In this document: piece after piece, positions 1-64,000 of the stretch | How positions within the stretch are numbered: position 1 is the first letter of the stretch | Layout of the letters: every line of letters begins with the position of its first letter | Assembly (NCBI GenBank): GCA_029248525.1 | Contig: JAQWJE010000039.1 | Location: forward strand, 124,001 to 188,000 | Direction: 5' to 3' | Length of the DNA stretch: 64,000 nucleotides | Origin: Candidatus Binatia bacterium | Lineage (GTDB): Bacteria; Desulfobacterota; Binatia; UBA12015 | Position numbers and translations under genes: made by a program | Notes under the pieces: generated by a model | Seen by the model: only the letters and a program-made list of their open reading frames with translations | Databases searched by the model: none | Told to the model about the DNA's origin: nothing

Positions 1-911
1 CAATGGCATTGGGTTGGATGATCTCCATTGTCCAGCGTGGTCGCGTAGCGATGGAGCGACTTGAGGAGATCTTCCTCGTTGAGTCCTCCCTCAGGGTGGA
101 GAGGCCTGTCGCCGAGCGTGTCACGCCGACCGTTCGTCGGGGCGCGATCGATTTTCGGAATGTGAGCTTTGCCTACCCGGATGATCCAGAGAATTTGGTT
201 CTCGAGGATATCTCGCTGCAAGTCGAAGCAGGCGCCACCGTCGCAGTCGTGGGCCGGGCGGGTGCCGGCAAAAGTAGTTTGATTCAGCTGATCCCAAGGC
301 TTTTCGATGCCACCGCAGGCGAGGTTCGTGTGGATGGACGGAACCTTCGTGAGTTTGATTTGGTGCGGCTGCGACAATCGATAGCATTCGTGCCGCAGGA
401 TCCATTCCTTTTCTCGACCTCGATCGCCGATAATATCGGTTTCTCGATTCCTGGCGAAGGGGAACACGATTCCTCTTCCCAATCGGAAAGGGTCGAGGAG
501 GCCGCCGCCTGGGCGGCCGTTGACGGTGATGTGGATTCCTTTGCCCACGGCTACAGCACGATGGTTGGTGAACGTGGGATTACCCTCTCCGGTGGCCAGA
601 AGCAGCGCGTGACCCTGGCGCGGGCGCTGCTTCACGACGCGCCGATCCTGATTCTTGACGATGCCCTTTCGAGCGTGGATACGCAGACCGAGGAAGATAT
701 TCTGCATTCGCTCGGCGACCGCCGGCAAGGACGGACGTGCCTGATTGTCGCCCATCGCCTTTCGACGGTGCAGGACGCGGATCTGATCGTCGTTCTTGAC
801 GAGGGGCGGGTGGTCGCGCAGGGCAAGCACGAGGAATTGCTTCGTGATTCCCGCCTCTACAGCGATTTGTTTCGACGGCAGATCGTGGAAGAACGATTGG
901 AGGCGCTGTGA
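1..911 (+). CDS. Heterodimeric ABC exporter, first subunit (5'-truncated)
   Basis: The gene runs off the left edge, so only the end of the membrane domain and the full nucleotide-binding domain are visible (about 302 residues). Counting from the first visible Met, Walker A is GRAGAGKS at about 84-91, the signature LSGGQ is at 195-199, and Walker B ends LILDD at 216-220. The catalytic Glu after Walker B is therefore Asp. In two-gene exporters of the MdlAB/TM287-288 type this marks the subunit contributing the weak ATP site. It ends in a 4-base GTGA overlap with the partner gene, so the two are translated together. Substrate (lipid, peptide or drug) cannot be told from sequence. Confidence 0.92.
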   Translation, partial: MALGWMISIVQRGRVAMERLEEIFLVESSLRVERPVAERVTPTVRRGAIDFRNVSFAYPDDPENLVLEDISLQVEAGATVAVVGRAGAGKSSLIQLIPRLFDATAGEVRVDGRNLREFDLVRLRQSIAFVPQDPFLFSTSIADNIGFSIPGEGEHDSSSQSERVEEAAAWAAVDGDVDSFAHGYSTMVGERGITLSGGQKQRVTLARALLHDAPILILDDALSSVDTQTEEDILHSLGDRRQGRTCLIVAHRLSTVQDADLIVVLDEGRVVAQGKHEELLRDSRLYSDLFRRQIVEERLEAL

Positions 912-2740
912 GCAAGGCCGCCAATACTTCGCTCGCTGATCAGGGAATTCACGAAGAAGCGAAGGTCCAAAAGGCCTACGACCGGCAGCTTCTCGCCCGG
1001 CTGTGGCCGTTTTTGCGTCCCTATCGTGGGGTGTTCGCATTATCCTTGATCTTGTTGCCGATGATCTCGGCATTGATGCTCCTCCAGCCGTATTTGATCA
1101 AGGTTGCGATCGATGAATACGTATCCAAGGGAGATCCGGACGGACTTGGCCGTATTGGCGGTTATTTCCTCGCGGCGCTGCTCGCCGAGTTCTGTCTTCT
1201 TTATATCCAGTACTACCTGACGATGTGGCTGGCGCAGCATGCATTGGCCGATTTGCGTGCGACCCTGTTTGCTCATCTGGGCCGGCTCCCGCAACGTTAT
1301 TTCGATCGGAATCCAGTGGGCCGGATCGTCACGCGATTGACGACGGATGTGGATGTGCTGAACGAAGCATTTTCGTCCGGCGGTATGACCATCTTCATGG
1401 ACCTGCTGACCTTGGGCGGAATCGTGGGCGTGATGCTCTGGATTGACTGGCGTCTCGCGTTGGTCACCTTTTCGGCCGTTCCCATCCTGCTTTTTTCGAT
1501 TGATTTTTTTCGGCGCAAGGCCCGCGTTACCTACCGACTGATTCGCGAGCGAGTGGCCGGGATCAATAGCGTCTTGCAGGAGTCGATCTCGGGGATGACC
1601 GTGATCCAACTTTTCGCTCATGAAGCTGCGAGCTTTGTCACTTTCGAGCGACAGAATAAATTGCATCGAGACGCCTACCATCGCGCCAACCTCTATGAGG
1701 CGTCTCTCTTTTCGGTGGTCGAGGCGGTGAGTTCCATCTCGGCTGGGCTGGTGATTTGGTACGGGTCCGGGCAGATTCTGGCGGGAGTTGTCGCCTTCGG
1801 TACATTGGTGGCGTTTATCGAGTATCTGCAGAAGTTTTTTGTCCCTATTCGAGATTTTTCGGCAAAATACGCAGTCCTGCAATCGGCGATGTCTGCGGCT
1901 GAAAGGGTCTTTCAATTATTGGACGAGGAGGTCTCGATTGCAGGCGGGCAAGACTCCAGGACCCCCGCACCCGACGCTGTGGCCCGCGGATCGGTCTCCT
2001 TCAAGAATGTGTCTTTCGCCTATCGAGGCCGGGAAAACGTACTCCATGATATCTCGCTCGAGATTCGGCCGGGCGAGACGCTTGCGGTCGTCGGGGCCAG
2101 TGGTTCGGGCAAGACCACGTTGACCAAATTGATTGGTCGGAGTTTCGATGTGAGCGAAGGATCGGTTTGCGTATCCGGCATCGATGTTGCGGATTGGGAT
2201 CTTCATGCTCTGCGTCGCGAGGTGGGAATCGTCCTTCAGGATGCCTTTCTTTTTCGGGGTACGGTTGGGGAAAATGTTTCGCTTGGACGGGCGGATACCT
2301 CCGAGGCCTTGGTCCGCGAAGCAATTGAGGCAGCCAGCCTCACCGAGTTTGTCGCAGGCCTCTCGGGAGGGCTTTCCGAGGAGATCCGCGAGCGCGGAAA
2401 TAATGTCTCCGTGGGACAACGGCAGCTTCTGGCATTCGCACGAGCGCTTGCCTACGACCCCCGGATCCTGATTCTGGATGAGGCCACGTCGAGCGTGGAT
2501 ACCGAGACGGAGAGCCGGGTGCAGCACGCTCTGGATCGATTGTTGGCGGACCGCACCGCAATTGTGATTGCGCACCGACTTTCGACAATCGAAAAAGCCG
2601 ATCGAATCGTCGTGATGCATCACGGCCGGATCCACGAGATTGGCACCCACCGTGAATTACTGGAAGCCGACGATCTTTACGCTCGCCTGCACGCTCTGCA
2701 GTACGTTCGGAGGCAAAACCGGGGCGGTTCGGCGGCATGA
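908..2740 (+). CDS. Heterodimeric ABC exporter, second subunit
   Basis: A full half-transporter of 610 residues starting at GTG 908. An N-terminal membrane domain of about six helices (residues 35-330) is followed by an ATPase domain. Walker A is GASGSGKT at 396-403 and Walker B is LILDE at 521-525 with a normal catalytic Glu, but the signature reads VSVGQ (500-504) instead of LSGGQ. Paired with the preceding subunit, this gives one complete ATP site (this Walker pair plus the partner LSGGQ) and one weak site. MdlB-like by these features. It overlaps the next gene by 4 bases (ATGA), so a lipoprotein is co-translated with the exporter. Confidence 0.93.
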   Translation: MSKAANTSLADQGIHEEAKVQKAYDRQLLARLWPFLRPYRGVFALSLILLPMISALMLLQPYLIKVAIDEYVSKGDPDGLGRIGGYFLAALLAEFCLLYIQYYLTMWLAQHALADLRATLFAHLGRLPQRYFDRNPVGRIVTRLTTDVDVLNEAFSSGGMTIFMDLLTLGGIVGVMLWIDWRLALVTFSAVPILLFSIDFFRRKARVTYRLIRERVAGINSVLQESISGMTVIQLFAHEAASFVTFERQNKLHRDAYHRANLYEASLFSVVEAVSSISAGLVIWYGSGQILAGVVAFGTLVAFIEYLQKFFVPIRDFSAKYAVLQSAMSAAERVFQLLDEEVSIAGGQDSRTPAPDAVARGSVSFKNVSFAYRGRENVLHDISLEIRPGETLAVVGASGSGKTTLTKLIGRSFDVSEGSVCVSGIDVADWDLHALRREVGIVLQDAFLFRGTVGENVSLGRADTSEALVREAIEAASLTEFVAGLSGGLSEEIRERGNNVSVGQRQLLAFARALAYDPRILILDEATSSVDTETESRVQHALDRLLADRTAIVIAHRLSTIEKADRIVVMHHGRIHEIGTHRELLEADDLYARLHALQYVRRQNRGGSAA

Positions 2741-3783
2741 TCTGGCGCCGGTTTATGATCGGTTGTCTGCTGACCGTGACTCTTGTTGGATGCGGGGGTT
2801 GTTCGCCCCTCTATATTCTGGAGGGAGCGGTGGTTCAGGGGCGAATCTTGCTGAGTCGTGAGCCGTTGGTTCGTGTGCTGAACGACCCGACTCTCAAGCC
2901 GACCGCGCGTCTCAAGCTCGAACTCCTGATGGAGGCGCGGACCTTTGCGGCCGAGGCGCTCGATCTCGATGTCGGCGATGCCTACGGCAGTTATGCCGAG
3001 GTTCCCGACGGCGCTCTGGTCTGGGTGGTGTCCGCGGCGCGGCAAACTCGACTGGAGAGTTATTCGTGGTGGTTTCCGATCGTCGGCACGGTCACCTACA
3101 AGGGCTTCTTCGACCGAGGTGATGCGGACGAGCTTGCGGCCTCGTTGCAAGCTGATGGCTGGGATACCTATGTACGGCCATCGGGCGCATTTTCTACTCT
3201 TGGTTGGTTTGATGATCCGGTCTTGTCGAACTGGCTCCGTCGCGACGACGTGGCCTTGGTCGACCTGCTTTTTCACGAGCTGATCCATCGAAGTTTTTAC
3301 AGGGCGGGGTATACCGATTTCAACGAATCCTTTGCGTCCTGGGCGGGGCGCGCGGCGGCCTACGAATTTTTCCTCGAGCGGGAGGGATTGGAGGCAGCCA
3401 ATACGAAACTGGCTCGGGAACGTTTGGAGGCCTCCTTTACCGGCTCTGTACAATGGGGGAAGCGCATCGATGCCTTGCGAGATTTCTACCGGCGAGCGGC
3501 AATGGGGAAATGGCCACTCGAGAGAATTCTGGTGGATCGGCAGGAATTCTTCCGAGCCTTTGGCGATCCGCAGCGAGTGAATAACGCAGTGATTCTTGCC
3601 CGTTGGGCCTATCGCAAGGACCTTGGCGATTTCCGCTGCGCGCGGGAGCATTCGGGGCAGGAACTGGCTGTAGCGATTGCGCAAACCTGGGAGCGTAGCC
3701 TGAGCTCCAAGGACCCTTTTGCGGCGATCGGTTGTCAGGGTGTGTCGGGGCAGGCCGAGGGCGACCCCTCGGGTCGCTCGTAG
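2737..3783 (+). CDS. Lipoprotein zinc aminopeptidase-like protein (COG4324)
   Basis: 348 residues. A lipoprotein signal ends at LVGC (Cys19), so the protein should be anchored in the envelope facing the periplasm. A zinc-protease motif HELIH lies at 180-184, with NESFA (Glu197) just after it as likely third ligand. This layout matches the predicted aminopeptidase family COG4324/PF10023, whose physiological role is not established. The start overlaps the ABC gene by 4 bases. The 3' end overlaps the convergent pentapeptide gene by about 49 bases. Linkage to the exporter hints at an envelope role; that is inference. Confidence 0.8.
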   Translation: MIWRRFMIGCLLTVTLVGCGGCSPLYILEGAVVQGRILLSREPLVRVLNDPTLKPTARLKLELLMEARTFAAEALDLDVGDAYGSYAEVPDGALVWVVSAARQTRLESYSWWFPIVGTVTYKGFFDRGDADELAASLQADGWDTYVRPSGAFSTLGWFDDPVLSNWLRRDDVALVDLLFHELIHRSFYRAGYTDFNESFASWAGRAAAYEFFLEREGLEAANTKLARERLEASFTGSVQWGKRIDALRDFYRRAAMGKWPLERILVDRQEFFRAFGDPQRVNNAVILARWAYRKDLGDFRCAREHSGQELAVAIAQTWERSLSSKDPFAAIGCQGVSGQAEGDPSGRS

Positions 3784-4382
3784 TCGCTCAGGGAGGCCGG
3801 AAATTCGGGTGGGTTTTCGCCGGACCAGCAAGCGCTGGTGAGTTGTGCTGCAGTGAGGCGTTGCTCATGAGCCTGGCCGATCGCATGGGGCCATCCCATG
3901 CGTGCTCCACTCAGATTGGCACCGGTCAGGTCGGTGGCGCGCAGAAAGGTGTGTCGCAGGTCGGCCTCGCGCAGATCAGCGCCCTGAAGGTTGGCCTCCT
4001 CGAGGTTGGCCCCGTTGAGCTTTGTTCCACGGAGGTTGGCTCGTTTTTGCTCGTCGCTGAAATCGGAGCGAGCGAGCTCGGCATTGGTGAGATCTGCGCC
4101 CGGAAGAGCAATGCCCCCGAGGTTTCGACCTTCAAGCTCGATCCCGAGCATGGAAACTTTGCACTCGCCCAATAATTCCAGCTGCGCGACGCTGAGCTGA
4201 GGCTGCCGATCGGCCTCATCGAGGAGGAATCTTGCCTGAACGAGGGCGAGACTATCGCATCCCGGCGCGGCAGCGGCCTCCTTGGCTTTCGGTTCCGACC
4301 CGATCGCCTCGGCCGCATCGGCTTCCCTCGGGACGGGAACTATGAGAGAAAACAGCAGGGATACGCGAATGAAGAGGCTCAT
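3735..4382 (-). CDS. Secreted pentapeptide-repeat protein
   Basis: 215 residues from ATG 4382; a GTG at 4397 would add five residues before what looks like a signal peptide (Arg then a leucine-rich core, ending near ADA). From about residue 75 to 170 the sequence falls into A(D/N)LxxA pentapeptides such as LRGTKLNGANLEEANL, which form a right-handed quadrilateral beta-helix. The cluster of proteins with this fold has no single function. The predicted export argues against a gyrase-protecting Qnr-type role. Its last 49 bases overlap the end of the convergent gene. Confidence 0.8.
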   Translation of the reverse strand: MSLFIRVSLLFSLIVPVPREADAAEAIGSEPKAKEAAAAPGCDSLALVQARFLLDEADRQPQLSVAQLELLGECKVSMLGIELEGRNLGGIALPGADLTNAELARSDFSDEQKRANLRGTKLNGANLEEANLQGADLREADLRHTFLRATDLTGANLSGARMGWPHAIGQAHEQRLTAAQLTSACWSGENPPEFPASLSDYERPEGSPSACPDTP

Positions 4383-4448
4383 GATCTTAGAATCCACGGA
4401 AAGGCTCGCAGCTGCAACCTCGCCACGGAATCCCGGGGCTCGGGTTTC

Positions 4449-4721
4449 GTGCTGAGCGAATCCGATTGGTTATCGTCTTCCGCGGGTCTCCCTTCGGGCT
4501 TTTGTGCGATCTGCGATCGCCAGGTGCTGCTCAGTCAGGAGGAGGGCGACCTCTGGGCTTGTGTTCACTGCGAGGCAGCCGTGGCCTCGGCGGAATTGGT
4601 GGCCGAAGAAGAAATCGGCGAGTTGGGCTATTCGGTGGTTGAAGAACCCGCCGCCGGTTGCGGGACCGGGTGCGGCGCGGGGGGATGCGGCCCCGGACGT
4701 CTTCAGACGACCGCTAGCTGA
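4449..4721 (+). CDS. Small zinc-ribbon protein with Cys/Gly-rich tail
   Basis: 90 residues from GTG 4449. Two cysteine pairs, CAIC (19-22) and CVHC (38-41), suit a four-Cys zinc ribbon. After an acidic middle part the C-terminus has CGTGCGAGGCG, three more cysteines spaced by glycine. No family assigned. It is read divergently from the pentapeptide gene (about 66 bases apart) and its 3' end overlaps the convergent trmL by 19 bases. The Cys pairs and the match of the frame to local codon use make it probably real. Metal binding is inferred. Confidence 0.6.
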   Translation: MLSESDWLSSSAGLPSGFCAICDRQVLLSQEEGDLWACVHCEAAVASAELVAEEEIGELGYSVVEEPAAGCGTGCGAGGCGPGRLQTTAS

Positions 4722-5152
4722 CGTAGTCCTTCGTAAAGAACGATCGAGACGGCGTTGGCGAGGTTCAGGCTTCGGACGCCGGTCCCCGGCATCGGGATAT
4801 GCCACAGCGGGTCGAGCGATTGTTTGAGCTCGGCTGGTAGGCCGCGCGATTCCGACCCGAAGATGAGGGCGTCGCCCTCGTTGTACCTCGCTTCGGTATA
4901 GCTCCGTTGCGCGTGGGTACTGAATCCAAACAGGGCGGAAGGCTCAACCTCCGCGACGAAGTCAGCGAAGTCGTCGTGCGTATAGAGGTCCACAAACGGC
5001 CAGTAGTCGAGGCCAGCTCTTTTCAAATAGCGGTCCTCAAGGGAGAAGCCCAGTTCACCGACGAGATGCAGGGGGCTTCCGGTCGCGGCAGCCAGGCGAG
5101 CGATGGATCCGGTATTCTGGGGAATCTCGGGCTCGACCAGGACGATATGCAT
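4703..5152 (-). CDS. trmL: tRNA (cytidine/uridine-34 2'-O)-methyltransferase, SPOUT class
   Basis: 149 residues beginning MHIVLVEPEIPQNTG, the usual N-terminus of TrmL/YibK. The trefoil-knot SAM site is seen as LIFGSESRGLP in the middle and IPMPGTGVRSLNLANAVSIVLYE near the end (quoted in two parts: IPMPG and RSLNLANAV). Length is close to the 155-160 of the family. It 2'-O-methylates the wobble base of tRNA-Leu isoacceptors. The start at 5152 is fixed by the TGATG junction with the upstream DUF1285 gene; an in-frame Met 10 codons earlier lies inside that gene. The two form a small operon. Confidence 0.93.
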   Translation of the reverse strand: MHIVLVEPEIPQNTGSIARLAAATGSPLHLVGELGFSLEDRYLKRAGLDYWPFVDLYTHDDFADFVAEVEPSALFGFSTHAQRSYTEARYNEGDALIFGSESRGLPAELKQSLDPLWHIPMPGTGVRSLNLANAVSIVLYEGLRQLAVV

Positions 5153-5622
5153 CAGCTTGCGCCCGCATCCGGAAGGATCCATCGTCGTTGATCCGGGCCG
5201 GGGAGGAAGAACTGACCGTTTTCTTCGATGGCATGCGATAGCAGTTCAATTTGCGGGGCGCGAAGGAAACGTACTCGATGCTGGCCCTGCTTCGCCCGGC
5301 CCGAGAGAACATGCTCTGCCGAGAGGGTGAGGGTCTCGGGGTCGAGCGCCTCCGCGGTACCGTCGTTCAGACCGATGGTGAACCCATGCGGGCCGTTCCC
5401 GTCCACGCGAGCCACAACCCAGGGCGTGTCCTCGATGACGACCTGAGCGCGTTCGTCTCCCATCAGGATCCACCATTGGCCGTCCTCAAGTTGCACCAGA
5501 TGGCGTGAAAAAAGATCCGCTATTCGGGGGTTCTCGATTGGTTCGCTGTCGGAATACCACCGGCCATCCTTGCCGAAGCGAATCTCGCCGCTCTCAATTG
5601 CCCAAAATCCTGCCATTCCCAT
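5152..5622 (-). CDS. DUF1285 family protein
   Basis: 156 residues, soluble, no signal peptide. Features of DUF1285 (COG3816) are seen: WYSDSEPIENPRIADLFSRHL near the start (key part SEPIENPRIADLF) and a middle segment VVIEDTPWVVARV. These proteins have two small beta-rich domains and no assigned biochemical function. It is first in a two-gene operon with trmL (TGATG junction), and is divergent from the lgt-fusion gene across about 87 bases. Confidence 0.75.
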   Translation of the reverse strand: MGMAGFWAIESGEIRFGKDGRWYSDSEPIENPRIADLFSRHLVQLEDGQWWILMGDERAQVVIEDTPWVVARVDGNGPHGFTIGLNDGTAEALDPETLTLSAEHVLSGRAKQGQHRVRFLRAPQIELLSHAIEENGQFFLPGPDQRRWILPDAGAS

Positions 5623-5709
5623 AGAATCTCAGCATTCCACCGGATTGTGGGTCGGGCAAGCTCCCCAGACCTTTCGGGTTGGGCGAGGAGTGTATAAGGA
5701 AGAGTCTGC

Positions 5710-6987
5710 ATGGTTCCTGTTCTATTTTCGATTGGTCCGGTCTCGGTCTACAGTTTCGGTTTGATGCTGGCGCTGGCTTTTCTCGGGGCGTCTGCAGTGC
5801 TCGTCCGGAATCTGGAGGCCCGAGGACTCGATGGCGAATGGGCCGGACCCATCACCTGGCGCGCAGTACTCGGCGGCGTGGTCGGAGCACGGCTACTCTC
5901 GGTCGTGAACAACTGGGACCTTTTCCTCGCAGATCCGGTTGGTCAGCTGTTTACGGGCGCCGGCTTCGTTTTTTTCGGAGGACTGGCCGGTGGTCTCATC
6001 GCTGTGTCGGTATGGATCTATCGGCAGGGGCTGTCGTGGATGATGATGGCCGACACGATCGCCCCGTCTGTGGTGCTCGGGCAGGCGGTGGGCCGAATTG
6101 GCTGCCAGCTCGCAGGGGACGGCGATTGGGGCACGGTCACAACGCTGCCCTGGGGCATGGCTTACCCGGACGCGATCTTCGGCTGGACGCACGCCTCGGG
6201 TGTCCTGGTGCATCCGGCTCCCGTTTACGAGAGTCTGATCTACTCGCTGATTTTTGTAGTCCTGATTCGTATGTTGCGCGCACCCGAGCGCTGGCGTGAC
6301 GGGTCGGTGATGTTCACCTTTCTGGCCCTGTCGGGTCTGGCGAGGTTTGTCGTGGAGGACGTTCGTATCGAACCAAGGATCTTTATGGATTTGACGGAAG
6401 CACAGTGGATCGGTCTGCTGATGGTGGTGGTGGGTGCCGTCGGTGTGTATCTCGTTCAGAAATCTTCGCGGGGCCTTGCCGGGATTGGCGGGATCCTTCT
6501 GCTCGTTCTGGCGGGAGCGTGTACCTCGGGACCGCCGACGGCACCGGATTTCCGCGCTCAGACGCTCGAGGGCAAGTCGTTTCGGCTCTCGGCGCAACGC
6601 GGGAAGGTCGTGCTTTTGAATATTTTCACGACTTGGTGTCCGCCGTGCCGGGAGGAAATGCCTTCCATGCAGCGACTGGCGGATCAGCTGGCCGATGAGG
6701 ACTTCATGATCGTTGCGGTGGCCGAGGACGATGCCGGAGCACCCGTCGTCAAGGAGTTCGGAGAGGAACTGGAAATCCGCTTTCCCCTGCTCACGGAATC
6801 GTCGGGTGCTGTCGGTCAGAGTTACAAGATCTCCGGGTATCCCGAGACCTTCGTGATCGACCGGAACGGTCGGCAATTGGCGCGGATTATCGGCCCACTG
6901 GATTGGGACCGTCCAGCGCTCGTCGCCGACCTGAAGCATTTGATTCGAACTGGAGAATGGCGTCGCGGCCCGGATGGTCGGCCCTAA
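5710..6987 (+). CDS. lgt: Prolipoprotein diacylglyceryl transferase fused to TlpA-like thioredoxin
   Basis: One uninterrupted frame of 425 residues. Residues 1-250 are Lgt-like: several membrane helices, the signature region GRIGCQLAGDGDWG (128-141, the GDGDWG variant instead of the Escherichia coli GNFxNGE form), HPAPVYES (168-175) and RFVVEDVR (212-219). Lgt moves diacylglycerol from phosphatidylglycerol to the lipobox Cys. After a basic QKSSR, a second hydrophobic run ends LVLAGAC (Cys271), a lipobox-like site. Residues 277-415 form a TlpA/ResA-type thioredoxin fold with active site WCPPC (309-313) and a cis-Pro region SGYPETFV. SD AGGAAG precedes ATG 5710. Whether Cys271 is lipidated or cleaved is open. 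Confidence 0.88.
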   Translation: MVPVLFSIGPVSVYSFGLMLALAFLGASAVLVRNLEARGLDGEWAGPITWRAVLGGVVGARLLSVVNNWDLFLADPVGQLFTGAGFVFFGGLAGGLIAVSVWIYRQGLSWMMMADTIAPSVVLGQAVGRIGCQLAGDGDWGTVTTLPWGMAYPDAIFGWTHASGVLVHPAPVYESLIYSLIFVVLIRMLRAPERWRDGSVMFTFLALSGLARFVVEDVRIEPRIFMDLTEAQWIGLLMVVVGAVGVYLVQKSSRGLAGIGGILLLVLAGACTSGPPTAPDFRAQTLEGKSFRLSAQRGKVVLLNIFTTWCPPCREEMPSMQRLADQLADEDFMIVAVAEDDAGAPVVKEFGEELEIRFPLLTESSGAVGQSYKISGYPETFVIDRNGRQLARIIGPLDWDRPALVADLKHLIRTGEWRRGPDGRP

Positions 6988-7735
6988 GCAAATTATCCTT
7001 CCGGGGCTTCTCCTACTACTGGTGATCACGCCGGCTATCGGCAAGGTAGGACTGCCACGCGCGGTACAGGTCGAGCTTCGGGTCGTCGCTCGCGAACTGG
7101 CGGTCAGTCGACGAGCTCAACTCCTCGCGAATCGAAATGCTGTAGCGGCACAAGAGGCGGTTCTGGCAGCCACGACCGATGAAGGCGGGCGCGACCTCCC
7201 CGACCTTCGTCGACGTGCCGAGCGTGCCCGAGAGGTCTTCTATTTCTGGCAATCGCGTTGCGTCTCCCTTGAGCAACGCCGCGGCGACCTGCGAGAAAGA
7301 CGTCGTGCGTGGCGTCGCTCGGATGGCGCGATCGCACCGAGGCAAATGCCCGCCGCGGGGGCAGTTGAGGTCCCCTTCCGTTCGGATCGAAGTCGCTCGG
7401 GCTGGGACGGGGGGATCGGAATCCGGGTGGAGGCGGGCGATTGGGTGCGGGCTGCGGCTCCGGGAACCGTCGTCTTTGCCGGAACTTTACCGGCCTATGG
7501 GGGCGTCGTGGTTCTCGATCATGGATTGCGGGTCTTCACAGTCTATGGCGGTCTGGGAGGCGCTGAGGTGGCGCTGGACGCTCCGGTTTCGGTCGGTGCT
7601 CGCCTCGGCCAGGCGGACCTGGAGGGCGGCGGCCTGGTGTACTTTTCGGTTCGACGAGGCCGGGAGGCCCTCGACCCGCAGAGTTGGCATCGGGAGCTGG
7701 AATCAGGAAAATCTCTCGAATCTTCGCAGGAGTAG
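6974..7735 (+). CDS. EnvC-like murein hydrolase activator, degenerate LytM domain
   Basis: 253 residues starting inside the end of the lgt fusion (14-base overlap). A short signal-like N-terminus (to about residue 22) is followed by a charged, probably coiled-coil part (30-118) and a C-terminal LytM/M23-type domain (130-240). The fold markers GTVVFAG and VVVLDHG are present, but the HxH motif (normally YAHL) reads YGGL at 191-194 and the upstream HxGID reads GGIGI, so zinc ligands are lost. That is how EnvC-type proteins, which activate amidases without being peptidases, look. It is followed by a CtpA protease, a pairing common in proteobacteria. Confidence 0.75.
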   Translation: MVGPKQIILPGLLLLLVITPAIGKVGLPRAVQVELRVVARELAVSRRAQLLANRNAVAAQEAVLAATTDEGGRDLPDLRRRAERAREVFYFWQSRCVSLEQRRGDLRERRRAWRRSDGAIAPRQMPAAGAVEVPFRSDRSRSGWDGGIGIRVEAGDWVRAAAPGTVVFAGTLPAYGGVVVLDHGLRVFTVYGGLGGAEVALDAPVSVGARLGQADLEGGGLVYFSVRRGREALDPQSWHRELESGKSLESSQE

Positions 7736-7809
7736 GCGCAAGCCTCAATTATCGGCTAAGATCCAATGATGCTTTTGTTTTGTGGAACTGCTTCTCGGGG
7801 AACGCGTGT

Positions 7810-9204
7810 ATGATGCGGCGTCGTGCACCTCGAATCAATCCGATTTTGCTGGGACTCTGCGCGGGCATTGTGATCGGTGCTCTACTGCTCGGCGGAGGCG
7901 GAGCCCAGCGGGTATCTGCGGTCGATCAGGACTCCTACGACGAGCTTGAGACCTTCACCAATATTCTGACGATCGTCCAGAAAAACTATGTCGAAGAAGT
8001 CGGTACGCAGGAGTTGATGGAGGGCGCTGTCAACGGGATGCTCGCCTCGTTGGACCCCCATAGTGCGTATCTCACGCCTGAACTCTACAAGGAATTGCAA
8101 GTCGACACCAAGGGCAGTTTCGGGGGACTGGGGATCGAGATCACCAATCGGAGCGGTGTTTTGACAGTGGTCTCGCCGATTGAAGACACCCCCGCTTTTC
8201 GTGCCGGTATCCAGCCGGGCGATCAGATTATCAAGATTGAGGAAGAACTGACCAAGGATATGTCGCTGATGGATGCGGTGAAGCTGATGCGCGGTCCGAG
8301 GGGAACCGACATCACCATCTCGATTCGTCGCGAGGGCGTAGCCGAATTTCTGGAAGTGACTCTGACCCGCGAAAATATTCAGATCGAGAGCGTCAAGTTC
8401 AAGACCCTCGATGGCGGGTATGGATATATCCGGATCACCCAGTTTCAGGAGCGAACCGGACCGGCCGTCCTCGAGGCTCTGGCCGAATTGGGCGATGGCG
8501 CGAACGGTCAGATGGAGGGTTTGATTCTGGATTTACGGAATGATCCCGGAGGGCTTCTCTCGCAGGCGGTTCAAGTCTCGGATGCGTTCCTCGATTCGGG
8601 AATGATCGTCTATACCGATGGCCGGCTCGAGAATCAGAAGCAGAAGTTCTTTGCCCGCAAGGCGGGCAGTCATATGGACTTTCCGATGATCGTCCTCGTC
8701 AATGGCGGTACGGCAAGTGCCGCGGAAATCGTTGCGGGCGCCCTTCAGGACCATCATCGTGCTCTGGTTCTCGGAACGGAGACCTTTGGCAAGGGATCGG
8801 TCCAAACCATTTTGCCACTTGATGAATCATCGGCACTACGATTGACGACGGCTCGTTACTACACGCCGAGCGGTCGGTCGATTCAGGCGACGGGGGTAGT
8901 CCCCGATATCTACTTCGAAAACGAAGTTTCAATCCAGCGGGGCCTCAAGCCGGCGGGCAAGCCGCTGGTGCTTCGCGAGTCCAATTTGCCAAAGCACCTC
9001 GAGAGCGGTGAACCGGGCCCGGAGGGCAAGGATGGCGAAGCAGTCGAGCCGGTCGAGGACGCCGAGCCTGTGGCCGCCGAGGAGGGCGAAGATCTCTCCC
9101 TGCCGAAGCTGGGCGAGCCCGGACGTGATCCCCAATTGGATAGAGCTCTGGATCTGCTCAAGAGCTGGCAAGTCTTCAGCACCATCGACGCGCAGCGCGG
9201 CTGA
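7810..9204 (+). CDS. ctpA: C-terminal processing peptidase (S41 family)
   Basis: 464 residues from ATG 7810, which has GGGGAA 7 bases upstream; an in-frame ATG at 7684 lies inside the previous gene and gives no signal sequence. Order: single N-terminal membrane anchor (residues 8-30), a helical segment ending SLDPHSAYL, a PDZ domain (about 90-185) and the S41 core. The catalytic Ser is Ser303 in GGTASAAE and the Lys is Lys328 in FGKGSVQT. The C-terminal tail is acidic. It should act in the periplasm, cutting substrates from their C-termini. Co-expression with the EnvC-like gene fits control of peptidoglycan remodelling. Confidence 0.93.
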   Translation: MMRRRAPRINPILLGLCAGIVIGALLLGGGGAQRVSAVDQDSYDELETFTNILTIVQKNYVEEVGTQELMEGAVNGMLASLDPHSAYLTPELYKELQVDTKGSFGGLGIEITNRSGVLTVVSPIEDTPAFRAGIQPGDQIIKIEEELTKDMSLMDAVKLMRGPRGTDITISIRREGVAEFLEVTLTRENIQIESVKFKTLDGGYGYIRITQFQERTGPAVLEALAELGDGANGQMEGLILDLRNDPGGLLSQAVQVSDAFLDSGMIVYTDGRLENQKQKFFARKAGSHMDFPMIVLVNGGTASAAEIVAGALQDHHRALVLGTETFGKGSVQTILPLDESSALRLTTARYYTPSGRSIQATGVVPDIYFENEVSIQRGLKPAGKPLVLRESNLPKHLESGEPGPEGKDGEAVEPVEDAEPVAAEEGEDLSLPKLGEPGRDPQLDRALDLLKSWQVFSTIDAQRG

Positions 9205-9210
9205 GGTTGC

Positions 9211-10602
9211 ATGGGGACCGATCCGTCAACGCGTGATCGCCGACGTGCGGTCTCGATCCGCCGGTTCGTGACCCGGATTCAGGTCGGGCTTGAGGAATCC
9301 TTCCCGGGGAAGTTCTGGATTGAGGGCGAAGTATCGGGCTTGAGCACCTCTCCGCAGGGCCATTTGTACTTTTCTCTCAAGGAGGAAAAGGCTCAGGTGT
9401 CGGTTGTTGTCTGGGCGAGTCGGGTGAGCGGACTCGCCGTCAAGCCGGCGGATGGAATGGCCGTTGTGGCCCGTGTCGCAAAGGTCGATTTTTACGGACC
9501 GAGCGGGCGTCTGTCGCTCCATCTGGATGGTCTCGAGGCGTGCGGCGAGGGGCAGATTGCCCGGCAATTGGAGGCGAATCGAAAGAAGTTTCAGGCAGAG
9601 GGTCTTTTCGCGGAAGCTCGCAAGCGTGCCCTGCCATTTCTGCCGAGAACGATTGGTGTCGTGACGGCTCGGCAGGGTGCCGTGATCCACGATATCCGGC
9701 GGACGATCGAACTTCGCTTTCCTGAACGGCGAATTCTTCTGCGGCCCGCACGCGTGCAGGGACCAGGGGCGGCGCGGGATATTGCCGAGGCAATCGATGA
9801 CCTGAATCAACAGCCAGAGGTTGACGTGCTGATCATCGGCCGTGGGGGTGGTTCGGTGGAGGATCTTTGGGCGTTTAATGAAGAGGCGGTGGTTCGCGCG
9901 ATCGCGCGGTCCGAGATTCCGGTAATTTCGGCGGTGGGCCATGAATCCGATTGGTCCCTGGCCGACGCCGTCGCCGATGTGCGCGCCGCGACGCCGACAG
10001 CAGCGGCGCAGATGGCGGTGCCCATCAGGGTGGAGTTGGAAAATGAAGTTGCGCAGCTCGCTCGTCGGTTGGACACAGCCGTCGCGGCCGGGTTGGAGAA
10101 ACGACGCAGCTTTCTCGAACGCGCGGCTGTGGTCCTGCGGGATCCGGAACGTCTGGTGGTAGAGCGCCGGTCTCAGTTGGGAGGAGTTGCCGGCCGCTTG
10201 CGGGGTGCACTTTTGGCCCTGACTCCGGTACGGCGACGTGACCTGGAGCTCTTCGGGCGGATGTTGCGTGAGCGACTTCCCCGGCCCGAAGTGCACGGCC
10301 ACCGACTCGATGACCTGAGCCGGCGAATGCTCCAGAGCATCTCGAAGCAGACCGACCGGGAAGGTACCCGGCTCGCTTCGCTCGGAGCGCAGCTGGATGC
10401 ACTGTCGCCGCTGGCCGTGCTCGATCGAGGGTTCGCTCTTGCCCGACGCTCCGATGGTTCGATCGTGCGCGAGGCAGCGAGCTTGAAGCCTTCGGAAAGT
10501 CTCCACTTGCGATTGGCTCAGGGGGCCGTTTCTGCTCGTGTGGAGAAGATTTTTGACACACTTGATGTGGATGAGGAGAACGATGACGGCAAAGAAATCT
10601 GA
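9211..10602 (+). CDS. xseA: Exodeoxyribonuclease VII large subunit
   Basis: 463 residues. N-terminal OB-fold (residues 13-110, with FWIEGEVSG and GHLYFSLKEE), then the catalytic domain with IGVVTARQGAVIHDI, the RGGGSVEDLWAFN motif and the GHESDW motif, all typical for XseA. The long C-terminal part (270-440) is charged and helical, as in the family. Exonuclease VII degrades single-stranded DNA from both ends and consists of one XseA and several XseB chains. ATG 9211 lies 6 bases after the ctpA stop. Confidence 0.96.
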   Translation: MGTDPSTRDRRRAVSIRRFVTRIQVGLEESFPGKFWIEGEVSGLSTSPQGHLYFSLKEEKAQVSVVVWASRVSGLAVKPADGMAVVARVAKVDFYGPSGRLSLHLDGLEACGEGQIARQLEANRKKFQAEGLFAEARKRALPFLPRTIGVVTARQGAVIHDIRRTIELRFPERRILLRPARVQGPGAARDIAEAIDDLNQQPEVDVLIIGRGGGSVEDLWAFNEEAVVRAIARSEIPVISAVGHESDWSLADAVADVRAATPTAAAQMAVPIRVELENEVAQLARRLDTAVAAGLEKRRSFLERAAVVLRDPERLVVERRSQLGGVAGRLRGALLALTPVRRRDLELFGRMLRERLPRPEVHGHRLDDLSRRMLQSISKQTDREGTRLASLGAQLDALSPLAVLDRGFALARRSDGSIVREAASLKPSESLHLRLAQGAVSARVEKIFDTLDVDEENDDGKEI

Positions 10603-10837
10603 GAAGCCGGGCAGCGACCTTACCTTTGAGGAAGCTATGGCCCAACTCGAGACGATCGTCTCCCGCCTGGAGCAAGGGAATGTTCCGCTGGAGCAATCGC
10701 TGGCGTCCTTTGAGGATGGTGTTGGTCTGTTGCGTGCCCTCCACAATCGACTCGGGGACGTCGAAAAGCGCGTCGAGGTATTGGTGCGGGATGCGGCTGG
10801 AGTCTTGCGTCAGGAAGATATGGGAGGGGACGAGTGA
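10583..10837 (+). CDS. xseB: Exodeoxyribonuclease VII small subunit
   Basis: 84 residues from ATG 10583 (GAGGAG just upstream). An in-frame ATG at 10538 would add 15 residues that do not fit the family. The core LTFEEAMAQLETIVSRLE and the following helix LASFEDGVGLLRALH match XseB. It overlaps the 3' end of xseA by 20 bases and its own stop overlaps the ispA start in a GTGA, so xseA-xseB-ispA are translationally coupled. Confidence 0.95.
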   Translation: MTAKKSEKPGSDLTFEEAMAQLETIVSRLEQGNVPLEQSLASFEDGVGLLRALHNRLGDVEKRVEVLVRDAAGVLRQEDMGGDE

Positions 10838-11742
10838 AGCCCGTTGATCTGGATGCTTATCTCGCGCAACGGCGCTCGGAGGTGGATCGGGAACTAAGGA
10901 GGATCCTCATCGCCCGTGAAGGGCGTCCGACGGCGCTGACTCGGGCAATGCAGTATGCAGTGCTGGGTGCCGGCAAGAGAATTCGTCCGATTCTGGCCAT
11001 GGCGGCGGCTGAAGCCGTCGGTGGCGGACGTTTGCGGCGCCGTGCGTTGCGCCCGGGCTGTGCTGTGGAAATGATCCATGCGTACTCGCTGGCACACGAT
11101 GATTTACCTGCCATGGATGACGACGACCTTCGTCGGGGCAAGCCCTCCTTGCACAAGAAATTCGACGAGGCGACAGCCATTCTGGCTGGCGACGCCTTGC
11201 TCACGGATGCGTTCGAGGTCCTGGTGCCTCGGGGTTCGCAGGGCCCCGAAGATACGGCTCGCAGCTTGCGTGTCGTGACGGAAATCGCTCAAGGCGCCGG
11301 GAGTACCGGGATGGTGGCAGGGCAGGTCGCTGACATGGCCTCAGAGGGGATGAAGCGACCGACGCGGCGCACTGTGGATGCGATTCATGCACGCAAGACA
11401 GGCGCATTGATTCGAGCTTCCGTCCGCGCGGGAGCCATCGTTGGCGGAGCAGATTCCGGGGAGCTGCGTGCTTTGACGCGCTTTGCGGAGAGTTTCGGGT
11501 TGGCCTTTCAAATTGTGGATGATCTCCTGGACGAGACGGCCGATGTCGCCATACTCGGGAAGGCCGCCGGGGGGGATCGTGCAAGAGGCAAGGCCACGTA
11601 TCCGGCGATCCTCGGTCTTGAGGGCGCCCGTGCCGCCGCCGAAAAGGAGCGCAAGACAGCGCTGCGCGCGCTTGCACGTTTCGGGCATCGTAGTGAGCCA
11701 CTAGGAGCGATCCTTGACCGCGTCTTTGCGCGAGCGTCTTGA
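10834..11742 (+). CDS. ispA: Farnesyl/geranyl diphosphate synthase (short-chain prenyltransferase)
   Basis: 302 residues from GTG 10834. GAGKRIRP near residue 45, the first aspartate-rich motif DDLPAMDDDDLRRG near 90 and the second DDLLDE near 230 mark a trans-isoprenyl diphosphate synthase that condenses isopentenyl diphosphate with allylic acceptors. The position after xseB is the usual site for ispA. In many bacteria the next gene is dxs; here dxs is missing and tlyA follows directly, overlapping by 29 bases. Chain length (C15 or C20) cannot be fixed by eye. Confidence 0.93.
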   Translation: MKPVDLDAYLAQRRSEVDRELRRILIAREGRPTALTRAMQYAVLGAGKRIRPILAMAAAEAVGGGRLRRRALRPGCAVEMIHAYSLAHDDLPAMDDDDLRRGKPSLHKKFDEATAILAGDALLTDAFEVLVPRGSQGPEDTARSLRVVTEIAQGAGSTGMVAGQVADMASEGMKRPTRRTVDAIHARKTGALIRASVRAGAIVGGADSGELRALTRFAESFGLAFQIVDDLLDETADVAILGKAAGGDRARGKATYPAILGLEGARAAAEKERKTALRALARFGHRSEPLGAILDRVFARAS

Positions 11743-12466
11743 TACGCGGATCGTTGCGCTCGGCCTCGCAGAGAGCCGGGAGCGCGCCAAGGGAGTGATT
11801 CTCGCTGGTCTGGTCAGCGTTGACGGCGAACGAATTACGCAAGCCGGGTTTCGCGTGCGCGAGGAACAGTCGATCGTCGTTGCGGGTCCGGAGCATCCCT
11901 TTGTGTCTCGCGGGGGTGTGAAATTGGATGGCGCGCTTCGGGCATTTGATTTCTCCGTGCGTGAACGGGTCTGTTTCGATGTGGGAGCCTCAACGGGCGG
12001 CTTTACGGACTGCCTTTTGCAGCGGGGCGCCTCCATCGTCCATGCGGTAGATGTGGGCTACGGTCAGCTGGCATGGAAGCTTCGGGAGGACTCTCGAGTC
12101 CTCGTGCGTGAGCGTACCAATGTGCGAACGCTCCCAGCGTCCTCTCTCGACCCGGTTCCCAGCCTTGCGGTCATCGATGCATCCTTTATTTCCCTGCGAT
12201 TGCTGCTCGCACCGACTCTCGCTCAACTCGGCGGATCGCGAGAGATTATTGCGCTGGTGAAGCCTCAATTCGAGGTCGGTCGCGAGAAGGTCGGCAAGGG
12301 CGGGCTGGTCAGCGATCCCGAAGTTCGACGCGAGGCGGTGGAAACGGTGTCCGAGGCCGCCGGGCAATTGGGTTTGCGGGTGGCGGGTATCAGCGATTCG
12401 ACGCTCCCGGGTGCAAAAAAAGGCAACGTCGAGATCTTCCTGTACCTGCAGGCCTCTGCCAGTTGA
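11714..12466 (+). CDS. tlyA: TlyA-family rRNA methyltransferase / hemolysin-like protein
   Basis: 250 residues from TTG 11714, with TTG 11726 an alternative. N-terminal S4 RNA-binding domain (RLDTRIVALGLAESRERAK, quoted as LGLAESRERAK, to VSVDGE), then an FtsJ-type Rossmann methyltransferase with FDVGASTGGFTDCLLQ and VKPQFEVGRE. TlyA proteins 2'-O-methylate rRNA in some actinobacteria; outside them the substrate is less certain. The start overlaps ispA by 29 bases. Confidence 0.9.
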   Translation: MTASLRERLDTRIVALGLAESRERAKGVILAGLVSVDGERITQAGFRVREEQSIVVAGPEHPFVSRGGVKLDGALRAFDFSVRERVCFDVGASTGGFTDCLLQRGASIVHAVDVGYGQLAWKLREDSRVLVRERTNVRTLPASSLDPVPSLAVIDASFISLRLLLAPTLAQLGGSREIIALVKPQFEVGREKVGKGGLVSDPEVRREAVETVSEAAGQLGLRVAGISDSTLPGAKKGNVEIFLYLQASAS

Positions 12467-12499
12467 AAGAAAAGCGCCCCCCGGGTAACTAGGGACACC

Positions 12500-12943
12500 G
12501 TGGGATGGTTTACGACAGAGAAAAGCGCGGTCGCCGATGAACTGGAGGCTCTCTACAGCGAGTACCGTCGACTCGAGCGACAACTCGACGAGCATGCCGA
12601 AAAAGCGCCGTATCCGCAGGTCGCCACCCGACTCAAGGCGCTTTTGGTGAACGAGGGCGAGAATGCAGCCAGCGTGTCGGCTCGTTTGGCCGTGCTGGGG
12701 CGCTACGCCGAGTCGGATGGCACCGCTCGTCTTCGTGACGGTAGCAACTCATGGGAGCGCCTGATCGGGAATCTGGACGATTATCGGGCCTTGATTCGCA
12801 CTCTGGGGCAACTCTTTGTCCGCTGGGATGATGAGAGCCCGGAGGACGCCCTGCTGGTTCGAGACCTGCGAGAGAGAGCGCAGTTCGGTCGGATGGAAAT
12901 ATCCGATATGATCTCCCGCGCCGATCCGCATGCCTTGAATTGA
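12500..12943 (+). CDS. Hypothetical helical cytosolic protein
   Basis: 147 residues from GTG 12500, preceded by AGGGA. No signal peptide or membrane segment. The composition is rich in Glu, Arg, Leu and Ala, and predicted by eye to form four long helices: 8-35, 42-70, 78-110 and 113-143. Short motifs such as HAEKAPYPQ, NSWERL and QFGRMEISDMI stand out, but I recognise no family. It sits between tlyA and rpoZ on the same strand, 33 bases after tlyA. Coding is supported by codon usage like that of its neighbours. Confidence 0.6.
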   Translation: MGWFTTEKSAVADELEALYSEYRRLERQLDEHAEKAPYPQVATRLKALLVNEGENAASVSARLAVLGRYAESDGTARLRDGSNSWERLIGNLDDYRALIRTLGQLFVRWDDESPEDALLVRDLRERAQFGRMEISDMISRADPHALN

Positions 12944-13003
12944 TTGATTTCAGGGGGCTTTTTCTCTTTGCCGGGGCACTCGCGGTTCGTTAAGGTCTCC
13001 AAT

Positions 13004-13201
13004 ATGGCACGAGTTACCGTTGAAGATTGTCTTGAAAAGGTCCCTAGTCGTTTTGAGTTGGTCACTCTGGCGGCCCGAAGGGCAAAGCAGTTGCTCAAGG
13101 GTTCGCGTCCGCTGATCGATTCTTCGAACAAGGAAGTCGTCAGCGCACTTCGTGAGATCGCCGCGGGTAAGGTAACCGCGGTGCGATCCGACGAGGACTG
13201 A
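13004..13201 (+). CDS. rpoZ: RNA polymerase omega subunit
   Basis: 65 residues from ATG 13004 with AAGG eight bases upstream. It starts [13 protein letters not shown] and has [14 protein letters not shown], the defining omega helix, and ends acidic (SDED). Omega assists assembly of core polymerase through beta-prime. An in-frame ATG at 12944 would add 20 residues not seen in the family. The stop codon overlaps a CTG of the following sigma-factor frame (CTGA), echoing the NTGA junctions elsewhere. Confidence 0.93.
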
Positions 13202-13398
13202 TCAGGGTCTCGTTTCTGAAACCTCGCAACAAGCAATCCACACCGGAGAAGACCCCGGTCCTGGAAGCCGAGATTCTTTCTCCCGAACCGGGGGAGAGCA
13301 AGGAGGTACCGCTCTCGACGGATGATGTCGAGGAAGCGATCCTTGTCTCGGAGGAGGAAGCAGGCTTTCCGAATCCGACAGATGATCTCGTCGAGGTC

Positions 13399-14316
13399 GT
13401 GACTCCCGAGCCCTCCACGGGTGGAGGGGGCGGGTCGGAAGGGTTGGTACCCGCCGATCCCCTCCAGCAATATCTCGCCGAAGTGCGGCGCCATCCGCTT
13501 CTGGATGCGGACGAGGAACATGCCCTGGCGGTTCTCTGGCAGGAGGACGGCGATCGAGAAGCGGCCCGACAATTGGTGACTGCCAATTTGCGGCTGGTCG
13601 TCTCCATCGCGCGTCGCTATGAGCGAGCCTTCAGAAACCTTCTCGATCTGGTGCAGGAAGGGAATATCGGTCTGATGGAGGCCCTGAAGAATTTTGACCC
13701 GCACCGTGGCGTTCGTTTTCCGTCGTATGCCGTCTGGTGGATTCGCGCGTACGTGATTCGCTACGTGATGAATAATTGGCGCCAAGTGAAACTTGGGACT
13801 ACGCAGGCTCAGCGAAAGCTGTTTTTTAACCTGCAGAAGGAGAAAGACCGCCTGGAGCGGGAAGGTTTCTCTCCTGACCCGAAGCTGATTGCTGACCGTC
13901 TTGCGGTCAAGCCATCGGAAGTCATCGAGATGGACCAGCGTCTATCGGGCCGCGATCTGTCCGTCGATACGCCGGTGGGCGAGGGCGGCGAGTCCACGAT
14001 GCTGGACTTCCTCGGCACTGGCTCCGAGGACGCCGAATCCAGTTATGCTGACGCGCAAGCCCGCCATCTCATTGCCACGAAGATCCGCGAGTTTGGCGAT
14101 GAGCTGACCGGCAAGGACCACGAAATTTTTCACGAACGCATGATCGCCGAGGATCCGATGACCCTTCGTGAGTTGGGCGAACGTTACGAGATCAGCCGTG
14201 AGCGAGTCCGGCAGCTTGAAGATCGGATTCGAAAGCGTCTCCGACTTTTTCTGGTCGAGGCGATCCCTGATATCGCTGATGTTGAAGTGCGGCAGTCCAT
14301 CACCGAGAGCTCCTGA
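13399..14316 (+). CDS. rpoH: RpoH-type (sigma-32-like) sigma factor; true start probably further upstream
   Basis: 305 residues from GTG 13399. Regions 1.2-2 are seen as DPLQQYLAEVRRHPLL and NLRLVVSIARRY / LDLVQEGNIGLMEA / FDPHRGVRFPSYAVWWIRA. Residues 138-146 read AQRKLFFNL, the RpoH box. Region 4.2 has LRELGERYEISRERVRQLE. The factor should direct heat-shock-type transcription. The same frame stays open back to 13171 and encodes a coding-like acidic stretch, but has no ATG, GTG or TTG before 13399. GTG 13399 has a poor SD. A CTG start at 13198 (overlapping the rpoZ stop) or 13216 would add 67 or 61 residues. Confidence 0.88.
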   Translation: MTPEPSTGGGGGSEGLVPADPLQQYLAEVRRHPLLDADEEHALAVLWQEDGDREAARQLVTANLRLVVSIARRYERAFRNLLDLVQEGNIGLMEALKNFDPHRGVRFPSYAVWWIRAYVIRYVMNNWRQVKLGTTQAQRKLFFNLQKEKDRLEREGFSPDPKLIADRLAVKPSEVIEMDQRLSGRDLSVDTPVGEGGESTMLDFLGTGSEDAESSYADAQARHLIATKIREFGDELTGKDHEIFHERMIAEDPMTLRELGERYEISRERVRQLEDRIRKRLRLFLVEAIPDIADVEVRQSITESS

Positions 14317-14358
14317 CCTTCGCCCATCATCGCGACGAAGCGAGGCGGGCTTCAGGGC

Positions 14359-15042
14359 TCAATATCCCATGGCCGAGAGAAAGTCCTGCAGTTTACCAAA
14401 GCGCATATAGGGATTTGTGCGGACTTCCTGTCCAATGGTCGACGTCGTCTGGGGAGAATAGTTGTGGCCCGGAAAGAGCACGGTAGGCTCCGGAAGCTTC
14501 TTGAGTGTGTCCTGGAGCGAGCGGTATAGATCCTCCGGGTTGCTGCCGGGGAGATCGACCCGTCCGCAGGCGCCAATGAACAGGGTGTCTCCGGAGACTA
14601 AATGGCCGTCGACCAGAAAGCACTGGGATCCCGGGGTATGGCCCGGCGTATGCAGGAACTTGATTTCGATATCGCCGGCCATGCAGGTGTCGCCGCCTTC
14701 GGTGGCGACCATATCGGAGTCCGAGAGTTCGGCTACCTTGTGGGCATACGGGACCTCGCTCTTGTGCAGGTGGATCTTGACCGACTTTTTGGCGATCAGC
14801 TCGGCGGCACCGTCGATTTCCATCCCCATCATCGAACCTCCCATATGATCGGGATGAAAATGGGTGACCAGACCTGCGGTGATTTTCATGTCGTCGGCCT
14901 CGGCAATATTGCAGATGGCGTCGATATCCCACGCGGCATCAATCACGACGCACTCATGTTTCTCGCGGTCCCCCACAAGATAAGCAAAGTTTTGCATCGG
15001 GCCGATTTCAATTTGTTTCAGGTACAAGCGATCTTCAGGCAT
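14359..15042 (-). CDS. Metallo-beta-lactamase-fold hydrolase (glyoxalase II / persulfide dioxygenase-like)
   Basis: 227 residues. The metal motif THFHPDHMGG is complete, followed by HTPGHTPGS, SGDTLF and FPGHNYSP, which give the two-metal set of the glyoxalase II branch. The natural substrate could be a glutathione or other thiol ester, or a persulfide; the C-terminal substrate domain of classical GloB is absent and the end is short (NPYMRFG motif). It overlaps the upstream cobalamin adenosyltransferase by 8 bases, so they form an operon. Confidence 0.85.
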   Translation of the reverse strand: MPEDRLYLKQIEIGPMQNFAYLVGDREKHECVVIDAAWDIDAICNIAEADDMKITAGLVTHFHPDHMGGSMMGMEIDGAAELIAKKSVKIHLHKSEVPYAHKVAELSDSDMVATEGGDTCMAGDIEIKFLHTPGHTPGSQCFLVDGHLVSGDTLFIGACGRVDLPGSNPEDLYRSLQDTLKKLPEPTVLFPGHNYSPQTTSTIGQEVRTNPYMRFGKLQDFLSAMGY

Positions 15043-15664
15043 TGCCCTCTCCGTTATCCGATTTTCCGAGCCGCAGACCTTTTTCCCAAAGGATTTCGGG
15101 CGTCCCGGTGTGATGTGATATCCACCGCGCCAGAACGAAGAGGAGGTCCGAGAGTCGGTTCAGATACTTCAGAACCTCCGGGCTTGCGGTTTCTTCGCGG
15201 TGCAGTCGGAGGACGTCTCGCTCAGCCCGACGACAAACGGTTCGTGCAAGATGGAGACTGGCAGCGACGCGTCCACCAGCGGGCAGAATGAATGATTTCA
15301 GATCTTCAAGGTCCTCCTGACAACGATCGATGGTCTGTTCGAGTGCGAGAACTTCTGCCTCGCCGATCGTGATCATGCCCGGATACGTTTCCCCGGCCGG
15401 TGTGGCGAGTTCGCTTCCCAGGTCGAAGAGTTCGTTCTGCAGGCCCTCGAGGATGTCTCCGAGCTGGCGAGCCGCTTCGACGCCTTTCCCGACCGAGATT
15501 TCGTCGTTGGCGGCGCGGGCGACACCGAGGACGGAATTAAGTTCGTCGACCGTACCATAGGCTTCGACTCGGAGAGAATCCTTGTGTGTGCTGGCGCCCC
15601 CGACCAGTCGAGTCTCACCGGCGTCGCCGGTTCGGGTGTATACGCGATTGATCCGAATTGCCAT
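15035..15664 (-). CDS. Cob(I)alamin adenosyltransferase, PduO type
   Basis: 209 residues. Family motifs are TRTGDAGETRLVGG (residues 10-23, ATP binding), EAYGTVDELNSVLG and, near the C-terminus, RTVCRRAERDVLRL and NRLSDLLFVLARW. It transfers the adenosyl group of ATP to reduced cobalamin, giving adenosylcobalamin for enzymes such as methylmalonyl-CoA mutase. It is the first gene of an operon with the hydrolase that overlaps it. Confidence 0.95.
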   Translation of the reverse strand: MAIRINRVYTRTGDAGETRLVGGASTHKDSLRVEAYGTVDELNSVLGVARAANDEISVGKGVEAARQLGDILEGLQNELFDLGSELATPAGETYPGMITIGEAEVLALEQTIDRCQEDLEDLKSFILPAGGRVAASLHLARTVCRRAERDVLRLHREETASPEVLKYLNRLSDLLFVLARWISHHTGTPEILWEKGLRLGKSDNGEGNA

Positions 15665-15684
15665 TTTCTACCTTCCGAGGTCTT

Positions 15685-16803
15685 TCAGGACCTTCCGCAC
15701 TGGTCTTTCACAATGCCTACCAGTTTGGCGGGTTCTACTGGTTTCTTGAACAAGACGCCCTCGAGACCTTCGAGTTTGGAGCGCTTGATGATGTGATCTC
15801 GATCATAGACGAAAGCCGTCATCAGCACGACAGGGGTCTCGGAGTGATTTTCCTGGACGTGAAGGAAAAGCTCATAGCCGTCGAGGCCGGGCATGACCAC
15901 GTCGCTGAGGACGCAATCGAACTTCTTCTCCTCAAGGTGCTGACGCGCTTCGAGCCCATCGGCCGCCGTAACAACGTCGCAGCCTTCCAATTGCAGAATG
16001 GCGCGAACGGATTGGCAAACCGAAAGGTCATCGTCCGCAACGAGCACACGCAGGCCGCTGAGCGAACCTTCGGTGGCGGAATGTTTCGCATCGAGGGGTA
16101 AACGAGCAGGCCCGTCTTTGGTGACGGCGGGTCCGAGGTCCGTCATCCTGGCACCGTGCAGATATTCCACGGTCCCGTATTCGTCCGAGCCTGCCATTTC
16201 GGAGAGCCGGTTCACGATATTCTGAATCTTCGCCAGCGACGTCTCGATCGAGTCGATTCGTTCCTGCTCGATACAGGTGTCGTCTTCACCGGCGAGGCGG
16301 CGCACATCTTTCTCCAGCATCACCAGGTTGTTCAGGATCGCGGCGAGGGGATTGTTCATTTCGTGCGCGACCGTCACGGCGATCTCTCGAAGGGTATCGA
16401 GTTGGTCCTGCTTGTGGATCTCGCGGAGATCTTTGGCGAAGCCGATCGAACCCAATTCCCGACCGGCCGAGTCGAAGATCAAGGTTCCGGAAATAGCGAC
16501 CTCGATTTCCTCGCCGGACCGGGCACGCAGGCGGGTCTGGAAATTGCGGACCTTCCCGGCAGCGTCCGTCGCCGGATCGCGCATGGCCTGCATCAGCTGC
16601 CGTGCTTCGTCGATCGATGGGTAGATCAACTTGACGGAATGACCTGCGACCTCCTCGGAGGTGTAGCCCAGAGAGGTTCGCGCACCTTCATTATAGAAGA
16701 TGATCTCGCCGCGGCGATCGACACCGATAATGATGTCGGGGGAATCCTCGAGCAAGCGCTCGAAGTAGATCAGTGGTAGTGTCGGCATGGCAATTGTCGC
16801 CAA
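15685..16803 (-). CDS. PAS-HisKA-receiver signalling protein lacking the kinase ATPase domain
   Basis: 372 residues, cytosolic. A PAS domain (about 10-130, with GVDRRGEIIFYNEGA) leads to a HisKA dimer helix with phospho-acceptor His147 in VAHEMNNPLAAI. Residues 205-250 are a short linker and 251-372 a receiver domain: DDD at 257-259, phospho-acceptor Asp301 in LSDVVMPG, Thr329 and Lys354 (KKP). No N, G1 or G2 box of an HATPase domain is present and there is no room for one. It may be phosphorylated by another kinase, or act as a phosphotransfer relay. It is divergent from the next gene with only 26 bases between starts. Confidence 0.85.
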   Translation of the reverse strand: MATIAMPTLPLIYFERLLEDSPDIIIGVDRRGEIIFYNEGARTSLGYTSEEVAGHSVKLIYPSIDEARQLMQAMRDPATDAAGKVRNFQTRLRARSGEEIEVAISGTLIFDSAGRELGSIGFAKDLREIHKQDQLDTLREIAVTVAHEMNNPLAAILNNLVMLEKDVRRLAGEDDTCIEQERIDSIETSLAKIQNIVNRLSEMAGSDEYGTVEYLHGARMTDLGPAVTKDGPARLPLDAKHSATEGSLSGLRVLVADDDLSVCQSVRAILQLEGCDVVTAADGLEARQHLEEKKFDCVLSDVVMPGLDGYELFLHVQENHSETPVVLMTAFVYDRDHIIKRSKLEGLEGVLFKKPVEPAKLVGIVKDQCGRS

Positions 16804-16829
16804 ATCTCATGCTAGGAATTCGAAGGCAT

Positions 16830-17252
16830 ATGGTCAAGAAGCATAATCCGTTTGGCGTTCGGGGACTTTTGGTCCTTTCCCTTCTACTAGCCTCGAGCTG
16901 TTACTTGTTTCGTTATGAGGCCGTGATGGAAACGCACCTGACCCTGATGGAGCAATATAGCACTAAATTGCAATATATGGCGGATAACGGCTTGGAAGTT
17001 TCCGGCCCTGATTGGGTCGAATTCGAATACCCGGGCGAAAGAGCGGAAGAGTTTGTCCGGATCGTGAGCCCAAGCTTCGCTGACCAGGAATCGCTCTCTG
17101 CCTTCGCCCGCTCTCTCGAACTCTACCAGCTCCTCGTCGCGAGTCCGGAGATTCTACGAGGCGCGAACGCGCCCCAAAAGGTCGCTGATTTACGGGTGGC
17201 GCTTCTGGAAGCAATTCGTGTGAATCGGGAATTGCTGGCTCGCGAGAACTAG
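16830..17252 (+). CDS. Small hypothetical lipoprotein
   Basis: 140 residues from ATG 16830 (GAAGG nearby). The N-terminus has basic residues, a hydrophobic core and the lipobox LASSC (Cys24), then a helical, acidic domain with a segment WVEFEYPGERAEEFVRIVSP. No family recognised. In-frame starts at 16773 and 16809 exist, but they would place the start inside the divergent PAS gene or lengthen the signal peptide without need. The 3' end faces folK with 21 bases between stops. Confidence 0.65.
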   Translation: MVKKHNPFGVRGLLVLSLLLASSCYLFRYEAVMETHLTLMEQYSTKLQYMADNGLEVSGPDWVEFEYPGERAEEFVRIVSPSFADQESLSAFARSLELYQLLVASPEILRGANAPQKVADLRVALLEAIRVNRELLAREN

Positions 17253-17273
17253 ATCCCGGCCCCGAAGCCCTTG

Positions 17274-17771
17274 TCAGCGAGGGGGCAGGAGGGTCACTTT
17301 CTTGTCATCGAGGCTCGAGGCGAGGAGCTGGGAGATGGTTTGCCCGCTTTCCGGATGGCTCTGCTGGGGGGCGATCTCGGCCAGCGGCAAGAGTACGAAT
17401 CTCCGCTGGGTCAAACGCGGGTGCGGCAGTTTGAGCTTGCGTCCATTGAGGACGACGTTGTCATAAAAAAGCAGGTCCAGGTCGATAATGCGGGAGCCGA
17501 ACTTTTTCCCTTTCACGCGTCGGCGGCCCATTGCCGTCTCGATGGCCAGCATTTCCTTGAGGAGATCCTGCGGGCTCAGCTCCGTATCGACCTCGAAAGC
17601 AGCGTTATAGAACCAGGTCTTGGCATCGCCATGTGGTTCGCTTTCGTAGAGAGAGGAGTTGCGGATCAGGCGTGTGCCCTCCAATTCCCCTGTCTTTTCA
17701 GTTCCTTCGGCGATATTTGCTCGTCGGTCTCCGAGGTTGGATCCGACTCCAATAAGGGCTCGATGAGGCAT
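17274..17771 (-). CDS. folK: 2-amino-4-hydroxy-6-hydroxymethyldihydropteridine pyrophosphokinase
   Basis: 165 residues from ATG 17771, where the protein starts MPHRALIGVGSNLGDR as expected for HPPK; an upstream in-frame ATG at 17864 adds an unrelated basic stretch. The signature RVKGKKFGSRIIDLDLL (key part RIIDLDLLFYD) and PHPRLTQRRFVLLPL are complete. It makes the pyrophosphorylated pterin for folate synthesis. It lies at the end of the dapF-dapA-dapB series, 130 bases after dapB. Confidence 0.95.
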   Translation of the reverse strand: MPHRALIGVGSNLGDRRANIAEGTEKTGELEGTRLIRNSSLYESEPHGDAKTWFYNAAFEVDTELSPQDLLKEMLAIETAMGRRRVKGKKFGSRIIDLDLLFYDNVVLNGRKLKLPHPRLTQRRFVLLPLAEIAPQQSHPESGQTISQLLASSLDDKKVTLLPPR

Positions 17772-17901
17772 ACGGGTTCCTTGTCCACGCCACGATTGGT
17801 CATCGATTGCTCTGCGGTCGCAGCGGCCTTTTGCCGGCGATCGAGCAATCGACCCGAAGGCCAATTAGCGCACTGGCCGACCAAAGCCAAACCCGGGAGT
17901 C

Positions 17902-18717
17902 TCAGAGCTGCAGTCCGAGTACGTCCTGCATTCGGTAGGCGCCCGGGGCCTGGTCCGCCAGCCAATGGGCCGCGCGGAGCGCCCCCGAGGCAAAGGCATC
18001 ACGGCTGCCGGCCTTATGGGTCAGCTCCAGGCGTTCGCCGGTGCCGAAAAAAAACACCGTATGGTCTCCCACGACGTCACCCCCGCGGAGCGCCATGACT
18101 CCGATCTCGTCAGATTTTCGCTCGCCGACCATCCCCTGGCGGCCGAAAACGCCCCATTCTTTCAAGTCTGCATCGCGTCCCCGGGTGGCCGCTTCCGCGA
18201 GGGTGAGAGCGGTTCCGGAAGGTGCGTCTTTTTTGAGGCGGTGATGGGTTTCCATCACTTCCATATCAAAGGACGGCCCCAGTTTGCGCGCAACCATCTC
18301 CACCACCTCCGTCAGAAGGGTGACGCCAACGCTCATATTGGTTGCCTGCAGGAGGGGTATCTTTTCTGCGATACGATCCAGTTCCTCCTGCTGTTCGGGA
18401 TCGAACCCGGTCGTGCCCAGGACTACCGGGCACCCGGCTTCCGCGGCAACTCGCAGATGTTCGAGTGAAGGTTCGGGCCAGCTGAATTCGATGAGCACTC
18501 GAGGAGCAATCAGGGTGGATGCCGGATTCGCCTCGACGCACACGCCATTCGCAGTTGTTCCGGCCAGAGTTCCGGAGTCCTTGCCGAGTTGTTCATGGCC
18601 AGGGGCTTCCAGTGCCCCGGCGACAACCAGTTCCGGCATTGCCTCGGCGAGGCCTATGAGAGTCTTTCCCATGCGCCCGGTTGCGCCCGATACGACGATC
18701 GGCGTGGCTGCGCTCAA
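17902..18717 (-). CDS. dapB: 4-hydroxy-tetrahydrodipicolinate reductase
   Basis: 271 residues. Rossmann nucleotide motif VSGATGRMGKTL at the N-terminus, GTTGF at about 102-106, and the active-site segment ETHHRLKKDAPSGTA, which holds the conserved His-His and Lys and defines DapB. It reduces the DapA product with NAD(P)H on the way to diaminopimelate and lysine. Its ATG at 18717 overlaps the dapA stop by 4 bases. Confidence 0.97.
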   Translation of the reverse strand: MSAATPIVVSGATGRMGKTLIGLAEAMPELVVAGALEAPGHEQLGKDSGTLAGTTANGVCVEANPASTLIAPRVLIEFSWPEPSLEHLRVAAEAGCPVVLGTTGFDPEQQEELDRIAEKIPLLQATNMSVGVTLLTEVVEMVARKLGPSFDMEVMETHHRLKKDAPSGTALTLAEAATRGRDADLKEWGVFGRQGMVGERKSDEIGVMALRGGDVVGDHTVFFFGTGERLELTHKAGSRDAFASGALRAAHWLADQAPGAYRMQDVLGLQL

Positions 18718-19622
18718 GGTGTCGCTCCGGCGCTGGCCACACCGGCTCTTTCCATCGCGGATAGCAGGATCGCTCGGGGCTCGGCGGACATGGTCAGCAG
18801 CGGCAGTCGCAGCTCATCCTCGCATAGCCCCAACATCGCGACCGCAGCCTTTACCGGAATCGGATTGGTTTCGAGGAACAGGGCTCGCATCAGAGGGAGC
18901 AGCCGATAATGAAGCGCGCTTGCCTCTGCTGTGCGGCCATCAAGGGCGAGTTCGGTGAGTTCTGCGATCTCGCGCGGTGCAACGTTTGCCGTGGTCGAGA
19001 TCAGGCCGACAGCGCCCAGAGAAATCATCGGCAAGGTCAGCGGATCATCGCCTGAGAGCACGGCTAGTTTGTCACCGCAGGCGGCCACGACGTCCATGAC
19101 CCGGTCCAACGATCCTGTAGCTTCCTTGACCGCTACGATATTATCGATGTCGGACAAACGCAGCAGCGTGCTGGTTTCAATCGTGGACCCGGTTCGGCCC
19201 GGGATATTATAGGTAATCAGAGGAATCTGGACGGCCTCGGCGACGGCGCGGTAATGCTCGTAGATCCCGTCCTGCGTCGGCTTGTTGTAATAGGGTGAAA
19301 TGAGCAGGGCACCGTCGGCGCCGGCCGACTCGGCAGCCCGCGTCAAATCGATCGCTTCCGCGGTTGCGTTGGAGCCGGTTCCGGCGATGACAGAAACACG
19401 CCCGTCGGCCTTGGCGACGACGGCCTCGATGACCTGAGCATGCTCGTCATGGGTCAGCGTGGCGGACTCCCCCGTGGACCCACAGGGTACGATAGCCTTC
19501 TGTCCGGCGACAATCTGACGCTCGACCAGCACATCCAGTGCGGTGAAATCGACTTTGCCGTCCCGAAAGGGCGTGACAACCGCGACCATGGATCCAGTAA
19601 ATGGACATTTCGTTTGACTCAT
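18714..19622 (-). CDS. dapA: 4-hydroxy-tetrahydrodipicolinate synthase
   Basis: 302 residues from ATG 19622 (MSQTKCPFTGSMVAVVTPF, the normal N-terminus), set by the ATGA overlap with dapF; the frame also stays open upstream into dapF. GSTGES (49-54), Tyr138 in ITYNIPGRTG and the Schiff-base Lys166 in AVKEATG are present. It condenses pyruvate with aspartate semialdehyde. dapF-dapA-dapB are joined by 4-base overlaps. Confidence 0.97.
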   Translation of the reverse strand: MSQTKCPFTGSMVAVVTPFRDGKVDFTALDVLVERQIVAGQKAIVPCGSTGESATLTHDEHAQVIEAVVAKADGRVSVIAGTGSNATAEAIDLTRAAESAGADGALLISPYYNKPTQDGIYEHYRAVAEAVQIPLITYNIPGRTGSTIETSTLLRLSDIDNIVAVKEATGSLDRVMDVVAACGDKLAVLSGDDPLTLPMISLGAVGLISTTANVAPREIAELTELALDGRTAEASALHYRLLPLMRALFLETNPIPVKAAVAMLGLCEDELRLPLLTMSAEPRAILLSAMERAGVASAGATP

Positions 19623-20467
19623 AAGATTATCTTTCCGGAGTAAACCTCGGTCGCGCCACCCGTCATCAGGACGTGATTGTCCTCGGCGCGCCAATGGATG
19701 TCGAGTGAGCCGCCAAGCAGTTCGATGCGAACTTCCCGGCGAGATTTTTCGGTCAACACGGCTGCGACGGCAGCGGCGCAAGCGCCGGTACCACAAGCAT
19801 GGGTTTCACCCGAGCCTCGTTCCCAAACTCTGAAACGAAGATTGCCAGTCGGTTCGTCACCGACGACTTCGACAAACTCGACGTTGATCCGGTTGGGAAA
19901 CATCGGATGTGACTCCAGCACAGGCCCGAGTTCGTGAACCGGTGCGCTTGCGGTTGAGGGTACAAAAAGAATGCAATGGGGATTCCCCATCGACACGCAG
20001 GTGACCTCGTATTCGTGACCCTGGACCTCGAGCGGAGCTGCGACAAGCGGGCCGGCGGCGTCCATGGGGAGGTCTGCCGGGCGAAGCGAAGGCTCGCCCA
20101 TATCGACAGTGACCATGTCGATTTCGTCAGCTCGAGGACCTGAGAGAGTCAGGTTTTTGATGCCTGCGTCGGTCTCGACCGTCAGTTGGCGGCTGTTCAC
20201 CAAGCCGTGGTCGTAGCCGAACTTGCCGACGCAGCGGATCCCGTTTCCGCACATCTCGCCGCGGCTGCCGTCGGCGTTGTACATTTCCATTCGTAAATCG
20301 GCGGTCTCGGAGGGCGCGATCAAAATCAATCCGTCCGAGCCAATCCCTGTATGTCGCGGAGCCACGGCACGCGCGACCGCTGCGGGATCAGCGAGCCGGG
20401 TCTCGAAGGCGTTGACGTAGACGTAGTCGTTGCCGATCCCGTGCATTTTCGTGAAATTGAGTTCCAT
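19619..20467 (-). CDS. dapF: Diaminopimelate epimerase
   Basis: 282 residues from ATG 20467 (MELNFTKMHGIGNDYVY). The two active-site cysteines are Cys73 in EMCGNGIRC and the Cys of THACGTGACA near residue 222. It converts LL- to meso-diaminopimelate. It opens the dapFAB run; the divergent lysA lies across a 128-base gap containing a palindrome (20534-20549). An in-frame ATG at 20515 would add 16 residues not seen in the family. Confidence 0.97.
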   Translation of the reverse strand: MELNFTKMHGIGNDYVYVNAFETRLADPAAVARAVAPRHTGIGSDGLILIAPSETADLRMEMYNADGSRGEMCGNGIRCVGKFGYDHGLVNSRQLTVETDAGIKNLTLSGPRADEIDMVTVDMGEPSLRPADLPMDAAGPLVAAPLEVQGHEYEVTCVSMGNPHCILFVPSTASAPVHELGPVLESHPMFPNRINVEFVEVVGDEPTGNLRFRVWERGSGETHACGTGACAAAVAAVLTEKSRREVRIELLGGSLDIHWRAEDNHVLMTGGATEVYSGKIIL

Positions 20468-20533
20468 CGCAGTTGCTCCGGGCCCATATCTAGCACATGG
20501 CGCGGGCAGGAACACTCTGCGCGACGGTCGGTT

Positions 20534-20549
20534 TCCTACGATTGTAGGA
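20534..20549. promoter_or_regulatory. Palindrome between dapF and lysA, operator candidate
   Basis: TCCTAC-GATT-GTAGGA, six perfectly paired bases each side, in the middle of the 128-base divergent dapF/lysA gap. No T-tract follows, so it is more like a protein-binding site than a terminator. A possible promoter for lysA (TTGAAG at 20560, 18-base spacer, TAGGAT at 20584) sits just to its right, but that would give almost no leader, so it is only suggestive. Confidence 0.3.
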
Positions 20550-20595
20550 CCACAGGTACTTGAAGAGACGCTTCGCCGGGCGCTAGGATTATTCC

Positions 20596-21879
20596 ATGGG
20601 CGATAATCGATTTACCGAAATGGACCTTCTGGAGAGAATCACGGAGCAGGTGGGGACGCCTTTTTTCCTCTATGATGCGGAAATTCTCCGAGATCGGATT
20701 CGACGGATCGTGGATCTCACGGCCAGTGAGGGTCTGCAGGCGCGTTATGCAATGAAAGCATTGTCGGTAGCCCCAGTTCTTCAGGAAATGCAGAAAGCCG
20801 GGCTCTGGATCGATGCAGTCTCGGGAAACGAAGTGCTTCGGGCCAAGGCCAGCGGCTATCCCATGGGAGCCCAGCCGCCTGAGGTTCTGCTGACCGCCGA
20901 TGCCTTTCGTGACAACGCTCTGGAAGTCCTTCATGCCGAGGGTGTGCTTCCGAATCTGGGCTCACCAGGCCAACTGCACGAGTTGATCCAAGGTGGCTAC
21001 AAGGGGTCCGCCGGAATTCGAGTCAATCCCGGCTTCGGGCACGGGCACGTTCAGTCGTGCGATACCGGAGGGCCCAGTTCGAAGCATGGGGTCTGGCCCG
21101 ACGAACTGGCAGGCTTGGCACGTGCGGCCGAGGGAACCGATGTTTCTCTGGTTCTGCTCCATGCGCACGTCGGCAGTGGCCCGCAGATTGAGGAACTCGA
21201 GGGAAATCTTGAAAAACTTAGCGGCTTCTTCGCTGAAATGTTGGGCCTCTTTCCGGACCTCGAAGCAGTCAATCTCGGCGGGGGGTTCCCCCACGATTAT
21301 CGTAACGAAGGGTCGATTGCCGACCTGTCCGGATTGGGACGGATTCTCAGGGCCGCTCGCGAACGCTTCTGCGAGATCGCAGGACGGCCTGTGCGCGTGG
21401 AGGTGGAGCCCGGCCGTTTCCTGGCAGCAGCCTGCGGGGCTCTGGTCTCGCGGGTGACGGATCGGAAGCAGACCCTTGATAACGACAAGGGCAAGGGGCA
21501 CGATTTCCTGATGGTTGATGCGGGATTTTGTGATCTCGTGAGACCGGCAATGTACGGCGCCTACCATCGTATTTCTGTGGTGGGCCGCGATCTGGGCGCG
21601 CCGACTCCTCTCGCTGTCGCCGGGCCCTTATGTGAATCGGGAGATCTCTTTACTCGAGATGCGGACGAATTGGTGGAAACGCGGATGCTACCGGCTCCAA
21701 ATCGGGGCGATTTTCTGGTGCTCCATGATGCCGGTGCCTACGGGGCCTCGATGTCCTCGAACTATAATTCACTCGGGAAGGCTCCTCAGGTCTGGCTCGG
21801 CGATTCGGGGCCGATTCTGGCGCAACGTCGCGAGACCCTCGCGGATATTCTCGCGCTGGAATGCAATCGTCCCCTCTAG
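20596..21879 (+). CDS. lysA: Diaminopimelate decarboxylase
   Basis: 427 residues. PLP Lys54 in RYAMKALS, HAHVGSG, NLGGGFPHDY, EPGRF and PLCESGD are in their usual order for LysA. It decarboxylates meso-diaminopimelate to lysine, the last step after dapF. It is the only gene in the 17-31 kb block read on the plus strand. Its upstream TAGGA acts as the probable SD. The stop lies inside a hairpin (21867-21886). Confidence 0.96.
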   Translation: MGDNRFTEMDLLERITEQVGTPFFLYDAEILRDRIRRIVDLTASEGLQARYAMKALSVAPVLQEMQKAGLWIDAVSGNEVLRAKASGYPMGAQPPEVLLTADAFRDNALEVLHAEGVLPNLGSPGQLHELIQGGYKGSAGIRVNPGFGHGHVQSCDTGGPSSKHGVWPDELAGLARAAEGTDVSLVLLHAHVGSGPQIEELEGNLEKLSGFFAEMLGLFPDLEAVNLGGGFPHDYRNEGSIADLSGLGRILRAARERFCEIAGRPVRVEVEPGRFLAAACGALVSRVTDRKQTLDNDKGKGHDFLMVDAGFCDLVRPAMYGAYHRISVVGRDLGAPTPLAVAGPLCESGDLFTRDADELVETRMLPAPNRGDFLVLHDAGAYGASMSSNYNSLGKAPQVWLGDSGPILAQRRETLADILALECNRPL

Positions 21880-21886
21880 GGGACGA
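21867..21886. terminator. Hairpin across the lysA stop codon
   Basis: TCGTCCCC-TCTA-GGGGACGA: a perfect eight-base stem with a four-base loop that contains the lysA TAG. It lies between convergent lysA and the lipoprotein gene ending at 21895. Neither side has a strong T-tract, so it may slow or block transcription or protect the 3' end rather than act as a classical intrinsic terminator. Confidence 0.4.
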
Positions 21887-21894
21887 GGCCGATT

Positions 21895-22362
21895 TCAAGG
21901 GTTGGTGTCGGCGGATGGAGGGGGCTGACGCAGGATCGGCTCCGTGCTTACGGGTTGGCTTCGATACCCGTCCCAGGTCTCCGCGATTACCTCGTAGGTG
22001 CAGGTGTCGCCCTCAGTCGGTTGGCTGTCGGTGATTTCTGTCCATTTCGCTTTGCGCATGGTGCCGCGATCGATCACCGGATAGCGAGCGATTCGGGTCC
22101 GGGGCAGCGCCGGTGGGCATGTTCGCCAAAGTTCCAGATACCCGAGGTCGCGCATATCCATGCCATCCACGGTCTCGGTCGGCCGTCGAAATCGCACCTG
22201 CAGACCCTCTGCGGCGTTCATTACGGATAGTTCGGCGGGTGGTTTGGGTGTGACGAACTCCGGAGGACGGATCGGCCCGACGCGCCCACAACTGGAGCCG
22301 CCGATCAGAATTAGCAGGCCGAGCGTGCGCATGCCCCTGACATCGAATCGAGACATCTTCAT
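21895..22362 (-). CDS. LptM/LppL-like lipoprotein with extra beta domain
   Basis: 155 residues from ATG 22362, fixed by the ATGA overlap with argH. The signal ends at the lipobox GSSC (Cys25) and continues CGRVGPIRPP, close to the CGxKGPLxxP start of LptM (YifL) and LppL lipoproteins, which in other bacteria also sit beside dapF or lysA. LptM assists LptD oxidative folding. Unlike those short lipopeptides, this one goes on for about 115 residues with alternating hydrophobic strands (LQVRFRRP, LGYLELWR, YEVIAETWDGYRS) that resemble a fibronectin type III fold. Confidence 0.7.
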   Translation of the reverse strand: MKMSRFDVRGMRTLGLLILIGGSSCGRVGPIRPPEFVTPKPPAELSVMNAAEGLQVRFRRPTETVDGMDMRDLGYLELWRTCPPALPRTRIARYPVIDRGTMRKAKWTEITDSQPTEGDTCTYEVIAETWDGYRSQPVSTEPILRQPPPSADTNP

Positions 22363-23765
22363 CGACTTTTCGAGCCGGCAAGGCCGTCGGCCTCCAGCTC
22401 TGCGAGACGCCGTTCGATATTCGATCGAGCCGTGCCTCCCGTGAGCTTGCGCCGTGCGAGTGCACTTTCGACTCGTAGTCGCTTCCGCGCGGGGGCTCCG
22501 AGGAGAGGTGAGAAGCCTGCCAGATCGGCTGCGCTCAGGCTCTCGAGGGTGCGATTCTCGAGCACGCAAAAACCGACGATTCGACCGACGACTTCGTGAG
22601 CTTCGCGGAAGGGCTGGCCTTTCTCCACCAGGTAATCGGCGAGTTCTGTCGCGAGCGAAAACCCACCCGCAGCTTGCGCCATACGCGCGTCATTTGTGCG
22701 CAATCGGGGGAGCATCCGCGCCAGCACGTTGAGCGCGGGTCTGAGCAGGTCTGCGGTGTCGAAGACTGGCGGTTTGTCTTCCTGTAAATCGCGGTTGTAG
22801 GCGAGGGGCAGTCCCTTGAGAGTGACCAGTAGAGATTGCAGCGATCCGATAACGCGTCCGGTTCGGCCCCGAATCAACTCGGCGACATCCGGGTTTTTTT
22901 TCTGCGGCATCATGGAGCTTCCGGTGGCGAACGCGTCGGGAAGGCCGATGAAACCGAACTCTTCTGACGACCAGAGCACTAGCTCCTCGCTCAAGCGTGA
23001 AAGATGAATCGCGATCAGGGATGCTGTCGCCAGATACTCCGCGGCAAAGTCGCGATCAGACACTGCGTCCAGGGAGTTCCGTGATACGGAATCGAACCCC
23101 AATTCGCGCGCAACGGCTTCCCGGTTAATGGGAAATCCGGCACCGGCGAGTGCGCCGGCTCCAAGAGGGAGAATATTGGTTCGTCTGCGGCAGTCGTCGA
23201 GTCGCTCGCGATCGCGCAGGAGCATCTCGACGTAGGCGAGCCAATGGTGCGCGAGCAGGACTGGCTGCGCGCGCTGCAGGTGGGTGTAGCCTGGAATGAC
23301 GACGTCAATATCGAGCTGTGCCCGACGCGTCAGCGAACGAATCAGCTGGTCGATCGAGTCTCGTGTCGCGTCGATTTCTTCGCGGAGCCAAAGGCGAAAA
23401 TCTGTGGCGACCTGATCATTGCGACTGCGGCCTGTATGCACCTTTCCGCCGACGGGGCCTACCAGTTCGGTGAGCCGGCGTTCGACCGCCATATGGACAT
23501 CTTCGTCCGCAGGTTTTGCTCTGAATTTGCCGTCGCGAATTTCCTTTGCGACTTTTCGGAGCCCGGCCCGGAGAGTTCCCGCCTCGCGAGCGGTCAGGAT
23601 CCGGCAGCGTTCGAGCGCATTCGTATGAGCGATGGAGCCTCGTATGTCCTGGTCTGCCATGCGCAGGTCGGATTCCAGGCTGACCGTGAAAGCTTCCACA
23701 AGAGGATCGGTGCCCTCCTCGAATCTTCCGGCCCAAGCCTTGCCCGGTTGCTTGCGTTTGGTCAT
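22359..23765 (-). CDS. argH: Argininosuccinate lyase
   Basis: 468 residues from ATG 23765, chosen because it makes the ATGA overlap with argG; an ATG four codons earlier is also in frame. [13 protein letters not shown], the T-H-L-Q-R-A-Q-P segment and the fumarase-superfamily signature [12 protein letters not shown] are intact. It splits argininosuccinate into arginine and fumarate, the last step of the pathway encoded by this block. Confidence 0.97.
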
Positions 23766-24973
23766 TCGGGCTTCCATCCGCTGCGTGCACGGGTGCGAAG
23801 CCGCAGCCCTGCGAGCGAGATGAATCCTGTCGCGTCGGCCTGCCGGTACCCGCCCGCCTCATCGAAGCTGGCGATGTCCGGGTCGTAGAGAGACCGTGGT
23901 GCCTTGCGACCGACTGTCGATACCTGCCCTTTGTAGAGCTTCATTCGGGCCGTTCCATTCACAGGCTTCTGGCACTCGTCCATGGCCGCCTGAAGCATTT
24001 CGCGTTCGGGAGCGAACCAGAAACCGTCGTAGATCATACTGGCATAGCGAGGGACCAGTGAGTCTCGCAGGTGCATGGCTTCACGGTCGAGCGTCAGTGA
24101 TTCGACAGCCTTGTGTGCGGCCACGAGAATCGTACCGCCCGGCGTTTCGTAGACACCCCGGCTCTTCATCCCGACATACCGGTTTTCCACGATATCGATC
24201 CGACCGACGCCATGGTCGCCACCCAGCTCGTTGAGTTTTCGGAGCAAGGCGGCCGGCGCAAGGCGTTCTCCATCGACAGCAACCGCGTCTCCGGACTCGA
24301 AATCGATCTCGACGTAGGCCGCTTGGTCGGGAGCTTCTTCCGGGTTGCGGGTCATGATGAACATATCCTCGTAGGGCTCCTGCCATGGGTCTTCGAGGAC
24401 GCCGCCCTCGAAGCTGAGGTGCAGCAGGTTCCTGTCGCAGGAATATGGCTTTTCGCGACTCACCGGGATCGAGATCGAGCGTTCCTCGGCGTACCGAATC
24501 AGATCTTCTCGTCCCTCGAAGGACCAATCTCTCCAAGGGGCGATGATTTCCAGTTCGGGTGCCAGGGCCGCGAACGTGAGCTCGAAACGGACTTGATCGT
24601 TGCCCTTGCCCGTTGCCCCGTGGGCAACCGCCTGCGCACCGGTTTCTCGGGCGATTTCAGCGTGGCGTTTGGCGATGATGGGGCGGGCAATGGATGTGCC
24701 CAGCAGGTAGCCATCTTCGTAGCTGGCGTTGGCTCGCAGCATCGGGAAGACATAATCTGCCACAAATTCGTCGGTGAGGTCTTCGATGAAAACGTCGCAC
24801 GCACCCGCGGCGACGGCTTTTTCGCGGACGGGATCGAGTTCTTCTCCCTGTCCGACATCGGCGCAATAGGCCACGACCTCTGCGCCGTACTCCTCGCGCA
24901 ACCACCCGAGAATTACGGACGTATCGAGGCCTCCCGAGTAGGCAAGCACGATCTTATCGATTTTCTTTTTCAT
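23762..24973 (-). CDS. argG: Argininosuccinate synthase
   Basis: 403 residues. The N-type ATP pyrophosphatase motif [10 protein letters not shown] is at the N-terminus, followed by [10 protein letters not shown], the citrulline/aspartate-binding region and [18 protein letters not shown] (key part [10 protein letters not shown]). It joins citrulline and aspartate using ATP. It starts 12 bases after the argF stop and overlaps argH by 4. Confidence 0.97.
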
Positions 24974-24985
24974 TAAATCCGTCTC

Positions 24986-25915
24986 TCAGCGGTCAGAGCC
25001 GCGGTTTTCGTCAAGCCAGCACATCACGGCTTTTTGCGCATGCAAGCGGTTCTCTGCCTGATCAAACACGACCGAGTTCGGTCCGTCGAGTACCTCGGCC
25101 GAGATCTCTTCTCCCCGATGGGCGGGTAGGCAATGCATGACCAACGCATCACGCTGTGCGCAAGCCATCAGTTTACGGTTGACCTGATATCCTTCGAAGG
25201 CCGCGCGCCGCAGTTGGGTTTCTTCCTCTTGCCCCATGCTCGTCCAGACATCGGTATATACCGCATCCACTCCTTCGCATGCTGCTAGTGGATCGTTGGT
25301 GACCTGGATTTTTCCTCCGGCTTGCTGTTCGGCGTGGGCCAGAATCTCGGAGGTGGGCTCGTAGCCGACCGGGCAGGCGAGACGAAAATCCAGATCGTAT
25401 TTTGCCGCCAAGTTCAGCCAGGAGTTGACCACATTATTGCCGTCCCCGATAAAAGCGACCTTCAGACCGTCCAGATGACCGAAGCGTTCGATCAGAGTCT
25501 GGGCATCGGCGAGAACCTGACACGGGTGCAGGAGATCGGTCAGTCCGTTGATTACAGGTACGTCCGAGGCTTCGGCGAGTTCTTCGAGCACAGCATGGGA
25601 ATAGGTTCGGGCCATGATCAGGTCGACCCATCGCGAAAGATTCCGCGCGATATCCCCAACGGTCTCCCGCGCACCGAGTTGGATATCCGCGGGGGCCAAA
25701 TACACAGCGGTGCCACCAAGCTGCTGAATACCCGTTTCGAAGGTCACCCGGGTGCGGAGGCTCGGTTTCTCGAAAATCATTGCAAGCGTGCGACCAGCCA
25801 GAGTCGCATCATAGATGCCGTCACGGAGTCGGCCCTTGAGGTGGGCGGCTCGATTCAGCAGTCCCTCAATTTCGTCGCGGCTCAACTCGGCGAGCGAAAC
25901 AAGATCTCTTTTCAT
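24986..25915 (-). CDS. argF: Ornithine carbamoyltransferase
   Basis: 309 residues. The carbamoyl-phosphate motif FEKPSLRTRVTFE near residue 49, the ornithine loop and the C-terminal MHCLPAHRGEE with the catalytic Cys are present. It makes citrulline from ornithine and carbamoyl phosphate. It overlaps argD by 4 bases (ATGA). Confidence 0.97.
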   Translation of the reverse strand: MKRDLVSLAELSRDEIEGLLNRAAHLKGRLRDGIYDATLAGRTLAMIFEKPSLRTRVTFETGIQQLGGTAVYLAPADIQLGARETVGDIARNLSRWVDLIMARTYSHAVLEELAEASDVPVINGLTDLLHPCQVLADAQTLIERFGHLDGLKVAFIGDGNNVVNSWLNLAAKYDLDFRLACPVGYEPTSEILAHAEQQAGGKIQVTNDPLAACEGVDAVYTDVWTSMGQEEETQLRRAAFEGYQVNRKLMACAQRDALVMHCLPAHRGEEISAEVLDGPNSVVFDQAENRLHAQKAVMCWLDENRGSDR

Positions 25916-27129
25916 GGGCGGAATACTCCTTCGAGAATGGCGAGCCCCTCGTCGATCTCGGCATCGGATACTGTCAGGGGTGGGGCAATACGCAGCACGC
26001 CGTTCCCCGTCACATTAATCAACAGTCCCTGCGCGAGCGCAGCTTGTGCGATTTCCCTTGCGGTGCCGGCGCTCTCGATTTCGACGCCGAGCATGAGTCC
26101 GGCTCCGCGCACCTCGACTGCGGTCTCGGGATGGTTGGCGGCAATTGTTTCCAGGCCCGCCCTCAGCCTTTGCCCGGCGGCGACCGCGCGGGGCAGCGTT
26201 TTTCCGTCGGTCAGCACGCCGAGGGTAGCGACGGCGGCGGCGTTGGTGACGCAATTACCACCGAACGTACTTCCGTGCGCACCGAGGTCGAAGGCCTCCG
26301 ATGCGCGCGGTCCCGCGCAGATCGCGCCTGCAGGCATGCCGTTTGCGATGCCTTTTGCCAGTGCCATCACATCGGGGACGACGTCCGAATGCTCATAGGC
26401 GAAAAGACGCCCTGTGCGCCCGCAACCAGTTTGAACTTCATCGAAGATCAGCAGGAGGTCCTCGGAGTCGCAGAGGTCACGCAGGCCCTGTAAGTAGCCG
26501 GGGGGCGGTACGATGATGCCACCTTCACCCTGGATTGGCTCCACCAGGATAGCGGCCGTCCGCTTGGAGATTTGTGCCTGCATCGCCTCCAGATCGCCGA
26601 AGGGAGCATAGCGAAAGCCTTCGAGGTTCGGTTCGTATCCGACGCGGACTTTCTCCTGTCCCGTCGCAGCAATGGTTGCCATTGTCCGCCCGTGGAAGGA
26701 GCCAAGTGCGGTGATGATCTCATGTCGGCCGCCATTGGCGTTGCCGCGACGACGCGCCAATTTGATCGCTGCTTCGTTCGCTTCGGCACCGCTGTTGCAA
26801 AGGAAAACTCTCTCGCCGAAAGAGTGCTCGACGAGCATGAGGGCGAGCGAGGTTTGGGGCAGGCTGTGGTGCAGGTTCGAAATATGGACCAGCGTGGCCG
26901 CCTGGTGCTGGATGGCCTCGGTGACGGCAGGATGACAATGCCCCAGATTGGTGCACAGGATACTGGAGAAAAAATCCAGAACTCTTTGCCCGTCTGCCGT
27001 GATGAGTTGCGTGCCCTGACCTGAAACGAAAACGATTTCTTCGCGGCCATATACGGGGAGAAGGTTCATGCCGTTGTTTTCCACGACGTCTCGCGTGGTT
27101 GCCGGCACACCGTGCTCGATGCCGCTCAA
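25912..27129 (-). CDS. argD: Acetylornithine aminotransferase
   Basis: 405 residues. Class III aminotransferase: CNSGAEANEAAIKLAR near 110, IFDEVQTGCGRTG near 230 with the PLP-binding Asp, and Lys in ALAKGIANGMP. The neighbours settle the assignment as ArgD among close relatives (GABA or ornithine aminotransferases). It may also supply the succinyl-diaminopimelate transaminase step. Its ATG overlaps the argB stop by 4 bases. Confidence 0.95.
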   Translation of the reverse strand: MSGIEHGVPATTRDVVENNGMNLLPVYGREEIVFVSGQGTQLITADGQRVLDFFSSILCTNLGHCHPAVTEAIQHQAATLVHISNLHHSLPQTSLALMLVEHSFGERVFLCNSGAEANEAAIKLARRRGNANGGRHEIITALGSFHGRTMATIAATGQEKVRVGYEPNLEGFRYAPFGDLEAMQAQISKRTAAILVEPIQGEGGIIVPPPGYLQGLRDLCDSEDLLLIFDEVQTGCGRTGRLFAYEHSDVVPDVMALAKGIANGMPAGAICAGPRASEAFDLGAHGSTFGGNCVTNAAAVATLGVLTDGKTLPRAVAAGQRLRAGLETIAANHPETAVEVRGAGLMLGVEIESAGTAREIAQAALAQGLLINVTGNGVLRIAPPLTVSDAEIDEGLAILEGVFRP

Positions 27130-28007
27130 GGCTCGGCTCCGTCGGTTGCCGGCAGATGTACGGCTGTTCCGACCCCCGAGTCAGTGAAAAGCTCGAGCAA
27201 AAGGGCGTGTTTGATTCGACCGTCGAGGATATGGACTTGCGAGACTCCGCCCCGCAAAGCCTGCAGGCAACAAGCGATCTTGGGCAGCATGCCGCCCTCG
27301 ATCGTGCCATCCTCAATCAACTCAGCGGCCTGATCGGCATTCAGCGAGGTGATCAGCTGACGGTTTCGATCGAGGATACCCTCGACATCGGTCAGCAGCA
27401 GGAACTTCTCGGCGCCAAGCGCCTCGGCGATCCGCCCCGCAGCCGTATCGGCGTTGATGTTCAGGCTCTCCCCATCCTGGCTGCTGCCGACCGGCGCAAT
27501 GACCGGGATGAAGTCATTTCCTTCCATCGCTCGGATCAATCCCGGATCGACTGCCGTGATCTCGCCCACCTGACCCAGATCTCCGGCCGCATGACGCAGT
27601 CGTTGCGCCTGCAAAAGGCCGCCGTCCTTGCCCGAGAAGCCGGCGGCTCGGCCGCCGGCTTGCTGGATATTGGTCACGATTCGAGCGTTGATTTCGCCAG
27701 CAAGAACCATCTCGACCACACGCATCGTGGGTGGGTCGGTCACGCGCATTCCTCCAACGAAGCGAGATTCGATCGCGAGTTCCTCCAACATCCGATTGAT
27801 TTGCGGTCCGCCGCCATGCACCACGACAGGATGAATGCCCACGTATTTGAGGAGAACCAGATCCTCGGCGAAGGCCTGTTGGAGGTCGTCGGCAATCATC
27901 GCGTTGCCGCCGTATTTGATGACGATCGTCTTGCCTGCGAACCGCTTGATATAGGGAAGCGCTTCGAGCAGGATTTCGGCGTTTTGTATGATGGTGGCTT
28001 GGTCCAC
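27126..28007 (-). CDS. argB: Acetylglutamate kinase
   Basis: 293 residues. Amino-acid kinase fold: VIKYGGNAM near residue 27, VVHGGGPQIN near 62, and NADTAAGRIAEALGAEKFLLLTD (key part NADTAAGRIA) near 190. It phosphorylates N-acetylglutamate, usually the arginine feedback-control point. It heads argB-D-F-G-H. A TATAAT box on this strand lies 55 bases upstream. Confidence 0.96.
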   Translation of the reverse strand: MDQATIIQNAEILLEALPYIKRFAGKTIVIKYGGNAMIADDLQQAFAEDLVLLKYVGIHPVVVHGGGPQINRMLEELAIESRFVGGMRVTDPPTMRVVEMVLAGEINARIVTNIQQAGGRAAGFSGKDGGLLQAQRLRHAAGDLGQVGEITAVDPGLIRAMEGNDFIPVIAPVGSSQDGESLNINADTAAGRIAEALGAEKFLLLTDVEGILDRNRQLITSLNADQAAELIEDGTIEGGMLPKIACCLQALRGGVSQVHILDGRIKHALLLELFTDSGVGTAVHLPATDGAEP

Positions 28008-28029
28008 GACTCGGAATTACGGAAACCGC

Positions 28030-28067
28030 TGCGTAAACGCAACGAATTCGACTTGAGATCGATTATA
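28030..28067 (-). promoter_or_regulatory. argB: Probable promoter region of the argBDFGH operon
   Basis: On the minus strand a perfect TATAAT lies at 28067-28062; the matching -35 is poor. It would give a leader of roughly 48 bases before argB. Inside that leader is a small palindrome TGCGTTTACGCA (28041-28030) that could be an operator or leader hairpin. The 100-base gap between hslU and argB contains nothing else, and all other arg genes are joined head to tail, so a promoter here makes sense. Confidence 0.4.
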
Positions 28068-28107
28068 CGTCCGTCGAACGGGGCTTCTTGAGGCTTGGAA
28101 AATGCTC

Positions 28108-29502
28108 TCAGAGAATAAAGCGGGACAAGTCCTCATTCCCTAAAATTGGGTCCAATTCGCTGCGTACGAGTGCCTCGGTGACCTCGAATGCCTCACCACG
28201 CCGGTCAGGAGCTTCAAACATGAGTTTGTCGAGAAGCCTCTCAAGGATCGTATGGAGGCGTCGGGCGCCGATGTTTTCGGTCCTCTGGTTGACGTCGGCG
28301 GCAATCGCCGCCAGGGCCTGAATGGCCTCCGGGGCGAAACTCAGAGCGATCCCCTCTGTTGCCAGAAGTGCCTCATATTGCCGCGTGAGAGCATTCTGCG
28401 GCTCGGTGAGGATCCGAACGAAGTCTTCCTCGGTGAGAGCCTCAAGCTCGACTCTGATAGGGAAGCGGCCTTGAAACTCCGGGATCAAATCCGACGGTTT
28501 CGCGATATGAAAGGCTCCTGAGGCGATGAAGAGAATATGATCCGTGCGAACCGGGCCGTGCTTGGTCGTGACCGTCGAGCCTTCGACAATGGGGAGCAGG
28601 TCGCGCTGCACGCCCTCCCGTGAGACGTCGGCATTTCCTGCCTGCGCGCGACCGGCAATTTTATCGATCTCGTCAAGAAAGACGATCCCGGAGCTTTCGA
28701 CGCGGCGGACGGCTTCGGTTTTTACGGTATCCGCGTCGACCAACCCGAGAGCTTCCTCCTGCTCCAGTAGCTCGAGGGCTTCGGGGATTCGCAGTTTTCG
28801 CGGCTTGGTCGTCTTTTTCCCGAAACTGCCAAACATCTCCTTGAGATTGAATCCAACCTCTTCCATGCCCTGTGGTGTCATGACTTCGATACTGGGGGTT
28901 GATTGCTCCGCGACTTCGATCTCGATCTCCCGGTCGTCGAGAACGCCCTCACGGAGTTGTCGCCGCAATTTGTCGCGGGTTGAGTTGCTGCCGGGATCGC
29001 CGGTAGACGAGAATCCGGCTGTTCCGGAGGGCAGCAGGGCATCAAGAACGCGCTCTTCGGCCGCTTCGCGTGCGCGCAGAGCCACCTTGGACCGCTCTTC
29101 GTCCCGGACCATGACAATGGCCAACTCGACCAGATCACGGATGAGCGATTCAACGTCTCGCCCCACGTAGCCGACTTCGGTGAATTTGGAGGCTTCGACT
29201 TTCAGGAATGGGGCTTGCGCGAGCTTTGCCAGGCGCCGGGATATCTCGGTTTTGCCGACGCCGGTTGGTCCGATCAGGATGATATTCTTTGGGGTGATTT
29301 CATCCCGCATTTCCTCGGGGACCTGCTGTCGACGCCATCGGTTGCGCAGCGCAATCGCCACAGAGCGCTTCGCGGCGTTCTGGCCAACGATATAACGATC
29401 GAGTTCGGATACGGTTTCCCTCGGGGTCATCGAGGGAACTGTCGGGTTTTCGCCGGCAGGGGTCGCGACGGGAATGGCCATGGATGAAGGTTCCGTGTTC
29501 AT
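28108..29502 (-). CDS. hslU: ATP-dependent protease ATPase subunit HslU
   Basis: 464 residues. AAA+ unfoldase with Walker [11 protein letters not shown] near residue 80, the start [22 protein letters not shown] (key part [13 protein letters not shown]), Walker [12 protein letters not shown] and the conserved C-terminus DLSRFIL, which inserts into HslV. It feeds unfolded proteins to HslV. Its ATG overlaps hslV by 4 bases. Confidence 0.97.
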
Positions 29503-30080
29503 GAGGGTTCTCTTTTCAGCTCTTCGAAGATGAGTTGATTGTTGGTGTAGACGCAGATTTCGGACGCGATCGTCATCGCAGCCTCTGCCGCTGCTCGTGC
29601 ATCAAGCGAGCTATGCTGAAGCAGGGCTCTTGCCGCGGCGAGCGCATAAACCCCGCCGCTTCCGGTAGCGATCGCCGATGCGCCGCCGGGCAACGGGTCG
29701 GGTTCGATCACGTCGCCTGTCCCGGAAACGAGGAGTGTATCTTCGGCGTCGGCGACGATGAGCATGGCTTCGAGCCTTCGCAAGGCGCGATCGGAACGCC
29801 AATCCTTGGCGAGTTCGACGGCGGCGCGCCGCAGTTGGCCGCGGTGTTCTTCGAGCTTTTGTTCGAAACGCTCGAAGAGGGTGAACGCGTCAGCGGACGC
29901 CCCCGCAAACCCCGCGAGAATCCGGCCGTCATACAGAGTCCGGACCTTCCGAGCACCGTGCTTCATGATAGTTTCCCCAAGGCTCACCTGGCCATCACCC
30001 GCGATGCAGGTGGAGTCGCCCTGACGGACGGCCAGAATTGTGGTGGCATGCGGTACGATTTTCGACGGATCCGTGTTCAC
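29499..30080 (-). CDS. hslV: ATP-dependent protease peptidase subunit HslV
   Basis: 193 residues from GTG 30080. The first 12 residues would be removed to expose the catalytic Thr13 in ATTILAV, then GDGQVSLG and [14 protein letters not shown] follow as in the family. It forms the proteolytic double ring of the bacterial proteasome-like complex. Located between xerC and hslU, the common order. Confidence 0.97.
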
Positions 30081-30119
30081 GGCGATGCACTAATCACGGT
30101 CGCATGGGTTGTCTAGGCT

Positions 30120-31031
30120 TTATCGTGCTCTTGGATGACAATCGTCGTAGACGGCCCGCAACTTTCCGAGGCTGACATGGGTATATTTCTGGGTGGTTTC
30201 CAGGCTAGCGTGACCTAGAAGGTCCTGAATCGACCGGAGGTCGGCGCCGGAATCGAGCAGGTGGGTGGCGCAACTATGTCGCAGGGCATGAGGTGTGACA
30301 TGGGGAAGGCCTGCCTGATCCAGAAAATTGGCGACAATGCGGCCCACGCTGCGCACGTGCAGGCGGGATCCCCGAAGATTTCGAAAGATGGCGGTGCCTC
30401 CGAGAGTGGAGCCGGATACACCCTGAGCAGCGCGGAGCGACTGCAGGGTCTCGACCGCGGCACGCGTGGTCGGGACGATCCGGTCCTTGCCGCCCTTGCC
30501 GCTGCGAATATGCAGGGTTCCACGGCGAGGGTCGAGATCGCGCCAGTCCAGGGCGACGCTCTCGCTGGCCCGGAGCCCGCTGCCATAAAGGACTTCGAGC
30601 AGCGCCAGATTCCGAAGATCGCGCAAGCCGTCTCCCGAGAGTTGGGGCCCGAATGCGGCCCCGAGCGTTGCTTCGGGCAGGGCGCGTGGCAAGGCTTTCG
30701 GATATTTCGGTACCTTGAGGGGTTCGGCCGGGTTTTTCTCGATTCTCCCCATGCGGCGAAGATAGGCGAAGAAACTCTTCAGCACGCTTACGGTACGCCC
30801 GATACTGCGCCGGCCGACCCGCTCGGCCCGATCAGCGAGGAAGCGTCTCAAATCATCCGTCTCGATGGTATCCCAGGGGTTATTGCTCGCGTGCCCGAGG
30901 TCTCGCTGCAGCCGGGAGATTTCGGTTCGATAGGCGCGGATCGTATGGTCCGAGCTGCGTCGTTCGGCACTTAAATGAAGGAGAAAAGCACTGATGCTCT
31001 CATCCTCTTCCTTCTCGACGTCCACCACCAA
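30120..31031 (-). CDS. xerC: Tyrosine recombinase XerC-like
   Basis: 303 residues from TTG 31031 (GTG codons at 31028 and 31025 are alternatives; GAGGGGG lies upstream). N-terminal SAM-like core-binding domain (10-110) and catalytic domain with Arg154 (GLRASE), Lys182, His248-x-x-Arg251 (HALRH), His274 and Tyr283. The full active set and chromosomal context with hslVU argue for the housekeeping chromosome dimer resolvase, not a phage integrase. XerD should be elsewhere. Confidence 0.93.
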   Translation of the reverse strand: MVVDVEKEEDESISAFLLHLSAERRSSDHTIRAYRTEISRLQRDLGHASNNPWDTIETDDLRRFLADRAERVGRRSIGRTVSVLKSFFAYLRRMGRIEKNPAEPLKVPKYPKALPRALPEATLGAAFGPQLSGDGLRDLRNLALLEVLYGSGLRASESVALDWRDLDPRRGTLHIRSGKGGKDRIVPTTRAAVETLQSLRAAQGVSGSTLGGTAIFRNLRGSRLHVRSVGRIVANFLDQAGLPHVTPHALRHSCATHLLDSGADLRSIQDLLGHASLETTQKYTHVSLGKLRAVYDDCHPRAR

Positions 31032-31051
31032 CTATCCCCCTCGCAGCCTCT

Positions 31052-31489
31052 ATGGTACCACTGGATCTGATGAGAGTTCCAGCGGGTTGGCGGATAGGAA
31101 TCGTTGCGGTCGCGCTTGCGGGGGGGCTGCTCCCGGGCTGTGAGCCGCAGGATCCGGCGGAGGCGGCCGCCGGCCGCTTCGTCGACCGGTATTATGTGGA
31201 ACTCGATCTGAAGGCGGCACGGCCTCATGCGACGGGTCTCGCGTTGGCAAAGCTGACTCGGGAAGCGGAGCTTCTGGCCGGAATCGATGCTCCCGCCAAG
31301 GCGGGAAAGCCGACGATTCACTACAAACTCGTCGAGGAAAGCGGGACCTCGGGTCCTGACCAACGCAGTTTCCTTTACGAGCTGACGATCCTTTTCGCCG
31401 ACGCGCAGGTGACGCGGATGGCTCTGGTGACCCTGCAGCAAGACCCGGGTGGGGCGTGGCAGGTCGCGAACTTTGAGGAGCTTCGGTGA
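31052..31489 (+). CDS. Hypothetical small lipoprotein
   Basis: 145 residues from ATG 31052; ATG 31070 is an equally possible start. Hydrophobic signal ending LLPGC, then a domain of about 110 residues with a helix (AAAGRFVDRYYVELDLKAA, key part FVDRYYVE) and strands HYKLVEES and FLYELTILFAD. It looks like a small alpha+beta fold of the NTF2 type, but that is only an impression. It is read divergently from xerC across 20 bases and overlaps the AsmA-like gene by 4. Confidence 0.65.
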   Translation: MVPLDLMRVPAGWRIGIVAVALAGGLLPGCEPQDPAEAAAGRFVDRYYVELDLKAARPHATGLALAKLTREAELLAGIDAPAKAGKPTIHYKLVEESGTSGPDQRSFLYELTILFADAQVTRMALVTLQQDPGGAWQVANFEELR

Positions 31490-33669
31490 GACGTTCCCGA
31501 CTGATCGGGTTACTTCTTGTTGTTCTGCTCAGCCCCGCGGTGGTGGCGGGGGCGGTGATGCTCCGAGCACATCGATTACTGGCAGACCCCGGCACTCTGG
31601 CCAAGGGTTTTTCTGTCGGCTTGGGACGTGGTTTGACCTTTGAGTCGATCGACGTTGCCCTCTGGCCCCCGGGGATCGTGATTCGGGGCGTGGAATTGGC
31701 CGATCGTTCGAACTACGGCACTGGCGAGTTGGCGCACGTCGACGCAATCTGGTTGCAGGCGGGGATCCCGGCACTCGTACGGGGGGCCGTCCGCATTGAA
31801 GAGGTTCTTCTCGAGAAACCGACTCTGCGAGTCGTGCTCGGACCGGAGGGATGGAACCTCGGGGCTGGTGAGCAGTATTTGGAGACCCCGGAGGCATTTG
31901 ACGTGCGGCGCGTGACCGCGACCGGCTTGCGGCTGGTATACCGGGACAGGACGCGTCCCGGCGTCGCCGAATTCGAAGTGCGCAACGCTTCGTTGAATGC
32001 CGTTCGGGGTGATGTCGAAGAGGGTTGGTCGATCGATTTGGATGGGAGTACCGAGGGCATCGCGGGCCCCGAAGTCGTGCCAGGGTTCGTTCGGGTTCAG
32101 CTCCAGACACCGGCAGTCGACGAGGGATTGCTTCGGTTTGAGGGCTCGGTCGAGGGGCTGGGGGGGGATCGAGTCGGTGAGCTGGCCCAACTCCTCGGAG
32201 GGGATATGCCTTTCGGAAGTCAGCTCGTAGGGGCTCTGTCGGGGCGTGTGGAAGGGGCAGTCGGGGTTCGGGGAGATTCCTCCGAAACGAAGCTTGCTGT
32301 CGACCTGAACCTTGGTGAGGCCGAGCTGCGCACGCGTGACGGCTGGATCCTCAAGCCGAAAGGCCTGCCCGCGCAGGCACGACTGGAGGGATCCGCGGCG
32401 TCTGGCGGCCTCGAAATTGATGCATTTACCGGAAAGGCCGCTGATCTCGAGATTCGTGCCACGCGCTCTTCCGGCGGAGATCAACTCGACTTGAGTGGAT
32501 CGGGTCTGGCGGGGCGTGATCTGGAGCGAGTGCTGCCGCTTCTCGCGAGTATTCGTCCGCGTGGCAAGCTGACTCTTGCTGGTGTGGTGCGAAGCGTGAC
32601 GGACGGTCGACAGCTGAATCTGGAATTGGAAGGCGAAAGCCTTACCCTTTTGCCAGAGGAGGAACGCTGGACTCTGGGCAAATTTTCGCTTGCGCTGGGT
32701 CTGGATGCGAGCGGCGACTATGCGCTGGCAGTGCGGGTAGCCGAAATTGCCGGGCAAGAATTCGCTATGGACGGGTTGGGTTTCGGATATCTGGTTCGTG
32801 GTGATGGTATGCCACTGGTCGATTTGCATGCTTCGGGCTTGCGACGCGGAGGTGCCCGGGTCGACGACGTGTGGCTGCGGGGAAATATTCGAGAAGAGTC
32901 ATTGGTGGCGGGGGAAATCCTTACGCGCGCCTTCGGCGGCCGGAGCTCCGGTAACGGTACCTTTTCCCGAGTGGACAATATTTGGGAGGGCGTTCTGGAA
33001 TCTTCCTGGGAAAGTATGGATATCAACGGCCTCGAAGAGTTCTTCGGGGTCGCGCCCGGCGTGGACGGCGTGATCTCCGGAGCAGCGGAACTCCGTGCTT
33101 CCGGCGACGATCAGGCCAGCTTCTCCGCGAGTTTATCCGGTCCGGTGAGATTCGAAGTTGCTGACGCGAAGTTCCTCTCGCTGAATCCCGCCACATTGGC
33201 AGCTGATGCCGTTGGTCGTTTGCCCATTGTGGGCGGGCCGCTCAAGAGACGAGTCTCGAAGACGGGCAGGCAGATGGCAAATTCAGGCAGCGATCGGCTG
33301 GTATTGCAGGGCTCGGCCCGATGGGGGGAGCAAAATCTCGTTCTCGATCGTCTTCGCGTCACGGGCTCGCTCTACGACTTCTCCGGCGAGGGTTCGGTTT
33401 CTTCCGAGGGGGCCGTGGATCTTAGGGGCGATATCAACTTGCGGGGCCAGGTAGCGGAACAGATGCGTCAGGGTAACGCTCGCATACGCGCTGTGCTCGG
33501 AGCCTCGGGGCCGATGGTGCTTCCGGTGGTCCTCAGCGGAAACTACCCGGATTTGATCGCGCGCCCCGAGGAGAGTTTTCAGAGGGAACTTTCCCAGCGA
33601 GCACGCCGTGGTGGCCGTTCTCTGGGCAATGAGCTTAGGCAGCAGCTGCGCGAGGCCCTGGAGCCTTGA
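31486..33669 (+). CDS. AsmA-family envelope protein
   Basis: 727 residues. One N-terminal membrane helix (5-25) is followed by the AsmA start pattern GLTFESIDVALWPPGIVIRGVEL (key part DVALWPPGIVIRGVEL) and then long beta-rich repeats, ending in the AsmA C-terminal type segment GSARWGEQNLVLDRLRVTGSLYDFSGEG (key part LVLDRLRVTGSLYDF). AsmA/TamB/YhdP-like proteins form hydrophobic grooves between inner and outer membranes and are linked to lipid transport. The specific member is not clear. Overlaps at both ends couple it to the lipoprotein and DUF4911 genes. Confidence 0.8.
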   Translation: MRRSRLIGLLLVVLLSPAVVAGAVMLRAHRLLADPGTLAKGFSVGLGRGLTFESIDVALWPPGIVIRGVELADRSNYGTGELAHVDAIWLQAGIPALVRGAVRIEEVLLEKPTLRVVLGPEGWNLGAGEQYLETPEAFDVRRVTATGLRLVYRDRTRPGVAEFEVRNASLNAVRGDVEEGWSIDLDGSTEGIAGPEVVPGFVRVQLQTPAVDEGLLRFEGSVEGLGGDRVGELAQLLGGDMPFGSQLVGALSGRVEGAVGVRGDSSETKLAVDLNLGEAELRTRDGWILKPKGLPAQARLEGSAASGGLEIDAFTGKAADLEIRATRSSGGDQLDLSGSGLAGRDLERVLPLLASIRPRGKLTLAGVVRSVTDGRQLNLELEGESLTLLPEEERWTLGKFSLALGLDASGDYALAVRVAEIAGQEFAMDGLGFGYLVRGDGMPLVDLHASGLRRGGARVDDVWLRGNIREESLVAGEILTRAFGGRSSGNGTFSRVDNIWEGVLESSWESMDINGLEEFFGVAPGVDGVISGAAELRASGDDQASFSASLSGPVRFEVADAKFLSLNPATLAADAVGRLPIVGGPLKRRVSKTGRQMANSGSDRLVLQGSARWGEQNLVLDRLRVTGSLYDFSGEGSVSSEGAVDLRGDINLRGQVAEQMRQGNARIRAVLGASGPMVLPVVLSGNYPDLIARPEESFQRELSQRARRGGRSLGNELRQQLREALEP

Positions 33670-33986
33670 TCGAGAGTGCGCTGCAGTTTTCCTGGACGCC
33701 ACTGGTGGCCGCCGGGCTCTGGGGTACCGGGGTGTTCATGCGACGGTCAGAAATCGCATTTTTGAAACACGTGGTCGAATCCTACGAAGGCCTGGGCTTC
33801 ACCCGAATGGTTGCCGCCGAGGAGGGCGGCGAGGATGCCGTCGTTGCGGTCCTGGCGACAGCCGACTTCATCGAGCCACTCGATGCCCTTCTCACCGCGC
33901 TGCAAAGCCAGGCCGGTTACCGCCTCACTCCGCGTGAGCTTCCGCGGGTTTGTCGCGAGCGATGGTTTCTGGCCGAGTGGGACTAG
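33666..33986 (+). CDS. DUF4911-like protein
   Basis: 106 residues from TTG 33666, making a TTGA overlap; ATG 33738 is an alternative giving 82 residues. The segment SEIAFLKHVVESYEGLGFTR (key part EIAFLKHVVESYEG) and the later strand-helix LATADFIEPLDALLTAL resemble DUF4911, a small family common in deltaproteobacteria that packs like an ACT-type domain. Function unknown. The N-terminal 24 residues are hydrophobic and unlike the family, which favours the later start. Confidence 0.6.
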   Translation: MIESALQFSWTPLVAAGLWGTGVFMRRSEIAFLKHVVESYEGLGFTRMVAAEEGGEDAVVAVLATADFIEPLDALLTALQSQAGYRLTPRELPRVCRERWFLAEWD

Positions 33987-33995
33987 GCAAGCTTG

Positions 33996-34742
33996 TCAGT
34001 CCTGCGGTGGTTCTTCGGCTTTGCGGTGAAATGCCCACGCGACGAGAATGCTGAAGCAGTAGAGGATCATCAGCGGCACAGCCAGCAGCATCTGCGAGGC
34101 GACATCGGGTCCGGGGGTGAGAACCGCAGCGAGCACGACGATGATGATAATCGCGTACCTCCAGGGCTTGATCAGCGTTTGGTGGTCGATCACTCCGACG
34201 CGCGCCAGGAAGAAGGCGACCACGGGGAGTTCGAACGTGATGCCAAACGCAAGAAGGAGGCGCGAACTGAATGAGAGGTATTCGCTGATTCGCAGCGCGG
34301 GCTCGATGCCGATGGTCTCGTATTGTTCGATGAAGAAAGCATACCCGACGTAGAAAACCGTGAAGTAGCAGAAGGTCGCTCCGGCAAAGAAGAAGAACGT
34401 CGCGAAGACGACGAAGGGGACGACATACACTTTCTCGTGGCCGTGCAGGCCCGGAGAGATGAATTGCCATGCCTGATAGAATAGAACCGGCGAGGCGGCG
34501 AAGACGCCGGAAATAAAGGAGACCTTCAACTTGGTGAAGAAGGCTTCCGCAACGCCGGTCCCGATCATGGAGACGCCACTGCCCGCTCCGACAGTCTCGA
34601 TTGGCGCGGTCAGGATCCCGAAAATCCGATCGGAATAAAGGTAGGCCACGCCGAACCCCACGGCGACAGCGAGAATCGCCTTCACCACGCGCCAGCGTAA
34701 CTCCTCGAGGTGCTCGGTGAGCGGCATTTCCATTTCCGACAT
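33996..34742 (-). CDS. tatC: Sec-independent translocase subunit TatC
   Basis: 248 residues with six membrane helices. N-terminal signature MPLTEHLEELRWRVVKA (key part EHLEELRWR), a first periplasmic loop, the segment SPVLFYQAWQFISPGLHGHEK (key part YQAWQFISPGL) and a late TPGPDVASQ loop match TatC. It recognises twin-arginine signals of folded proteins. tatB ends 24 bases upstream. Confidence 0.96.
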   Translation of the reverse strand: MSEMEMPLTEHLEELRWRVVKAILAVAVGFGVAYLYSDRIFGILTAPIETVGAGSGVSMIGTGVAEAFFTKLKVSFISGVFAASPVLFYQAWQFISPGLHGHEKVYVVPFVVFATFFFFAGATFCYFTVFYVGYAFFIEQYETIGIEPALRISEYLSFSSRLLLAFGITFELPVVAFFLARVGVIDHQTLIKPWRYAIIIIVVLAAVLTPGPDVASQMLLAVPLMILYCFSILVAWAFHRKAEEPPQD

Positions 34743-34766
34743 GAGATTCTCTTTCGGGAAGGCTTC

Positions 34767-35213
34767 TCAGCCCTCACCGTCCCGGTCGGGTGGAAGTTCG
34801 GCCCCGTTGGTCTTGAGGTTATCCTTTTGGGTTCCTTCTGTTGCTCGAGCCACCGGCGCCCCGGCGATGGATTGCGTGCCGAGTGTGGTGGTCGGTTTCC
34901 CGGTGGGTTGTGAGGGCGGCGTGACCGTTTCGTCAGCGGACTCGCTGCGGTCGGATCCTTCCAAAGGCACCGTTGATTGGGGCTGTCTCGATTCGCGGTC
35001 CGATTTCCGACGCTCGTTTTCGTGATCGCGTGCCTCGCTCTCGATCATATGGCGTGCGGCTTCGAGTTCCTTGTTCACGTCACCTGTGAGGCGGCGAAAC
35101 TCCGCTAGTCCCTTGCCCAAAGAGCGAGCGACCTCCGGAAGGCGCTTGGGTCCGAGGACGACCAGCGCCACCACGATGATGACCGCAAGCTCGGGCATCC
35201 CGATCCCAAACAT
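34767..35213 (-). CDS. tatB: Twin-arginine translocase subunit TatB
   Basis: 148 residues. MFGIGMPELAVIIVVALVVLGPKRLPE (key part FGIGMPELAVIIVVALVVLG) is the TatA/B helix, and the Glu at position 8 together with GPKRLPEVARSLGKGL and a long amphipathic, then disordered, tail favours TatB over TatA. No tatA-like second copy is next to it. Intergenic distances of 24 bases to tatC and 37 to the deacetylase-family gene suggest one transcript. Confidence 0.9.
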   Translation of the reverse strand: MFGIGMPELAVIIVVALVVLGPKRLPEVARSLGKGLAEFRRLTGDVNKELEAARHMIESEARDHENERRKSDRESRQPQSTVPLEGSDRSESADETVTPPSQPTGKPTTTLGTQSIAGAPVARATEGTQKDNLKTNGAELPPDRDGEG

Positions 35214-35250
35214 GTCCTAACGGTACCCGAGAGGCCGCGGGGATTCAATT

Positions 35251-36294
35251 TTACGATTCACCCGGCCGCCGCGCCGCCAGGGGCCCTTGCGCCCGATGGA
35301 GCTTCCGCAAGTCCAGGGTGAGCGCGCTGGGCGCTTCCTGCCACCGTTTCGGGCGCTCCGGTGAGCTCAACGCGGCTAGTGAAGCTTGAGCCGAGGAGGC
35401 AAGAGCGTCGGGGTCGTAGCCCCCCTCGAGGACGGCGGCAATGCGGCCGTCCGCCGTGACTTCTGCGAGGGTTGCGAGCTGGCCCATCCATCCGTGAAAA
35501 CCTGCCTCGGTATACGCGAGGCTCCCGAGGGGGTCGCGGCGGTGGCCGTCAAAGCCTGCCGATACGAGCACGAACTCCGGCGCGAAATCATAGAGAATCG
35601 GAAGCAGAAGGTCATTCATCGCGAGATTGGCCTCTGCATCACCAGCGCCGGCGGGTAGCGGAACATTCGCGGTATACCCGGCTCCCGTCCCGTAGCCGAT
35701 ATCGCTTGCCGCACCGGTGCCCGGGTACCAGGGCGATTGGTGCAGGGAGGCGTAGAACACCTGCGAGTGGTGCGCGAAGATCTCTTCAGTTCCATTGCCG
35801 TGATGGACGTCGAAGTCGACGATCGCAATTCGGTCATACTTCTGAAGCAAGTGCATGGCAGCGATGGCCACATTGTTGAACAGGCAGAAACCCTGAGAAA
35901 CTGACCGTGTCGCATGGTGCCCCGGAGGGCGAACGAAGGCGAAGCCGTTCCGTAGTGAGCGATTGTCCACGGCTTCGATCAGATCCAGAAGGCCGCCGGC
36001 GGCCTGCCGTGCGGTCGTGTCGGAGGCTCTCCCAGCTACCGTGTCTGGATCCAGGCGGCTTGAGGGCCGTGATCGTGTTGCGGCGATATTCTCAACGTGA
36101 CTCAGGTCGTGAACTCGGAGGATTTCTTCCAGCGTGGCGGCACGCGCGGGGACTCGCTCCAGCGACGGACCCTGCCATTCTTCGATTGCAGTTTCGAGGA
36201 CAGCACTGCGAGCGGGATTCTCGGGGTGCTGCAGCCCGGTATCGTGCGCCTGGAATTGCGAGCCGAAAACGACTCCTGTGGAGGGATGTTTCAT
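35251..36294 (-). CDS. Histone-deacetylase-family amidohydrolase
   Basis: 347 residues from ATG 36294, set by the ATGA overlap with the PBP1A gene. Catalytic features RPPGHHATR, DFDVHHGNGTEEIF, SAGFDGHRRDPLG and EGGYDP give the full zinc ligand set (Asp, His, Asp) and the His-His pair. The family in bacteria includes acetylpolyamine amidohydrolases and AcuC-type enzymes; the substrate is not clear. It sits between PBP1A and tatB, which gives no clear hint. Confidence 0.9.
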   Translation of the reverse strand: MKHPSTGVVFGSQFQAHDTGLQHPENPARSAVLETAIEEWQGPSLERVPARAATLEEILRVHDLSHVENIAATRSRPSSRLDPDTVAGRASDTTARQAAGGLLDLIEAVDNRSLRNGFAFVRPPGHHATRSVSQGFCLFNNVAIAAMHLLQKYDRIAIVDFDVHHGNGTEEIFAHHSQVFYASLHQSPWYPGTGAASDIGYGTGAGYTANVPLPAGAGDAEANLAMNDLLLPILYDFAPEFVLVSAGFDGHRRDPLGSLAYTEAGFHGWMGQLATLAEVTADGRIAAVLEGGYDPDALASSAQASLAALSSPERPKRWQEAPSALTLDLRKLHRAQGPLAARRPGES

Positions 36295-38594
36295 GAGTCC
36301 CACTCGATCCGACCGGGTTCGGTGCCGCGACGAAATGCCTCGAGAAGGGATCCGGTCTCTCCCAGTCGCGATCTTTCCCCGGTATGTGCGTTGACCGGGA
36401 CCAGAACCACGTCGGCTGGCACCGGGAAATCACGCACAGGCGCATCCGCCAGCGCCCCTTCCATGAAGCTGCGCCAGATGGGCGCGGCTACTCGTCCTCC
36501 TGTTTCCTTCCGACCCAGAGTTTTTCCACGGTCGTAGCCTACCCATACGCCGGCTGTGATCTCCGGCGTAAATCCGATAAACCATGCATCGCGTTGGTCA
36601 TTGGTCGTGCCTGTCTTGCCTGCCGCGGGACGATCGATTCGTGCGCGTCGGCCCGTGCCGCGGTCGACAACCCCTCGCAGCATGGTGGTGATTTGGTAGG
36701 CAGTCGCCTCGGTGAGAACGCGGGCGCTCCGGGGTTGTCGCTCCTCCAGCACGTTACCGTGCTGGTCGGTGATCTTGGTGATGAACCGCGGCTCCACAAG
36801 CTCTCCGGAGGAGCCGAAAACCCCATAAGCTCTGACGAGCTCGAGCAGGCTGGTTTCTCCGGTTCCGAGAGAGATGGAGAGGTTGGCTGCAAAACGAGTC
36901 GGAAAACCGAATCGGGGCAGGTAGTCGAGAAGGTAGGGGAGGCCGATGGCGTCGACCAGTTTGACTGTAGGCACATTTCGGGACTTTGTGAGCGCCTCAC
37001 GAACGGTCGTCGGCCCGTAAAAGCGCTTGGTGAAGTTCTTTGGCGACCATGGTTTGCCGGGCTGATCGGGAAAAGTCACAGGTGCGTCGTCCAGAAGCGT
37101 CACGGGTGTGTAACCCCGGTCCAGAGCAGCTGCGAAAATCAGAGGCTTGAACGCGGAACCTGGTTGCCGCCGAGCCTGCAGGGCACGGTCGAACTCGGTG
37201 TCCCCGTTGTCGTTGCCGCCGACCAGGGCAAGCACGTCGCCCGTTTTCGGAGATAGCGCAACCAGCGCACCCTGAGTTCCATTTTCCGGAGCAACGGCGA
37301 AAAAGGGTTCTTGATCGTTCGCGCGCGTGACACGCAGTTCGATGACGTCTCCGAGGCCGGGTTCTCGACCCGAGCGCAGGGCCCATTTCATTCCGTTGGC
37401 GGGCACGGTCGCGAACCCGCCAGCCCACCGCACGTAGAGACCGCCGTCGCGGGGGCGCACGCGGCGTCCCGGGCCGGTGATCACAACAGCTTCGACTCGA
37501 GATTCAGCGGGTGGCAGTGGGTCGGAGGAGCGCGTGGTTCCGGCTTCGGGCAGCAACAATTCCCACTCCTGACGGGAAAGCTTCCGCAACGGGCCGCGAT
37601 AGCCCTGTCTCATATCAGCCGCATTGATGCCTTTGGCGAGAGCGGATTGCGCTTCGCGCTGGATACGCAAGTCGAGGGGCGTATGCACGGTGAGGCCGAG
37701 TCGATAGGTGCCGCTGCTGCCATAACGTGCAACCAGAAGTCGACGCACATGCTCGACATACCAGGGCGCCGGGCCTTTCGGCGTCTTCGTCTGATCCGCC
37801 TTCTGGAGTTCGAGGTCTTGTTCGCCAGCCTCGGCAGCCTCCTCAGGCGTAATGAAATTCTCCTCAATCATCCGCCGCAGGACATATCTTTGTCGTGCCT
37901 TGGCCTGCGGCAGGTTTCGGGTGGGCGAATAGCGACTGGGCGCCTGCGGCAATCCTGCGAGCATCGCGGCCTGCGCGAGCGAAAGTTCACCGACATCCTT
38001 GTTGAAATATTCGCGTGCTGCGGCCTGAACGCCGTAGGCTCCAGATCCGAGATAGATCTGATTGAGATAGAGGGACAGGATCTGCGATTTTGTCAGCTCG
38101 GTTTCGAGCCTGAGAGACAGGACCGCTTCGCGAATCTTGCGCTCGTAGCTCCTCTCCGGCGTCAGCAGGAGTTGTTTGACCACCTGTTGGGTGATGGTGC
38201 TGCCCCCCTGGCTGGTTTTCCGCGCTCGGACGTTCGCGAAAGCCGCCCGTATGATACCGATGGGGTCGAGTCCGAAGTGGCTGTAGAAGGTGGCATCTTC
38301 TGCCGCTAGAAAGGCGAGTTGTACAGTTTTAGGAATCTTGTAAATCGGCGTGACGTATCGTTTCTCGATAAAGAACTCGCCGATCGTGGTGCCGTCGGCG
38401 GCGAGCACTCTGGTGGCTACCGGTGGGTTGTAGTCGAGGAGCTTGGCCACCGGAGGGAGCCCCGTCGAGAACTCGCGATAGGCGAAGACGAGGGCGGTGA
38501 TGAGGAGCACGAAAAGCACGGCCACCATCCCGCTGAGCAGTGCGCGAAATGGGTCTCTCGATTGCCGTCCTCCCCTTTGCTTCCTCCTCCCCAC
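36291..38594 (-). CDS. Class A penicillin-binding protein (PBP1A type)
   Basis: 767 residues from GTG 38594. Short cytosolic basic part, one membrane helix (20-42), glycosyltransferase domain with EDATFYSHFGLDP and GGSTITQQVVKQLL, an intervening OB-like region (330-440), and a transpeptidase domain with the nucleophile motif GSAFKPL, SRN, and KTGTTND. It polymerises and crosslinks peptidoglycan in the periplasm. It is divergent from ptsP across 86 bases. Confidence 0.95.
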   Translation of the reverse strand: MGRRKQRGGRQSRDPFRALLSGMVAVLFVLLITALVFAYREFSTGLPPVAKLLDYNPPVATRVLAADGTTIGEFFIEKRYVTPIYKIPKTVQLAFLAAEDATFYSHFGLDPIGIIRAAFANVRARKTSQGGSTITQQVVKQLLLTPERSYERKIREAVLSLRLETELTKSQILSLYLNQIYLGSGAYGVQAAAREYFNKDVGELSLAQAAMLAGLPQAPSRYSPTRNLPQAKARQRYVLRRMIEENFITPEEAAEAGEQDLELQKADQTKTPKGPAPWYVEHVRRLLVARYGSSGTYRLGLTVHTPLDLRIQREAQSALAKGINAADMRQGYRGPLRKLSRQEWELLLPEAGTTRSSDPLPPAESRVEAVVITGPGRRVRPRDGGLYVRWAGGFATVPANGMKWALRSGREPGLGDVIELRVTRANDQEPFFAVAPENGTQGALVALSPKTGDVLALVGGNDNGDTEFDRALQARRQPGSAFKPLIFAAALDRGYTPVTLLDDAPVTFPDQPGKPWSPKNFTKRFYGPTTVREALTKSRNVPTVKLVDAIGLPYLLDYLPRFGFPTRFAANLSISLGTGETSLLELVRAYGVFGSSGELVEPRFITKITDQHGNVLEERQPRSARVLTEATAYQITTMLRGVVDRGTGRRARIDRPAAGKTGTTNDQRDAWFIGFTPEITAGVWVGYDRGKTLGRKETGGRVAAPIWRSFMEGALADAPVRDFPVPADVVLVPVNAHTGERSRLGETGSLLEAFRRGTEPGRIEWDS

Positions 38595-38680
38595 GGGCCG
38601 TTTTTAGCCGAAATGGTCAAGCGGCACCACGATTGGGCTGCACCCGTCACAAATGTCTGAGCGCATGCTAGGATATAAAT

Positions 38681-41116
38681 GTGCCTAAACTGACGAACAA
38701 GGCAGACGGTCTCAAGCTGAGGACTGGTCGCGCAGGGAACGGTTCCATGCGGGAATTGCGTTTGCTGGAGCGCGTCGGAGCCCTGATTCTGGAATCAGAG
38801 GACCTCAAGGAAACCCTGGAGAGTGTCGTCGGCGTGGTCGCCGACCGAATGCGGACGGAGGTATGCTCACTCTATTTGCTCGACGACAAGCAGCTCTCCC
38901 TCAAGCTCTGGGCGACGACCGGCCTCGACCGCGATGCCATCGGCAGAGTGGAGATGCGAACCGATGAAGGGCTTACGGGCCTCGTAATCGAGAATATGGA
39001 GAAGGTCGTTGCTGAAGATGCACCGATTCATCCACGCTTCAAATTCTTCCCCGAGTTGGGCGAGGAGCGTTACCATTCCTTTCTCGGTGTTCCGGTCCTC
39101 GAGCGTCATGCGCCACTTGGCGTTCTGGTTGTCCAGACGCTTCGTCGTCGGTCCTTTACCGGTGATGAAGTCAGCCTCTTGCGCACGATTGCAGGCCAGA
39201 TCGCCTCTGTGCTGGTCAAGGCGCGCCTGCTCGACAGCCTGAAGCTCAAGGAGCGAGAGCAGGCAGATTACCGGCGACGCATGTTGGATGCCCTCCGTCG
39301 CCTGCAGGCCGTGGAACGTCAGGGCGAGACGTCGGCTGTACAACGAGCCGAGAATCGCGACCCGGGTCAGCGATTGCGGGGCATTGGGGCAGCACCCGGT
39401 TTCGGGATTGGCAACGCACATATCTTGCACCCGGAAGTTGTTCTTTCCGAGATTGCCGACGAACCGGTGGAGGGCCCGGATGAGGAGTTGGTCCGATTCG
39501 AATCTGCCGTCGCGCAGGCGATCGCGGATGTGCAAAAGCAGAGTGAGAAGATGGAGGAGATCTTGCCGGAGGCAACGGGCAAGATTTTCGAGGCCTATCT
39601 CCTGATGCTCCAAGATGACACCCTGGCAAGCCGAGTCCGTGATTTTGTGGCGGCCGGGTCGTCGGCGGAGTACTCCATACGGCTGGCGATCGAGGAGTTT
39701 CTCGAAGTCTTTGAGCAGGTCGATGACCCTTATCTTCGGGAGAGGGCCCTTGATATCCGCGACGTCGGACAGCGGCTTCTGCGAATCTTGCTCGGCCTGG
39801 ATACGAGCCTTCGCGCACGACCTGGCAAGGGGAGCGTGTTGATCGCCCGCGAGTTGACGCTCACGGACCTTTCCGAGATTGACCTGATGGATGTTCAGGG
39901 TATCGCCCTCGCTACCGGCGGCGAGACTTCGCATGCGACGATTCTGGCGAAATCCTTCGAGATCCCGACGGTGGTCGGCATTGATCAGGTGCTGGAGGGC
40001 GTCTCGGAGGGGGATCATGTCATCGTGGACGGCAATGCCGGTGTCGTCTACCGCATGCCCGGCCCGGATGTCGTTAGTGAATACGAGCGAATGGACCGGG
40101 ATTATAGGGACTTCAACGAGAATCTCGGCTCGCTTCATGACTTGCCGGCGACGACTACGGACGGACGCACGGTCGCCTTGAATGCGAATGTCGGCCTTGT
40201 CGGGGACGTCGTTTTGGCTAACCGCCACGGAGCAGAGGGTGTCGGTCTTTACCGCACCGAGTTTCCCTTTATCTCGTTTCGCGACTTCCCGAGCGAACAA
40301 GAGCAATATGATATTTACTGCAAGGTGATTCGAGGCATGGGCGGCCGCTCTGTGACCGTCCGGACGCTTGACATCGGGGCGGACAAATACCCGGCCTTTC
40401 TGCATACGCCCCGCGAGGAAAACCCGTTCCTTGGGTGGCGCTCGATCCGAGTCTCGCTGGAGATGCCGGAGTTCTTCGGCCAGCAGTTGCGAGCAATCAT
40501 GCGCGCCGGTGTCGAGGGGCCCACCCGGATCTTGTTGCCGATGATCTCGTCGGTCGAGGAGGTCTTGCAGGCACGGGAAATTATCGAGAATACTCGCTCG
40601 GATTTATTGCGAGAGGGTATCCCCTGCGTCCCTGATTTGCCTTTGGGGGTCATGATTGAAGTTCCTTCAGCGGTCTATCTCGCTCCGCAGTTGGTACAAT
40701 ATGCCGATTTTCTGTCGATCGGCACCAATGATCTGATCCAATATTTGCTTGCCGTCGACCGCAACAACCGCAAGGTGGCACCCCTCTACCAACCCCTGCA
40801 TCCGGCGGTGCTCGGCACGGTGAGCTTTGTCGTGGAGTCCGCTCGCGCGGCTGGAGTGCCGGTGTCGATGTGCGGGGAGATGGCTGCAGACCCGATGTGC
40901 ACGCTGCCCCTGCTCGGCATGGGGATCGATGAGTTGAGCATGGAGCCGTTTTTCATTCCTGTGATCAAGAAGCTGATCCGCTCGGTTTCTCAAGAATCGG
41001 CGCAGGCCTTGGCTGAAGAGGTGCTCTCCCTGGGAACCTCAAGAGATATCAAGCGAGCCGTGTTCGATGCCATGCGTGAGCAGGGGCTGCTCGAGTTGCT
41101 CGAGATGTACCAATAA
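38681..41116 (+). CDS. ptsP: Enzyme I-Ntr: GAF-domain phosphoenolpyruvate phosphotransferase
   Basis: 811 residues from GTG 38681 (AGGA upstream). A GAF domain (30-185) and coiled-coil linker lead into Enzyme I: GIGAAPGFGIG at 234-244, phospho-His418 in GGETSHATIL, then the PEP-binding barrel with LNANVG, GVGLYRTEF, RTLDIGADK, LPMISS and the Cys-containing VSMCGEMAADP. It starts the nitrogen-type phosphotransfer chain. No NPr (ptsO) or IIA gene lies next to it. Confidence 0.95.
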   Translation: MPKLTNKADGLKLRTGRAGNGSMRELRLLERVGALILESEDLKETLESVVGVVADRMRTEVCSLYLLDDKQLSLKLWATTGLDRDAIGRVEMRTDEGLTGLVIENMEKVVAEDAPIHPRFKFFPELGEERYHSFLGVPVLERHAPLGVLVVQTLRRRSFTGDEVSLLRTIAGQIASVLVKARLLDSLKLKEREQADYRRRMLDALRRLQAVERQGETSAVQRAENRDPGQRLRGIGAAPGFGIGNAHILHPEVVLSEIADEPVEGPDEELVRFESAVAQAIADVQKQSEKMEEILPEATGKIFEAYLLMLQDDTLASRVRDFVAAGSSAEYSIRLAIEEFLEVFEQVDDPYLRERALDIRDVGQRLLRILLGLDTSLRARPGKGSVLIARELTLTDLSEIDLMDVQGIALATGGETSHATILAKSFEIPTVVGIDQVLEGVSEGDHVIVDGNAGVVYRMPGPDVVSEYERMDRDYRDFNENLGSLHDLPATTTDGRTVALNANVGLVGDVVLANRHGAEGVGLYRTEFPFISFRDFPSEQEQYDIYCKVIRGMGGRSVTVRTLDIGADKYPAFLHTPREENPFLGWRSIRVSLEMPEFFGQQLRAIMRAGVEGPTRILLPMISSVEEVLQAREIIENTRSDLLREGIPCVPDLPLGVMIEVPSAVYLAPQLVQYADFLSIGTNDLIQYLLAVDRNNRKVAPLYQPLHPAVLGTVSFVVESARAAGVPVSMCGEMAADPMCTLPLLGMGIDELSMEPFFIPVIKKLIRSVSQESAQALAEEVLSLGTSRDIKRAVFDAMREQGLLELLEMYQ

Positions 41117-41120
41117 ACTT

Positions 41121-42266
41121 TTAGTCCTTGGCCAGAATCACGACGGACGCATTGGCGCCGCGGCCCACTGTATGGGCGAGCGCGACACGGGCCTTGTTTA
41201 CCTGCCGTTCTCCGGCGGTACCGCGTAATTGCCACGCCAGCTCCACGACCTGCCCGAGCGCGGAGGCTCCGAGCGGTTCTCCTTTGGAGAGGAGTCCTCC
41301 GGAGAGATTGATCGGGAGGTCGCTGTCCCGGCTCCCTCCGCCGTTCCGGATATAGGCACCGCCTTCGCCGGCACCGCAGATTCCGAGCTCCTCGACCGAA
41401 AGAATGTGGCGGCCAGCGTCCGTATCCTGCAATTCGACCACGTCCAGGTCCTTGATTCCGAAACCTGATTGGGAGCAGGCCTCGCGAGACGCCACGCTTG
41501 TCGGGCTTTCCGGCTCGGCAACAATTCGACCGCATAAAGGAGTATGCTCGCCGAGCGCGCTACCCGGGTGGTGCGAGCGAAGAACGCTCGCGGCAACTTT
41601 GATGGCGGGCTGCCCCCGCGCAGGTTGGTTGGACAGGATCACGGCGGCGGCACCCTCGTTGGGCGAGCAGAGCATCCACAGGTTGAGGGGGGCGCAGACG
41701 AGTCGGGAGGTGAGAACTTCCTGTCGAGTGACCGGTTTGCGAAACATGGCGAAAGGGTTGCGCGCCCCTTGTTGGCGGTTTCGAACGACGACATCTGCGA
41801 GGTCGTCCGGGGTCACCCCGGAATGTTCCATCAGCCGTCGGGCTCGCAGCGCGAAGTATGCGGGGGCAGGCGTAAGTCCAGCTTCTTCGCACCAGCCCGG
41901 AAAAAAACTTGAGCGGATCATGCCCCGTGGCATCTTCTCCATGCCGAACACGAGCACTCTTTGATGACGGCCGGAGCGAATCAGGTCTGCGCCCAGCGAC
42001 AGCGCCGCACCACCGCTTGCGCAACCGGCCTCGATATTCATGATCGGGGGGCCTGTCCAGCCGACCCGAGACAGGACCTTATGACCCGCGGCAACACCCG
42101 AATACACACTCGCGCAAAAAGCTGCATCGAAATCAGGTCTCTCCAGACCGCTGTCCTCGACAGCGGAGCGGATCGCAGCAAGACCGAGCTGAGTGACATC
42201 GAGGTCGGGGAATCGTCCGAAAGGATGAATCCCGACCCCGGTGAGGTAGACCGGATGGTCGCTCAC
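41121..42266 (-). CDS. Thiolase-like protein (SCP2/Ltp class), paired with DUF35
   Basis: 381 residues. Thiolase fold with nucleophile Cys82 in EAGCASGG. The second motif, normally GHPxGA, reads KGEPLGAS (Glu330) and the third, normally CxG, reads HTVG (His365). So two of three residues for Claisen chemistry are replaced. In mycobacterial side-chain degradation, thiolase-like Ltp2 works with a DUF35 partner as a retro-aldolase, which makes aldolysis or another C-C cleavage of an acyl-CoA more likely here than normal thiolysis; this is inference. Its ATG overlaps the DUF35 gene by 4 bases. Confidence 0.82.
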   Translation of the reverse strand: MSDHPVYLTGVGIHPFGRFPDLDVTQLGLAAIRSAVEDSGLERPDFDAAFCASVYSGVAAGHKVLSRVGWTGPPIMNIEAGCASGGAALSLGADLIRSGRHQRVLVFGMEKMPRGMIRSSFFPGWCEEAGLTPAPAYFALRARRLMEHSGVTPDDLADVVVRNRQQGARNPFAMFRKPVTRQEVLTSRLVCAPLNLWMLCSPNEGAAAVILSNQPARGQPAIKVAASVLRSHHPGSALGEHTPLCGRIVAEPESPTSVASREACSQSGFGIKDLDVVELQDTDAGRHILSVEELGICGAGEGGAYIRNGGGSRDSDLPINLSGGLLSKGEPLGASALGQVVELAWQLRGTAGERQVNKARVALAHTVGRGANASVVILAKD

Positions 42267-42676
42267 GAGGATGCCTCGACCGGTTCGTATTGCCAGCTCG
42301 CTCGCGACGAGCCGTCTGCGGTAGTCAGGATCAATCGCCCGATGCGCAAAGGCATTCCCGAATAAAGCCGCGCTGGATCGGTCTCGGCCACCACCGAGAC
42401 GACCCGGAGCCCTTCGGGTAGATCAACAAGTCCAAAGCCGTAGGGGACCTCGCCGATGTAACCGGGCGGCGGCGCTGTCACTACGGTTCCAACATGCAAG
42501 ACTCCCGTCCGGCCGACAATTTCCTCCCGGCAGCCGGCGGAGCCGCAATAGGGACAGTCGGGAGTGGCAGGAAAATGAAGGTCCCCGCACCGATCACAGC
42601 GCCCCGCACAAAGGCCCGCACCTCGTGGGTCGTCGGGCTGGGTGAAAAGCCCGGGGTGGATCGGCTCGATATTCAC
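42263..42676 (-). CDS. DUF35 / OB-fold acyl-CoA-associated protein
   Basis: 137 residues from GTG 42676 (GGGAG upstream). The zinc ribbon CDRCGDLHFPATPDCPYCGS (four Cys) leads into an OB-fold with GVLHVGTVVTAPPPGY and PYGFGLVDLPEG. DUF35 proteins bind the CoA part and bring thiolase-like enzymes or aldolases together. The frame remains open for another 760 bases to the right, but that is antisense to the methyltransferase gene. Starting at 42676 leaves a 78-base divergent gap and a family-typical length. Confidence 0.85.
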   Translation of the reverse strand: MNIEPIHPGLFTQPDDPRGAGLCAGRCDRCGDLHFPATPDCPYCGSAGCREEIVGRTGVLHVGTVVTAPPPGYIGEVPYGFGLVDLPEGLRVVSVVAETDPARLYSGMPLRIGRLILTTADGSSRASWQYEPVEASS

Positions 42677-42754
42677 AGCTCCCGGATACCAGTTTTCAGT
42701 TGGTGTGCCCAAACGGGATGATCCCGACCGCCAGATGGTGTAGAGGATCGGTCC

Positions 42755-43642
42755 ATGAGTTCGTCGACAGAACATGAGGGGTCGGGTCCGCGCCCGTGTC
42801 TGATTTGCGGTGCGCGCGGCGCCAAGCCGTTGCACGGGCCGAGGAGCTCTCTTTACCGATGTTCCTGCGGACAGGTATTTGTCGATCCGATCCCCTCCGG
42901 CGATGAGATTGCTCAGCGTGAAGATGACGCGTTTGCCGGCGGGTTGATGGACGAAACGGCTGAGATGTTCACCGCGTATTATCGAGATTTCCCCGAGGAT
43001 CCTGTGGTTCTCGGTTTTCGGGCAACTCTCGAGCGCCTGCATCAGTTGACCGGCGGCGGGCGATTGGTGGATGTCGGGATCGGGACCGGTCTGTTGCTCC
43101 ACCTTGGGAAGGAGGCTGGATTCGACGTTCTGGGATGCGAAATCTCTCCCGGAGCAGCGGCGAAAGCTACGGAGGAGTTCGGGGTGGAGGTGCAGGTCGG
43201 TGATTTTCTCGAGGCCGAGTTCAGCGTCGCTCCATCTGTCATCACGATGGCGGACGTACTCGAGCACACGCACGACCCGCGGATCTTTCTCGAGCATGCT
43301 CTGGGAACTCTGAAACCAGGGGGGGCTCTTTTCGTGGCTGTGCCCAATCACCGATCGACCCTTTTCGGGATGGCTGATATCCTTGCGCGGCTTCCGGTAG
43401 TGGGAAGTCTGGCGGAACGCCTCTACGTGCCGAACCATTATTGGTACTTCACACCAGCGACTCTCCGAAGACTTGCTGAGGACGTGGGGTTCGAAGTCAG
43501 CGAGGTTCGTGGTGACACCCCATACCTTGGACGCTACAGCTTTTCCTTTCCGATTCGTGCGGGACTCGCGGTACTGTTCGCGATCGGGAAATGGACGGGT
43601 CTGGAAGGACGCGTCGAGATCTATGCCCGCAAACCGGCATGA
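42755..43642 (+). CDS. Class I SAM methyltransferase with N-terminal zinc ribbon
   Basis: 295 residues. Two cysteine pairs (CLIC at 15-18 and CSC at 36-38) make a small N-terminal ribbon. The methyltransferase core has LVDVGIGTGLLLHL (motif I), VLGCEISPGAAA, and ITMADVLEHTHDP, typical for Methyltransf_23-type enzymes. The C-terminus has FTPATLRRLAEDVGF. Such proteins often act on sugars, lipids or quinones. It lies between a divergent DUF35 gene and an acyl-CoA ligase 32 bases downstream. Confidence 0.85.
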   Translation: MSSSTEHEGSGPRPCLICGARGAKPLHGPRSSLYRCSCGQVFVDPIPSGDEIAQREDDAFAGGLMDETAEMFTAYYRDFPEDPVVLGFRATLERLHQLTGGGRLVDVGIGTGLLLHLGKEAGFDVLGCEISPGAAAKATEEFGVEVQVGDFLEAEFSVAPSVITMADVLEHTHDPRIFLEHALGTLKPGGALFVAVPNHRSTLFGMADILARLPVVGSLAERLYVPNHYWYFTPATLRRLAEDVGFEVSEVRGDTPYLGRYSFSFPIRAGLAVLFAIGKWTGLEGRVEIYARKPA

Positions 43643-43674
43643 GGCTGGCTTGAGCCTGAGCTCTGGAGAATCCG

Positions 43675-45315
43675 ATGGAAAGTTTTAATCTCGCAATTTT
43701 GAACGAGCGGCTCGCGGAAAGCATGCCGGATCGTGAGTGTATGGTTTTTGGCGAACGTCGCTTGACGTACGCTGAAGTCGCCGAGCGTTCCCGTCGACTC
43801 GCCGACTATCTCCGCAAGGAGGGATTGGGTGAGGCGACCGATCGTCAGGGCCTGCCTGGCTGGCGCTCGGGGCAAGATCACCTGGCGCTCTATTTGATGA
43901 ACGGCAATGAGTATATCGAGGGTATGCTCGGAGCCTTCAAGTCACGGACTGTTCCGATCAACGTGAACTATCGTTACGTGGAGGAGGAGCTGCGGTATCT
44001 CCTTCGCGACGCGGGGGCCCGGGCCGTGATTTTTCACGCTCGCTTTGCAGAGCAGTTGGCCAAGATTCTGCCCGACCTGCCGGAGCTCAAAGTATTGATT
44101 CAGGTGGAAGACGAAAGCGGAGCCCCGCTTCTGCCCGGAGCGATCGGGTACGAGGATGCTCTGGCCGCCGGATCCCCCGATCCTGTGAGCATGGAGGCAT
44201 CGCCCGACGATCTCTATGCTCTGTATACCGGCGGAACGACCGGGATGCCGAAGGGCGTTCTCTGGCGGCAACATGATATTTTCATGGCGGCGATGGGCGG
44301 ACGACTTCAGGATGGTAGCGGCTTTGTCGAGAGCACCGACCAGGTTCTGGAGATGGCGGTGAATGGAGGAATGAAGGTCCTGGCGGCTCCACCGTTCATG
44401 CATGGCGCCGGTCATTGGCTCGCTTTCATTACCCTTCATGGGGGCGGGACACTCTTCATCCAGAACGTCGTGGACCGTCTCGATGCGCATGATCTTCTCG
44501 CTACGATCGAGCGCGAGAAAGTGAATTTGATCGTGATTGTCGGTGACGCGTTTGGTCGGCCTCTTCTCGACGCGATTCGGGAGGGCAACTACGACCTTTC
44601 CAGCCTCTTCGTGGTGGCCAATGGAGGGGCTCCGCTCAGTGTGACGGTGAAAGAGGCGCTCCTCGAGCAATTGCCGCACGCTTTGGTCATGGACGGAATT
44701 GGTTCCTCCGAAACTGGTCAACAGGGAATGCATACCAGTTCCAGGGAAAGCGGCGCGTCTACCGGGAAATTCACGCCTGTGGACGACACCTGTGTGGTCG
44801 ACGAAAACCTCCAGACCCGATTGACGCCGGGTAGCCCGGAGGTGGGATGGTTCGCCAAGGGCGGAAATGTGCCCCTTGGGTACCTCGATGACGAGGAGAA
44901 AACCCGCAAGACTTTCCCCGAGATCGAAGGTGTTCGTTATGCGGTTCCGGGGGATCGTGCCCGACACCTTGAGGATGGTTCCGTAGAGGTTCTCGGGCGG
45001 GACTCCGTGACCATCAACTCAGGCGGCGAGAAGATTTTCGCAGAGGAGGTCGAGCAGGCCTTGCTGGCACATCCGGCTGTTTATGATGCGATTGTTGCCG
45101 GTCGAAAAAGCTTGCGCTGGGGGCAGGAGGTCGTAGCCGTCGTGCAACTGAAGGAGGGCGTGGAAACTTCGAACGCAAGCCTGCTCGAGGAATGCGCTCG
45201 CCATCTTGCACGCTATAAGCTGCCCAAGGATTTTGTGTTTGCGGAGCGAATCCAGCGCAGTCCAAGCGGGAAGGCCGATTATCGCTGGGCCAGATCGCTT
45301 GTGGAAACTCCGTGA
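43675..45315 (+). CDS. AMP-dependent acyl-CoA synthetase
   Basis: 546 residues; GGAG precedes ATG 43675. ATP motif YTGGTTGMPKGVLW near residue 182, the A5 motif GIGSSETGQQG near 342, and SGGEKIFAEEVE with the C-terminal catalytic Lys in SGKADYRW mark a fatty-acyl-CoA ligase of the ANL superfamily. It shows the QHDIF segment shared with steroid- and medium-chain-type ligases. It lies 1 kb from the thiolase/DUF35 pair, but on the opposite strand; the substrate is not defined. Confidence 0.92.
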   Translation: MESFNLAILNERLAESMPDRECMVFGERRLTYAEVAERSRRLADYLRKEGLGEATDRQGLPGWRSGQDHLALYLMNGNEYIEGMLGAFKSRTVPINVNYRYVEEELRYLLRDAGARAVIFHARFAEQLAKILPDLPELKVLIQVEDESGAPLLPGAIGYEDALAAGSPDPVSMEASPDDLYALYTGGTTGMPKGVLWRQHDIFMAAMGGRLQDGSGFVESTDQVLEMAVNGGMKVLAAPPFMHGAGHWLAFITLHGGGTLFIQNVVDRLDAHDLLATIEREKVNLIVIVGDAFGRPLLDAIREGNYDLSSLFVVANGGAPLSVTVKEALLEQLPHALVMDGIGSSETGQQGMHTSSRESGASTGKFTPVDDTCVVDENLQTRLTPGSPEVGWFAKGGNVPLGYLDDEEKTRKTFPEIEGVRYAVPGDRARHLEDGSVEVLGRDSVTINSGGEKIFAEEVEQALLAHPAVYDAIVAGRKSLRWGQEVVAVVQLKEGVETSNASLLEECARHLARYKLPKDFVFAERIQRSPSGKADYRWARSLVETP

Positions 45316-45466
45316 ACTCGATCCTGTCAGGGCATGCGAGGAATGTCGTTGACCCGTTTTTGCCCGGAGTGGTAGTCAGGTCCATGTTTCTTGCAACCCT
45401 CAGGTGCCGGAGATTCCCGGCGCTGTCGGAGGGTGAGGGCGACCTGAGCGAGGCCGGCCCACAGCC

Positions 45467-46693
45467 ATGAATCTGCGCATTGCACGATATATCGATCGTT
45501 GGCTCGGCTTGTTTATTTGCTTCGGTCTCTGGGCGATCAGCCGAGCGCTCGGACGTCTGCCCCCTCTCGGTGCAACGACCCCGCCGGAAGACGGTCCGCT
45601 GAAACGTCCCAGGCGAGTTCTGGGGATCAAGTTCTATGGGCTCGGGAACATTGCGATGATTCTCCCGACCGTGGCCTCGGTTCGCGGCGAGGGTGAAGTT
45701 GAGTTTGATTTCCTGACCCTTCCAGGTAACCGCAGCCTGCTGGAACAGAGCGGTCTGGTCTCGACGGTTCTGACCGTAGATGTCGACAGCTTCCCGAATT
45801 TTCTGGGCTCTGTTTTTCGTCTCCTTCGCCAGTTGCGTGGTGGCTACGATGCCGTCCTCGACTTCGAGCAATTCATGAAGCTGTCGAGTATTTTAGGTTC
45901 CTTGACGAGCGCTCCGGCCGTGGTCGGGTTCAATACAGATGGTCAGGCTCGCGGTTGGCTCTATACGCACCGGGTGGCTTATGCCGACACCGATCATATG
46001 GCTGATATCTTCATGCGCCTGGCTGTCCCTCTTGGTCGAGAAACCCTTCCGGCGCCACTGATCCTGCTTCCGACGCTGCCGCAGGACCGCGCGGATATTC
46101 AGGAACGATTCCCCGAGGATCCGGATAAACCTCTGGTCCTGATGCATGTGGGTACGGGGCCGAACTTCGACAAGATTGCCATCAAGCGATGGTCAGCCTC
46201 GAATTTCGCAGCGCTTGCCGACCACCTGGTCCGTGAGCGTCATTGCCGAGTGGTATTCACCGGCGTTGGCGTGGAGGAAGCTGGACTGGTGCAACAGGTG
46301 ATCGGCATGATGGCGGAGTCTCACGCCGCTACCGACGCCTGTGACGCGCTTTCGGTGGGGGAATTGACCGCGCTGCTTGGCCATTCGCTTTGTGTGGTCA
46401 CAAACGATACCTCCATTTTGCATTTGGCAGGGTTGATGCATACCCCGGCGGTCACTTTCTTCGGGCCGACGGAGCCCCGTCTGTATGGCCCTCGAGGGCC
46501 TCTCGATCTGGTTTTCTACGAGCAACTTTTTTGTAGTCCGTGCCTGTCCAATTATAATCTCAAGATCAGCCGGTGCGTGAATCCGGTCTGCATGAAGCGA
46601 ATCGAAGTCTCAAGGGTAATCGAAACCATGGAAAGCGAATTTTTTCCCCGCCTGGATCTCGCGGCGACAAAGGCTCGACCGGAGGTCCATTGA
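45467..46693 (+). CDS. Glycosyltransferase family 9 (heptosyltransferase-like)
   Basis: 408 residues. A hydrophobic N-terminal helix (10-30) is unusual for GT9. Then GIKFYGLGNIAMILPTVA (key part GLGNIAMILPT), the donor site HVGTGPNFDKIAIKRW, VVTNDTSILHLAGLM and FFGPTEP fit the WaaC/WaaF fold. A C-terminal Cys cluster (CSPCLSNYNLKISRC) is also seen in other GT9 proteins. The gap before it (151 bases) shows nothing certain. Its stop makes a TGATG junction with the epimerase gene, so both belong to one operon. Confidence 0.85.
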   Translation: MNLRIARYIDRWLGLFICFGLWAISRALGRLPPLGATTPPEDGPLKRPRRVLGIKFYGLGNIAMILPTVASVRGEGEVEFDFLTLPGNRSLLEQSGLVSTVLTVDVDSFPNFLGSVFRLLRQLRGGYDAVLDFEQFMKLSSILGSLTSAPAVVGFNTDGQARGWLYTHRVAYADTDHMADIFMRLAVPLGRETLPAPLILLPTLPQDRADIQERFPEDPDKPLVLMHVGTGPNFDKIAIKRWSASNFAALADHLVRERHCRVVFTGVGVEEAGLVQQVIGMMAESHAATDACDALSVGELTALLGHSLCVVTNDTSILHLAGLMHTPAVTFFGPTEPRLYGPRGPLDLVFYEQLFCSPCLSNYNLKISRCVNPVCMKRIEVSRVIETMESEFFPRLDLAATKARPEVH

Positions 46694-47751
46694 TGAAGGT
46701 CCTTGTGACGGGAGCCTCAGGCGTATTGGGTCACACCCTGGTCCCTCAATTGGTCGAAAAGGGGTACGATATCCGCCTTTTCGATATGGTGCCGACGCCC
46801 GAGTCGCTGCACGACGCGGTCCGGTCGGTCGGGCGTGAGGCTCGGATCGAATCGATCACGGGGGATATGCGTGACAAGGCTGCGCTGAGCGAAGCCTGCC
46901 ACGATGTCGAAGTGGTGCATCATCTGGCGGCCGGCCAGCGCATGAAGCCACAGTTCGCCTCCTTGTCCGAACAGGATATCTTCGACATGAATTTGACTGG
47001 CGTCCAGAATGTCCTCGATGCTGCCAGGGAAAAACGAGCTCGACGAGTCGTATTCATTTCGAGTTCGGCGGTGTACGGGATTCCGCGCACCGAATTGGTC
47101 GACGAGGAGACGCATCCGAAGGAACCGCTGGGCGCTTATGGTGCGTCCAAGCTCGAGGCAGAGAAACTCTGTCTTCAGGCAATCGATGGCGGGCAGGATG
47201 TGGCCATGCTTCGACCCATGAGCCTTTTTGGGGACGGGATGACGGGCGTATTCGTCCTGCTTTTCGATTGGGTGCGCCGGAATCGGCGCGTTTTTCTCCT
47301 CGGGAGTGGCGCAAATCGCGTCCAGATGGTGGCAGCGGACGATGTCTCGCGCTGCGCGATTTTGGCGGCGACGTCCGATAAGGCGCGCGGTTTGGTTGTA
47401 AATGTCGGTTCTCCACCGGAGTCTGTGCCCTCGGTTCGTGCGCAATGCGAGGCTTTGATCGCCTATGCGGGGGCCTCGTCGAAAATCATGGCGTTTCCGG
47501 CAGCTTTGCTTCGAAACGCGGCGCGCGTGCTGAATCTTGTAGGTATGTCGCCGATCGTACCTGAGCATTATAAATTGGCGGATGTGAATTTCGTGCTGGA
47601 CATTAGTCGTGCAAGGGAGAATCTTGGTTGGGAGCCTTCGGGAGACAATATCAAGATTACTTGCGACGCCTATGACTGGTACCTCGAAAACTGGGAGCGA
47701 GTTGCGCCCAAGCCAAACCTGCCTCTGCGCATTCTGGAGGCGGTGACTTGA
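46693..47751 (+). CDS. NAD-dependent sugar epimerase/dehydratase
   Basis: 352 residues from ATG 46693, defined by TGATG. Extended SDR: VLVTGASGVLGHTL at 3-16, VVHHLAAGQ, FISSSAVYG and the catalytic YGASKLEAEK (Tyr-x-x-x-Lys). Position between a glycosyltransferase and a radical SAM enzyme suggests that it modifies a nucleotide sugar or a lipid-linked sugar. The next gene starts with a TTGA overlap. Confidence 0.88.
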   Translation: MKVLVTGASGVLGHTLVPQLVEKGYDIRLFDMVPTPESLHDAVRSVGREARIESITGDMRDKAALSEACHDVEVVHHLAAGQRMKPQFASLSEQDIFDMNLTGVQNVLDAAREKRARRVVFISSSAVYGIPRTELVDEETHPKEPLGAYGASKLEAEKLCLQAIDGGQDVAMLRPMSLFGDGMTGVFVLLFDWVRRNRRVFLLGSGANRVQMVAADDVSRCAILAATSDKARGLVVNVGSPPESVPSVRAQCEALIAYAGASSKIMAFPAALLRNAARVLNLVGMSPIVPEHYKLADVNFVLDISRARENLGWEPSGDNIKITCDAYDWYLENWERVAPKPNLPLRILEAVT

Positions 47752-48839
47752 AGCTTCGCACTTATGCAGCTCTGGCCAAGAAGGCTTTCGACGCCAATTT
47801 CAAGCGCCTCGATCATCCCTTCAAATTGACTTTCGCGATCACCTACTGGTGCAATTACAAATGCCAGACCTGCAACATCTGGAAGATGAAGCCGCGGAAC
47901 GAACTCCGGGTCGACGAAATTCGCGAGTTCTTCCGTAAATCACGAGACTTCCTCTGGGTGGATCTTACGGGCGGGGAGGTCACGCTGCGCAAGGATTTTG
48001 TCGAGATCGCGCACACTGTGATCGACGAGAGCCCGAATCTCTTGCTGCTCCACTATCCGACCAATGGCTACCTCTCGGACAAGATCGTCGAAAACACGCG
48101 CCAAATCATGGAGCGACGTCCTGAGAAACTGATCATCACGGTTTCCACGGACGGTGACGAGGCCACCAACGACGAAATTCGTGGGATTGATGGCGGGTGG
48201 CAGCGTCAGATGGAGACCTTTCGGCGCCTCCGTGAGATTCCAGGGGTCGAAGTGGTTTTGGGAATGACTCTGTCGCAGATGAACGTTGATCATTTCCCCA
48301 CCGCATTTGCTGCCGCTGCAAAGAAAATACCCGGGCTTACCTACCAGGACTTCCACGTGAATATTGTTCACGAGTCTTCTCACTATCTGGGGAACGACGA
48401 ACTCGGCCTGAGAGACCACGTGGCGCCCACCATGCTGCTCGAGTCGGTCAAGGAGGTGGCGCGACTCCGAGGTTTGCCACGAGGGCCGGTCGGCTATCTC
48501 GAGGGGCAGTATCTCGACCGTGTGGAGCGCTATCTGATGACGGGTAAAACCCCGATGCGCTGTCATGCTCTTTCCGCCTCCTGCTTTGTGGACTCGTGGG
48601 GAAATGTTTTTCCGTGCACAATCTATGATCGCAAGATCGGAAGCTTGCGCGATGTGGACTACGATCTCCGTCAAATCTGGTCGACGCCTCTGGCCGAGGA
48701 TACGCAGAAAGAGATCTGGAAGGCCGATTGCCCTCAGTGCTGGACGCCCTGTGAGGCCTACCAATCGATTATGGGGAATTTCCTGGTCCCCGGCCGCGAA
48801 CTGGGTGGATCCGAGCCCAGCCTCGAAGCCAAGCCCTGA
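47748..48839 (+). CDS. Radical SAM enzyme with SPASM-like C-terminus
   Basis: 363 residues from TTG 47748. CNYKCQTC near residue 35 holds the SAM-cluster cysteines; LTGGEVTLR follows. The C-terminal part carries CHALSASCFVDSWGNVFPCTIYD and CPQCWTPCEAYQ (quoted in short parts: SASCFVDSWGNVFPC and CPQCWTPCEA), which provides cysteines for extra iron-sulfur clusters. The family is not one I can name. Its tight overlap with a sugar epimerase and GT9 gene suggests modification of a sugar or glycolipid, rather than of a peptide: no small precursor peptide is visible nearby. Confidence 0.85.
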   Translation: MKLRTYAALAKKAFDANFKRLDHPFKLTFAITYWCNYKCQTCNIWKMKPRNELRVDEIREFFRKSRDFLWVDLTGGEVTLRKDFVEIAHTVIDESPNLLLLHYPTNGYLSDKIVENTRQIMERRPEKLIITVSTDGDEATNDEIRGIDGGWQRQMETFRRLREIPGVEVVLGMTLSQMNVDHFPTAFAAAAKKIPGLTYQDFHVNIVHESSHYLGNDELGLRDHVAPTMLLESVKEVARLRGLPRGPVGYLEGQYLDRVERYLMTGKTPMRCHALSASCFVDSWGNVFPCTIYDRKIGSLRDVDYDLRQIWSTPLAEDTQKEIWKADCPQCWTPCEAYQSIMGNFLVPGRELGGSEPSLEAKP

Positions 48840-48845
48840 CCCACC

Positions 48846-50453
48846 TCAAAGAGCGGGTTCGCATTGGGAGTCCCGGTATTGGAGAGCCTCGGCGACATGG
48901 GTTTCGGTGACCGTTGGCGAGTCCTCGAGATCGGCAATGGTTCTCGCGACGCGCAAGGTTCGATGGTAGCCCCGGGCCGTGAGTCCGAGGTGGTCCACGT
49001 TTTCCTCGAGAAGTGTACGAGCGACGGTTTCGATGCAGGCAGTCTGGTCCAACTCGTTCGGGGATAGTCTGGCATTGCAGGCGGCGTTCGCACGCACAGC
49101 CTGATGCGCCGATGCGGCGAGCACGCGCGTACGAACTTTCGCAGAACTTTCGTCGGGGAGTCCCTCCCGCAGAAATGTCGGATGCGTCGGCGGCAGGTTC
49201 AAATAGAGATCGATTCTGTCGAGCAACGGACCCGATAGGCGACTGCGATAGCGGAGTCTCGCTCCCGGACTGCAGCTGCAAGGCTGCGTGGGGTGGCCAT
49301 ACCGCCCACATGGACATGGGTTCATGGCCGCTACCAACAGGAAGCTGGTCGCAAATTGAGATTCGAGGCCGACTCGATGAAGAGTCACCTGTTGATCCTC
49401 CAGCGGTTGTCGCAGTGCCTCGAGGGTTTGGGGGTGGAATTCCGGAAATTCGTCGAGGAAAAGTACCCCATGATTGGCGAGAGCGATCTCGCCTGGCACG
49501 ATCGGACGACCTCCTCCGACAAGACCGACGCGGGTGATGCTATGATGCGGTTGTCGGCACGGCGGGTCGCCCCGGGCGAGTCCATCGATTGCGAGTCCGG
49601 CAAGTCCATGCACCGCCATGGCTTCGAGGCGCTGCCGGTCTGTCATCGGGGGGAGAATGCCCGGCAATCGCTCGGCCAGCATTGTCTTGCCGGATCCCGG
49701 AGGGCCGCAGAAAAGAACGTTGTGACCGCCGGCGGCCGCGATCTCGAGTGCTCGTTTGGCGAGTGGTTGGCCGTGAACCTCGGCAAGGTCGGGCGTGGGC
49801 GGCAACTCCTTTGTGCCCGCGCCGCCACTCGTGGGGTCGGGGCGGGGCCAAACACTTTGCAAGCGACTCTGGAGATAAATCTGTGAATGACTCTCCGAGG
49901 TGGCGCCAGCCGTGCCCGAAAGTCGGGCGTGCCCCGCGGTTTGCGTCTCTGCCGAAATCTCCATCATGGCGACGGCAGCACGCAGGTCGGCGGGCGCCTG
50001 TATGGCGAGGTCGGGTACCATCCGTGCCTCTTCTTCGTTTTGCGGTGCCACGAGCACCCGATTGAATCCTGCAGAGAATGCGCCAAGGAGTGTGGCCAGA
50101 CAACCGCGCAAGCCGCGCAGCGATCCGTCGAGAGCGAGTCCCGCCGCGACCAGGACCCGTTGGCTTTCTGGTACCGTGAGTGTGCCATGGGCCTCGAGGA
50201 GCGCGAGCGCGATTGCCAGATCGAGACCGGCGCCGTCTTTTCTTTCATCGGCCGGCGCCAGATTGATGGTGGTTCGATAGGGCGCCAAATGAAATCCGCT
50301 GGCCGCGAGTGCAACGTGAGCGCGGTCGGCAGCTTCGCGGACGGCTGGTCCGGGGAGTCCCAGCAGTTGCGTTCGGGGGAGGCCACGGGTGAGTTCCACC
50401 TCCACCTGAACGGGTCTTGGCGACATTCCCGACAGAAGGCAGCTATGAATCAT
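48846..50453 (-). CDS. comM: ComM/YifB-type Mg-chelatase-like AAA+ ATPase
   Basis: 535 residues. N-terminal ChlI domain (VQVEVELTRGLPRTQLLGLP, key part EVELTRGLP), Walker A GPPGSGKT at 250-257, PHHSI followed by VGGG, GVLFLDEFPEF (Walker B), and a CxxxCxxxxxxxCxC zinc-like group AMNPCPCGRYGHPTQPCSC (key cysteines 4). ComM is a branch-migration helicase that extends heteroduplex during natural transformation. A long linker (165-220) is less conserved. The gene ends 7 bases from the convergent radical SAM gene. Confidence 0.93.
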   Translation of the reverse strand: MIHSCLLSGMSPRPVQVEVELTRGLPRTQLLGLPGPAVREAADRAHVALAASGFHLAPYRTTINLAPADERKDGAGLDLAIALALLEAHGTLTVPESQRVLVAAGLALDGSLRGLRGCLATLLGAFSAGFNRVLVAPQNEEEARMVPDLAIQAPADLRAAVAMMEISAETQTAGHARLSGTAGATSESHSQIYLQSRLQSVWPRPDPTSGGAGTKELPPTPDLAEVHGQPLAKRALEIAAAGGHNVLFCGPPGSGKTMLAERLPGILPPMTDRQRLEAMAVHGLAGLAIDGLARGDPPCRQPHHSITRVGLVGGGRPIVPGEIALANHGVLFLDEFPEFHPQTLEALRQPLEDQQVTLHRVGLESQFATSFLLVAAMNPCPCGRYGHPTQPCSCSPGARLRYRSRLSGPLLDRIDLYLNLPPTHPTFLREGLPDESSAKVRTRVLAASAHQAVRANAACNARLSPNELDQTACIETVARTLLEENVDHLGLTARGYHRTLRVARTIADLEDSPTVTETHVAEALQYRDSQCEPAL

Positions 50454-50560
50454 CGGTTTCTCGGGTCCGCAGTGTCATTCTCGCCAGCGTAATCCTTCAG
50501 GCAAGAGTTCCGAGTCCGTGGAAAATGCAGACGAAGCATTTAGGGGTTGGCGTTAATGCT

Positions 50561-51394
50561 TCAGCGGCCGCGTAAAATTTCCCGACAGAGTCGCGTGTAA
50601 CGACGCGACTCTGTCTGGTTCCCCAGACGGGCGTGGAGCCTCGCGAGGCAATGGTGTCCGTCGACATTCTCGGGATCGGCCACGAGCAGTTGCGAATAGC
50701 GACGGAGAGCCTTGGCCGAATCTCCCTGATCTTCGCTGAGGACCGCCAGGTTGAAGAGGGCGGTGCGCTCCTCGCCGTCGAGCTTCAATGCGTTCTGGTA
50801 AAGGGACTCGGCGCGATCATAGGCCCCGGACTCGTGTTCGAGGCGGCCGAGGTTTACGTAGGCGGGTATTGCTGTGCGATCAAGTTCGATCGCCTCTTCG
50901 TAGGCGACTTTCGCCTCGGGCAATGAGGTTTTCTCCAACTCGAGTCCCCGCGTGAACGCGCGGTAAGCCGCCCGGTCATCTTCCACGGGGGTGAGGTTTT
51001 CGATGCGGGAGTTCTGGTCGCGCCTCTGGAACCCGAGCAGAAGCTGGCCGTTATCCAACCAACGGCGGCCCTCGTGGGCAATCACCACGCGTTCCCCCTC
51101 CAGACGTAAATTTACGCTCGATATATCGCGCCCCTCGGGTAAGCGTGCCCGGATTTCCCGAACCAACTCGGCGATGCGTCGCGGAGGAAGGTTGGCGTCG
51201 AGGAGCGTTCGGGTCGCCCGCAGAACGAGGACGTCGTGCAGGGAATATTCGAATCGGCCCCGGAGGCCCCGAGTGGGCCGCAGGAAGCCCGCACGAACAC
51301 AATTGCGGACGCGAACCGGCGTCAGCTTCGCCAGCTTGGCGATCTCGCGCGTGGTGAAGACGCGGCCCGCGATATTGTCGTTGTCGCTGCTCAT
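50561..51394 (-). CDS. MerR-type HTH regulator fused to TPR domain
   Basis: 277 residues from ATG 51394 (an in-frame start at 51430 lies inside the tusA-like gene). Residues 11-80 form a MerR-like winged helix: VFTTREIAKLAKLTPVRVRNCVRAGFL then FEYSLHDVLVLRA (quoted parts REIAKLAKLTPVRVR and FEYSLHDV). Residues 140-270 are three to four TPR units (AKVAYEEAIELD, PAYVNLGRLEHESGAYDRAESLY in parts, ALFNLAVLSEDQGDSAKAL). The region between (90-130) is a beta-rich insert. It may sense a partner protein through the TPRs. It starts four bases after the TusA-like gene. Confidence 0.82.
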   Translation of the reverse strand: MSSDNDNIAGRVFTTREIAKLAKLTPVRVRNCVRAGFLRPTRGLRGRFEYSLHDVLVLRATRTLLDANLPPRRIAELVREIRARLPEGRDISSVNLRLEGERVVIAHEGRRWLDNGQLLLGFQRRDQNSRIENLTPVEDDRAAYRAFTRGLELEKTSLPEAKVAYEEAIELDRTAIPAYVNLGRLEHESGAYDRAESLYQNALKLDGEERTALFNLAVLSEDQGDSAKALRRYSQLLVADPENVDGHHCLARLHARLGNQTESRRYTRLCREILRGR

Positions 51395-51398
51395 GGTT

Positions 51399-51641
51399 CT
51401 AGCGCTCGAGCTCGATCTCCCAGCCCTCACGCCTTTTCAGGACCTGAATCACGGCATGTCCACTCGCCTCCGCCGCGCGGGGCAGGTTTTGCACCGCCCG
51501 TGGATCATCGACAAGAACCGCGAGGCGCGAACCTGCGGGCATTCCCTCGAGGGAAACCTTGGCCCGGGCCCAGTTCAGCGGGCATTGAACACCGCGAAGA
51601 TCAAGTAATTCCGGTGTCTGCGGGGAAGGTTGCAAGGCCAT
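51399..51641 (-). CDS. TusA-family sulfur-carrier-like protein
   Basis: 80 residues. LDLRGVQCPLNWARAKVSLE (key part LRGVQCPLNWAR) is the TusA core with the active Cys20, but the usual CPxP reads CPLN, a variant known among TusA relatives. LVDDPRAVQNLPRAAEASGH continues the fold. TusA-type proteins pass sulfur as persulfide. It is the middle gene of an operon with a DUF3467 protein 8 bases upstream and the MerR-TPR regulator 4 bases downstream. Confidence 0.85.
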   Translation of the reverse strand: MALQPSPQTPELLDLRGVQCPLNWARAKVSLEGMPAGSRLAVLVDDPRAVQNLPRAAEASGHAVIQVLKRREGWEIELER

Positions 51642-51649
51642 CTTCGGGG

Positions 51650-51958
51650 TTATTGCAGGGTTGGTTGGGCTGCATTGGCCTCGGTGATCGGGCCGAAATT
51701 CGCTTCATAGCGCCGCAGGTTGTCCTCGAGTGCGCGCAAGATCCGCTTGGCGTGGGCCGGCGCGACGATCACACGGGAGCGGAGCAAGGCGACGGACTCC
51801 TCGGCGTCGGGTGTCTGCGGTGGCGCGAAGAGATAGTCGAGCACGAACTCCTCTGGCCTGTGGGTCACCATCATCATGTTGGCATAGACCCCCGTTGCCG
51901 TCTTGGGGTCCGTCTGCACATTCATGGGCTTCGAGTTCTTACGGGATGGATCCGACAT
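51650..51958 (-). CDS. DUF3467 family protein
   Basis: 102 residues from ATG 51958, with GTGAGGG directly upstream; a longer frame from 52042 would leave only six bases to the divergent helicase start. The core YANMMMVTHRPEEFVLDYLFAPP (key part HRPEEFVLDYLFAPP), SRVIVAPAHAKRILRALEDNLRRYE (key part RVIVAPAHAKRIL) and FGPI are the marks of DUF3467, a small family of unknown function. First gene in the operon with the TusA-like and MerR-TPR genes. Confidence 0.85.
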   Translation of the reverse strand: MSDPSRKNSKPMNVQTDPKTATGVYANMMMVTHRPEEFVLDYLFAPPQTPDAEESVALLRSRVIVAPAHAKRILRALEDNLRRYEANFGPITEANAAQPTLQ

Positions 51959-52048
51959 ACCCTCACCATGCCATGGTTCAGCGCGGTAGTCATCCACCAG
52001 CACCTCGGATGGTGCGAACGGCTGTTGCATAGTAGGAATCAATTCCAG

Positions 52049-54049
52049 ATGCCTCGTTCGTATACCATCCGCCGGGAGACCAGCGGCGAGCCACTTTATC
52101 GGATCGATTATCGTGGGGAACTCAATGAGGCCCAGTACCAGGCCGCAACGACGCTCGACGGTCCGGTTCTGGTGATTGCCGGCGCAGGCAGCGGCAAGAC
52201 GCGCACACTGATCTATCGGGTTGCCCGTCTGGTCGAGTCCGGGGTCGACGCCAAATCCATCCTGTTATTGACCTTCACCCGTCGCGCTTCGCAGGAGATG
52301 TTGCGCCGAGCCGAGGCTCTATTGGGAGACGAGGGGCTTGATCGGGTGACGGGCGGTACCTTTCACTCCTTCGCGAATCTCGTCTTGCGTCGGTACGGAG
52401 AGCTCTACGGCTGGCCGCCTCGCTTTACGATCCTCGATCGGAGTGATTCCGAAGATACATTGCAGCTCATGCGGGTGCGGTTGGGTCTCGACTCGCGGGA
52501 GCGGCGGTTCCCTCGCAAGAAGACTCTGGCAAAGATTTTCAGCGCCATGGTCAACCGGGGGCTATCTATCGAAGAGATTCTGGAGCTGGAGTACCCGCAA
52601 CTGCTCGACGATCTCGAGGATCTGGCCGCTTGCCGGGCGGCTTTTGAGGAATATAAGTCGGACCGAAATCTGTTGGACTACGACGATCTGCTGCTCCACC
52701 TGGTCCGTCATTTGCGCGAGAACGACGAGCTCCGGCTACGTCTGCGAAAGCTGTACCGGTACATCATGGTTGACGAGTATCAGGATACCAACCAGATCCA
52801 GGCGGAGATCGTCTCCTTGCTCGCGGGAGAGAATGGGAACCTGATGATCGTGGGAGACGATGCTCAGTCGATCTATGGATTTCGCGGGGCGGATGTGGAG
52901 AATATCCTTCGGTTCCCAACCGAGCATAAGGCAACCAGCGTGATTCGTCTCGAGGAAAACTACCGCTCCACGCAACCGATTCTGGATGTGACGAACGCAG
53001 TGATCGCCGCCTCGGACCAGCGACATGAAAAAACGCTTTTTAGCTCGCGGAAGGAAGGTGAGGTTCCCTGGGTGGTCCCAGCCCCCGACGAGCGTTGGCA
53101 AAGTCTGTTCGTGAGGCAGCGTATCCTTGATCTGGTGGAGGAAGGCGTACCTCTGAATCGGATTGCAGTCCTGTTTCGTTCGTCCACGCATTCCTTTGAT
53201 TTGGAACTCGAGTTGACTCGGGCGGGAATTGACTACGTCAAGCGTGGTGGGTTTCGTTTTCTGGAAAGCGCTCACGTAAAAGATGTTCTCGGCTTCCTGC
53301 GCGTACTGGAGAATGCGCAGGATTCAGTTGCCTGGGGCCGAATCCTGCTTCTGCTCGACAGCGTTGGTGCCAAGGCCGCAGGGCAGGCGCTGGAGTGGAT
53401 GGGCTCTGCGGCTTCAGGCGATCGGCGACTCTCGACGTATGAAGGCAGCCCCGGCATGCGAAAGGGCGCGATCCAGTCGATCCGCTCCCTGGGGGCCTTT
53501 CTTGAGTCCCTGCAGCCGGAAGCCTCCGAGCCCTCGGTTCTGGTCGATCAGGTTCTGCGGTTTTATCAGCCAATCCTCGAGCGCGAGTATCGGGAGGACG
53601 CTCCGAAGAGAGAACGCGATCTCGAGCAGTTCCAGATCCTGGCGGAGAGATTCCCGACCCTGACGCAATTGCTTTCGGAATTGGCATTGGAGCCGCCGGT
53701 GGATGCAGTGGGCGGTTCGGTCGCGTTGGACACAGCCGACCAGGGACAATTGGTTCTCTCCACGATTCATTCGGCGAAAGGGCTGGAGTGGCATTCGGTG
53801 TTCGTTCTCTCGGTCCTCGAGGGGCGTCTGCCATCGATCTACGCCCTCGAAGCAGGAGATCTCGAAGAGGAACGTCGGCTTCTCTACGTCGCCTGTACGC
53901 GGGCCGAGGAGAACCTCTATCTCTGTTACCCGATGGAAGTGCAGGATCGCGCGATGGGCGGATTTGTTTCGGCGCGGGTGTCCCAGTTTCTGGCGGATGT
54001 TCCGGAAGAAGCGATGCTTCAGCTTCGCCTCGAAGGCGAGGAATCATGA
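52049..54049 (+). CDS. UvrD/PcrA-type superfamily 1 DNA helicase
   Basis: 666 residues from ATG 52049. LNEAQYQAATTLDGPVLVIAGAGSGKT (parts: LNEAQYQA and AGAGSGKT at 44-51) is Q-motif plus Walker A. Then LTFTRRAS, TFHSFA, VDEYQDTN (motif II), GDDAQSIYGFRGA (motif III), EENYRSTQPI and, near the end, STIHSAKGLEW and LLYVACTRAEENL. It should translocate 3'-5' on DNA in repair. An in-frame extension to 51236 runs antisense to the tusA operon and is not real. Shorter at the C-terminus than E. coli UvrD (720). Confidence 0.93.
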   Translation: MPRSYTIRRETSGEPLYRIDYRGELNEAQYQAATTLDGPVLVIAGAGSGKTRTLIYRVARLVESGVDAKSILLLTFTRRASQEMLRRAEALLGDEGLDRVTGGTFHSFANLVLRRYGELYGWPPRFTILDRSDSEDTLQLMRVRLGLDSRERRFPRKKTLAKIFSAMVNRGLSIEEILELEYPQLLDDLEDLAACRAAFEEYKSDRNLLDYDDLLLHLVRHLRENDELRLRLRKLYRYIMVDEYQDTNQIQAEIVSLLAGENGNLMIVGDDAQSIYGFRGADVENILRFPTEHKATSVIRLEENYRSTQPILDVTNAVIAASDQRHEKTLFSSRKEGEVPWVVPAPDERWQSLFVRQRILDLVEEGVPLNRIAVLFRSSTHSFDLELELTRAGIDYVKRGGFRFLESAHVKDVLGFLRVLENAQDSVAWGRILLLLDSVGAKAAGQALEWMGSAASGDRRLSTYEGSPGMRKGAIQSIRSLGAFLESLQPEASEPSVLVDQVLRFYQPILEREYREDAPKRERDLEQFQILAERFPTLTQLLSELALEPPVDAVGGSVALDTADQGQLVLSTIHSAKGLEWHSVFVLSVLEGRLPSIYALEAGDLEEERRLLYVACTRAEENLYLCYPMEVQDRAMGGFVSARVSQFLADVPEEAMLQLRLEGEES

Positions 54050-54115
54050 GCATATTCCGGGCATTTGCTGATCGGTCTCGAACCGGGCAAACTCGGGTGC
54101 GGAAACCTTGAGACG

Positions 54116-55939
54116 ATGTACGAGACTTTTTTCGGTCTAGACGAACCGCCATTCCGGCTTACGCCCGACCCGCGTTATCTCTTCCTTTCGCGTCGGCACC
54201 GGGAGGCCCTCGGACATCTTTCCTTCGGTATTCGGGACGGCGCGGGCTTCGTGGCCATTACGGGCGAGATCGGCGCCGGGAAGACGACTCTCCTGCGTTC
54301 GCTTCTCCGCGATGCCGACGAGAAAATTCAATATGCCTACGTTCTGAACCCCGTAATGACGGGGGTAGAGCTTCTCGAGGAAATCAATCACGAACTCGGT
54401 CTGCGAGAACAAGGTGGGCGGCGGGAGCTTCTCGGTGCTCTCAACCAATATCTTCTCGAGCAGAAGTCCCGGGAGCGTCAGGTCGTGATTGTCGTCGATG
54501 AGGCACAGGCTCTCGATGGAGGGATCCTCGAGCAATTGCGGATGCTGTCCAACTTCGAGACCGAGACTTCAAAACTGCTGCAGATCGTTCTGGTTGGCCA
54601 GCCGGAGCTTCGCGACCTTCTCGCACGCCCCGAGCTGACCCAGCTGAATCAGCGGATTACAGTTCGTTTCCATCTGACGGCACTGGATCGTGCTGAGACA
54701 GCGGACTACGTGCGGCATCGTCTTGCGATCGCCTCGGGTGGCGCGACCCGGGAGATCTTTACCAAGGCGGCGCTCAAGCGAATCCATGTTCATGGACGGG
54801 GTTTGCCGCGCCTGATCAACCAGATTTGTCATCGCGCGCTTCTGGTCGCGTTCGCCGCGGATCGGTCGCGCGTCACACGCCGGCTTCTGGATCAGGCTGC
54901 CGAGGAACTTGGCGATTCTCTTGGAGCCCGTCGGCCCGTCGCCCCGCGGGCGGGACGGACGAAGCGGATAGCGGCGGGCGTGGTTCTCGGGGTTGCTCTT
55001 TCGGGTTCTGCCTTTCTCGGTGCGAAGCTCTGGAGTTCCGAGATCTCGACAGAGTGGCTCGCGGTCCGGTCGCGCGAGGTGGTGGACGCGGTCACGGGTG
55101 CCCCCGAGGCCGCCAATCGGGGTGAGATTCAGGTGAGCGACGTTGAGCTTGGTGAGGCCGCGGCCTCGGAACTCGAGGATCTGGCTTTCCTCGCAGAACC
55201 GTCGGCGCCAATAGCTCCGGATCGGGACGGCGAAGCTGCCGCCGCTATGCTCGAAGGGGCATTTCGACAGTCGTCCTCGGGCCACTCTGCCTATGAGGCG
55301 ATCGAATCCTTGCTGGCTACCTGGCCCGCGGCCCCGCTGTCGCCAGCGGAGTCCTCGGCTAATGAATTTGATCTCGCAGGGATCGCCGCGGATCGTGGTT
55401 TGTCCTACGAGTTGGTCGAGGGCGATGTAGGACTGCTGGGGGTTCTCGACCTGCCGGTGATTCTCGAGGTGAGTGCGGGGAGCGATGGCGGTGGGGCACG
55501 ATTCGGTCTTCTGGAATCGGTGTCTGCCGGTCGTGTTCTCTTTCGCTTTGATGGCAGTAGTTTCTCGTTGCCTGCCGGGATTCTGGATTCGTACTGGAAT
55601 GGGCGGGCGCATCTGTTCTGGAAGGACGTTGACGACCTCGGACCGTTGTTGGCGGAGGGCTCGTTTGGCCCGCAGGTCGAACGTCTGCATCTGCTCTTGC
55701 GCGACGCGGATATTTCGGACGCCAGTATCGGTGATGTTTTTGATTCGACCACGGCCGACGCAATCGCTCGCTTTCAGGAGGGAATTGGCCTCCGGGTGGA
55801 CGGGAAAGTGGGTCCCTTGACCATGATCGCGCTTTACCGTGCGGGGTTGCCTGGCGCGATGCCGCGCCTGAGCGCTCCCGTCGAGATACAGCCTATCTCG
55901 TCCACTTCGGCGGGGAACTCCGGAGGTTTCCGACCATGA
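54116..55939 (+). CDS. ExeA/GspA-like ATPase with peptidoglycan-binding domain
   Basis: 607 residues from ATG 54116 (MYETFFGLDEPPFRLTPDP is the normal ExeA start; an earlier in-frame ATG at 54065 is unlikely). AAA+ domain with Walker A GEIGAGKT at 50-57 and VVIVVDEAQAL, one membrane helix near 300-320, a variable periplasmic part and a C-terminal peptidoglycan-binding domain (LLAEGSFGPQVERL to VDGKVGPLTMIAL). ExeA with ExeB places the type II secretin through the cell wall. ATGA overlap with the next gene. No other T2SS genes are in the window. Confidence 0.9.
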   Translation: MYETFFGLDEPPFRLTPDPRYLFLSRRHREALGHLSFGIRDGAGFVAITGEIGAGKTTLLRSLLRDADEKIQYAYVLNPVMTGVELLEEINHELGLREQGGRRELLGALNQYLLEQKSRERQVVIVVDEAQALDGGILEQLRMLSNFETETSKLLQIVLVGQPELRDLLARPELTQLNQRITVRFHLTALDRAETADYVRHRLAIASGGATREIFTKAALKRIHVHGRGLPRLINQICHRALLVAFAADRSRVTRRLLDQAAEELGDSLGARRPVAPRAGRTKRIAAGVVLGVALSGSAFLGAKLWSSEISTEWLAVRSREVVDAVTGAPEAANRGEIQVSDVELGEAAASELEDLAFLAEPSAPIAPDRDGEAAAAMLEGAFRQSSSGHSAYEAIESLLATWPAAPLSPAESSANEFDLAGIAADRGLSYELVEGDVGLLGVLDLPVILEVSAGSDGGGARFGLLESVSAGRVLFRFDGSSFSLPAGILDSYWNGRAHLFWKDVDDLGPLLAEGSFGPQVERLHLLLRDADISDASIGDVFDSTTADAIARFQEGIGLRVDGKVGPLTMIALYRAGLPGAMPRLSAPVEIQPISSTSAGNSGGFRP

Positions 55940-57036
55940 GTACAGTATTGGATGCTTTAGCCAAAGCCGATCGAAAGACCAGCGGCTCAGTTGAGCCAGG
56001 CGCGCCGCCGCCCTCGGGACCTCCTCCGCGATCACGCATGTGGCGGATCCTCGCTTTGGTTGTTCTGGTCGGCGGGACCTTCGTGGTCGGGATGTTTACC
56101 GGAGAGGAGGATGCTGGTGATGGAGACGGTTCGGCTTTGCCCTCCGTTCAATCGGACTCGGTCCAGTCAGACTCCGCAGCCGGTCTTGCCGCGAGCGCCG
56201 GGGATGGCGAGATTCTCGACGGGCGCGATGTTCCTGCCGAACTCGAGGTGGCCGAAGTGGATCTGACCGAGGAAAGTCCGAAGGCCGCCGGTGCTGTTGC
56301 GCGAAGGGTTCCGGGTGCCGGGAAGCCGCAGAAGCGCGCTGGCAATGAGGCTTCGGTGGCGGCGGAAAACGGCGCACCTGGCGACGCGATCGCCGCGCGC
56401 GAGGTTTGGCGGGAGCAACGGATGGCCGCCCGCGATGCCGCCCGTGCGGCGCGTAAAAGCGTGGCTGAGGGCGAGCTATCGCGCGAGGAGTACCGCGAGG
56501 AGAGGCGCGAGCAACGGGCCTTGATGAAGCAGGAGAGGGCTGAGAATCAGGCCGATCGTCGCGCGGCCCAGTTGGAGCGTCGGAATGAATTGCGTGCCAA
56601 ACGGCTGGCCCGGGCGGCCGAAAAATCCGGCAAGGCTTCAGCGGTGGCTGGGTCGGTGGCTCAAAAGCCCGCTGGTGTGGCGACGAGCGAGGACACGGGT
56701 GCCGTGAGGGCCGGGAGCATCGGAGAGTCCCCCGTCGCGTCACCAATAGTCGTGCCGGAGGTTACCCCTCTGCCCGGATCCCCCGCTGAACCACCGGAGG
56801 GGCATTCGCTGGAGGTGCGGCGGTCGATGCCGACAGGTGCACCCGCGATGCGCATCCAGATACTCCAATGGTCTCGCGACGATGAGCGCCGTTTTGCATT
56901 TCTCAGTGTTGAAGGTGGCCGTGCGACGCGGGTGACGGAAGGTACCGTGTTGGGTCCCGTGCAGGTCAAGACCATCTATCGCGAAATGATCGAGTTGGAA
57001 GTGAACGGGAACACTTTCCTGCTTCGCGCCAATTAA
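55936..57036 (+). CDS. GspB/ExeB-like protein
   Basis: 366 residues. MSTVLDALAKADRK matches the GspB start, followed by one membrane helix (35-55), a long Ala/Arg/Glu-rich segment (90-235) that should form a charged coiled coil, and a C-terminal GspB domain (280-366; MRIQILQWSRDDERRFAFLSV in part, IYREMIELEVNGNTFLLR in part). It partners ExeA in the inner membrane. The middle charged part is longer than usual. Confidence 0.85.
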   Translation: MSTVLDALAKADRKTSGSVEPGAPPPSGPPPRSRMWRILALVVLVGGTFVVGMFTGEEDAGDGDGSALPSVQSDSVQSDSAAGLAASAGDGEILDGRDVPAELEVAEVDLTEESPKAAGAVARRVPGAGKPQKRAGNEASVAAENGAPGDAIAAREVWREQRMAARDAARAARKSVAEGELSREEYREERREQRALMKQERAENQADRRAAQLERRNELRAKRLARAAEKSGKASAVAGSVAQKPAGVATSEDTGAVRAGSIGESPVASPIVVPEVTPLPGSPAEPPEGHSLEVRRSMPTGAPAMRIQILQWSRDDERRFAFLSVEGGRATRVTEGTVLGPVQVKTIYREMIELEVNGNTFLLRAN

Positions 57037-57043
57037 GCGCGCA

Positions 57044-57964
57044 TCAGGAGCTCTTTGCCGTTGTGGAGGCCTTCTCGTCGGGGAGGTCGCTCAGGAACTC
57101 ACGGATCGCCGCGAGCAGCAGGTCCGGCTGGTCGAAGTGAATCATATGACCCGCCTGCGGGATTTCGACGTATTGGGCGTTGGGAAAAGCACCCACTCGG
57201 GCCTCCAGTTCCTCCGGCTTCAGGTAGACGGCGCCCGGCTCATCATTCCAGAACTCCCCCGACTCGCTTCCCTGCAGAAGGAGCGTCGGCACCGTGATCT
57301 GCGACCAGCAGTGCAGCATCCACTCCAAACGAAAGCCGCCCGCCACCCCGAGAGTCACGAGCATGGGGTCAAATTTCCATTCCAGAGTCCCGTCCTCGCG
57401 GGCGCGCGTTCCCAACTCGGTGAGATCACGTGCCTTGGCCTCGCTCAGCCGTGGATTGCGTTTGCGCAGGCGAGCAAATGCGGCCTCCAGATCGGGCAGG
57501 CCAGGCAGGCCACCCTGTGCGCGATCGATGGCACGCCAAACCATCCGATGGCGCTTCAGGCGCCATGGGATGGATCGCGGAGGAGGGCCGATGCCTTCGA
57601 TAATGATCACGGCGCGAGCCACGTCCGGGAAGGTTCCCGCCCATTGGCCAACAATTTCGCCACCAAGCGAGTGGCCGACCACGATAGGCTTTTCCAGCCG
57701 AAGGGCACGAATCATATTTCGGATATCGCCCACGAAATGACCGAAGGCGTAATAGGGCGTGGACTCGCTATCTCCGTGACCGCGGAGGTCGATCGCATAA
57801 ACCCGATAGTCACGACTCAGTTCGCGCGACAGGTCATCGAACGAGTGGCTATGGTCGCGCAGTCCATGGACGAGCACCAACGGCGGGTTTTCGAGGCGTC
57901 CCCAATCGCGGAAATGAATCCGAAGAGCTCCGCTGCGAAAGAAACGTTCTCGGTAATCGCGCAT
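57044..57964 (-). CDS. Alpha/beta-hydrolase
   Basis: 306 residues, cytosolic. LVLVHGLRDHSHSF (oxyanion HG), nucleophile in VVGHSLGGEI, and catalytic His in QAGHMIHFDQP form the triad. A cap-like insert (about 135-215) is Arg-rich. The fold covers esterases, lipases and haloalkane-type hydrolases; the substrate is not predictable. It ends 7 bases from the convergent gspB-like gene. Confidence 0.88.
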   Translation of the reverse strand: MRDYRERFFRSGALRIHFRDWGRLENPPLVLVHGLRDHSHSFDDLSRELSRDYRVYAIDLRGHGDSESTPYYAFGHFVGDIRNMIRALRLEKPIVVGHSLGGEIVGQWAGTFPDVARAVIIIEGIGPPPRSIPWRLKRHRMVWRAIDRAQGGLPGLPDLEAAFARLRKRNPRLSEAKARDLTELGTRAREDGTLEWKFDPMLVTLGVAGGFRLEWMLHCWSQITVPTLLLQGSESGEFWNDEPGAVYLKPEELEARVGAFPNAQYVEIPQAGHMIHFDQPDLLLAAIREFLSDLPDEKASTTAKSS

Positions 57965-58009
57965 GGTTGGGGAGTAGCGACCGGCGCTTCGGATCGCTAC
58001 CTTGGTGCT

Positions 58010-59014
58010 ATGGCTGCATCGTTTTCTCTCGGGGAAATGCGGATTGACCCGGCACTTGTCCTCGCTCCGATGTCGGGTGTGACCGATATGGCTTTCCGCC
58101 GTTTGATTCGGGAATTGAACCCGGGGGCTGTGGGCCTTGTGGTGAGCGAGTTCATCTCAATTGAAGGCCTGACTCGTAAGGATCTGCGCAGTCAAAGGAT
58201 GCTGACCTACCACCCGAACGAACATCCGATCTCAATCCAGATCTTCGGCGCGGACGCGGACCGGATGGCCGAAGCGGCCGCCATGGTCCAGGCGACCGGA
58301 GTGGATGTCCTCGACATCAATTGTGGATGTCCGGTTCCAAAAGTCGTTCGTCGCGGGGGTGGCGCTGATCTCATGCGTCAGGCCGACCGACTGGAGAAAC
58401 TTCTGCGTGCGGTCAAGCGGGAGCTCTCGATCCCCCTCACGCTCAAGGTACGCGCGGGATGGGATGAGAATTCGATCAACGCGCCGGAGATCGCCCAGAT
58501 GGCCGAGTCCTGCGGCGTTGAAATGATGGGCGTCCACGGCCGGACCCGAGTGCAGCTCTACAAGGGAGCTGCGGATTGGGAAATCATTCGCTCGGTCAAG
58601 GATGCCGTCGGTATTCCGGTGCTGGGTAGCGGTGATGTCGTTTCGGTGGCGACGGCACGAAAACGGTGGGAGGTGGGTGGCGTTGATGGCCTGCTCATCG
58701 GTCGCGGCGCAATGGAAAATCCTTGGATCTTCTCGCAACTGGCAGCGGACCTGAAAGGCGAAACCGCACCGACACCAACTCTCGAGGATCGTTTCGCGGC
58801 CCTGCGGCGCTATTACGAACTTCTCCTCGAGAGCTACCCCGAGAAGACCGCTGCTCCGCGACTCCGCGGGATGGGCTGTCGGACGCTGAAATCGTTTCCG
58901 GGCAGCGCCATCCTTCGGGATCGTGTTGGCAAATCGCGCACCGCGGAGGAGCTTTTTCAATTGCTGGAGGACTTTCTCGCATACCGCGATCGCAAGGGGC
59001 ATGCGGCAGCCTAG
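58010..59014 (+). CDS. dusB: tRNA-dihydrouridine synthase (DusB-like)
   Basis: 334 residues from ATG 58010 (ATG 58037 is an alternative). APMSGVTDMAFR near 19-30, catalytic Cys107 in DINCGCPVPK, KVRAGWDE, GVHGRTRVQLYKG and IGRGAMENPWIF show a Dus enzyme of the DusB kind. NCGCP has an extra Cys where most have M. It reduces uridine in the tRNA D-loop with FMN. The frame extends upstream to 57137 in antisense of the hydrolase gene; that part is not coding. Confidence 0.92.
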   Translation: MAASFSLGEMRIDPALVLAPMSGVTDMAFRRLIRELNPGAVGLVVSEFISIEGLTRKDLRSQRMLTYHPNEHPISIQIFGADADRMAEAAAMVQATGVDVLDINCGCPVPKVVRRGGGADLMRQADRLEKLLRAVKRELSIPLTLKVRAGWDENSINAPEIAQMAESCGVEMMGVHGRTRVQLYKGAADWEIIRSVKDAVGIPVLGSGDVVSVATARKRWEVGGVDGLLIGRGAMENPWIFSQLAADLKGETAPTPTLEDRFAALRRYYELLLESYPEKTAAPRLRGMGCRTLKSFPGSAILRDRVGKSRTAEELFQLLEDFLAYRDRKGHAAA

Positions 59015-59049
59015 TTGCGGGCATGTCTCCTTATCCGGCTTGTCCTTGT

Positions 59050-59805
59050 CTATCGAAGGGTCTTCTGCAGAAATTCGATGGCTCGGCCCCAAGCGTCCTC
59101 CGCGGCATGCGGTCGAAAAGCCTCGGGGCGATACAGGTTCAGAAACGCGTGTCCGGCTCGGGGGTAGCGATGCAACTCGAGGGCGAGATGGCTCTCGCTG
59201 CAGCTCGATTCGAGTTCGTCGAGGTCGCTGACGGGGATCAGCGCGTCTTCGAGGCCATAGAGGCCGAGTAGCGGGCAGGCGAGGTCGCGGATCATGTCGA
59301 GCGCGCTCTCCGGCCGGTGCGGGGTCCGTTGGGTCGTCTGGAGCATACCGTAGAAACTGACGGCCGCCGTGAATTGCGGGATGCGACACGCCGACATGAT
59401 TGCGAATTGCCCTCCCAGGCAAAACCCGACGACTCCAGTCGATGAGGAACCTGTGGCGCTCAGATAACCGGCGGCTGCCGCGATATCGGAAAGGATCCGA
59501 CGGTCGGGGAGCGCATCGATCCAGCGATGAACCGCTTTCATATCGCTGAGTTGGGGCGCGCCTTCGCGGCTATAGATGTCGAGCACCAGCGTCCGCATGC
59601 CCGCGTGGGCGAGAGCGGCACCGAGCTGCTCGTAGAGTGACGATAGCCCGTGCACATCTGGTACGAGGACGATTCCGGATCTCGCATTTGCGAGTGTTTC
59701 GAAAAGAACCCCTCGAATCTCCGCTCCGTTGTTGAGGAAAGAAATTTCCTCGCCGCGAATGCCGCCGGTATCGGGCTCCCATTTGTGCTCGCTGTCATTG
59801 TTCAT
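59050..59805 (-). CDS. Dienelactone hydrolase family protein
   Basis: 251 residues. The N-terminal start (EISFLNNGAEIRGVLFE), nucleophile Cys in GVVGFCLGGQFA, Asp in LYGLEDALIP and His in AGHAFLN give the DLH triad (Cys-Asp-His). Such enzymes cleave lactones or thioesters of aromatic degradation and other small esters. It stands alone, convergent with dusB (36 bases). Confidence 0.88.
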   Translation of the reverse strand: MNNDSEHKWEPDTGGIRGEEISFLNNGAEIRGVLFETLANARSGIVLVPDVHGLSSLYEQLGAALAHAGMRTLVLDIYSREGAPQLSDMKAVHRWIDALPDRRILSDIAAAAGYLSATGSSSTGVVGFCLGGQFAIMSACRIPQFTAAVSFYGMLQTTQRTPHRPESALDMIRDLACPLLGLYGLEDALIPVSDLDELESSCSESHLALELHRYPRAGHAFLNLYRPEAFRPHAAEDAWGRAIEFLQKTLR

Positions 59806-59927
59806 CGTTCGGTCTTGGCCTTTCCTGCGAAGAATATCCGTTGGCCGAGCCGATAGGGCCTGGCCCCAGCGCTCGAGGGCGCGGGAGTCCCAAGCGGATA
59901 TCCGATGTAATCGAAAAGGAGAATAGG

Positions 59928-60245
59928 ATGATGAGGAAAGTTTTTCGTAAGACGTGCATACGCGCGGCGGTCTTGAGCGCGATGCTCTGGGGATCGCTTG
60001 GGGTGGCCGGATCCGCTCTGGGTGCTGAGGAGGTTCTCGACCTGAATCAGGCCTCGGTCGCGGAGCTCTCGAGCTTGCCGGGTATCGGGTTGGTGCGCGC
60101 GCAGGCGATCGTGGCTCGGCGGTCCGAGATGCGATTTGGAAGAGTTGAAGAACTACTCGACGTTCCCGGGATCGGAGATGCCGTTTTTGCCGGACTCCAA
60201 TCTCGGGTGCGGATCGTGCCGGTGAATCCTCCTCCGTCGAGGTAG
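59928..60245 (+). CDS. Secreted ComEA-like helix-hairpin-helix protein
   Basis: 105 residues from ATG 59928 with a strong AAAGGAG six bases upstream, which rules out the in-frame ATG at 59841. A signal peptide (1-33, cut near ALGAEE) precedes LDLNQASVAELSSLPGIG and FGRVEELLDVPGIG, two hairpins of the DNA-binding ComEA type. In transformable bacteria ComEA ratchets incoming DNA in the periplasm. A comM homologue also lies in the window, but no pilus or ComEC gene is nearby. Confidence 0.88.
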   Translation: MMRKVFRKTCIRAAVLSAMLWGSLGVAGSALGAEEVLDLNQASVAELSSLPGIGLVRAQAIVARRSEMRFGRVEELLDVPGIGDAVFAGLQSRVRIVPVNPPPSR

Positions 60246-60359
60246 GTACTTGGCCGCCGAGAGGCTCACGGGACCAGCGCCGATCACCTGATATCGGATT
60301 GATTTCAGAAAGATTTCGGCCGCTCGATTCGATTCCCGATGAGCTTCTCGCGCTGGTCG

Positions 60360-60400
60360 GGCTGCGCGTCTACCTGGCTGCGCGTCTACTCGGCTGCGCG
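60360..60400. repeat. 16-bp tandem repeat, about 2.5 copies
   Basis: Unit GGCTGCGCGTCTACCT (60360-60375), a copy with two changes (GGCTGCGCGTCTACTC, 60376-60391) and a partial third, GGCTGCGCG (60392-60400). It spans the 3' end of the SRPBCC gene, including its stop codon at 60386-60388. The unit is not a multiple of three bases. Confidence 0.75.
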
Positions 60401-60829
60401 CCGCTGAACTTCCGTGGAGAGTTCCTCGAGCGAGTTTCGCAAAGCGGATCCTTCGGCAATCCGGCGAATCGGCCCCGGAATCCAGAATCCGGTCTCGACT
60501 GCTTGATGGCAGATGCAATTAGTTCCACCATCTTCCGCGACCAGCTCGTAGGAGCCTTCGATCGAAGTGAGGTCCCCCTCGGTCATTCGCCATGAAAACC
60601 CGTCGGGTAGGTTGAAACTGTAGGCGAGGGTGTAACGTACTGTGCGAATCGTCATATCTATGGCGAACGCAACATGGCTGCCCAGTCCCTCGGGCCCACG
60701 GTCAATGATGCGCGCTTCGGTAAAAGCGCCGGACCATTTCGGATAAGCCTCGAAATCCGTGAGCACCGCCAGAACATCGACGGGCGAGCATGGAATGTGA
60801 ATGGTTTCGGTTCTCTTGGTAGCCGCCAT
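60386..60829 (-). CDS. SRPBCC/START-like polyketide-cyclase-type protein
   Basis: 147 residues. VLAVLTDFEAYPKWSGAFTEARI (key part LTDFEAYPKWSG) is the typical opening of the helix-grip fold, and the last helix (RRIAEGSALRNSLEELSTEV in part) completes it. The fold holds a hydrophobic ligand. The short C-terminus (RRAAE) lies inside a 16-bp tandem repeat. Alone; divergent from mtnA by 111 bases. Confidence 0.85.
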   Translation of the reverse strand: MAATKRTETIHIPCSPVDVLAVLTDFEAYPKWSGAFTEARIIDRGPEGLGSHVAFAIDMTIRTVRYTLAYSFNLPDGFSWRMTEGDLTSIEGSYELVAEDGGTNCICHQAVETGFWIPGPIRRIAEGSALRNSLEELSTEVQRRAAE

Positions 60830-60940
60830 GATCTATCTGCTGATGGTTTTAGGACATCAGGTCAAGCCCGAAGCGTATGGAGCCGGGGTTTGCATTCTGG
60901 CTATTGTCCCCGGCCGAGGGGCTCGGTAAACAAGAAAGCG

Positions 60941-61975
60941 ATGAAAAAAGTTCGCACTGTTGAGTGGAAAAAAGATCGCGTCGTGATGTTGGACCAGACG
61001 CTACTTCCGAATCGCGAGGTTTACCGAATCTATAAGGACCCGCTCGACGTCGTTCGAGCAATTCGTGAATTGGTTATCCGGGGTGCGCCTGCGATCGGTG
61101 TGGCCGCTGCGATGGGTCTCGCTCTGGGCGCACAGAAAATCGGCCCGAAGCGGTTTCCACAGGACTTTGAAAAGCTCTGCCGTCAGTTTGCGGCAGCGCG
61201 TCCGACCGCGGTAAACCTGTTTTGGGCGATCGATCGTATGCGCCGGGTGATGCAGGAGAACGCCCACAAACCGCTCGAATCACTTCGCTTGATCTTGAAA
61301 CGCGAGGCGATTGCCGTCTATCGCGAGGATCTGGATGCGAATCAGCGGCTCTCCGAGTTCGGCGGAGCCTTGCTTCCTGAAAAGGGGACGGTTCTGACTC
61401 ATTGCAACGCAGGCGGTCTCGCCACTGCCGGGATCGGGACAGCACTGGGTGTCATCCTGGCGGCGCGCGATATGGGCAAGGACATCGAGGTCTTTGCCGA
61501 TGAGACGCGACCAATCCTGCAGGGCGCGCGCCTCACGGCCTGGGAGTTGAAGCGAGCCAAATGCCCCGTCACGGTAATCACAGACGGAATGGCCGGACAT
61601 TTCATGAAAGAGGGCCGGATTGATGCGGTCGTGGTTGGGACCGATAGAACGGCTGCCAACGGAGATGTTTGCAACAAGATCGGGACTTATACAGTTGCGG
61701 CAATGGCGGCCCGGCACAAAATTCCTTTTTATGTGGCAGCCCCGACGACCTCGATCGACCTTAAATGCAAAAGCGGCGACGAGATACCGATCGAAGAGCG
61801 AGACCCTTCGGAAATCTCCAGAATCGGTAACACGGTGGTTATGCCCAAAGGGGTGGCGGCAGCCAATCCGGCGTTTGATGTCACGCCCAGCCGTTACGTC
61901 ACCGGGATTATCACGGAAAATGGAGTCGCGACCAGACCCTACCGTTCACGATTAAAGGAGTTGGTGAAAGGCTAG
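60941..61975 (+). CDS. mtnA: S-methyl-5-thioribose-1-phosphate isomerase
   Basis: 344 residues from ATG 60941. The N-terminal VVMLDQTLLP, VIRGAPAIGVAAA (about 46-58), catalytic Cys in LTHCNAGGLAT, DETRP and VVGTDRTAANGDVCNKIGTY (key part TDRTAANGDV) are complete. It acts in methionine salvage. No other salvage gene is adjacent. The upstream frame to 60674 is antisense to the SRPBCC gene and not used. Confidence 0.95.
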   Translation: MKKVRTVEWKKDRVVMLDQTLLPNREVYRIYKDPLDVVRAIRELVIRGAPAIGVAAAMGLALGAQKIGPKRFPQDFEKLCRQFAAARPTAVNLFWAIDRMRRVMQENAHKPLESLRLILKREAIAVYREDLDANQRLSEFGGALLPEKGTVLTHCNAGGLATAGIGTALGVILAARDMGKDIEVFADETRPILQGARLTAWELKRAKCPVTVITDGMAGHFMKEGRIDAVVVGTDRTAANGDVCNKIGTYTVAAMAARHKIPFYVAAPTTSIDLKCKSGDEIPIEERDPSEISRIGNTVVMPKGVAAANPAFDVTPSRYVTGIITENGVATRPYRSRLKELVKG

Positions 61976-62133
61976 GGGCTTTGCTCCCACGCGGGCAATC
62001 AGGCATAGCTGTTGGTGGAACTGCCCGACGGGGGCAGGCATCGGAACTGGTTGAGGGGATTTGCGGTGGAAGCTGAAGCTGATGGAGCCACGGACGGTTT
62101 GTTGAGGGTTTGCTTCAGGCAACGGGGACTGCG

Positions 62134-62883
62134 ATGAGCGCGGCTCCCAAAAGGGCGCGGGTAGCTGATCCGGATCCTTCCGGCCGTGAGCGGCTGCGGC
62201 AGGCCGAAAACCTGGCGGCGTTGAACATCTTGCTGGCCGGGATCGCTCATAACCTCGCGAACCCGTTGGCGGCGATCGGGAATTTTCTCGCATTGGTGCC
62301 CGACCAATGGGAGCAGAGCGAGAGCTTTCGAACCGCGGACTACCAGCGCGCTCTGCAGGATTTGAGTCGGGTGCAGGAGCAGATCGAGAGTTTGACCAGG
62401 ATCGCGGTCGCGCCGGATCTGGAGACGGTCGAACCTTGGCGTGTAGAGACGCTCGCTGCCGAACTTCATCTTTACGCGCTTGGTGCCGCAGCCGAGAGAG
62501 GGATTTCGATCGATTACCAGATCGAGCGACCCGAGAACCCGTCCTTGCAGCCGCGTGAGGTCCTCAAGCAGATCTTGATCGTCCTTTTGGACAATGCGAT
62601 CGGATTTGCTGCCGAAAGTGGCACGGTCCACTTGGGGGTTTCGGTCGAGGCGCGGTCTGACGATATCTGGTTGAAGATGCTGGTTCGGGATGACGGACCG
62701 GGCATACCGGCAGCCTCCGTCGAGAGGATCTTCGAGCCCTTCTATTCGACCAGAAACGGCGGAATGGGCATCGGCCTTTTCGTGGGCCGACAGCTGGCGC
62801 GAGCCTACGGAGGAGATCTGCGGCTGGAATCAAACGGTCCGGGCGCTTCTTTTGCGTTGATGATTCCGCTCGCAGCTCCGTGA
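62134..62883 (+). CDS. Small orphan sensor histidine kinase
   Basis: 249 residues from ATG 62134; a TTG at 62110 is an alternative. No sensor or membrane part. HisKA with His39 in LAGIAHNLANPLAA (HN instead of the usual HE), then an HATPase domain with LIVLLDNAIGFA (N box), RDDGPGIP (G1), FEPFYSTRNGGMGIGLF (F and G2). It must receive its input from another protein and no response regulator is adjacent. A strong hairpin terminator follows 10 bases downstream. Confidence 0.88.
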   Translation: MSAAPKRARVADPDPSGRERLRQAENLAALNILLAGIAHNLANPLAAIGNFLALVPDQWEQSESFRTADYQRALQDLSRVQEQIESLTRIAVAPDLETVEPWRVETLAAELHLYALGAAAERGISIDYQIERPENPSLQPREVLKQILIVLLDNAIGFAAESGTVHLGVSVEARSDDIWLKMLVRDDGPGIPAASVERIFEPFYSTRNGGMGIGLFVGRQLARAYGGDLRLESNGPGASFALMIPLAAP

Positions 62884-62893
62884 AAAAATCACC

Positions 62894-62927
62894 CATGTCG
62901 GCGGCCCCCGGAATGGCCGCCGACATG
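62894..62927. terminator. Bidirectional intrinsic terminator
   Basis: CATGTCGGCGGCC and its exact reverse complement GGCCGCCGACATG form a 13-base-pair stem around an eight-base loop. On the right it is followed by a T-rich run ending at 62943; on the left lies AAAAAA (62883-62888), which reads as a T-tract on the other strand. It sits between the convergent histidine-kinase gene and the hydroxyacyl-CoA dehydrogenase gene and should stop both. Confidence 0.88.
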
Positions 62928-62943
62928 CGTTTCCATATTTTTT

Positions 62944-63834
62944 CTAGAGTGCGGGGTTCGGCTTGGCGGGACGATCCGAATAGTCGTAGAAGCCGAGCTT
63001 GGTCTTCCGACCCAATTGCCCCGCGAGAAGGAGTCTACGCAGGATCGGAGGCGGGGCGAAGCGTGCCTCACCGTATTCCTCGTAGAGATTGGTCGCCATC
63101 TCGTTGACGACGTCGAGTCCGATGAAGTCTGCGAGAGTGAAGGGGCCCATCGGATGAGCTGCTCCGTTGCACATGGCCGTGTCGATGTCCTGGACGGATC
63201 CGTTTCCACGTTGCCATTCGAGCATGGCGTCGATCATATAAGGGACCAGCAGTCGGTTGACGACAAATCCGGTCGAGTCCTTGAGAACAATCGGTGTCTT
63301 CCCGCAGCTCTCGGCGAAGGCGCGCGCTGTTTCGGTGACGTCCGCTCTCGTCTGCAGGGTGGCCGCGACCTCGACCAGTTTCATGGCCGGCGCCGGGTTG
63401 AAGAAATGCAAGCCGACAACTCGCTCCGGGTGCTTTGTTTTGACGGCAATTTCGGTCAGGCCAAGCGAGGAAGTGTTGCTGCCGAATATGGCGGTTTCGG
63501 AACAGATCGAATCCAGTCGATCAAAAGCGCTGTGTTTGATCTCGAGATCCTCAATAATGGACTCGACGACCAGATCGCAGGGGGCGAGAGCTTCGAATTC
63601 GGTGGTGACGGTCAATCGTCCCGCAGCAGCGTCCCGGTCCGCTTGTTCCATCCGCCCCTTCGAGACGAGTTTGTCCCAGCCACCCAGAATCTTCGCCGTC
63701 AGTTTTTCCGTGTCTCCGGGGGTGGCCTTTACCAATACGGTCTCGTAGCCAGACTGTGCGGCGACTTGCGCTATGCCCAATCCCATCTGTCCTGCCCCGA
63801 GAACGCCTACCTTCTTGATATCCGCTGTGCTCAT
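62944..63834 (-). CDS. 3-hydroxybutyryl-CoA / 3-hydroxyacyl-CoA dehydrogenase
   Basis: 296 residues. NAD-binding VGVLGAGQMGLGIAQVAA (key part GAGQMGLGIA), catalytic SNTSSLGLTEIA and HFFNPAPAMKLVEV (His with Glu partner), then the dimer domain with DSTGFVVNRLLVPYM (parts) and GPFTLADFIGLD. The length suits the single-domain FadB2/Hbd class. It oxidises or reduces acyl-CoA; with the thiolase and acyl-CoA ligase it points to active acyl-CoA metabolism. Confidence 0.95.
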   Translation of the reverse strand: MSTADIKKVGVLGAGQMGLGIAQVAAQSGYETVLVKATPGDTEKLTAKILGGWDKLVSKGRMEQADRDAAAGRLTVTTEFEALAPCDLVVESIIEDLEIKHSAFDRLDSICSETAIFGSNTSSLGLTEIAVKTKHPERVVGLHFFNPAPAMKLVEVAATLQTRADVTETARAFAESCGKTPIVLKDSTGFVVNRLLVPYMIDAMLEWQRGNGSVQDIDTAMCNGAAHPMGPFTLADFIGLDVVNEMATNLYEEYGEARFAPPPILRRLLLAGQLGRKTKLGFYDYSDRPAKPNPAL

Positions 63835-63914
63835 GGGCCAAACACTTACGTTAAGAGGGGTCTATCGGCAACTGGGGTGCCACTTGATCGAATCTGCTAG
63901 GAGATCATAATCAT

Positions 63915-64000
63915 ATGATGGGATATCGACGTTTCTGGCTGTTTTTGCCGCTCCTGCTGGTTTTATTGCCGGCAGGCTGCAGCAGTGAACGGGGTGAGGA
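63915..64000 (+). CDS. Start of a lipoprotein gene (3'-truncated)
   Basis: Twenty-eight codons from ATG 63915 to the window end. Arg-Arg, a leucine-rich hydrophobic stretch and the lipobox LPAGC (Cys22) followed by SSERGE show a lipoprotein signal peptide. AGGAG lies at 63898-63902, rather far upstream. A possible promoter (TTGATC at 63884, CATAAT at 63906) would start transcription almost at the ATG. The product is unknown. Confidence 0.6.
   Translation, partial: MMGYRRFWLFLPLLLVLLPAGCSSERGE

Follow-up and report, generated by a model that had tools for sequence, protein, structure and literature searches.

The cytochrome b/c1 precursor FbcH of Bradyrhizobium is a polyprotein that is cut at an internal signal peptide. 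The gene described here resembles it in that several membrane helices precede an internal signal peptide, here a predicted one, and then a redox domain in the periplasm. It differs in that the predicted signal is of type II, entailing lipidation and cleavage by LspA, and in that the enzyme making the modification would itself form the first part.

Both parts belong to known protein families. The first is a prolipoprotein diacylglyceryl transferase, Lgt (PF01790; E. coli structure 5azb), with which it shares the fold, the signature motif and the equivalents of R143, R239, E243 and R246. Unlike the E. coli enzyme, it carries a C-terminal TlpA and is a GDGD-type Lgt, with Cys in place of N146 and Phe or Tyr in place of H103. 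The second part shares its fold, WCxxC motif and cis-Pro loop with the TlpA/ResA-like thioredoxins (3kcm; ResA, 1st9; TlpA, 1jfu), and pneumococcal Etrx1/2 are examples of such thioredoxins in lipoprotein form. In contrast to all of these, the thioredoxin described here is the C-terminal domain of an Lgt and its predicted signal peptide is internal. Our literature search found no paper combining lgt, tlpA and prolipoprotein diacylglyceryl, and nothing on point for Lgt fusions or internal type II signal peptides; neither the fusion arrangement nor the lgt-tlpA linkage was found in the literature searched.

The fused gene and its transferase part

We analysed a window of 64,000 nucleotides from contig C39 of a Candidatus Binatia (Binatota) metagenome assembly (G000). 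The preliminary description of this DNA had proposed that one frame unites an Lgt with a WCPPC thioredoxin. This is borne out by the Pfam domains and by 425 codons that run without a stop from 5710 to 6987 (+). The features of the gene are as follows:

5710..6987, + strand: lgt-tlpA fused gene, 425 aa, single open frame; Pfam LGT and AhpC-TSA/Redoxin
5710..6459, + strand: Lgt part, aa 1-250, seven-helix membrane enzyme; Pfam LGT 3-246, AlphaFold model compared with 5azb
6091..6132, + strand: Lgt signature motif GRIGCQLAGDGDWG, aa 128-141; in the alignment to 5azb, R129 equals E. coli R143 and Cys132 takes the place of N146
6343..6366, + strand: RFVVEDVR, aa 212-219; equals the E. coli R239, E243, R246 network
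6457..6471, + strand: basic n-region QKSSR, aa 250-254, predicted to be cytoplasmic and to follow helix 7; read from the sequence
6472..6519, + strand: hydrophobic h-region, aa 255-270; modelled helix at 257-269 only
6520..6522, + strand: putative lipobox Cys271; invariant in 17 aligned fusions and in one further fusion (L033)
6541..6984, + strand: TlpA/ResA-like thioredoxin domain, aa 278-425; Pfam, best PDB match 3kcm
6634..6648, + strand: redox motif WCPPC, aa 309-313; read from the sequence, both Cys invariant in the fusion alignment (A1)

Pfam places LGT at residues 3-246 (E 1e-44; 153 bits against a curated cut-off of 24.9), AhpC-TSA at 278-387 (E 9e-26) and Redoxin at 277-403 (E 4e-23), the latter two also well above their cut-offs; within the thioredoxin part, both the WCxxC motif and the cis-Pro loop are present. 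In an AlphaFold model of the fused protein (mean pLDDT 83.7), the N-terminal part matches E. coli Lgt 5azb (TMt 0.73), and the C-terminal part has 3kcm as its best PDB match (TMt 0.93), with ResA and TlpA also matched. An M23-like frame (6974-7735, +) begins 14 nt inside the 3' end of the fused gene, an overlap that suggests translational coupling within one operon. Elsewhere in the window, a pentapeptide-repeat-like frame (3735-4397, -) adjoins a predicted lipoprotein frame (2737-3783, +) with a HELIH motif.

The catalytic R143 and R239 and the E243/R246 network of E. coli Lgt are kept as R129, R212, E216 and R219. Residues R129, C132, D137 and D139 are invariant in 78 Binatia Lgts; R212, E216 and R219 are likewise invariant in the Binatia enzymes. 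The HGGL motif containing His103 is replaced by FGGL in the window, with Phe89 at the histidine site, and the E. coli Asn146 site is occupied by Cys132. Among the 78 Binatia Lgts, the His103 site is Tyr in 68 and His in three. His103 is essential in E. coli Lgt, where H103Y fails (PMC4728403).

These two replacements, together with the two further Lgt-like proteins that the genome encodes, could be read as signs that the Lgt part is a dedicated scaffold or specialised paralog and no longer a general diacylglyceryl transferase. We consider this highly unlikely, given that the signature motif and the equivalents of R143, R239, E243 and R246 are kept and that it is the two paralogs that diverge (112 and 70 bits against 155). 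Furthermore, a window-type Lgt is the only PF01790 match in the unfused genomes G014, G015 and G016 and in the fused genome G004 (88% complete). The His103 feature is therefore not universal in the Lgt family, and window-type Lgts probably serve general lipoprotein making in these four genomes. Because of the two divergent paralogs, the fused Lgt may not be the sole Lgt of the window genome. The paralogs (G000:C16:87774 and C49:629144; L117, L118) have GCCYG/GCCFG motifs.

Fused and separate genes across Binatia

A sequencing error that removed a stop and a start near the junction had been named as one way in which the fusion could be spurious. Such an artefact is excluded because residues 139-425, which include the junction, are 100% identical in another assembly of this species (G118), and because 11 further genomes of the window's family (f1) share the full fusion at 54-58% identity. 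From another f1 genome (G012) only a fragment was recovered. The search for the same fusion in related genomes also succeeded outside f1, in G017 (f6), in G047 and G021 (f4) and in G034, G027 and G117 (f10; the G117 match is partial). The fusion is thus kept in 12 species of family f1 and in three other lineages. A TGA that seemed to lie inside the f10 fusions proved to be their natural stop after a GG C-terminus, which the alignment had overrun. No fusion outside Binatia was seen among the best 80 loci of a genome scan with two Lgt patterns. One Binatia genome (L038, CAMBZJ010000006.1) bears the public title Klebsiella pneumoniae and is apparently mislabelled.

In the genomes with separate genes that we examined, tlpA lies directly 3' of lgt in all sampled families except f2. 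The preliminary description had suggested looking for a separate tlpA beside lgt; most other Binatia have one directly downstream, usually with a 4-nt overlap between its start and the end of lgt. Close relatives with separate, overlapping genes had also been named as evidence that would refute the fusion. Such relatives do occur in sister families, but they do not refute it, since some lineages have the fused form and others the separate one.

We then followed the fused or separate state on two trees, one of Lgt (78 rows from Binatia) and a joint one of Lgt and thioredoxin (68 rows). The state changes at least four times on the Lgt tree, and likewise four times on the joint tree; G017 nests in f6, and G047 and G021 nest in f4, in each case amid separate genes. 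The trees alone cannot separate gain from loss. Repeated fusion appears the simpler reading because across the class the two genes are generally separate and adjacent.

The separate TlpA is a predicted lipobox protein in f6, f4 and f14. In f3, f5, f7, f8, f9, f11, f13 and f15 it is signal-anchored and has no lipobox Cys. Cys-bearing clades make up ~33% of the joint tree length, and the chance that four independent fusions would all fall there is P ~0.01, or ~0.04 when only the f6, f4 and f10 fusions are counted; the test is a weak one. Neighbouring genes are conserved as well in f1, f5, f6, f8 and f9, with trmL and the gene at 5152-5622 upstream and ctpA downstream, so part of the lgt-tlpA linkage could be inertia. 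Within the short flanks covered, the upstream neighbours were not found beside lgt-tlpA in f4, f10, f11, f14 and f15.

The junction and its predicted processing

The hydrophobic run between the two domains ends in ...ILLLVLAGAC at Cys271. Together with the basic n-region, this gives the window protein the features of a type II signal peptide, including a small residue at -1. Nearly all fusions carry basic residues at the n-region position. The junction had been described as lipobox-like, and this holds in part: A-G-A-C matches PROSITE PS00013, as do most of the 18 fusions, whereas the strict lipobox [LVI][ASTVI][GAS]C is matched by few of them and is relaxed at -3 and -2 in the window. Another predicted lipoprotein of the same genome ends in ...AILAGAC, with an identical LAGAC lipobox, and three have Pro at -2. 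Relaxed lipoboxes therefore appear normal in this genome.

Across all 17 aligned fusions Cys271 is invariant and the residue at -1 is only Gly or Ala; L033 agrees. The surrounding junction is variable. Within f1, its 35 columns (243-277) average 4.3 changes per column on the tree, against 1.85 for columns 1-242 and 1.70 for the thioredoxin. Cys271 shows no change, and position 270 (-1) shows one, in the window itself, where Ala replaces Gly. For one preselected invariant column in f1 alone the Poisson P is ~0.014. Because this statistic is modest, the case for Cys271 rests on a combination: the right residue beside the right neighbour, in four lineages, and absent from the signal-anchored TlpAs. 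Since these separate Binatia TlpAs lack such a Cys, it is not a requirement of the fold. Taken together, sequence conservation indicates that an internal lipobox is under selection in a conserved, repeatedly evolved fusion.

We therefore propose, as the probable reading, that the gene encodes a polyprotein of Lgt, an internal type II signal peptide and TlpA, with predicted lipidation of Cys271 and cleavage by LspA. The two parts would be translated as one chain, the shared frame being the part that is shown. Lgt has seven helices and a cytoplasmic C-terminus (PMC8048626), so a thioredoxin attached directly to it would be cytoplasmic; the basic and hydrophobic junction must therefore turn the thioredoxin to the periplasm, re-entering the membrane in the manner of a type II signal peptide. 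Lgt would then diacylglycerylate Cys271, as its conservation suggests, and the Lgt acting could be the very one attached. In E. coli Lgt, a side cleft between TM3 and TM7 has been proposed for lipobox entry (PMC4728403). In the AlphaFold model helix 7 spans 230-250 and the next helix 257-269. Lipidation in cis is plausible on this model because the segment starts some six residues from helix 7, a wall of the proposed cleft.

LspA would next cut on the N-terminal side of Cys271. Lgt would keep a short eighth helix, and TlpA would be set free as a periplasmic reductase held by its lipid anchor, with the genome's DsbD to recharge it. LspA is present in the window genome. So is a DsbD of 615 aa, found in the search for CcdA or DsbD, as a reductant supply for the thioredoxin, and three Lnt homologs score over the cut-off (G000:C49:313702, C40:56149, C35:122529). 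More tentatively, from gene linkage alone, the freed TlpA may serve Lgt by keeping lipobox cysteines or Lgt Cys132 reduced. Three AhpC-TSA/TlpA-like frames of the genome (G000:C42:19700, C53:32073, C53:47416) have one in-frame TGA each and are possible selenoproteins.

The main rival to the polyprotein is a permanent eighth helix, that is, an uncut transmembrane anchor holding the thioredoxin as a fixed periplasmic arm, with Cys271 either a relic or lipidated but uncut. Its topology is identical to that of the polyprotein, the majority of separate TlpAs in Binatia have a signal anchor and presumably function uncut, and the window lipobox is relaxed. Nevertheless, Cys271 and the small residue at -1 never drift in any fusion while the anchor around them is hypervariable, the modelled helix has only 13 residues (model confidence is low there), and the f6, f4 and f10 fusions sit among relatives with a separate lipobox TlpA. 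We regard the uncut anchor as a lesser, though real, possibility. Both models had been offered in the preliminary description; the invariance of Cys271 favours the polyprotein, short of proof.

TlpA might also be made separately from an in-frame start within the lgt part, the fusion then being a by-product. An in-frame GTG lies 25 codons before Cys271 and would give a perfect signal peptide, and separate relatives overlap by 4 nt. This explanation is very improbable, however: no such start is conserved (the 45 codons ahead of the Cys hold none in L004 and only one each in L002 and L003) and no convincing ribosome-binding site precedes the window GTG.

A proposed lgt-tlpA partnership in two groups

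The pairing of the two genes recurs beyond Binatia. Of the 38 genomes sampled from the class to which a Bdellovibrionales MAG (G148) belongs, 20 (L075, L103, L193-L210) carry a tlpA close upstream of lgt, the reverse of the order in Binatia. Several of these tlpA genes overlap lgt by 4 nt and one lies ~475 nt away; no fusion was seen in the 38 genomes. In 19 of the 20 upstream TlpAs the hydrophobic run ends in a lipobox Cys. The signature GRxGC..GDGDYG is present in all 20 linked Lgts and in 5 of 10 unlinked ones. The linkage in this second group points to a working Lgt-TlpA pair, independently of Binatia.

Lipobox thiols or Lgt Cys132 are reasonable candidates for the redox target. Cys132 is not a sufficient reason for the linkage, since five unlinked Lgts of the second group and those of Binatia f2, which have no adjacent tlpA, also carry it; the residue is only compatible with it. 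The proposed connection between lipoprotein maturation and redox control gains support from the linkage across most Binatia and, in reversed order, in the second group, and it is from this linkage that we infer it. As a tentative overall scheme, one that we hold as possible, a GDGD-type Lgt would work with a dedicated lipoprotein thioredoxin that reduces lipobox thiols or Cys132. In four Binatia lineages the two would form one polyprotein: Lgt would lipidate the thioredoxin attached to its C-terminus in cis, and LspA would then release it.

If processed as proposed, the fused protein would be a lipid-modifying enzyme bearing its own substrate and a natural tethered pair for Lgt-lipobox recognition. 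The acceptor peptide is absent from the Lgt crystal structures (PMC4728403). We found no paper describing a dependence of the first lipoprotein step on thiol reduction; the linkage of lgt and tlpA, in opposite orders in two groups, suggests that in some bacteria this step does depend on it.

Follow-up and report, generated by a model that had tools for sequence, protein, structure and literature searches.

An operon of GT9 glycosyltransferase, sugar epimerase and radical SAM/SPASM enzyme in a Binatia bacterium: a candidate module for cell-envelope glycan tailoring

We identified a conserved operon in a 64,000-nucleotide stretch of DNA from Candidatus Binatia bacterium (contig JAQWJE010000039.1; the whole stretch is called the window), in which three overlapping genes on the + strand encode a GT9 glycosyltransferase, an extended SDR sugar epimerase and a radical SAM/SPASM enzyme. 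The operon is a real, conserved module. Together with an upstream methyltransferase gene, it somewhat more probably than otherwise constitutes a cell-envelope glycan tailoring module (methyltransferase, Asn-type GT9, SDR epimerase, radical SAM/SPASM enzyme). Judged from alignments, the GT9 proteins that accompany the radical SAM enzyme lack the usual catalytic Asp, which is new compared with the earlier, sequence-only reading of this DNA. The window contains the following features.

42755..43642, + strand: SAM-dependent methyltransferase (PF13489, Pfam), first operon gene in the window's family; it precedes GT9, on the same strand, in 10 of 12 loci of that family
43675..45315, + strand: acyl-CoA synthetase (NF005863, NCBIfam), between methyltransferase and GT9, judged to lie outside the conserved module
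45467..46693, + strand: GT9 glycosyltransferase of the Asn-type clade (PF01075), accompanying the radical SAM gene in 25 of 32 loci
45494..45562, + strand: hydrophobic stretch near the GT9 N-terminus (roughly residues 10-32; hydropathy), kept in the GT9 alignment
45647..45649, + strand: Asn61 of GT9, at the position of HepI Asp13 (profile alignment to 2gt1/6dfe/1psw)
46693..47751, + strand: extended SDR with the NDP-sugar 4-epimerase fold and YxxxK (Y149, K153) (PF01370; alignment; model and Foldseek)
47748..48839, + strand: radical SAM/SPASM enzyme, TTG start (PF04055 and PF13186; alignment)
47850..47873, + strand: radical [4Fe-4S] cluster site CNYKCQTC, of CX3CX2C type (C35, C39, C42), invariant in 23 of 23 sequences
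48561..48752, + strand: SPASM-type tail, in which the five Cys C272, C290, C328, C331 and C335 (CPxCWTxCE) are invariant in 23 of 23 sequences

The sequence-only reading had described three coupled genes with TGATG and TTGA overlaps, and both genes and junctions were found where it placed them. At the TGATG junction the GT9 stop and the SDR ATG have one base in common, and the SDR gene ends at 47751, overlapping by four bases (TTGA) the radical SAM gene, which starts with TTG at 47748 and is preceded by GGAGG. The latter overlap is kept in all eight relatives inspected (GTGA in seven, ATGA in one). The methyltransferase combines PF13489 with an N-terminal Cys-rich, zinc-ribbon-like segment; its start is uncertain and possibly lies at 42830. 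Of the two upstream genes that had been suggested as further pathway members, the methyltransferase is indeed an operon member in 10 of 12 loci of the window's family. The acyl-CoA ligase is found in the window only, and we rejected it as a pathway member: the methyltransferase stands directly before GT9, with no room for a ligase, in 9 of the 12 family loci, and the direct tblastn search, which covered L014-L034 and left L052 and L053 outside, gave no match to the acyl-CoA synthetase.

Orthologs of the radical SAM protein were compared in 32 genomes, one locus per genome, after short duplicate loci (L001, L003-L013, L035-L040) had been dropped. In 25 of these genomes the same strand carries a GT9 gene shortly upstream of the radical SAM gene, and some glycosyltransferase is encoded within 6 kb of the radical SAM gene in 31 loci, the remaining locus ending at a contig edge. 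An SDR gene is present within 6 kb in 18 of the 32 loci, two of which have a different SDR type. These counts do not support a constant association of both GT9 and epimerase with the radical SAM enzyme. The orthologs are nevertheless neither isolated nor tied to peptide precursors, either of which would have spoken against a glycan pathway. Class-wide, both the GT9 and the radical SAM protein occur in the same 18 of 145 genomes, neither in 127 and one alone in none, with limits (E <= 1e-110 for GT9, E <= 1e-160 for radical SAM) that were set after the lists had been inspected and that lie above a wide gap (next best matches 1.8e-49 and 1.0e-62, respectively). This count includes one genome, G039, with the two genes on separate contigs. 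The 18 genomes represent three families only and hence are not independent. The pair is also retained, at 38-44% radical SAM identity, in five more genomes from the phylum (G420, G399, G201, G418, G437). Conversely, in five of the 32 ortholog genomes there is no Asn-type GT9 near the radical SAM gene and none was found elsewhere in the genome: no GT9 was found at E <= 1e-15 in G357, G529, G530 and G533, and G534 has a Ser-type GT9 only. Thus, GT9 cannot be essential everywhere to the radical reaction.

The window GT9 matches PF01075 (Glyco_transf_9) with 87 bits against a cut-off of 22, and its profile matches the structures 3tov, 1psw and 2gt1. It shares the domain and fold family with the heptosyltransferases WaaC/WaaF (HepI/HepII), as well as the equivalents of HepI Lys192 and Asp261 (K240 and D314), which are invariant in 17 of 17 GT9s. 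It differs from them in carrying Asn61 in place of Asp13, in its extra N-terminal hydrophobic segment, in its location outside the LPS heptose locus, and in scoring far under the NCBIfam HepI/II/III equivalog cut-offs (best 68.0 bits versus 134.6 for HepII). In HepI, Asp13 is the conserved, proposed catalytic base, and the D13A substitution is reported to lower activity 4688-fold (PMC5713226). Asn occupies this position in all 27 partner GT9s and in none of 35 other GT9s, a comparison that uses fetched loci, after removal of L141 and L088, whose proteins are identical to those of L132 and L059, respectively, and leaves out some weaker GT9 matches of the class search. By alignment, the donor-side residues are retained and the proposed catalytic base is replaced. 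Loss of Asp is not peculiar to the partners: Ser, Thr, Ala or Gly stands in its place in the majority of the nearer non-partner GT9s. The 27 Asn-type proteins may form one clade, and the Asn may have arisen in a single event.

The N-terminal hydrophobic stretch, earlier taken for an extra helix, is real but short, and looks like a membrane-seated helix, not like a clear transmembrane one. The window protein reaches a best 19-residue Kyte-Doolittle mean of 1.46; for the remaining rows of the 17-row alignment that include the N-terminus (the L027 row begins later), the range is 1.22-1.86. The genome carries its LPS heptose gene (TIGR02199) together with an Asp-type GT9 on contig C8, and another Asp-type GT9 on C49. 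Because TIGR02199 lies near that other, Asp-type GT9, the window GT9 is unlikely to be simply an LPS core heptosyltransferase.

The radical SAM protein comprises PF04055 (Radical_SAM) and PF13186 (SPASM; 27.7 bits, cut-off 21.5), which confirms the Cys-rich, SPASM-like C-terminal part that had been recognized before. Its radical SAM site is intact, with C35, C39, C42 and GGE (G75-G76-E77) invariant in 23 of 23 sequences. The seven-cysteine SPASM motif, which goes with two auxiliary clusters, is not seen here: five tail Cys are invariant (23 of 23) and C279 is not; four are needed for one auxiliary cluster, so one is left as a possible hydrogen donor. The best VIA-align match of the structure model is BlsE (7vob; Z 23.2, 292 residues, 3.3 A rmsd, 15% identity), practically tied with the sactipeptide maturase SkfB (6efn; Z 22.8). 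Further matches include anSME (Z 19.5), DesII (Z 18.0), BtrN (Z 17.3) and GDGT-MAS (Z 15.2), with SuiB among the high ones. BlsE is a cytosylglucuronate decarboxylase that decarboxylates a glucuronic acid moiety (PMC3715490). The window enzyme has the same CX3CX2C and GGE motifs as this sugar-acid enzyme; the BlsE substrate, in contrast, is a soluble nucleoside in antibiotic synthesis, and the available part of that source describes no GT9/SDR operon for BlsE. Since sugar-acting BlsE and peptide-acting SkfB match the model equally well, the fold search cannot pick the reaction.

A role of the radical enzyme in modifying peptides or proteins (as a RiPP maturase or an enzyme of the sulfatase-maturing type), with its place among glycan genes due to chance, is quite unlikely in our estimate. 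The SPASM domain and the high structural matches to SkfB, SuiB and anSME are in line with such a role, as is SkfB being the best PDB sequence match, with similarity limited to residues 24-189; moreover, the L024 locus contains a sulfatase gene, with a homologous gene (by clustering) in L026. SkfB, however, works on a precursor peptide, and the absence of one near the window gene, claimed previously, holds more widely: no conserved precursor-like small ORF was found within 5 kb of the radical SAM gene in 27 of the 32 loci (L031 and L097-L099 being among those left out), the small ORFs that recurred there being limited to antisense ORFs, CutA, a TusA-like protein and one other small protein. Among the best 25 NCBIfam rows for the radical SAM protein, no maturase model comes near its cut-off and no anSME model appears. 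The glycosyltransferase neighbours in 31 of 32 loci, together with the lack of a conserved precursor-like ORF, make a glycan pathway well supported. Of the proposal of a radical reaction on a sugar of a lipid or surface glycan, this part stands, and the type of reaction is conjectural.

The SDR belongs to PF01370 (Epimerase). The window protein has both TGxxGxxG and YxxxK, Y149 and K153 are invariant in 13 of 13 aligned sequences, and the top Foldseek matches of its model are UDP-sugar 4-epimerases. It scores 99.3 bits with the hopanoid-associated epimerase HpnA (TIGR03466), under the NCBIfam cut-off of 367.65. In the mechanism that we favour, the SDR would use 4-epimerisation, or a related 4-keto reaction, to produce a nucleotide sugar. 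Anchored at the inner membrane through its N-terminal helix, GT9 would move this sugar onto a lipid-linked acceptor whose nucleophile (e.g. a phosphate or acid group) needs no Asp13 general base. The radical enzyme, acting on the cytoplasmic side, would then abstract a C-H hydrogen from the sugar just added, perhaps for epimerisation or dehydrogenation, which we favour because the fifth invariant Cys could serve as hydrogen donor, and the methyltransferase would cap the product.

In a variant of the same glycan module that we regard as somewhat unlikely, the order is reversed: the nucleotide sugar of the SDR is first altered by the radical enzyme, and GT9 then moves the finished, unusual sugar. 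A TDP sugar is the substrate of DesII, which, like BtrN, appears in the list of structural matches; in most loci of the window's family, the SDR gene adjoins and overlaps the radical SAM gene. On the other hand, several GT9-radical SAM pairs have no SDR nearby, GT9 being the closer partner, and the substrate cannot be told from fold similarity. For action on the transferred sugar, HpnJ, a hopanoid radical SAM enzyme linked to the cyclitol ether, offers a precedent on the sugar of a membrane glycolipid. The window protein differs from HpnJ in that Pfam gives Radical_SAM and SPASM only, and no B12-binding domain was found in it.

Near more distant radical SAM orthologs, outside the window's family, lie GT2 and GT-C type genes, and for this reason we propose that such sugars could there be passed on through polyprenyl-phosphate chemistry. 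The same genes fit a very improbable alternative, that the target of the radical enzyme is the lipid anchor or polyprenol carrier and not the sugar; the lipid-acting GDGT-MAS is also among its structural matches, but more weakly than the sugar and peptide enzymes, and the SDR and GT9 partners point toward a sugar. Extending action on the transferred sugar further, it can be speculated, though we consider it unlikely, that the GT9 clade dropped its general base because the acceptor, a lipid or polyprenol-carrier phosphate, is already a nucleophile, and that it forms a fixed pair with a radical SAM enzyme rewriting the carrier-bound sugar at the membrane. This would be a radical route to envelope lipid-linked sugars common to Binatia-type bacteria and distant relatives.

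The known radical SAM enzymes acting on sugars serve mostly soluble antibiotics and nucleosides. No description of the GT9-radical SAM pair was found in open-licence literature (title and abstract start), an absence that is weak evidence. If such an enzyme is conserved together with a membrane-seated glycosyltransferase, radical sugar chemistry would also take place in the cell envelope of several groups of uncultured bacteria; none of the matches that could be named is a cultured strain. The Asn-for-Asp replacement poses a directly testable, single-residue question about inverting GT-B enzymes that work without a base, and Asn at the Asp13 position provides a simple marker for finding more members. 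Finally, a second radical SAM protein (B) forms a separate clade in a quick, long-branched radical SAM tree of 31 family rows (L019 omitted), which was used for this point only.

The genes for a GT9 glycosyltransferase, an extended SDR and a radical SAM/SPASM protein overlap on the plus strand of the window, which agrees with the three-gene operon claimed by the sequence-only reading. The genes of this region are:

42755-43642, plus strand: methyltransferase gene, upstream of the GT9 gene and on its strand
43675-45315, plus strand: acyl-CoA synthetase gene, likewise upstream and on the strand of the GT9 gene
45467-46693, plus strand: GT9 glycosyltransferase gene, overlapping the SDR gene by 1 base
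46693-47751, plus strand: extended SDR gene, overlapping the radical SAM gene by 4 bases
47748-48839, plus strand: radical SAM/SPASM gene, last of the three overlapping genes
48846-50453, convergent to the radical SAM gene: downstream yifB-like gene (named by eye)

Since the convergent gene ends six bases past the radical SAM stop codon, there is no space for a further gene 3' of it. Most loci of the window's family carry CutA and GH5-type glycoside hydrolase (Pfam) genes between the radical SAM and yifB-like genes (7 and 8 loci, respectively), whereas the window has neither at 48840-48845. A gene for a TusA-like small protein (named by eye; 51399-51641, minus strand) is kept in relatives. The host genome is 4.27 Mb; the named genomes closest to it are MAGs, most of which are deposited under Deltaproteobacteria or Candidatus Binatia.

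The grouping is real and conserved. The radical SAM gene was identified (E <= 1e-30) in 12 of 14 genomes of the window's order, the other two being 63% and 81% complete, and in all 12 it is preceded on the same strand by the GT9 and SDR genes. In the class sample, strong GT9 and strong radical SAM matches occur in the same 18 of 145 genomes, which all belong to three families and thus are not 18 independent events. The orthologue is rare in the phylum sample (8 of 395 genomes). A contig titled Klebsiella pneumoniae (MAG; L015) also carries the locus, with gene content like that of the window's family and 81% radical SAM identity; its organism name looks wrong. The module has no described equivalent in the literature searched.

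The suspicion that the methyltransferase belongs to the operon was confirmed, as 10 of the 12 family loci have this gene ahead of GT9, and in 9 it immediately precedes it. The acyl-CoA ligase, also named as a possible pathway member, is instead a local insertion in the window, between the methyltransferase and GT9 genes. In two loci, L019 and L020, no methyltransferase match is present, and the SDR and radical SAM genes are separated by 370 and 152 bases.

Radical SAM orthologues (37-83% identity) were compared in 32 genomes. In 25 genomes a GT9 gene precedes the orthologue on its strand at a distance of no more than 6 kb, and 18 have an SDR gene within 6 kb, those of L028 and L029 representing another subfamily. 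Other neighbors include a related methyltransferase (16 genomes), GT2 (9) and GT-C type membrane proteins (14, the softest of these counts, as the label combines Pfam PMT_2 matches with unmatched membrane proteins grouped by similarity and hydrophobicity). The Asn-type GT9 described below was not found in five of the 32 genomes (G357, G529, G530, G533, G534). Among loci without it, the radical SAM gene adjoins GT2 in L033 and L097, overlaps a PMT_2 GT-C gene in L034, and is part of the row GT-C, GT2, radical SAM B (a second SPASM protein), SDR, radical SAM in L028 and L029. The radical reaction is thus tied to glycan genes everywhere rather than to GT9 alone. In two other genomes GT9 is present on a different contig (G039) or both genes lie on separate short contigs (G340). 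At least one glycosyltransferase is found within 6 kb of the radical SAM gene in 31 of 32 genomes, the exception (L099) being interrupted by a contig end; on this gene-neighborhood evidence, the glycan role suggested by the sequence-only reading is well supported. In L029 and L034 the radical SAM gene is flanked by seeming nonulosonic (pseudaminic) acid pathway genes (DegT aminotransferase, GT28-like and others read by eye).

Across 23 sequences of the radical SAM protein, no variation is seen at C35, C39, C42, GGE or five cysteines of the tail; among the NCBIfam models listed, none matched it at its cut-off. The top matches of its AlphaFold2 model (pLDDT 79.7, pTM 0.82) are BlsE at Z 23.2 and SkfB at Z 22.8, followed by SuiB, anSME, MoaA, viperin, DesII and BtrN. 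BlsE decarboxylates cytosylglucuronic acid (PMC3715490). The modeled fold alone cannot select the substrate; a sugar is predicted because of the gene neighbors and because no precursor was found. Radical SAM B is present near the gene in 8 of 32 genomes (the L097 copy at only 23% identity), lying close to the first enzyme in Gemmatimonadetes and distant phylum members (L028, L029, L062, L063, L064, L065, L098). It forms a separate clade (SH-aLRT 100, six rows in the tree) and was absent at E <= 1e-30 from four tested genomes of the window's family.

The SDR possesses YxxxK. The best matches to its model (pLDDT 86.0) are UDP-sugar 4-epimerases; decarboxylases and a 4,6-dehydratase rank just below them. 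Assignment as HpnA or LegB did not reach the curated cut-offs.

By HMM alignment to solved heptosyltransferases, Asn61 of the window's GT9 corresponds to Asp13 of heptosyltransferase I (HepI), the proposed catalytic base conserved in all heptosyltransferases; activity losses in HepI are 4688-fold for D13A, 926-fold for K192A and 2027-fold for D261A (PMC5713226). This missing aspartate lay beyond what the sequence-only reading could detect. All 17 aligned sequences keep the equivalents of Lys192 and Asp261, which are K240 and D314. Asn occurs in all 27 distinct clade GT9s from genomes with a radical SAM orthologue (25 adjacent to that gene; two, L082 and L049, unlinked in the assembly) and in 0 of 35 other distinct GT9s, which carry Asp, Ser, Thr, Ala or Gly; L069 and L071, the only further GT9s in the genome that holds the window, have Asp. 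Loss of the Asp is thus common to a wider group of Ser-type GT9s, with Asn as the mark of the partner clade. We infer that the acceptor of the Asn-type GT9 does not need the base. Of 16 distinct loci inspected for Ser- and Ala-type relatives, four have B12-binding radical SAM-like genes next to the GT9 gene (L050 and L068, which are one locus, L088, L089 and L131); members of this wider GT9 group may have radical SAM partners of more than one type.
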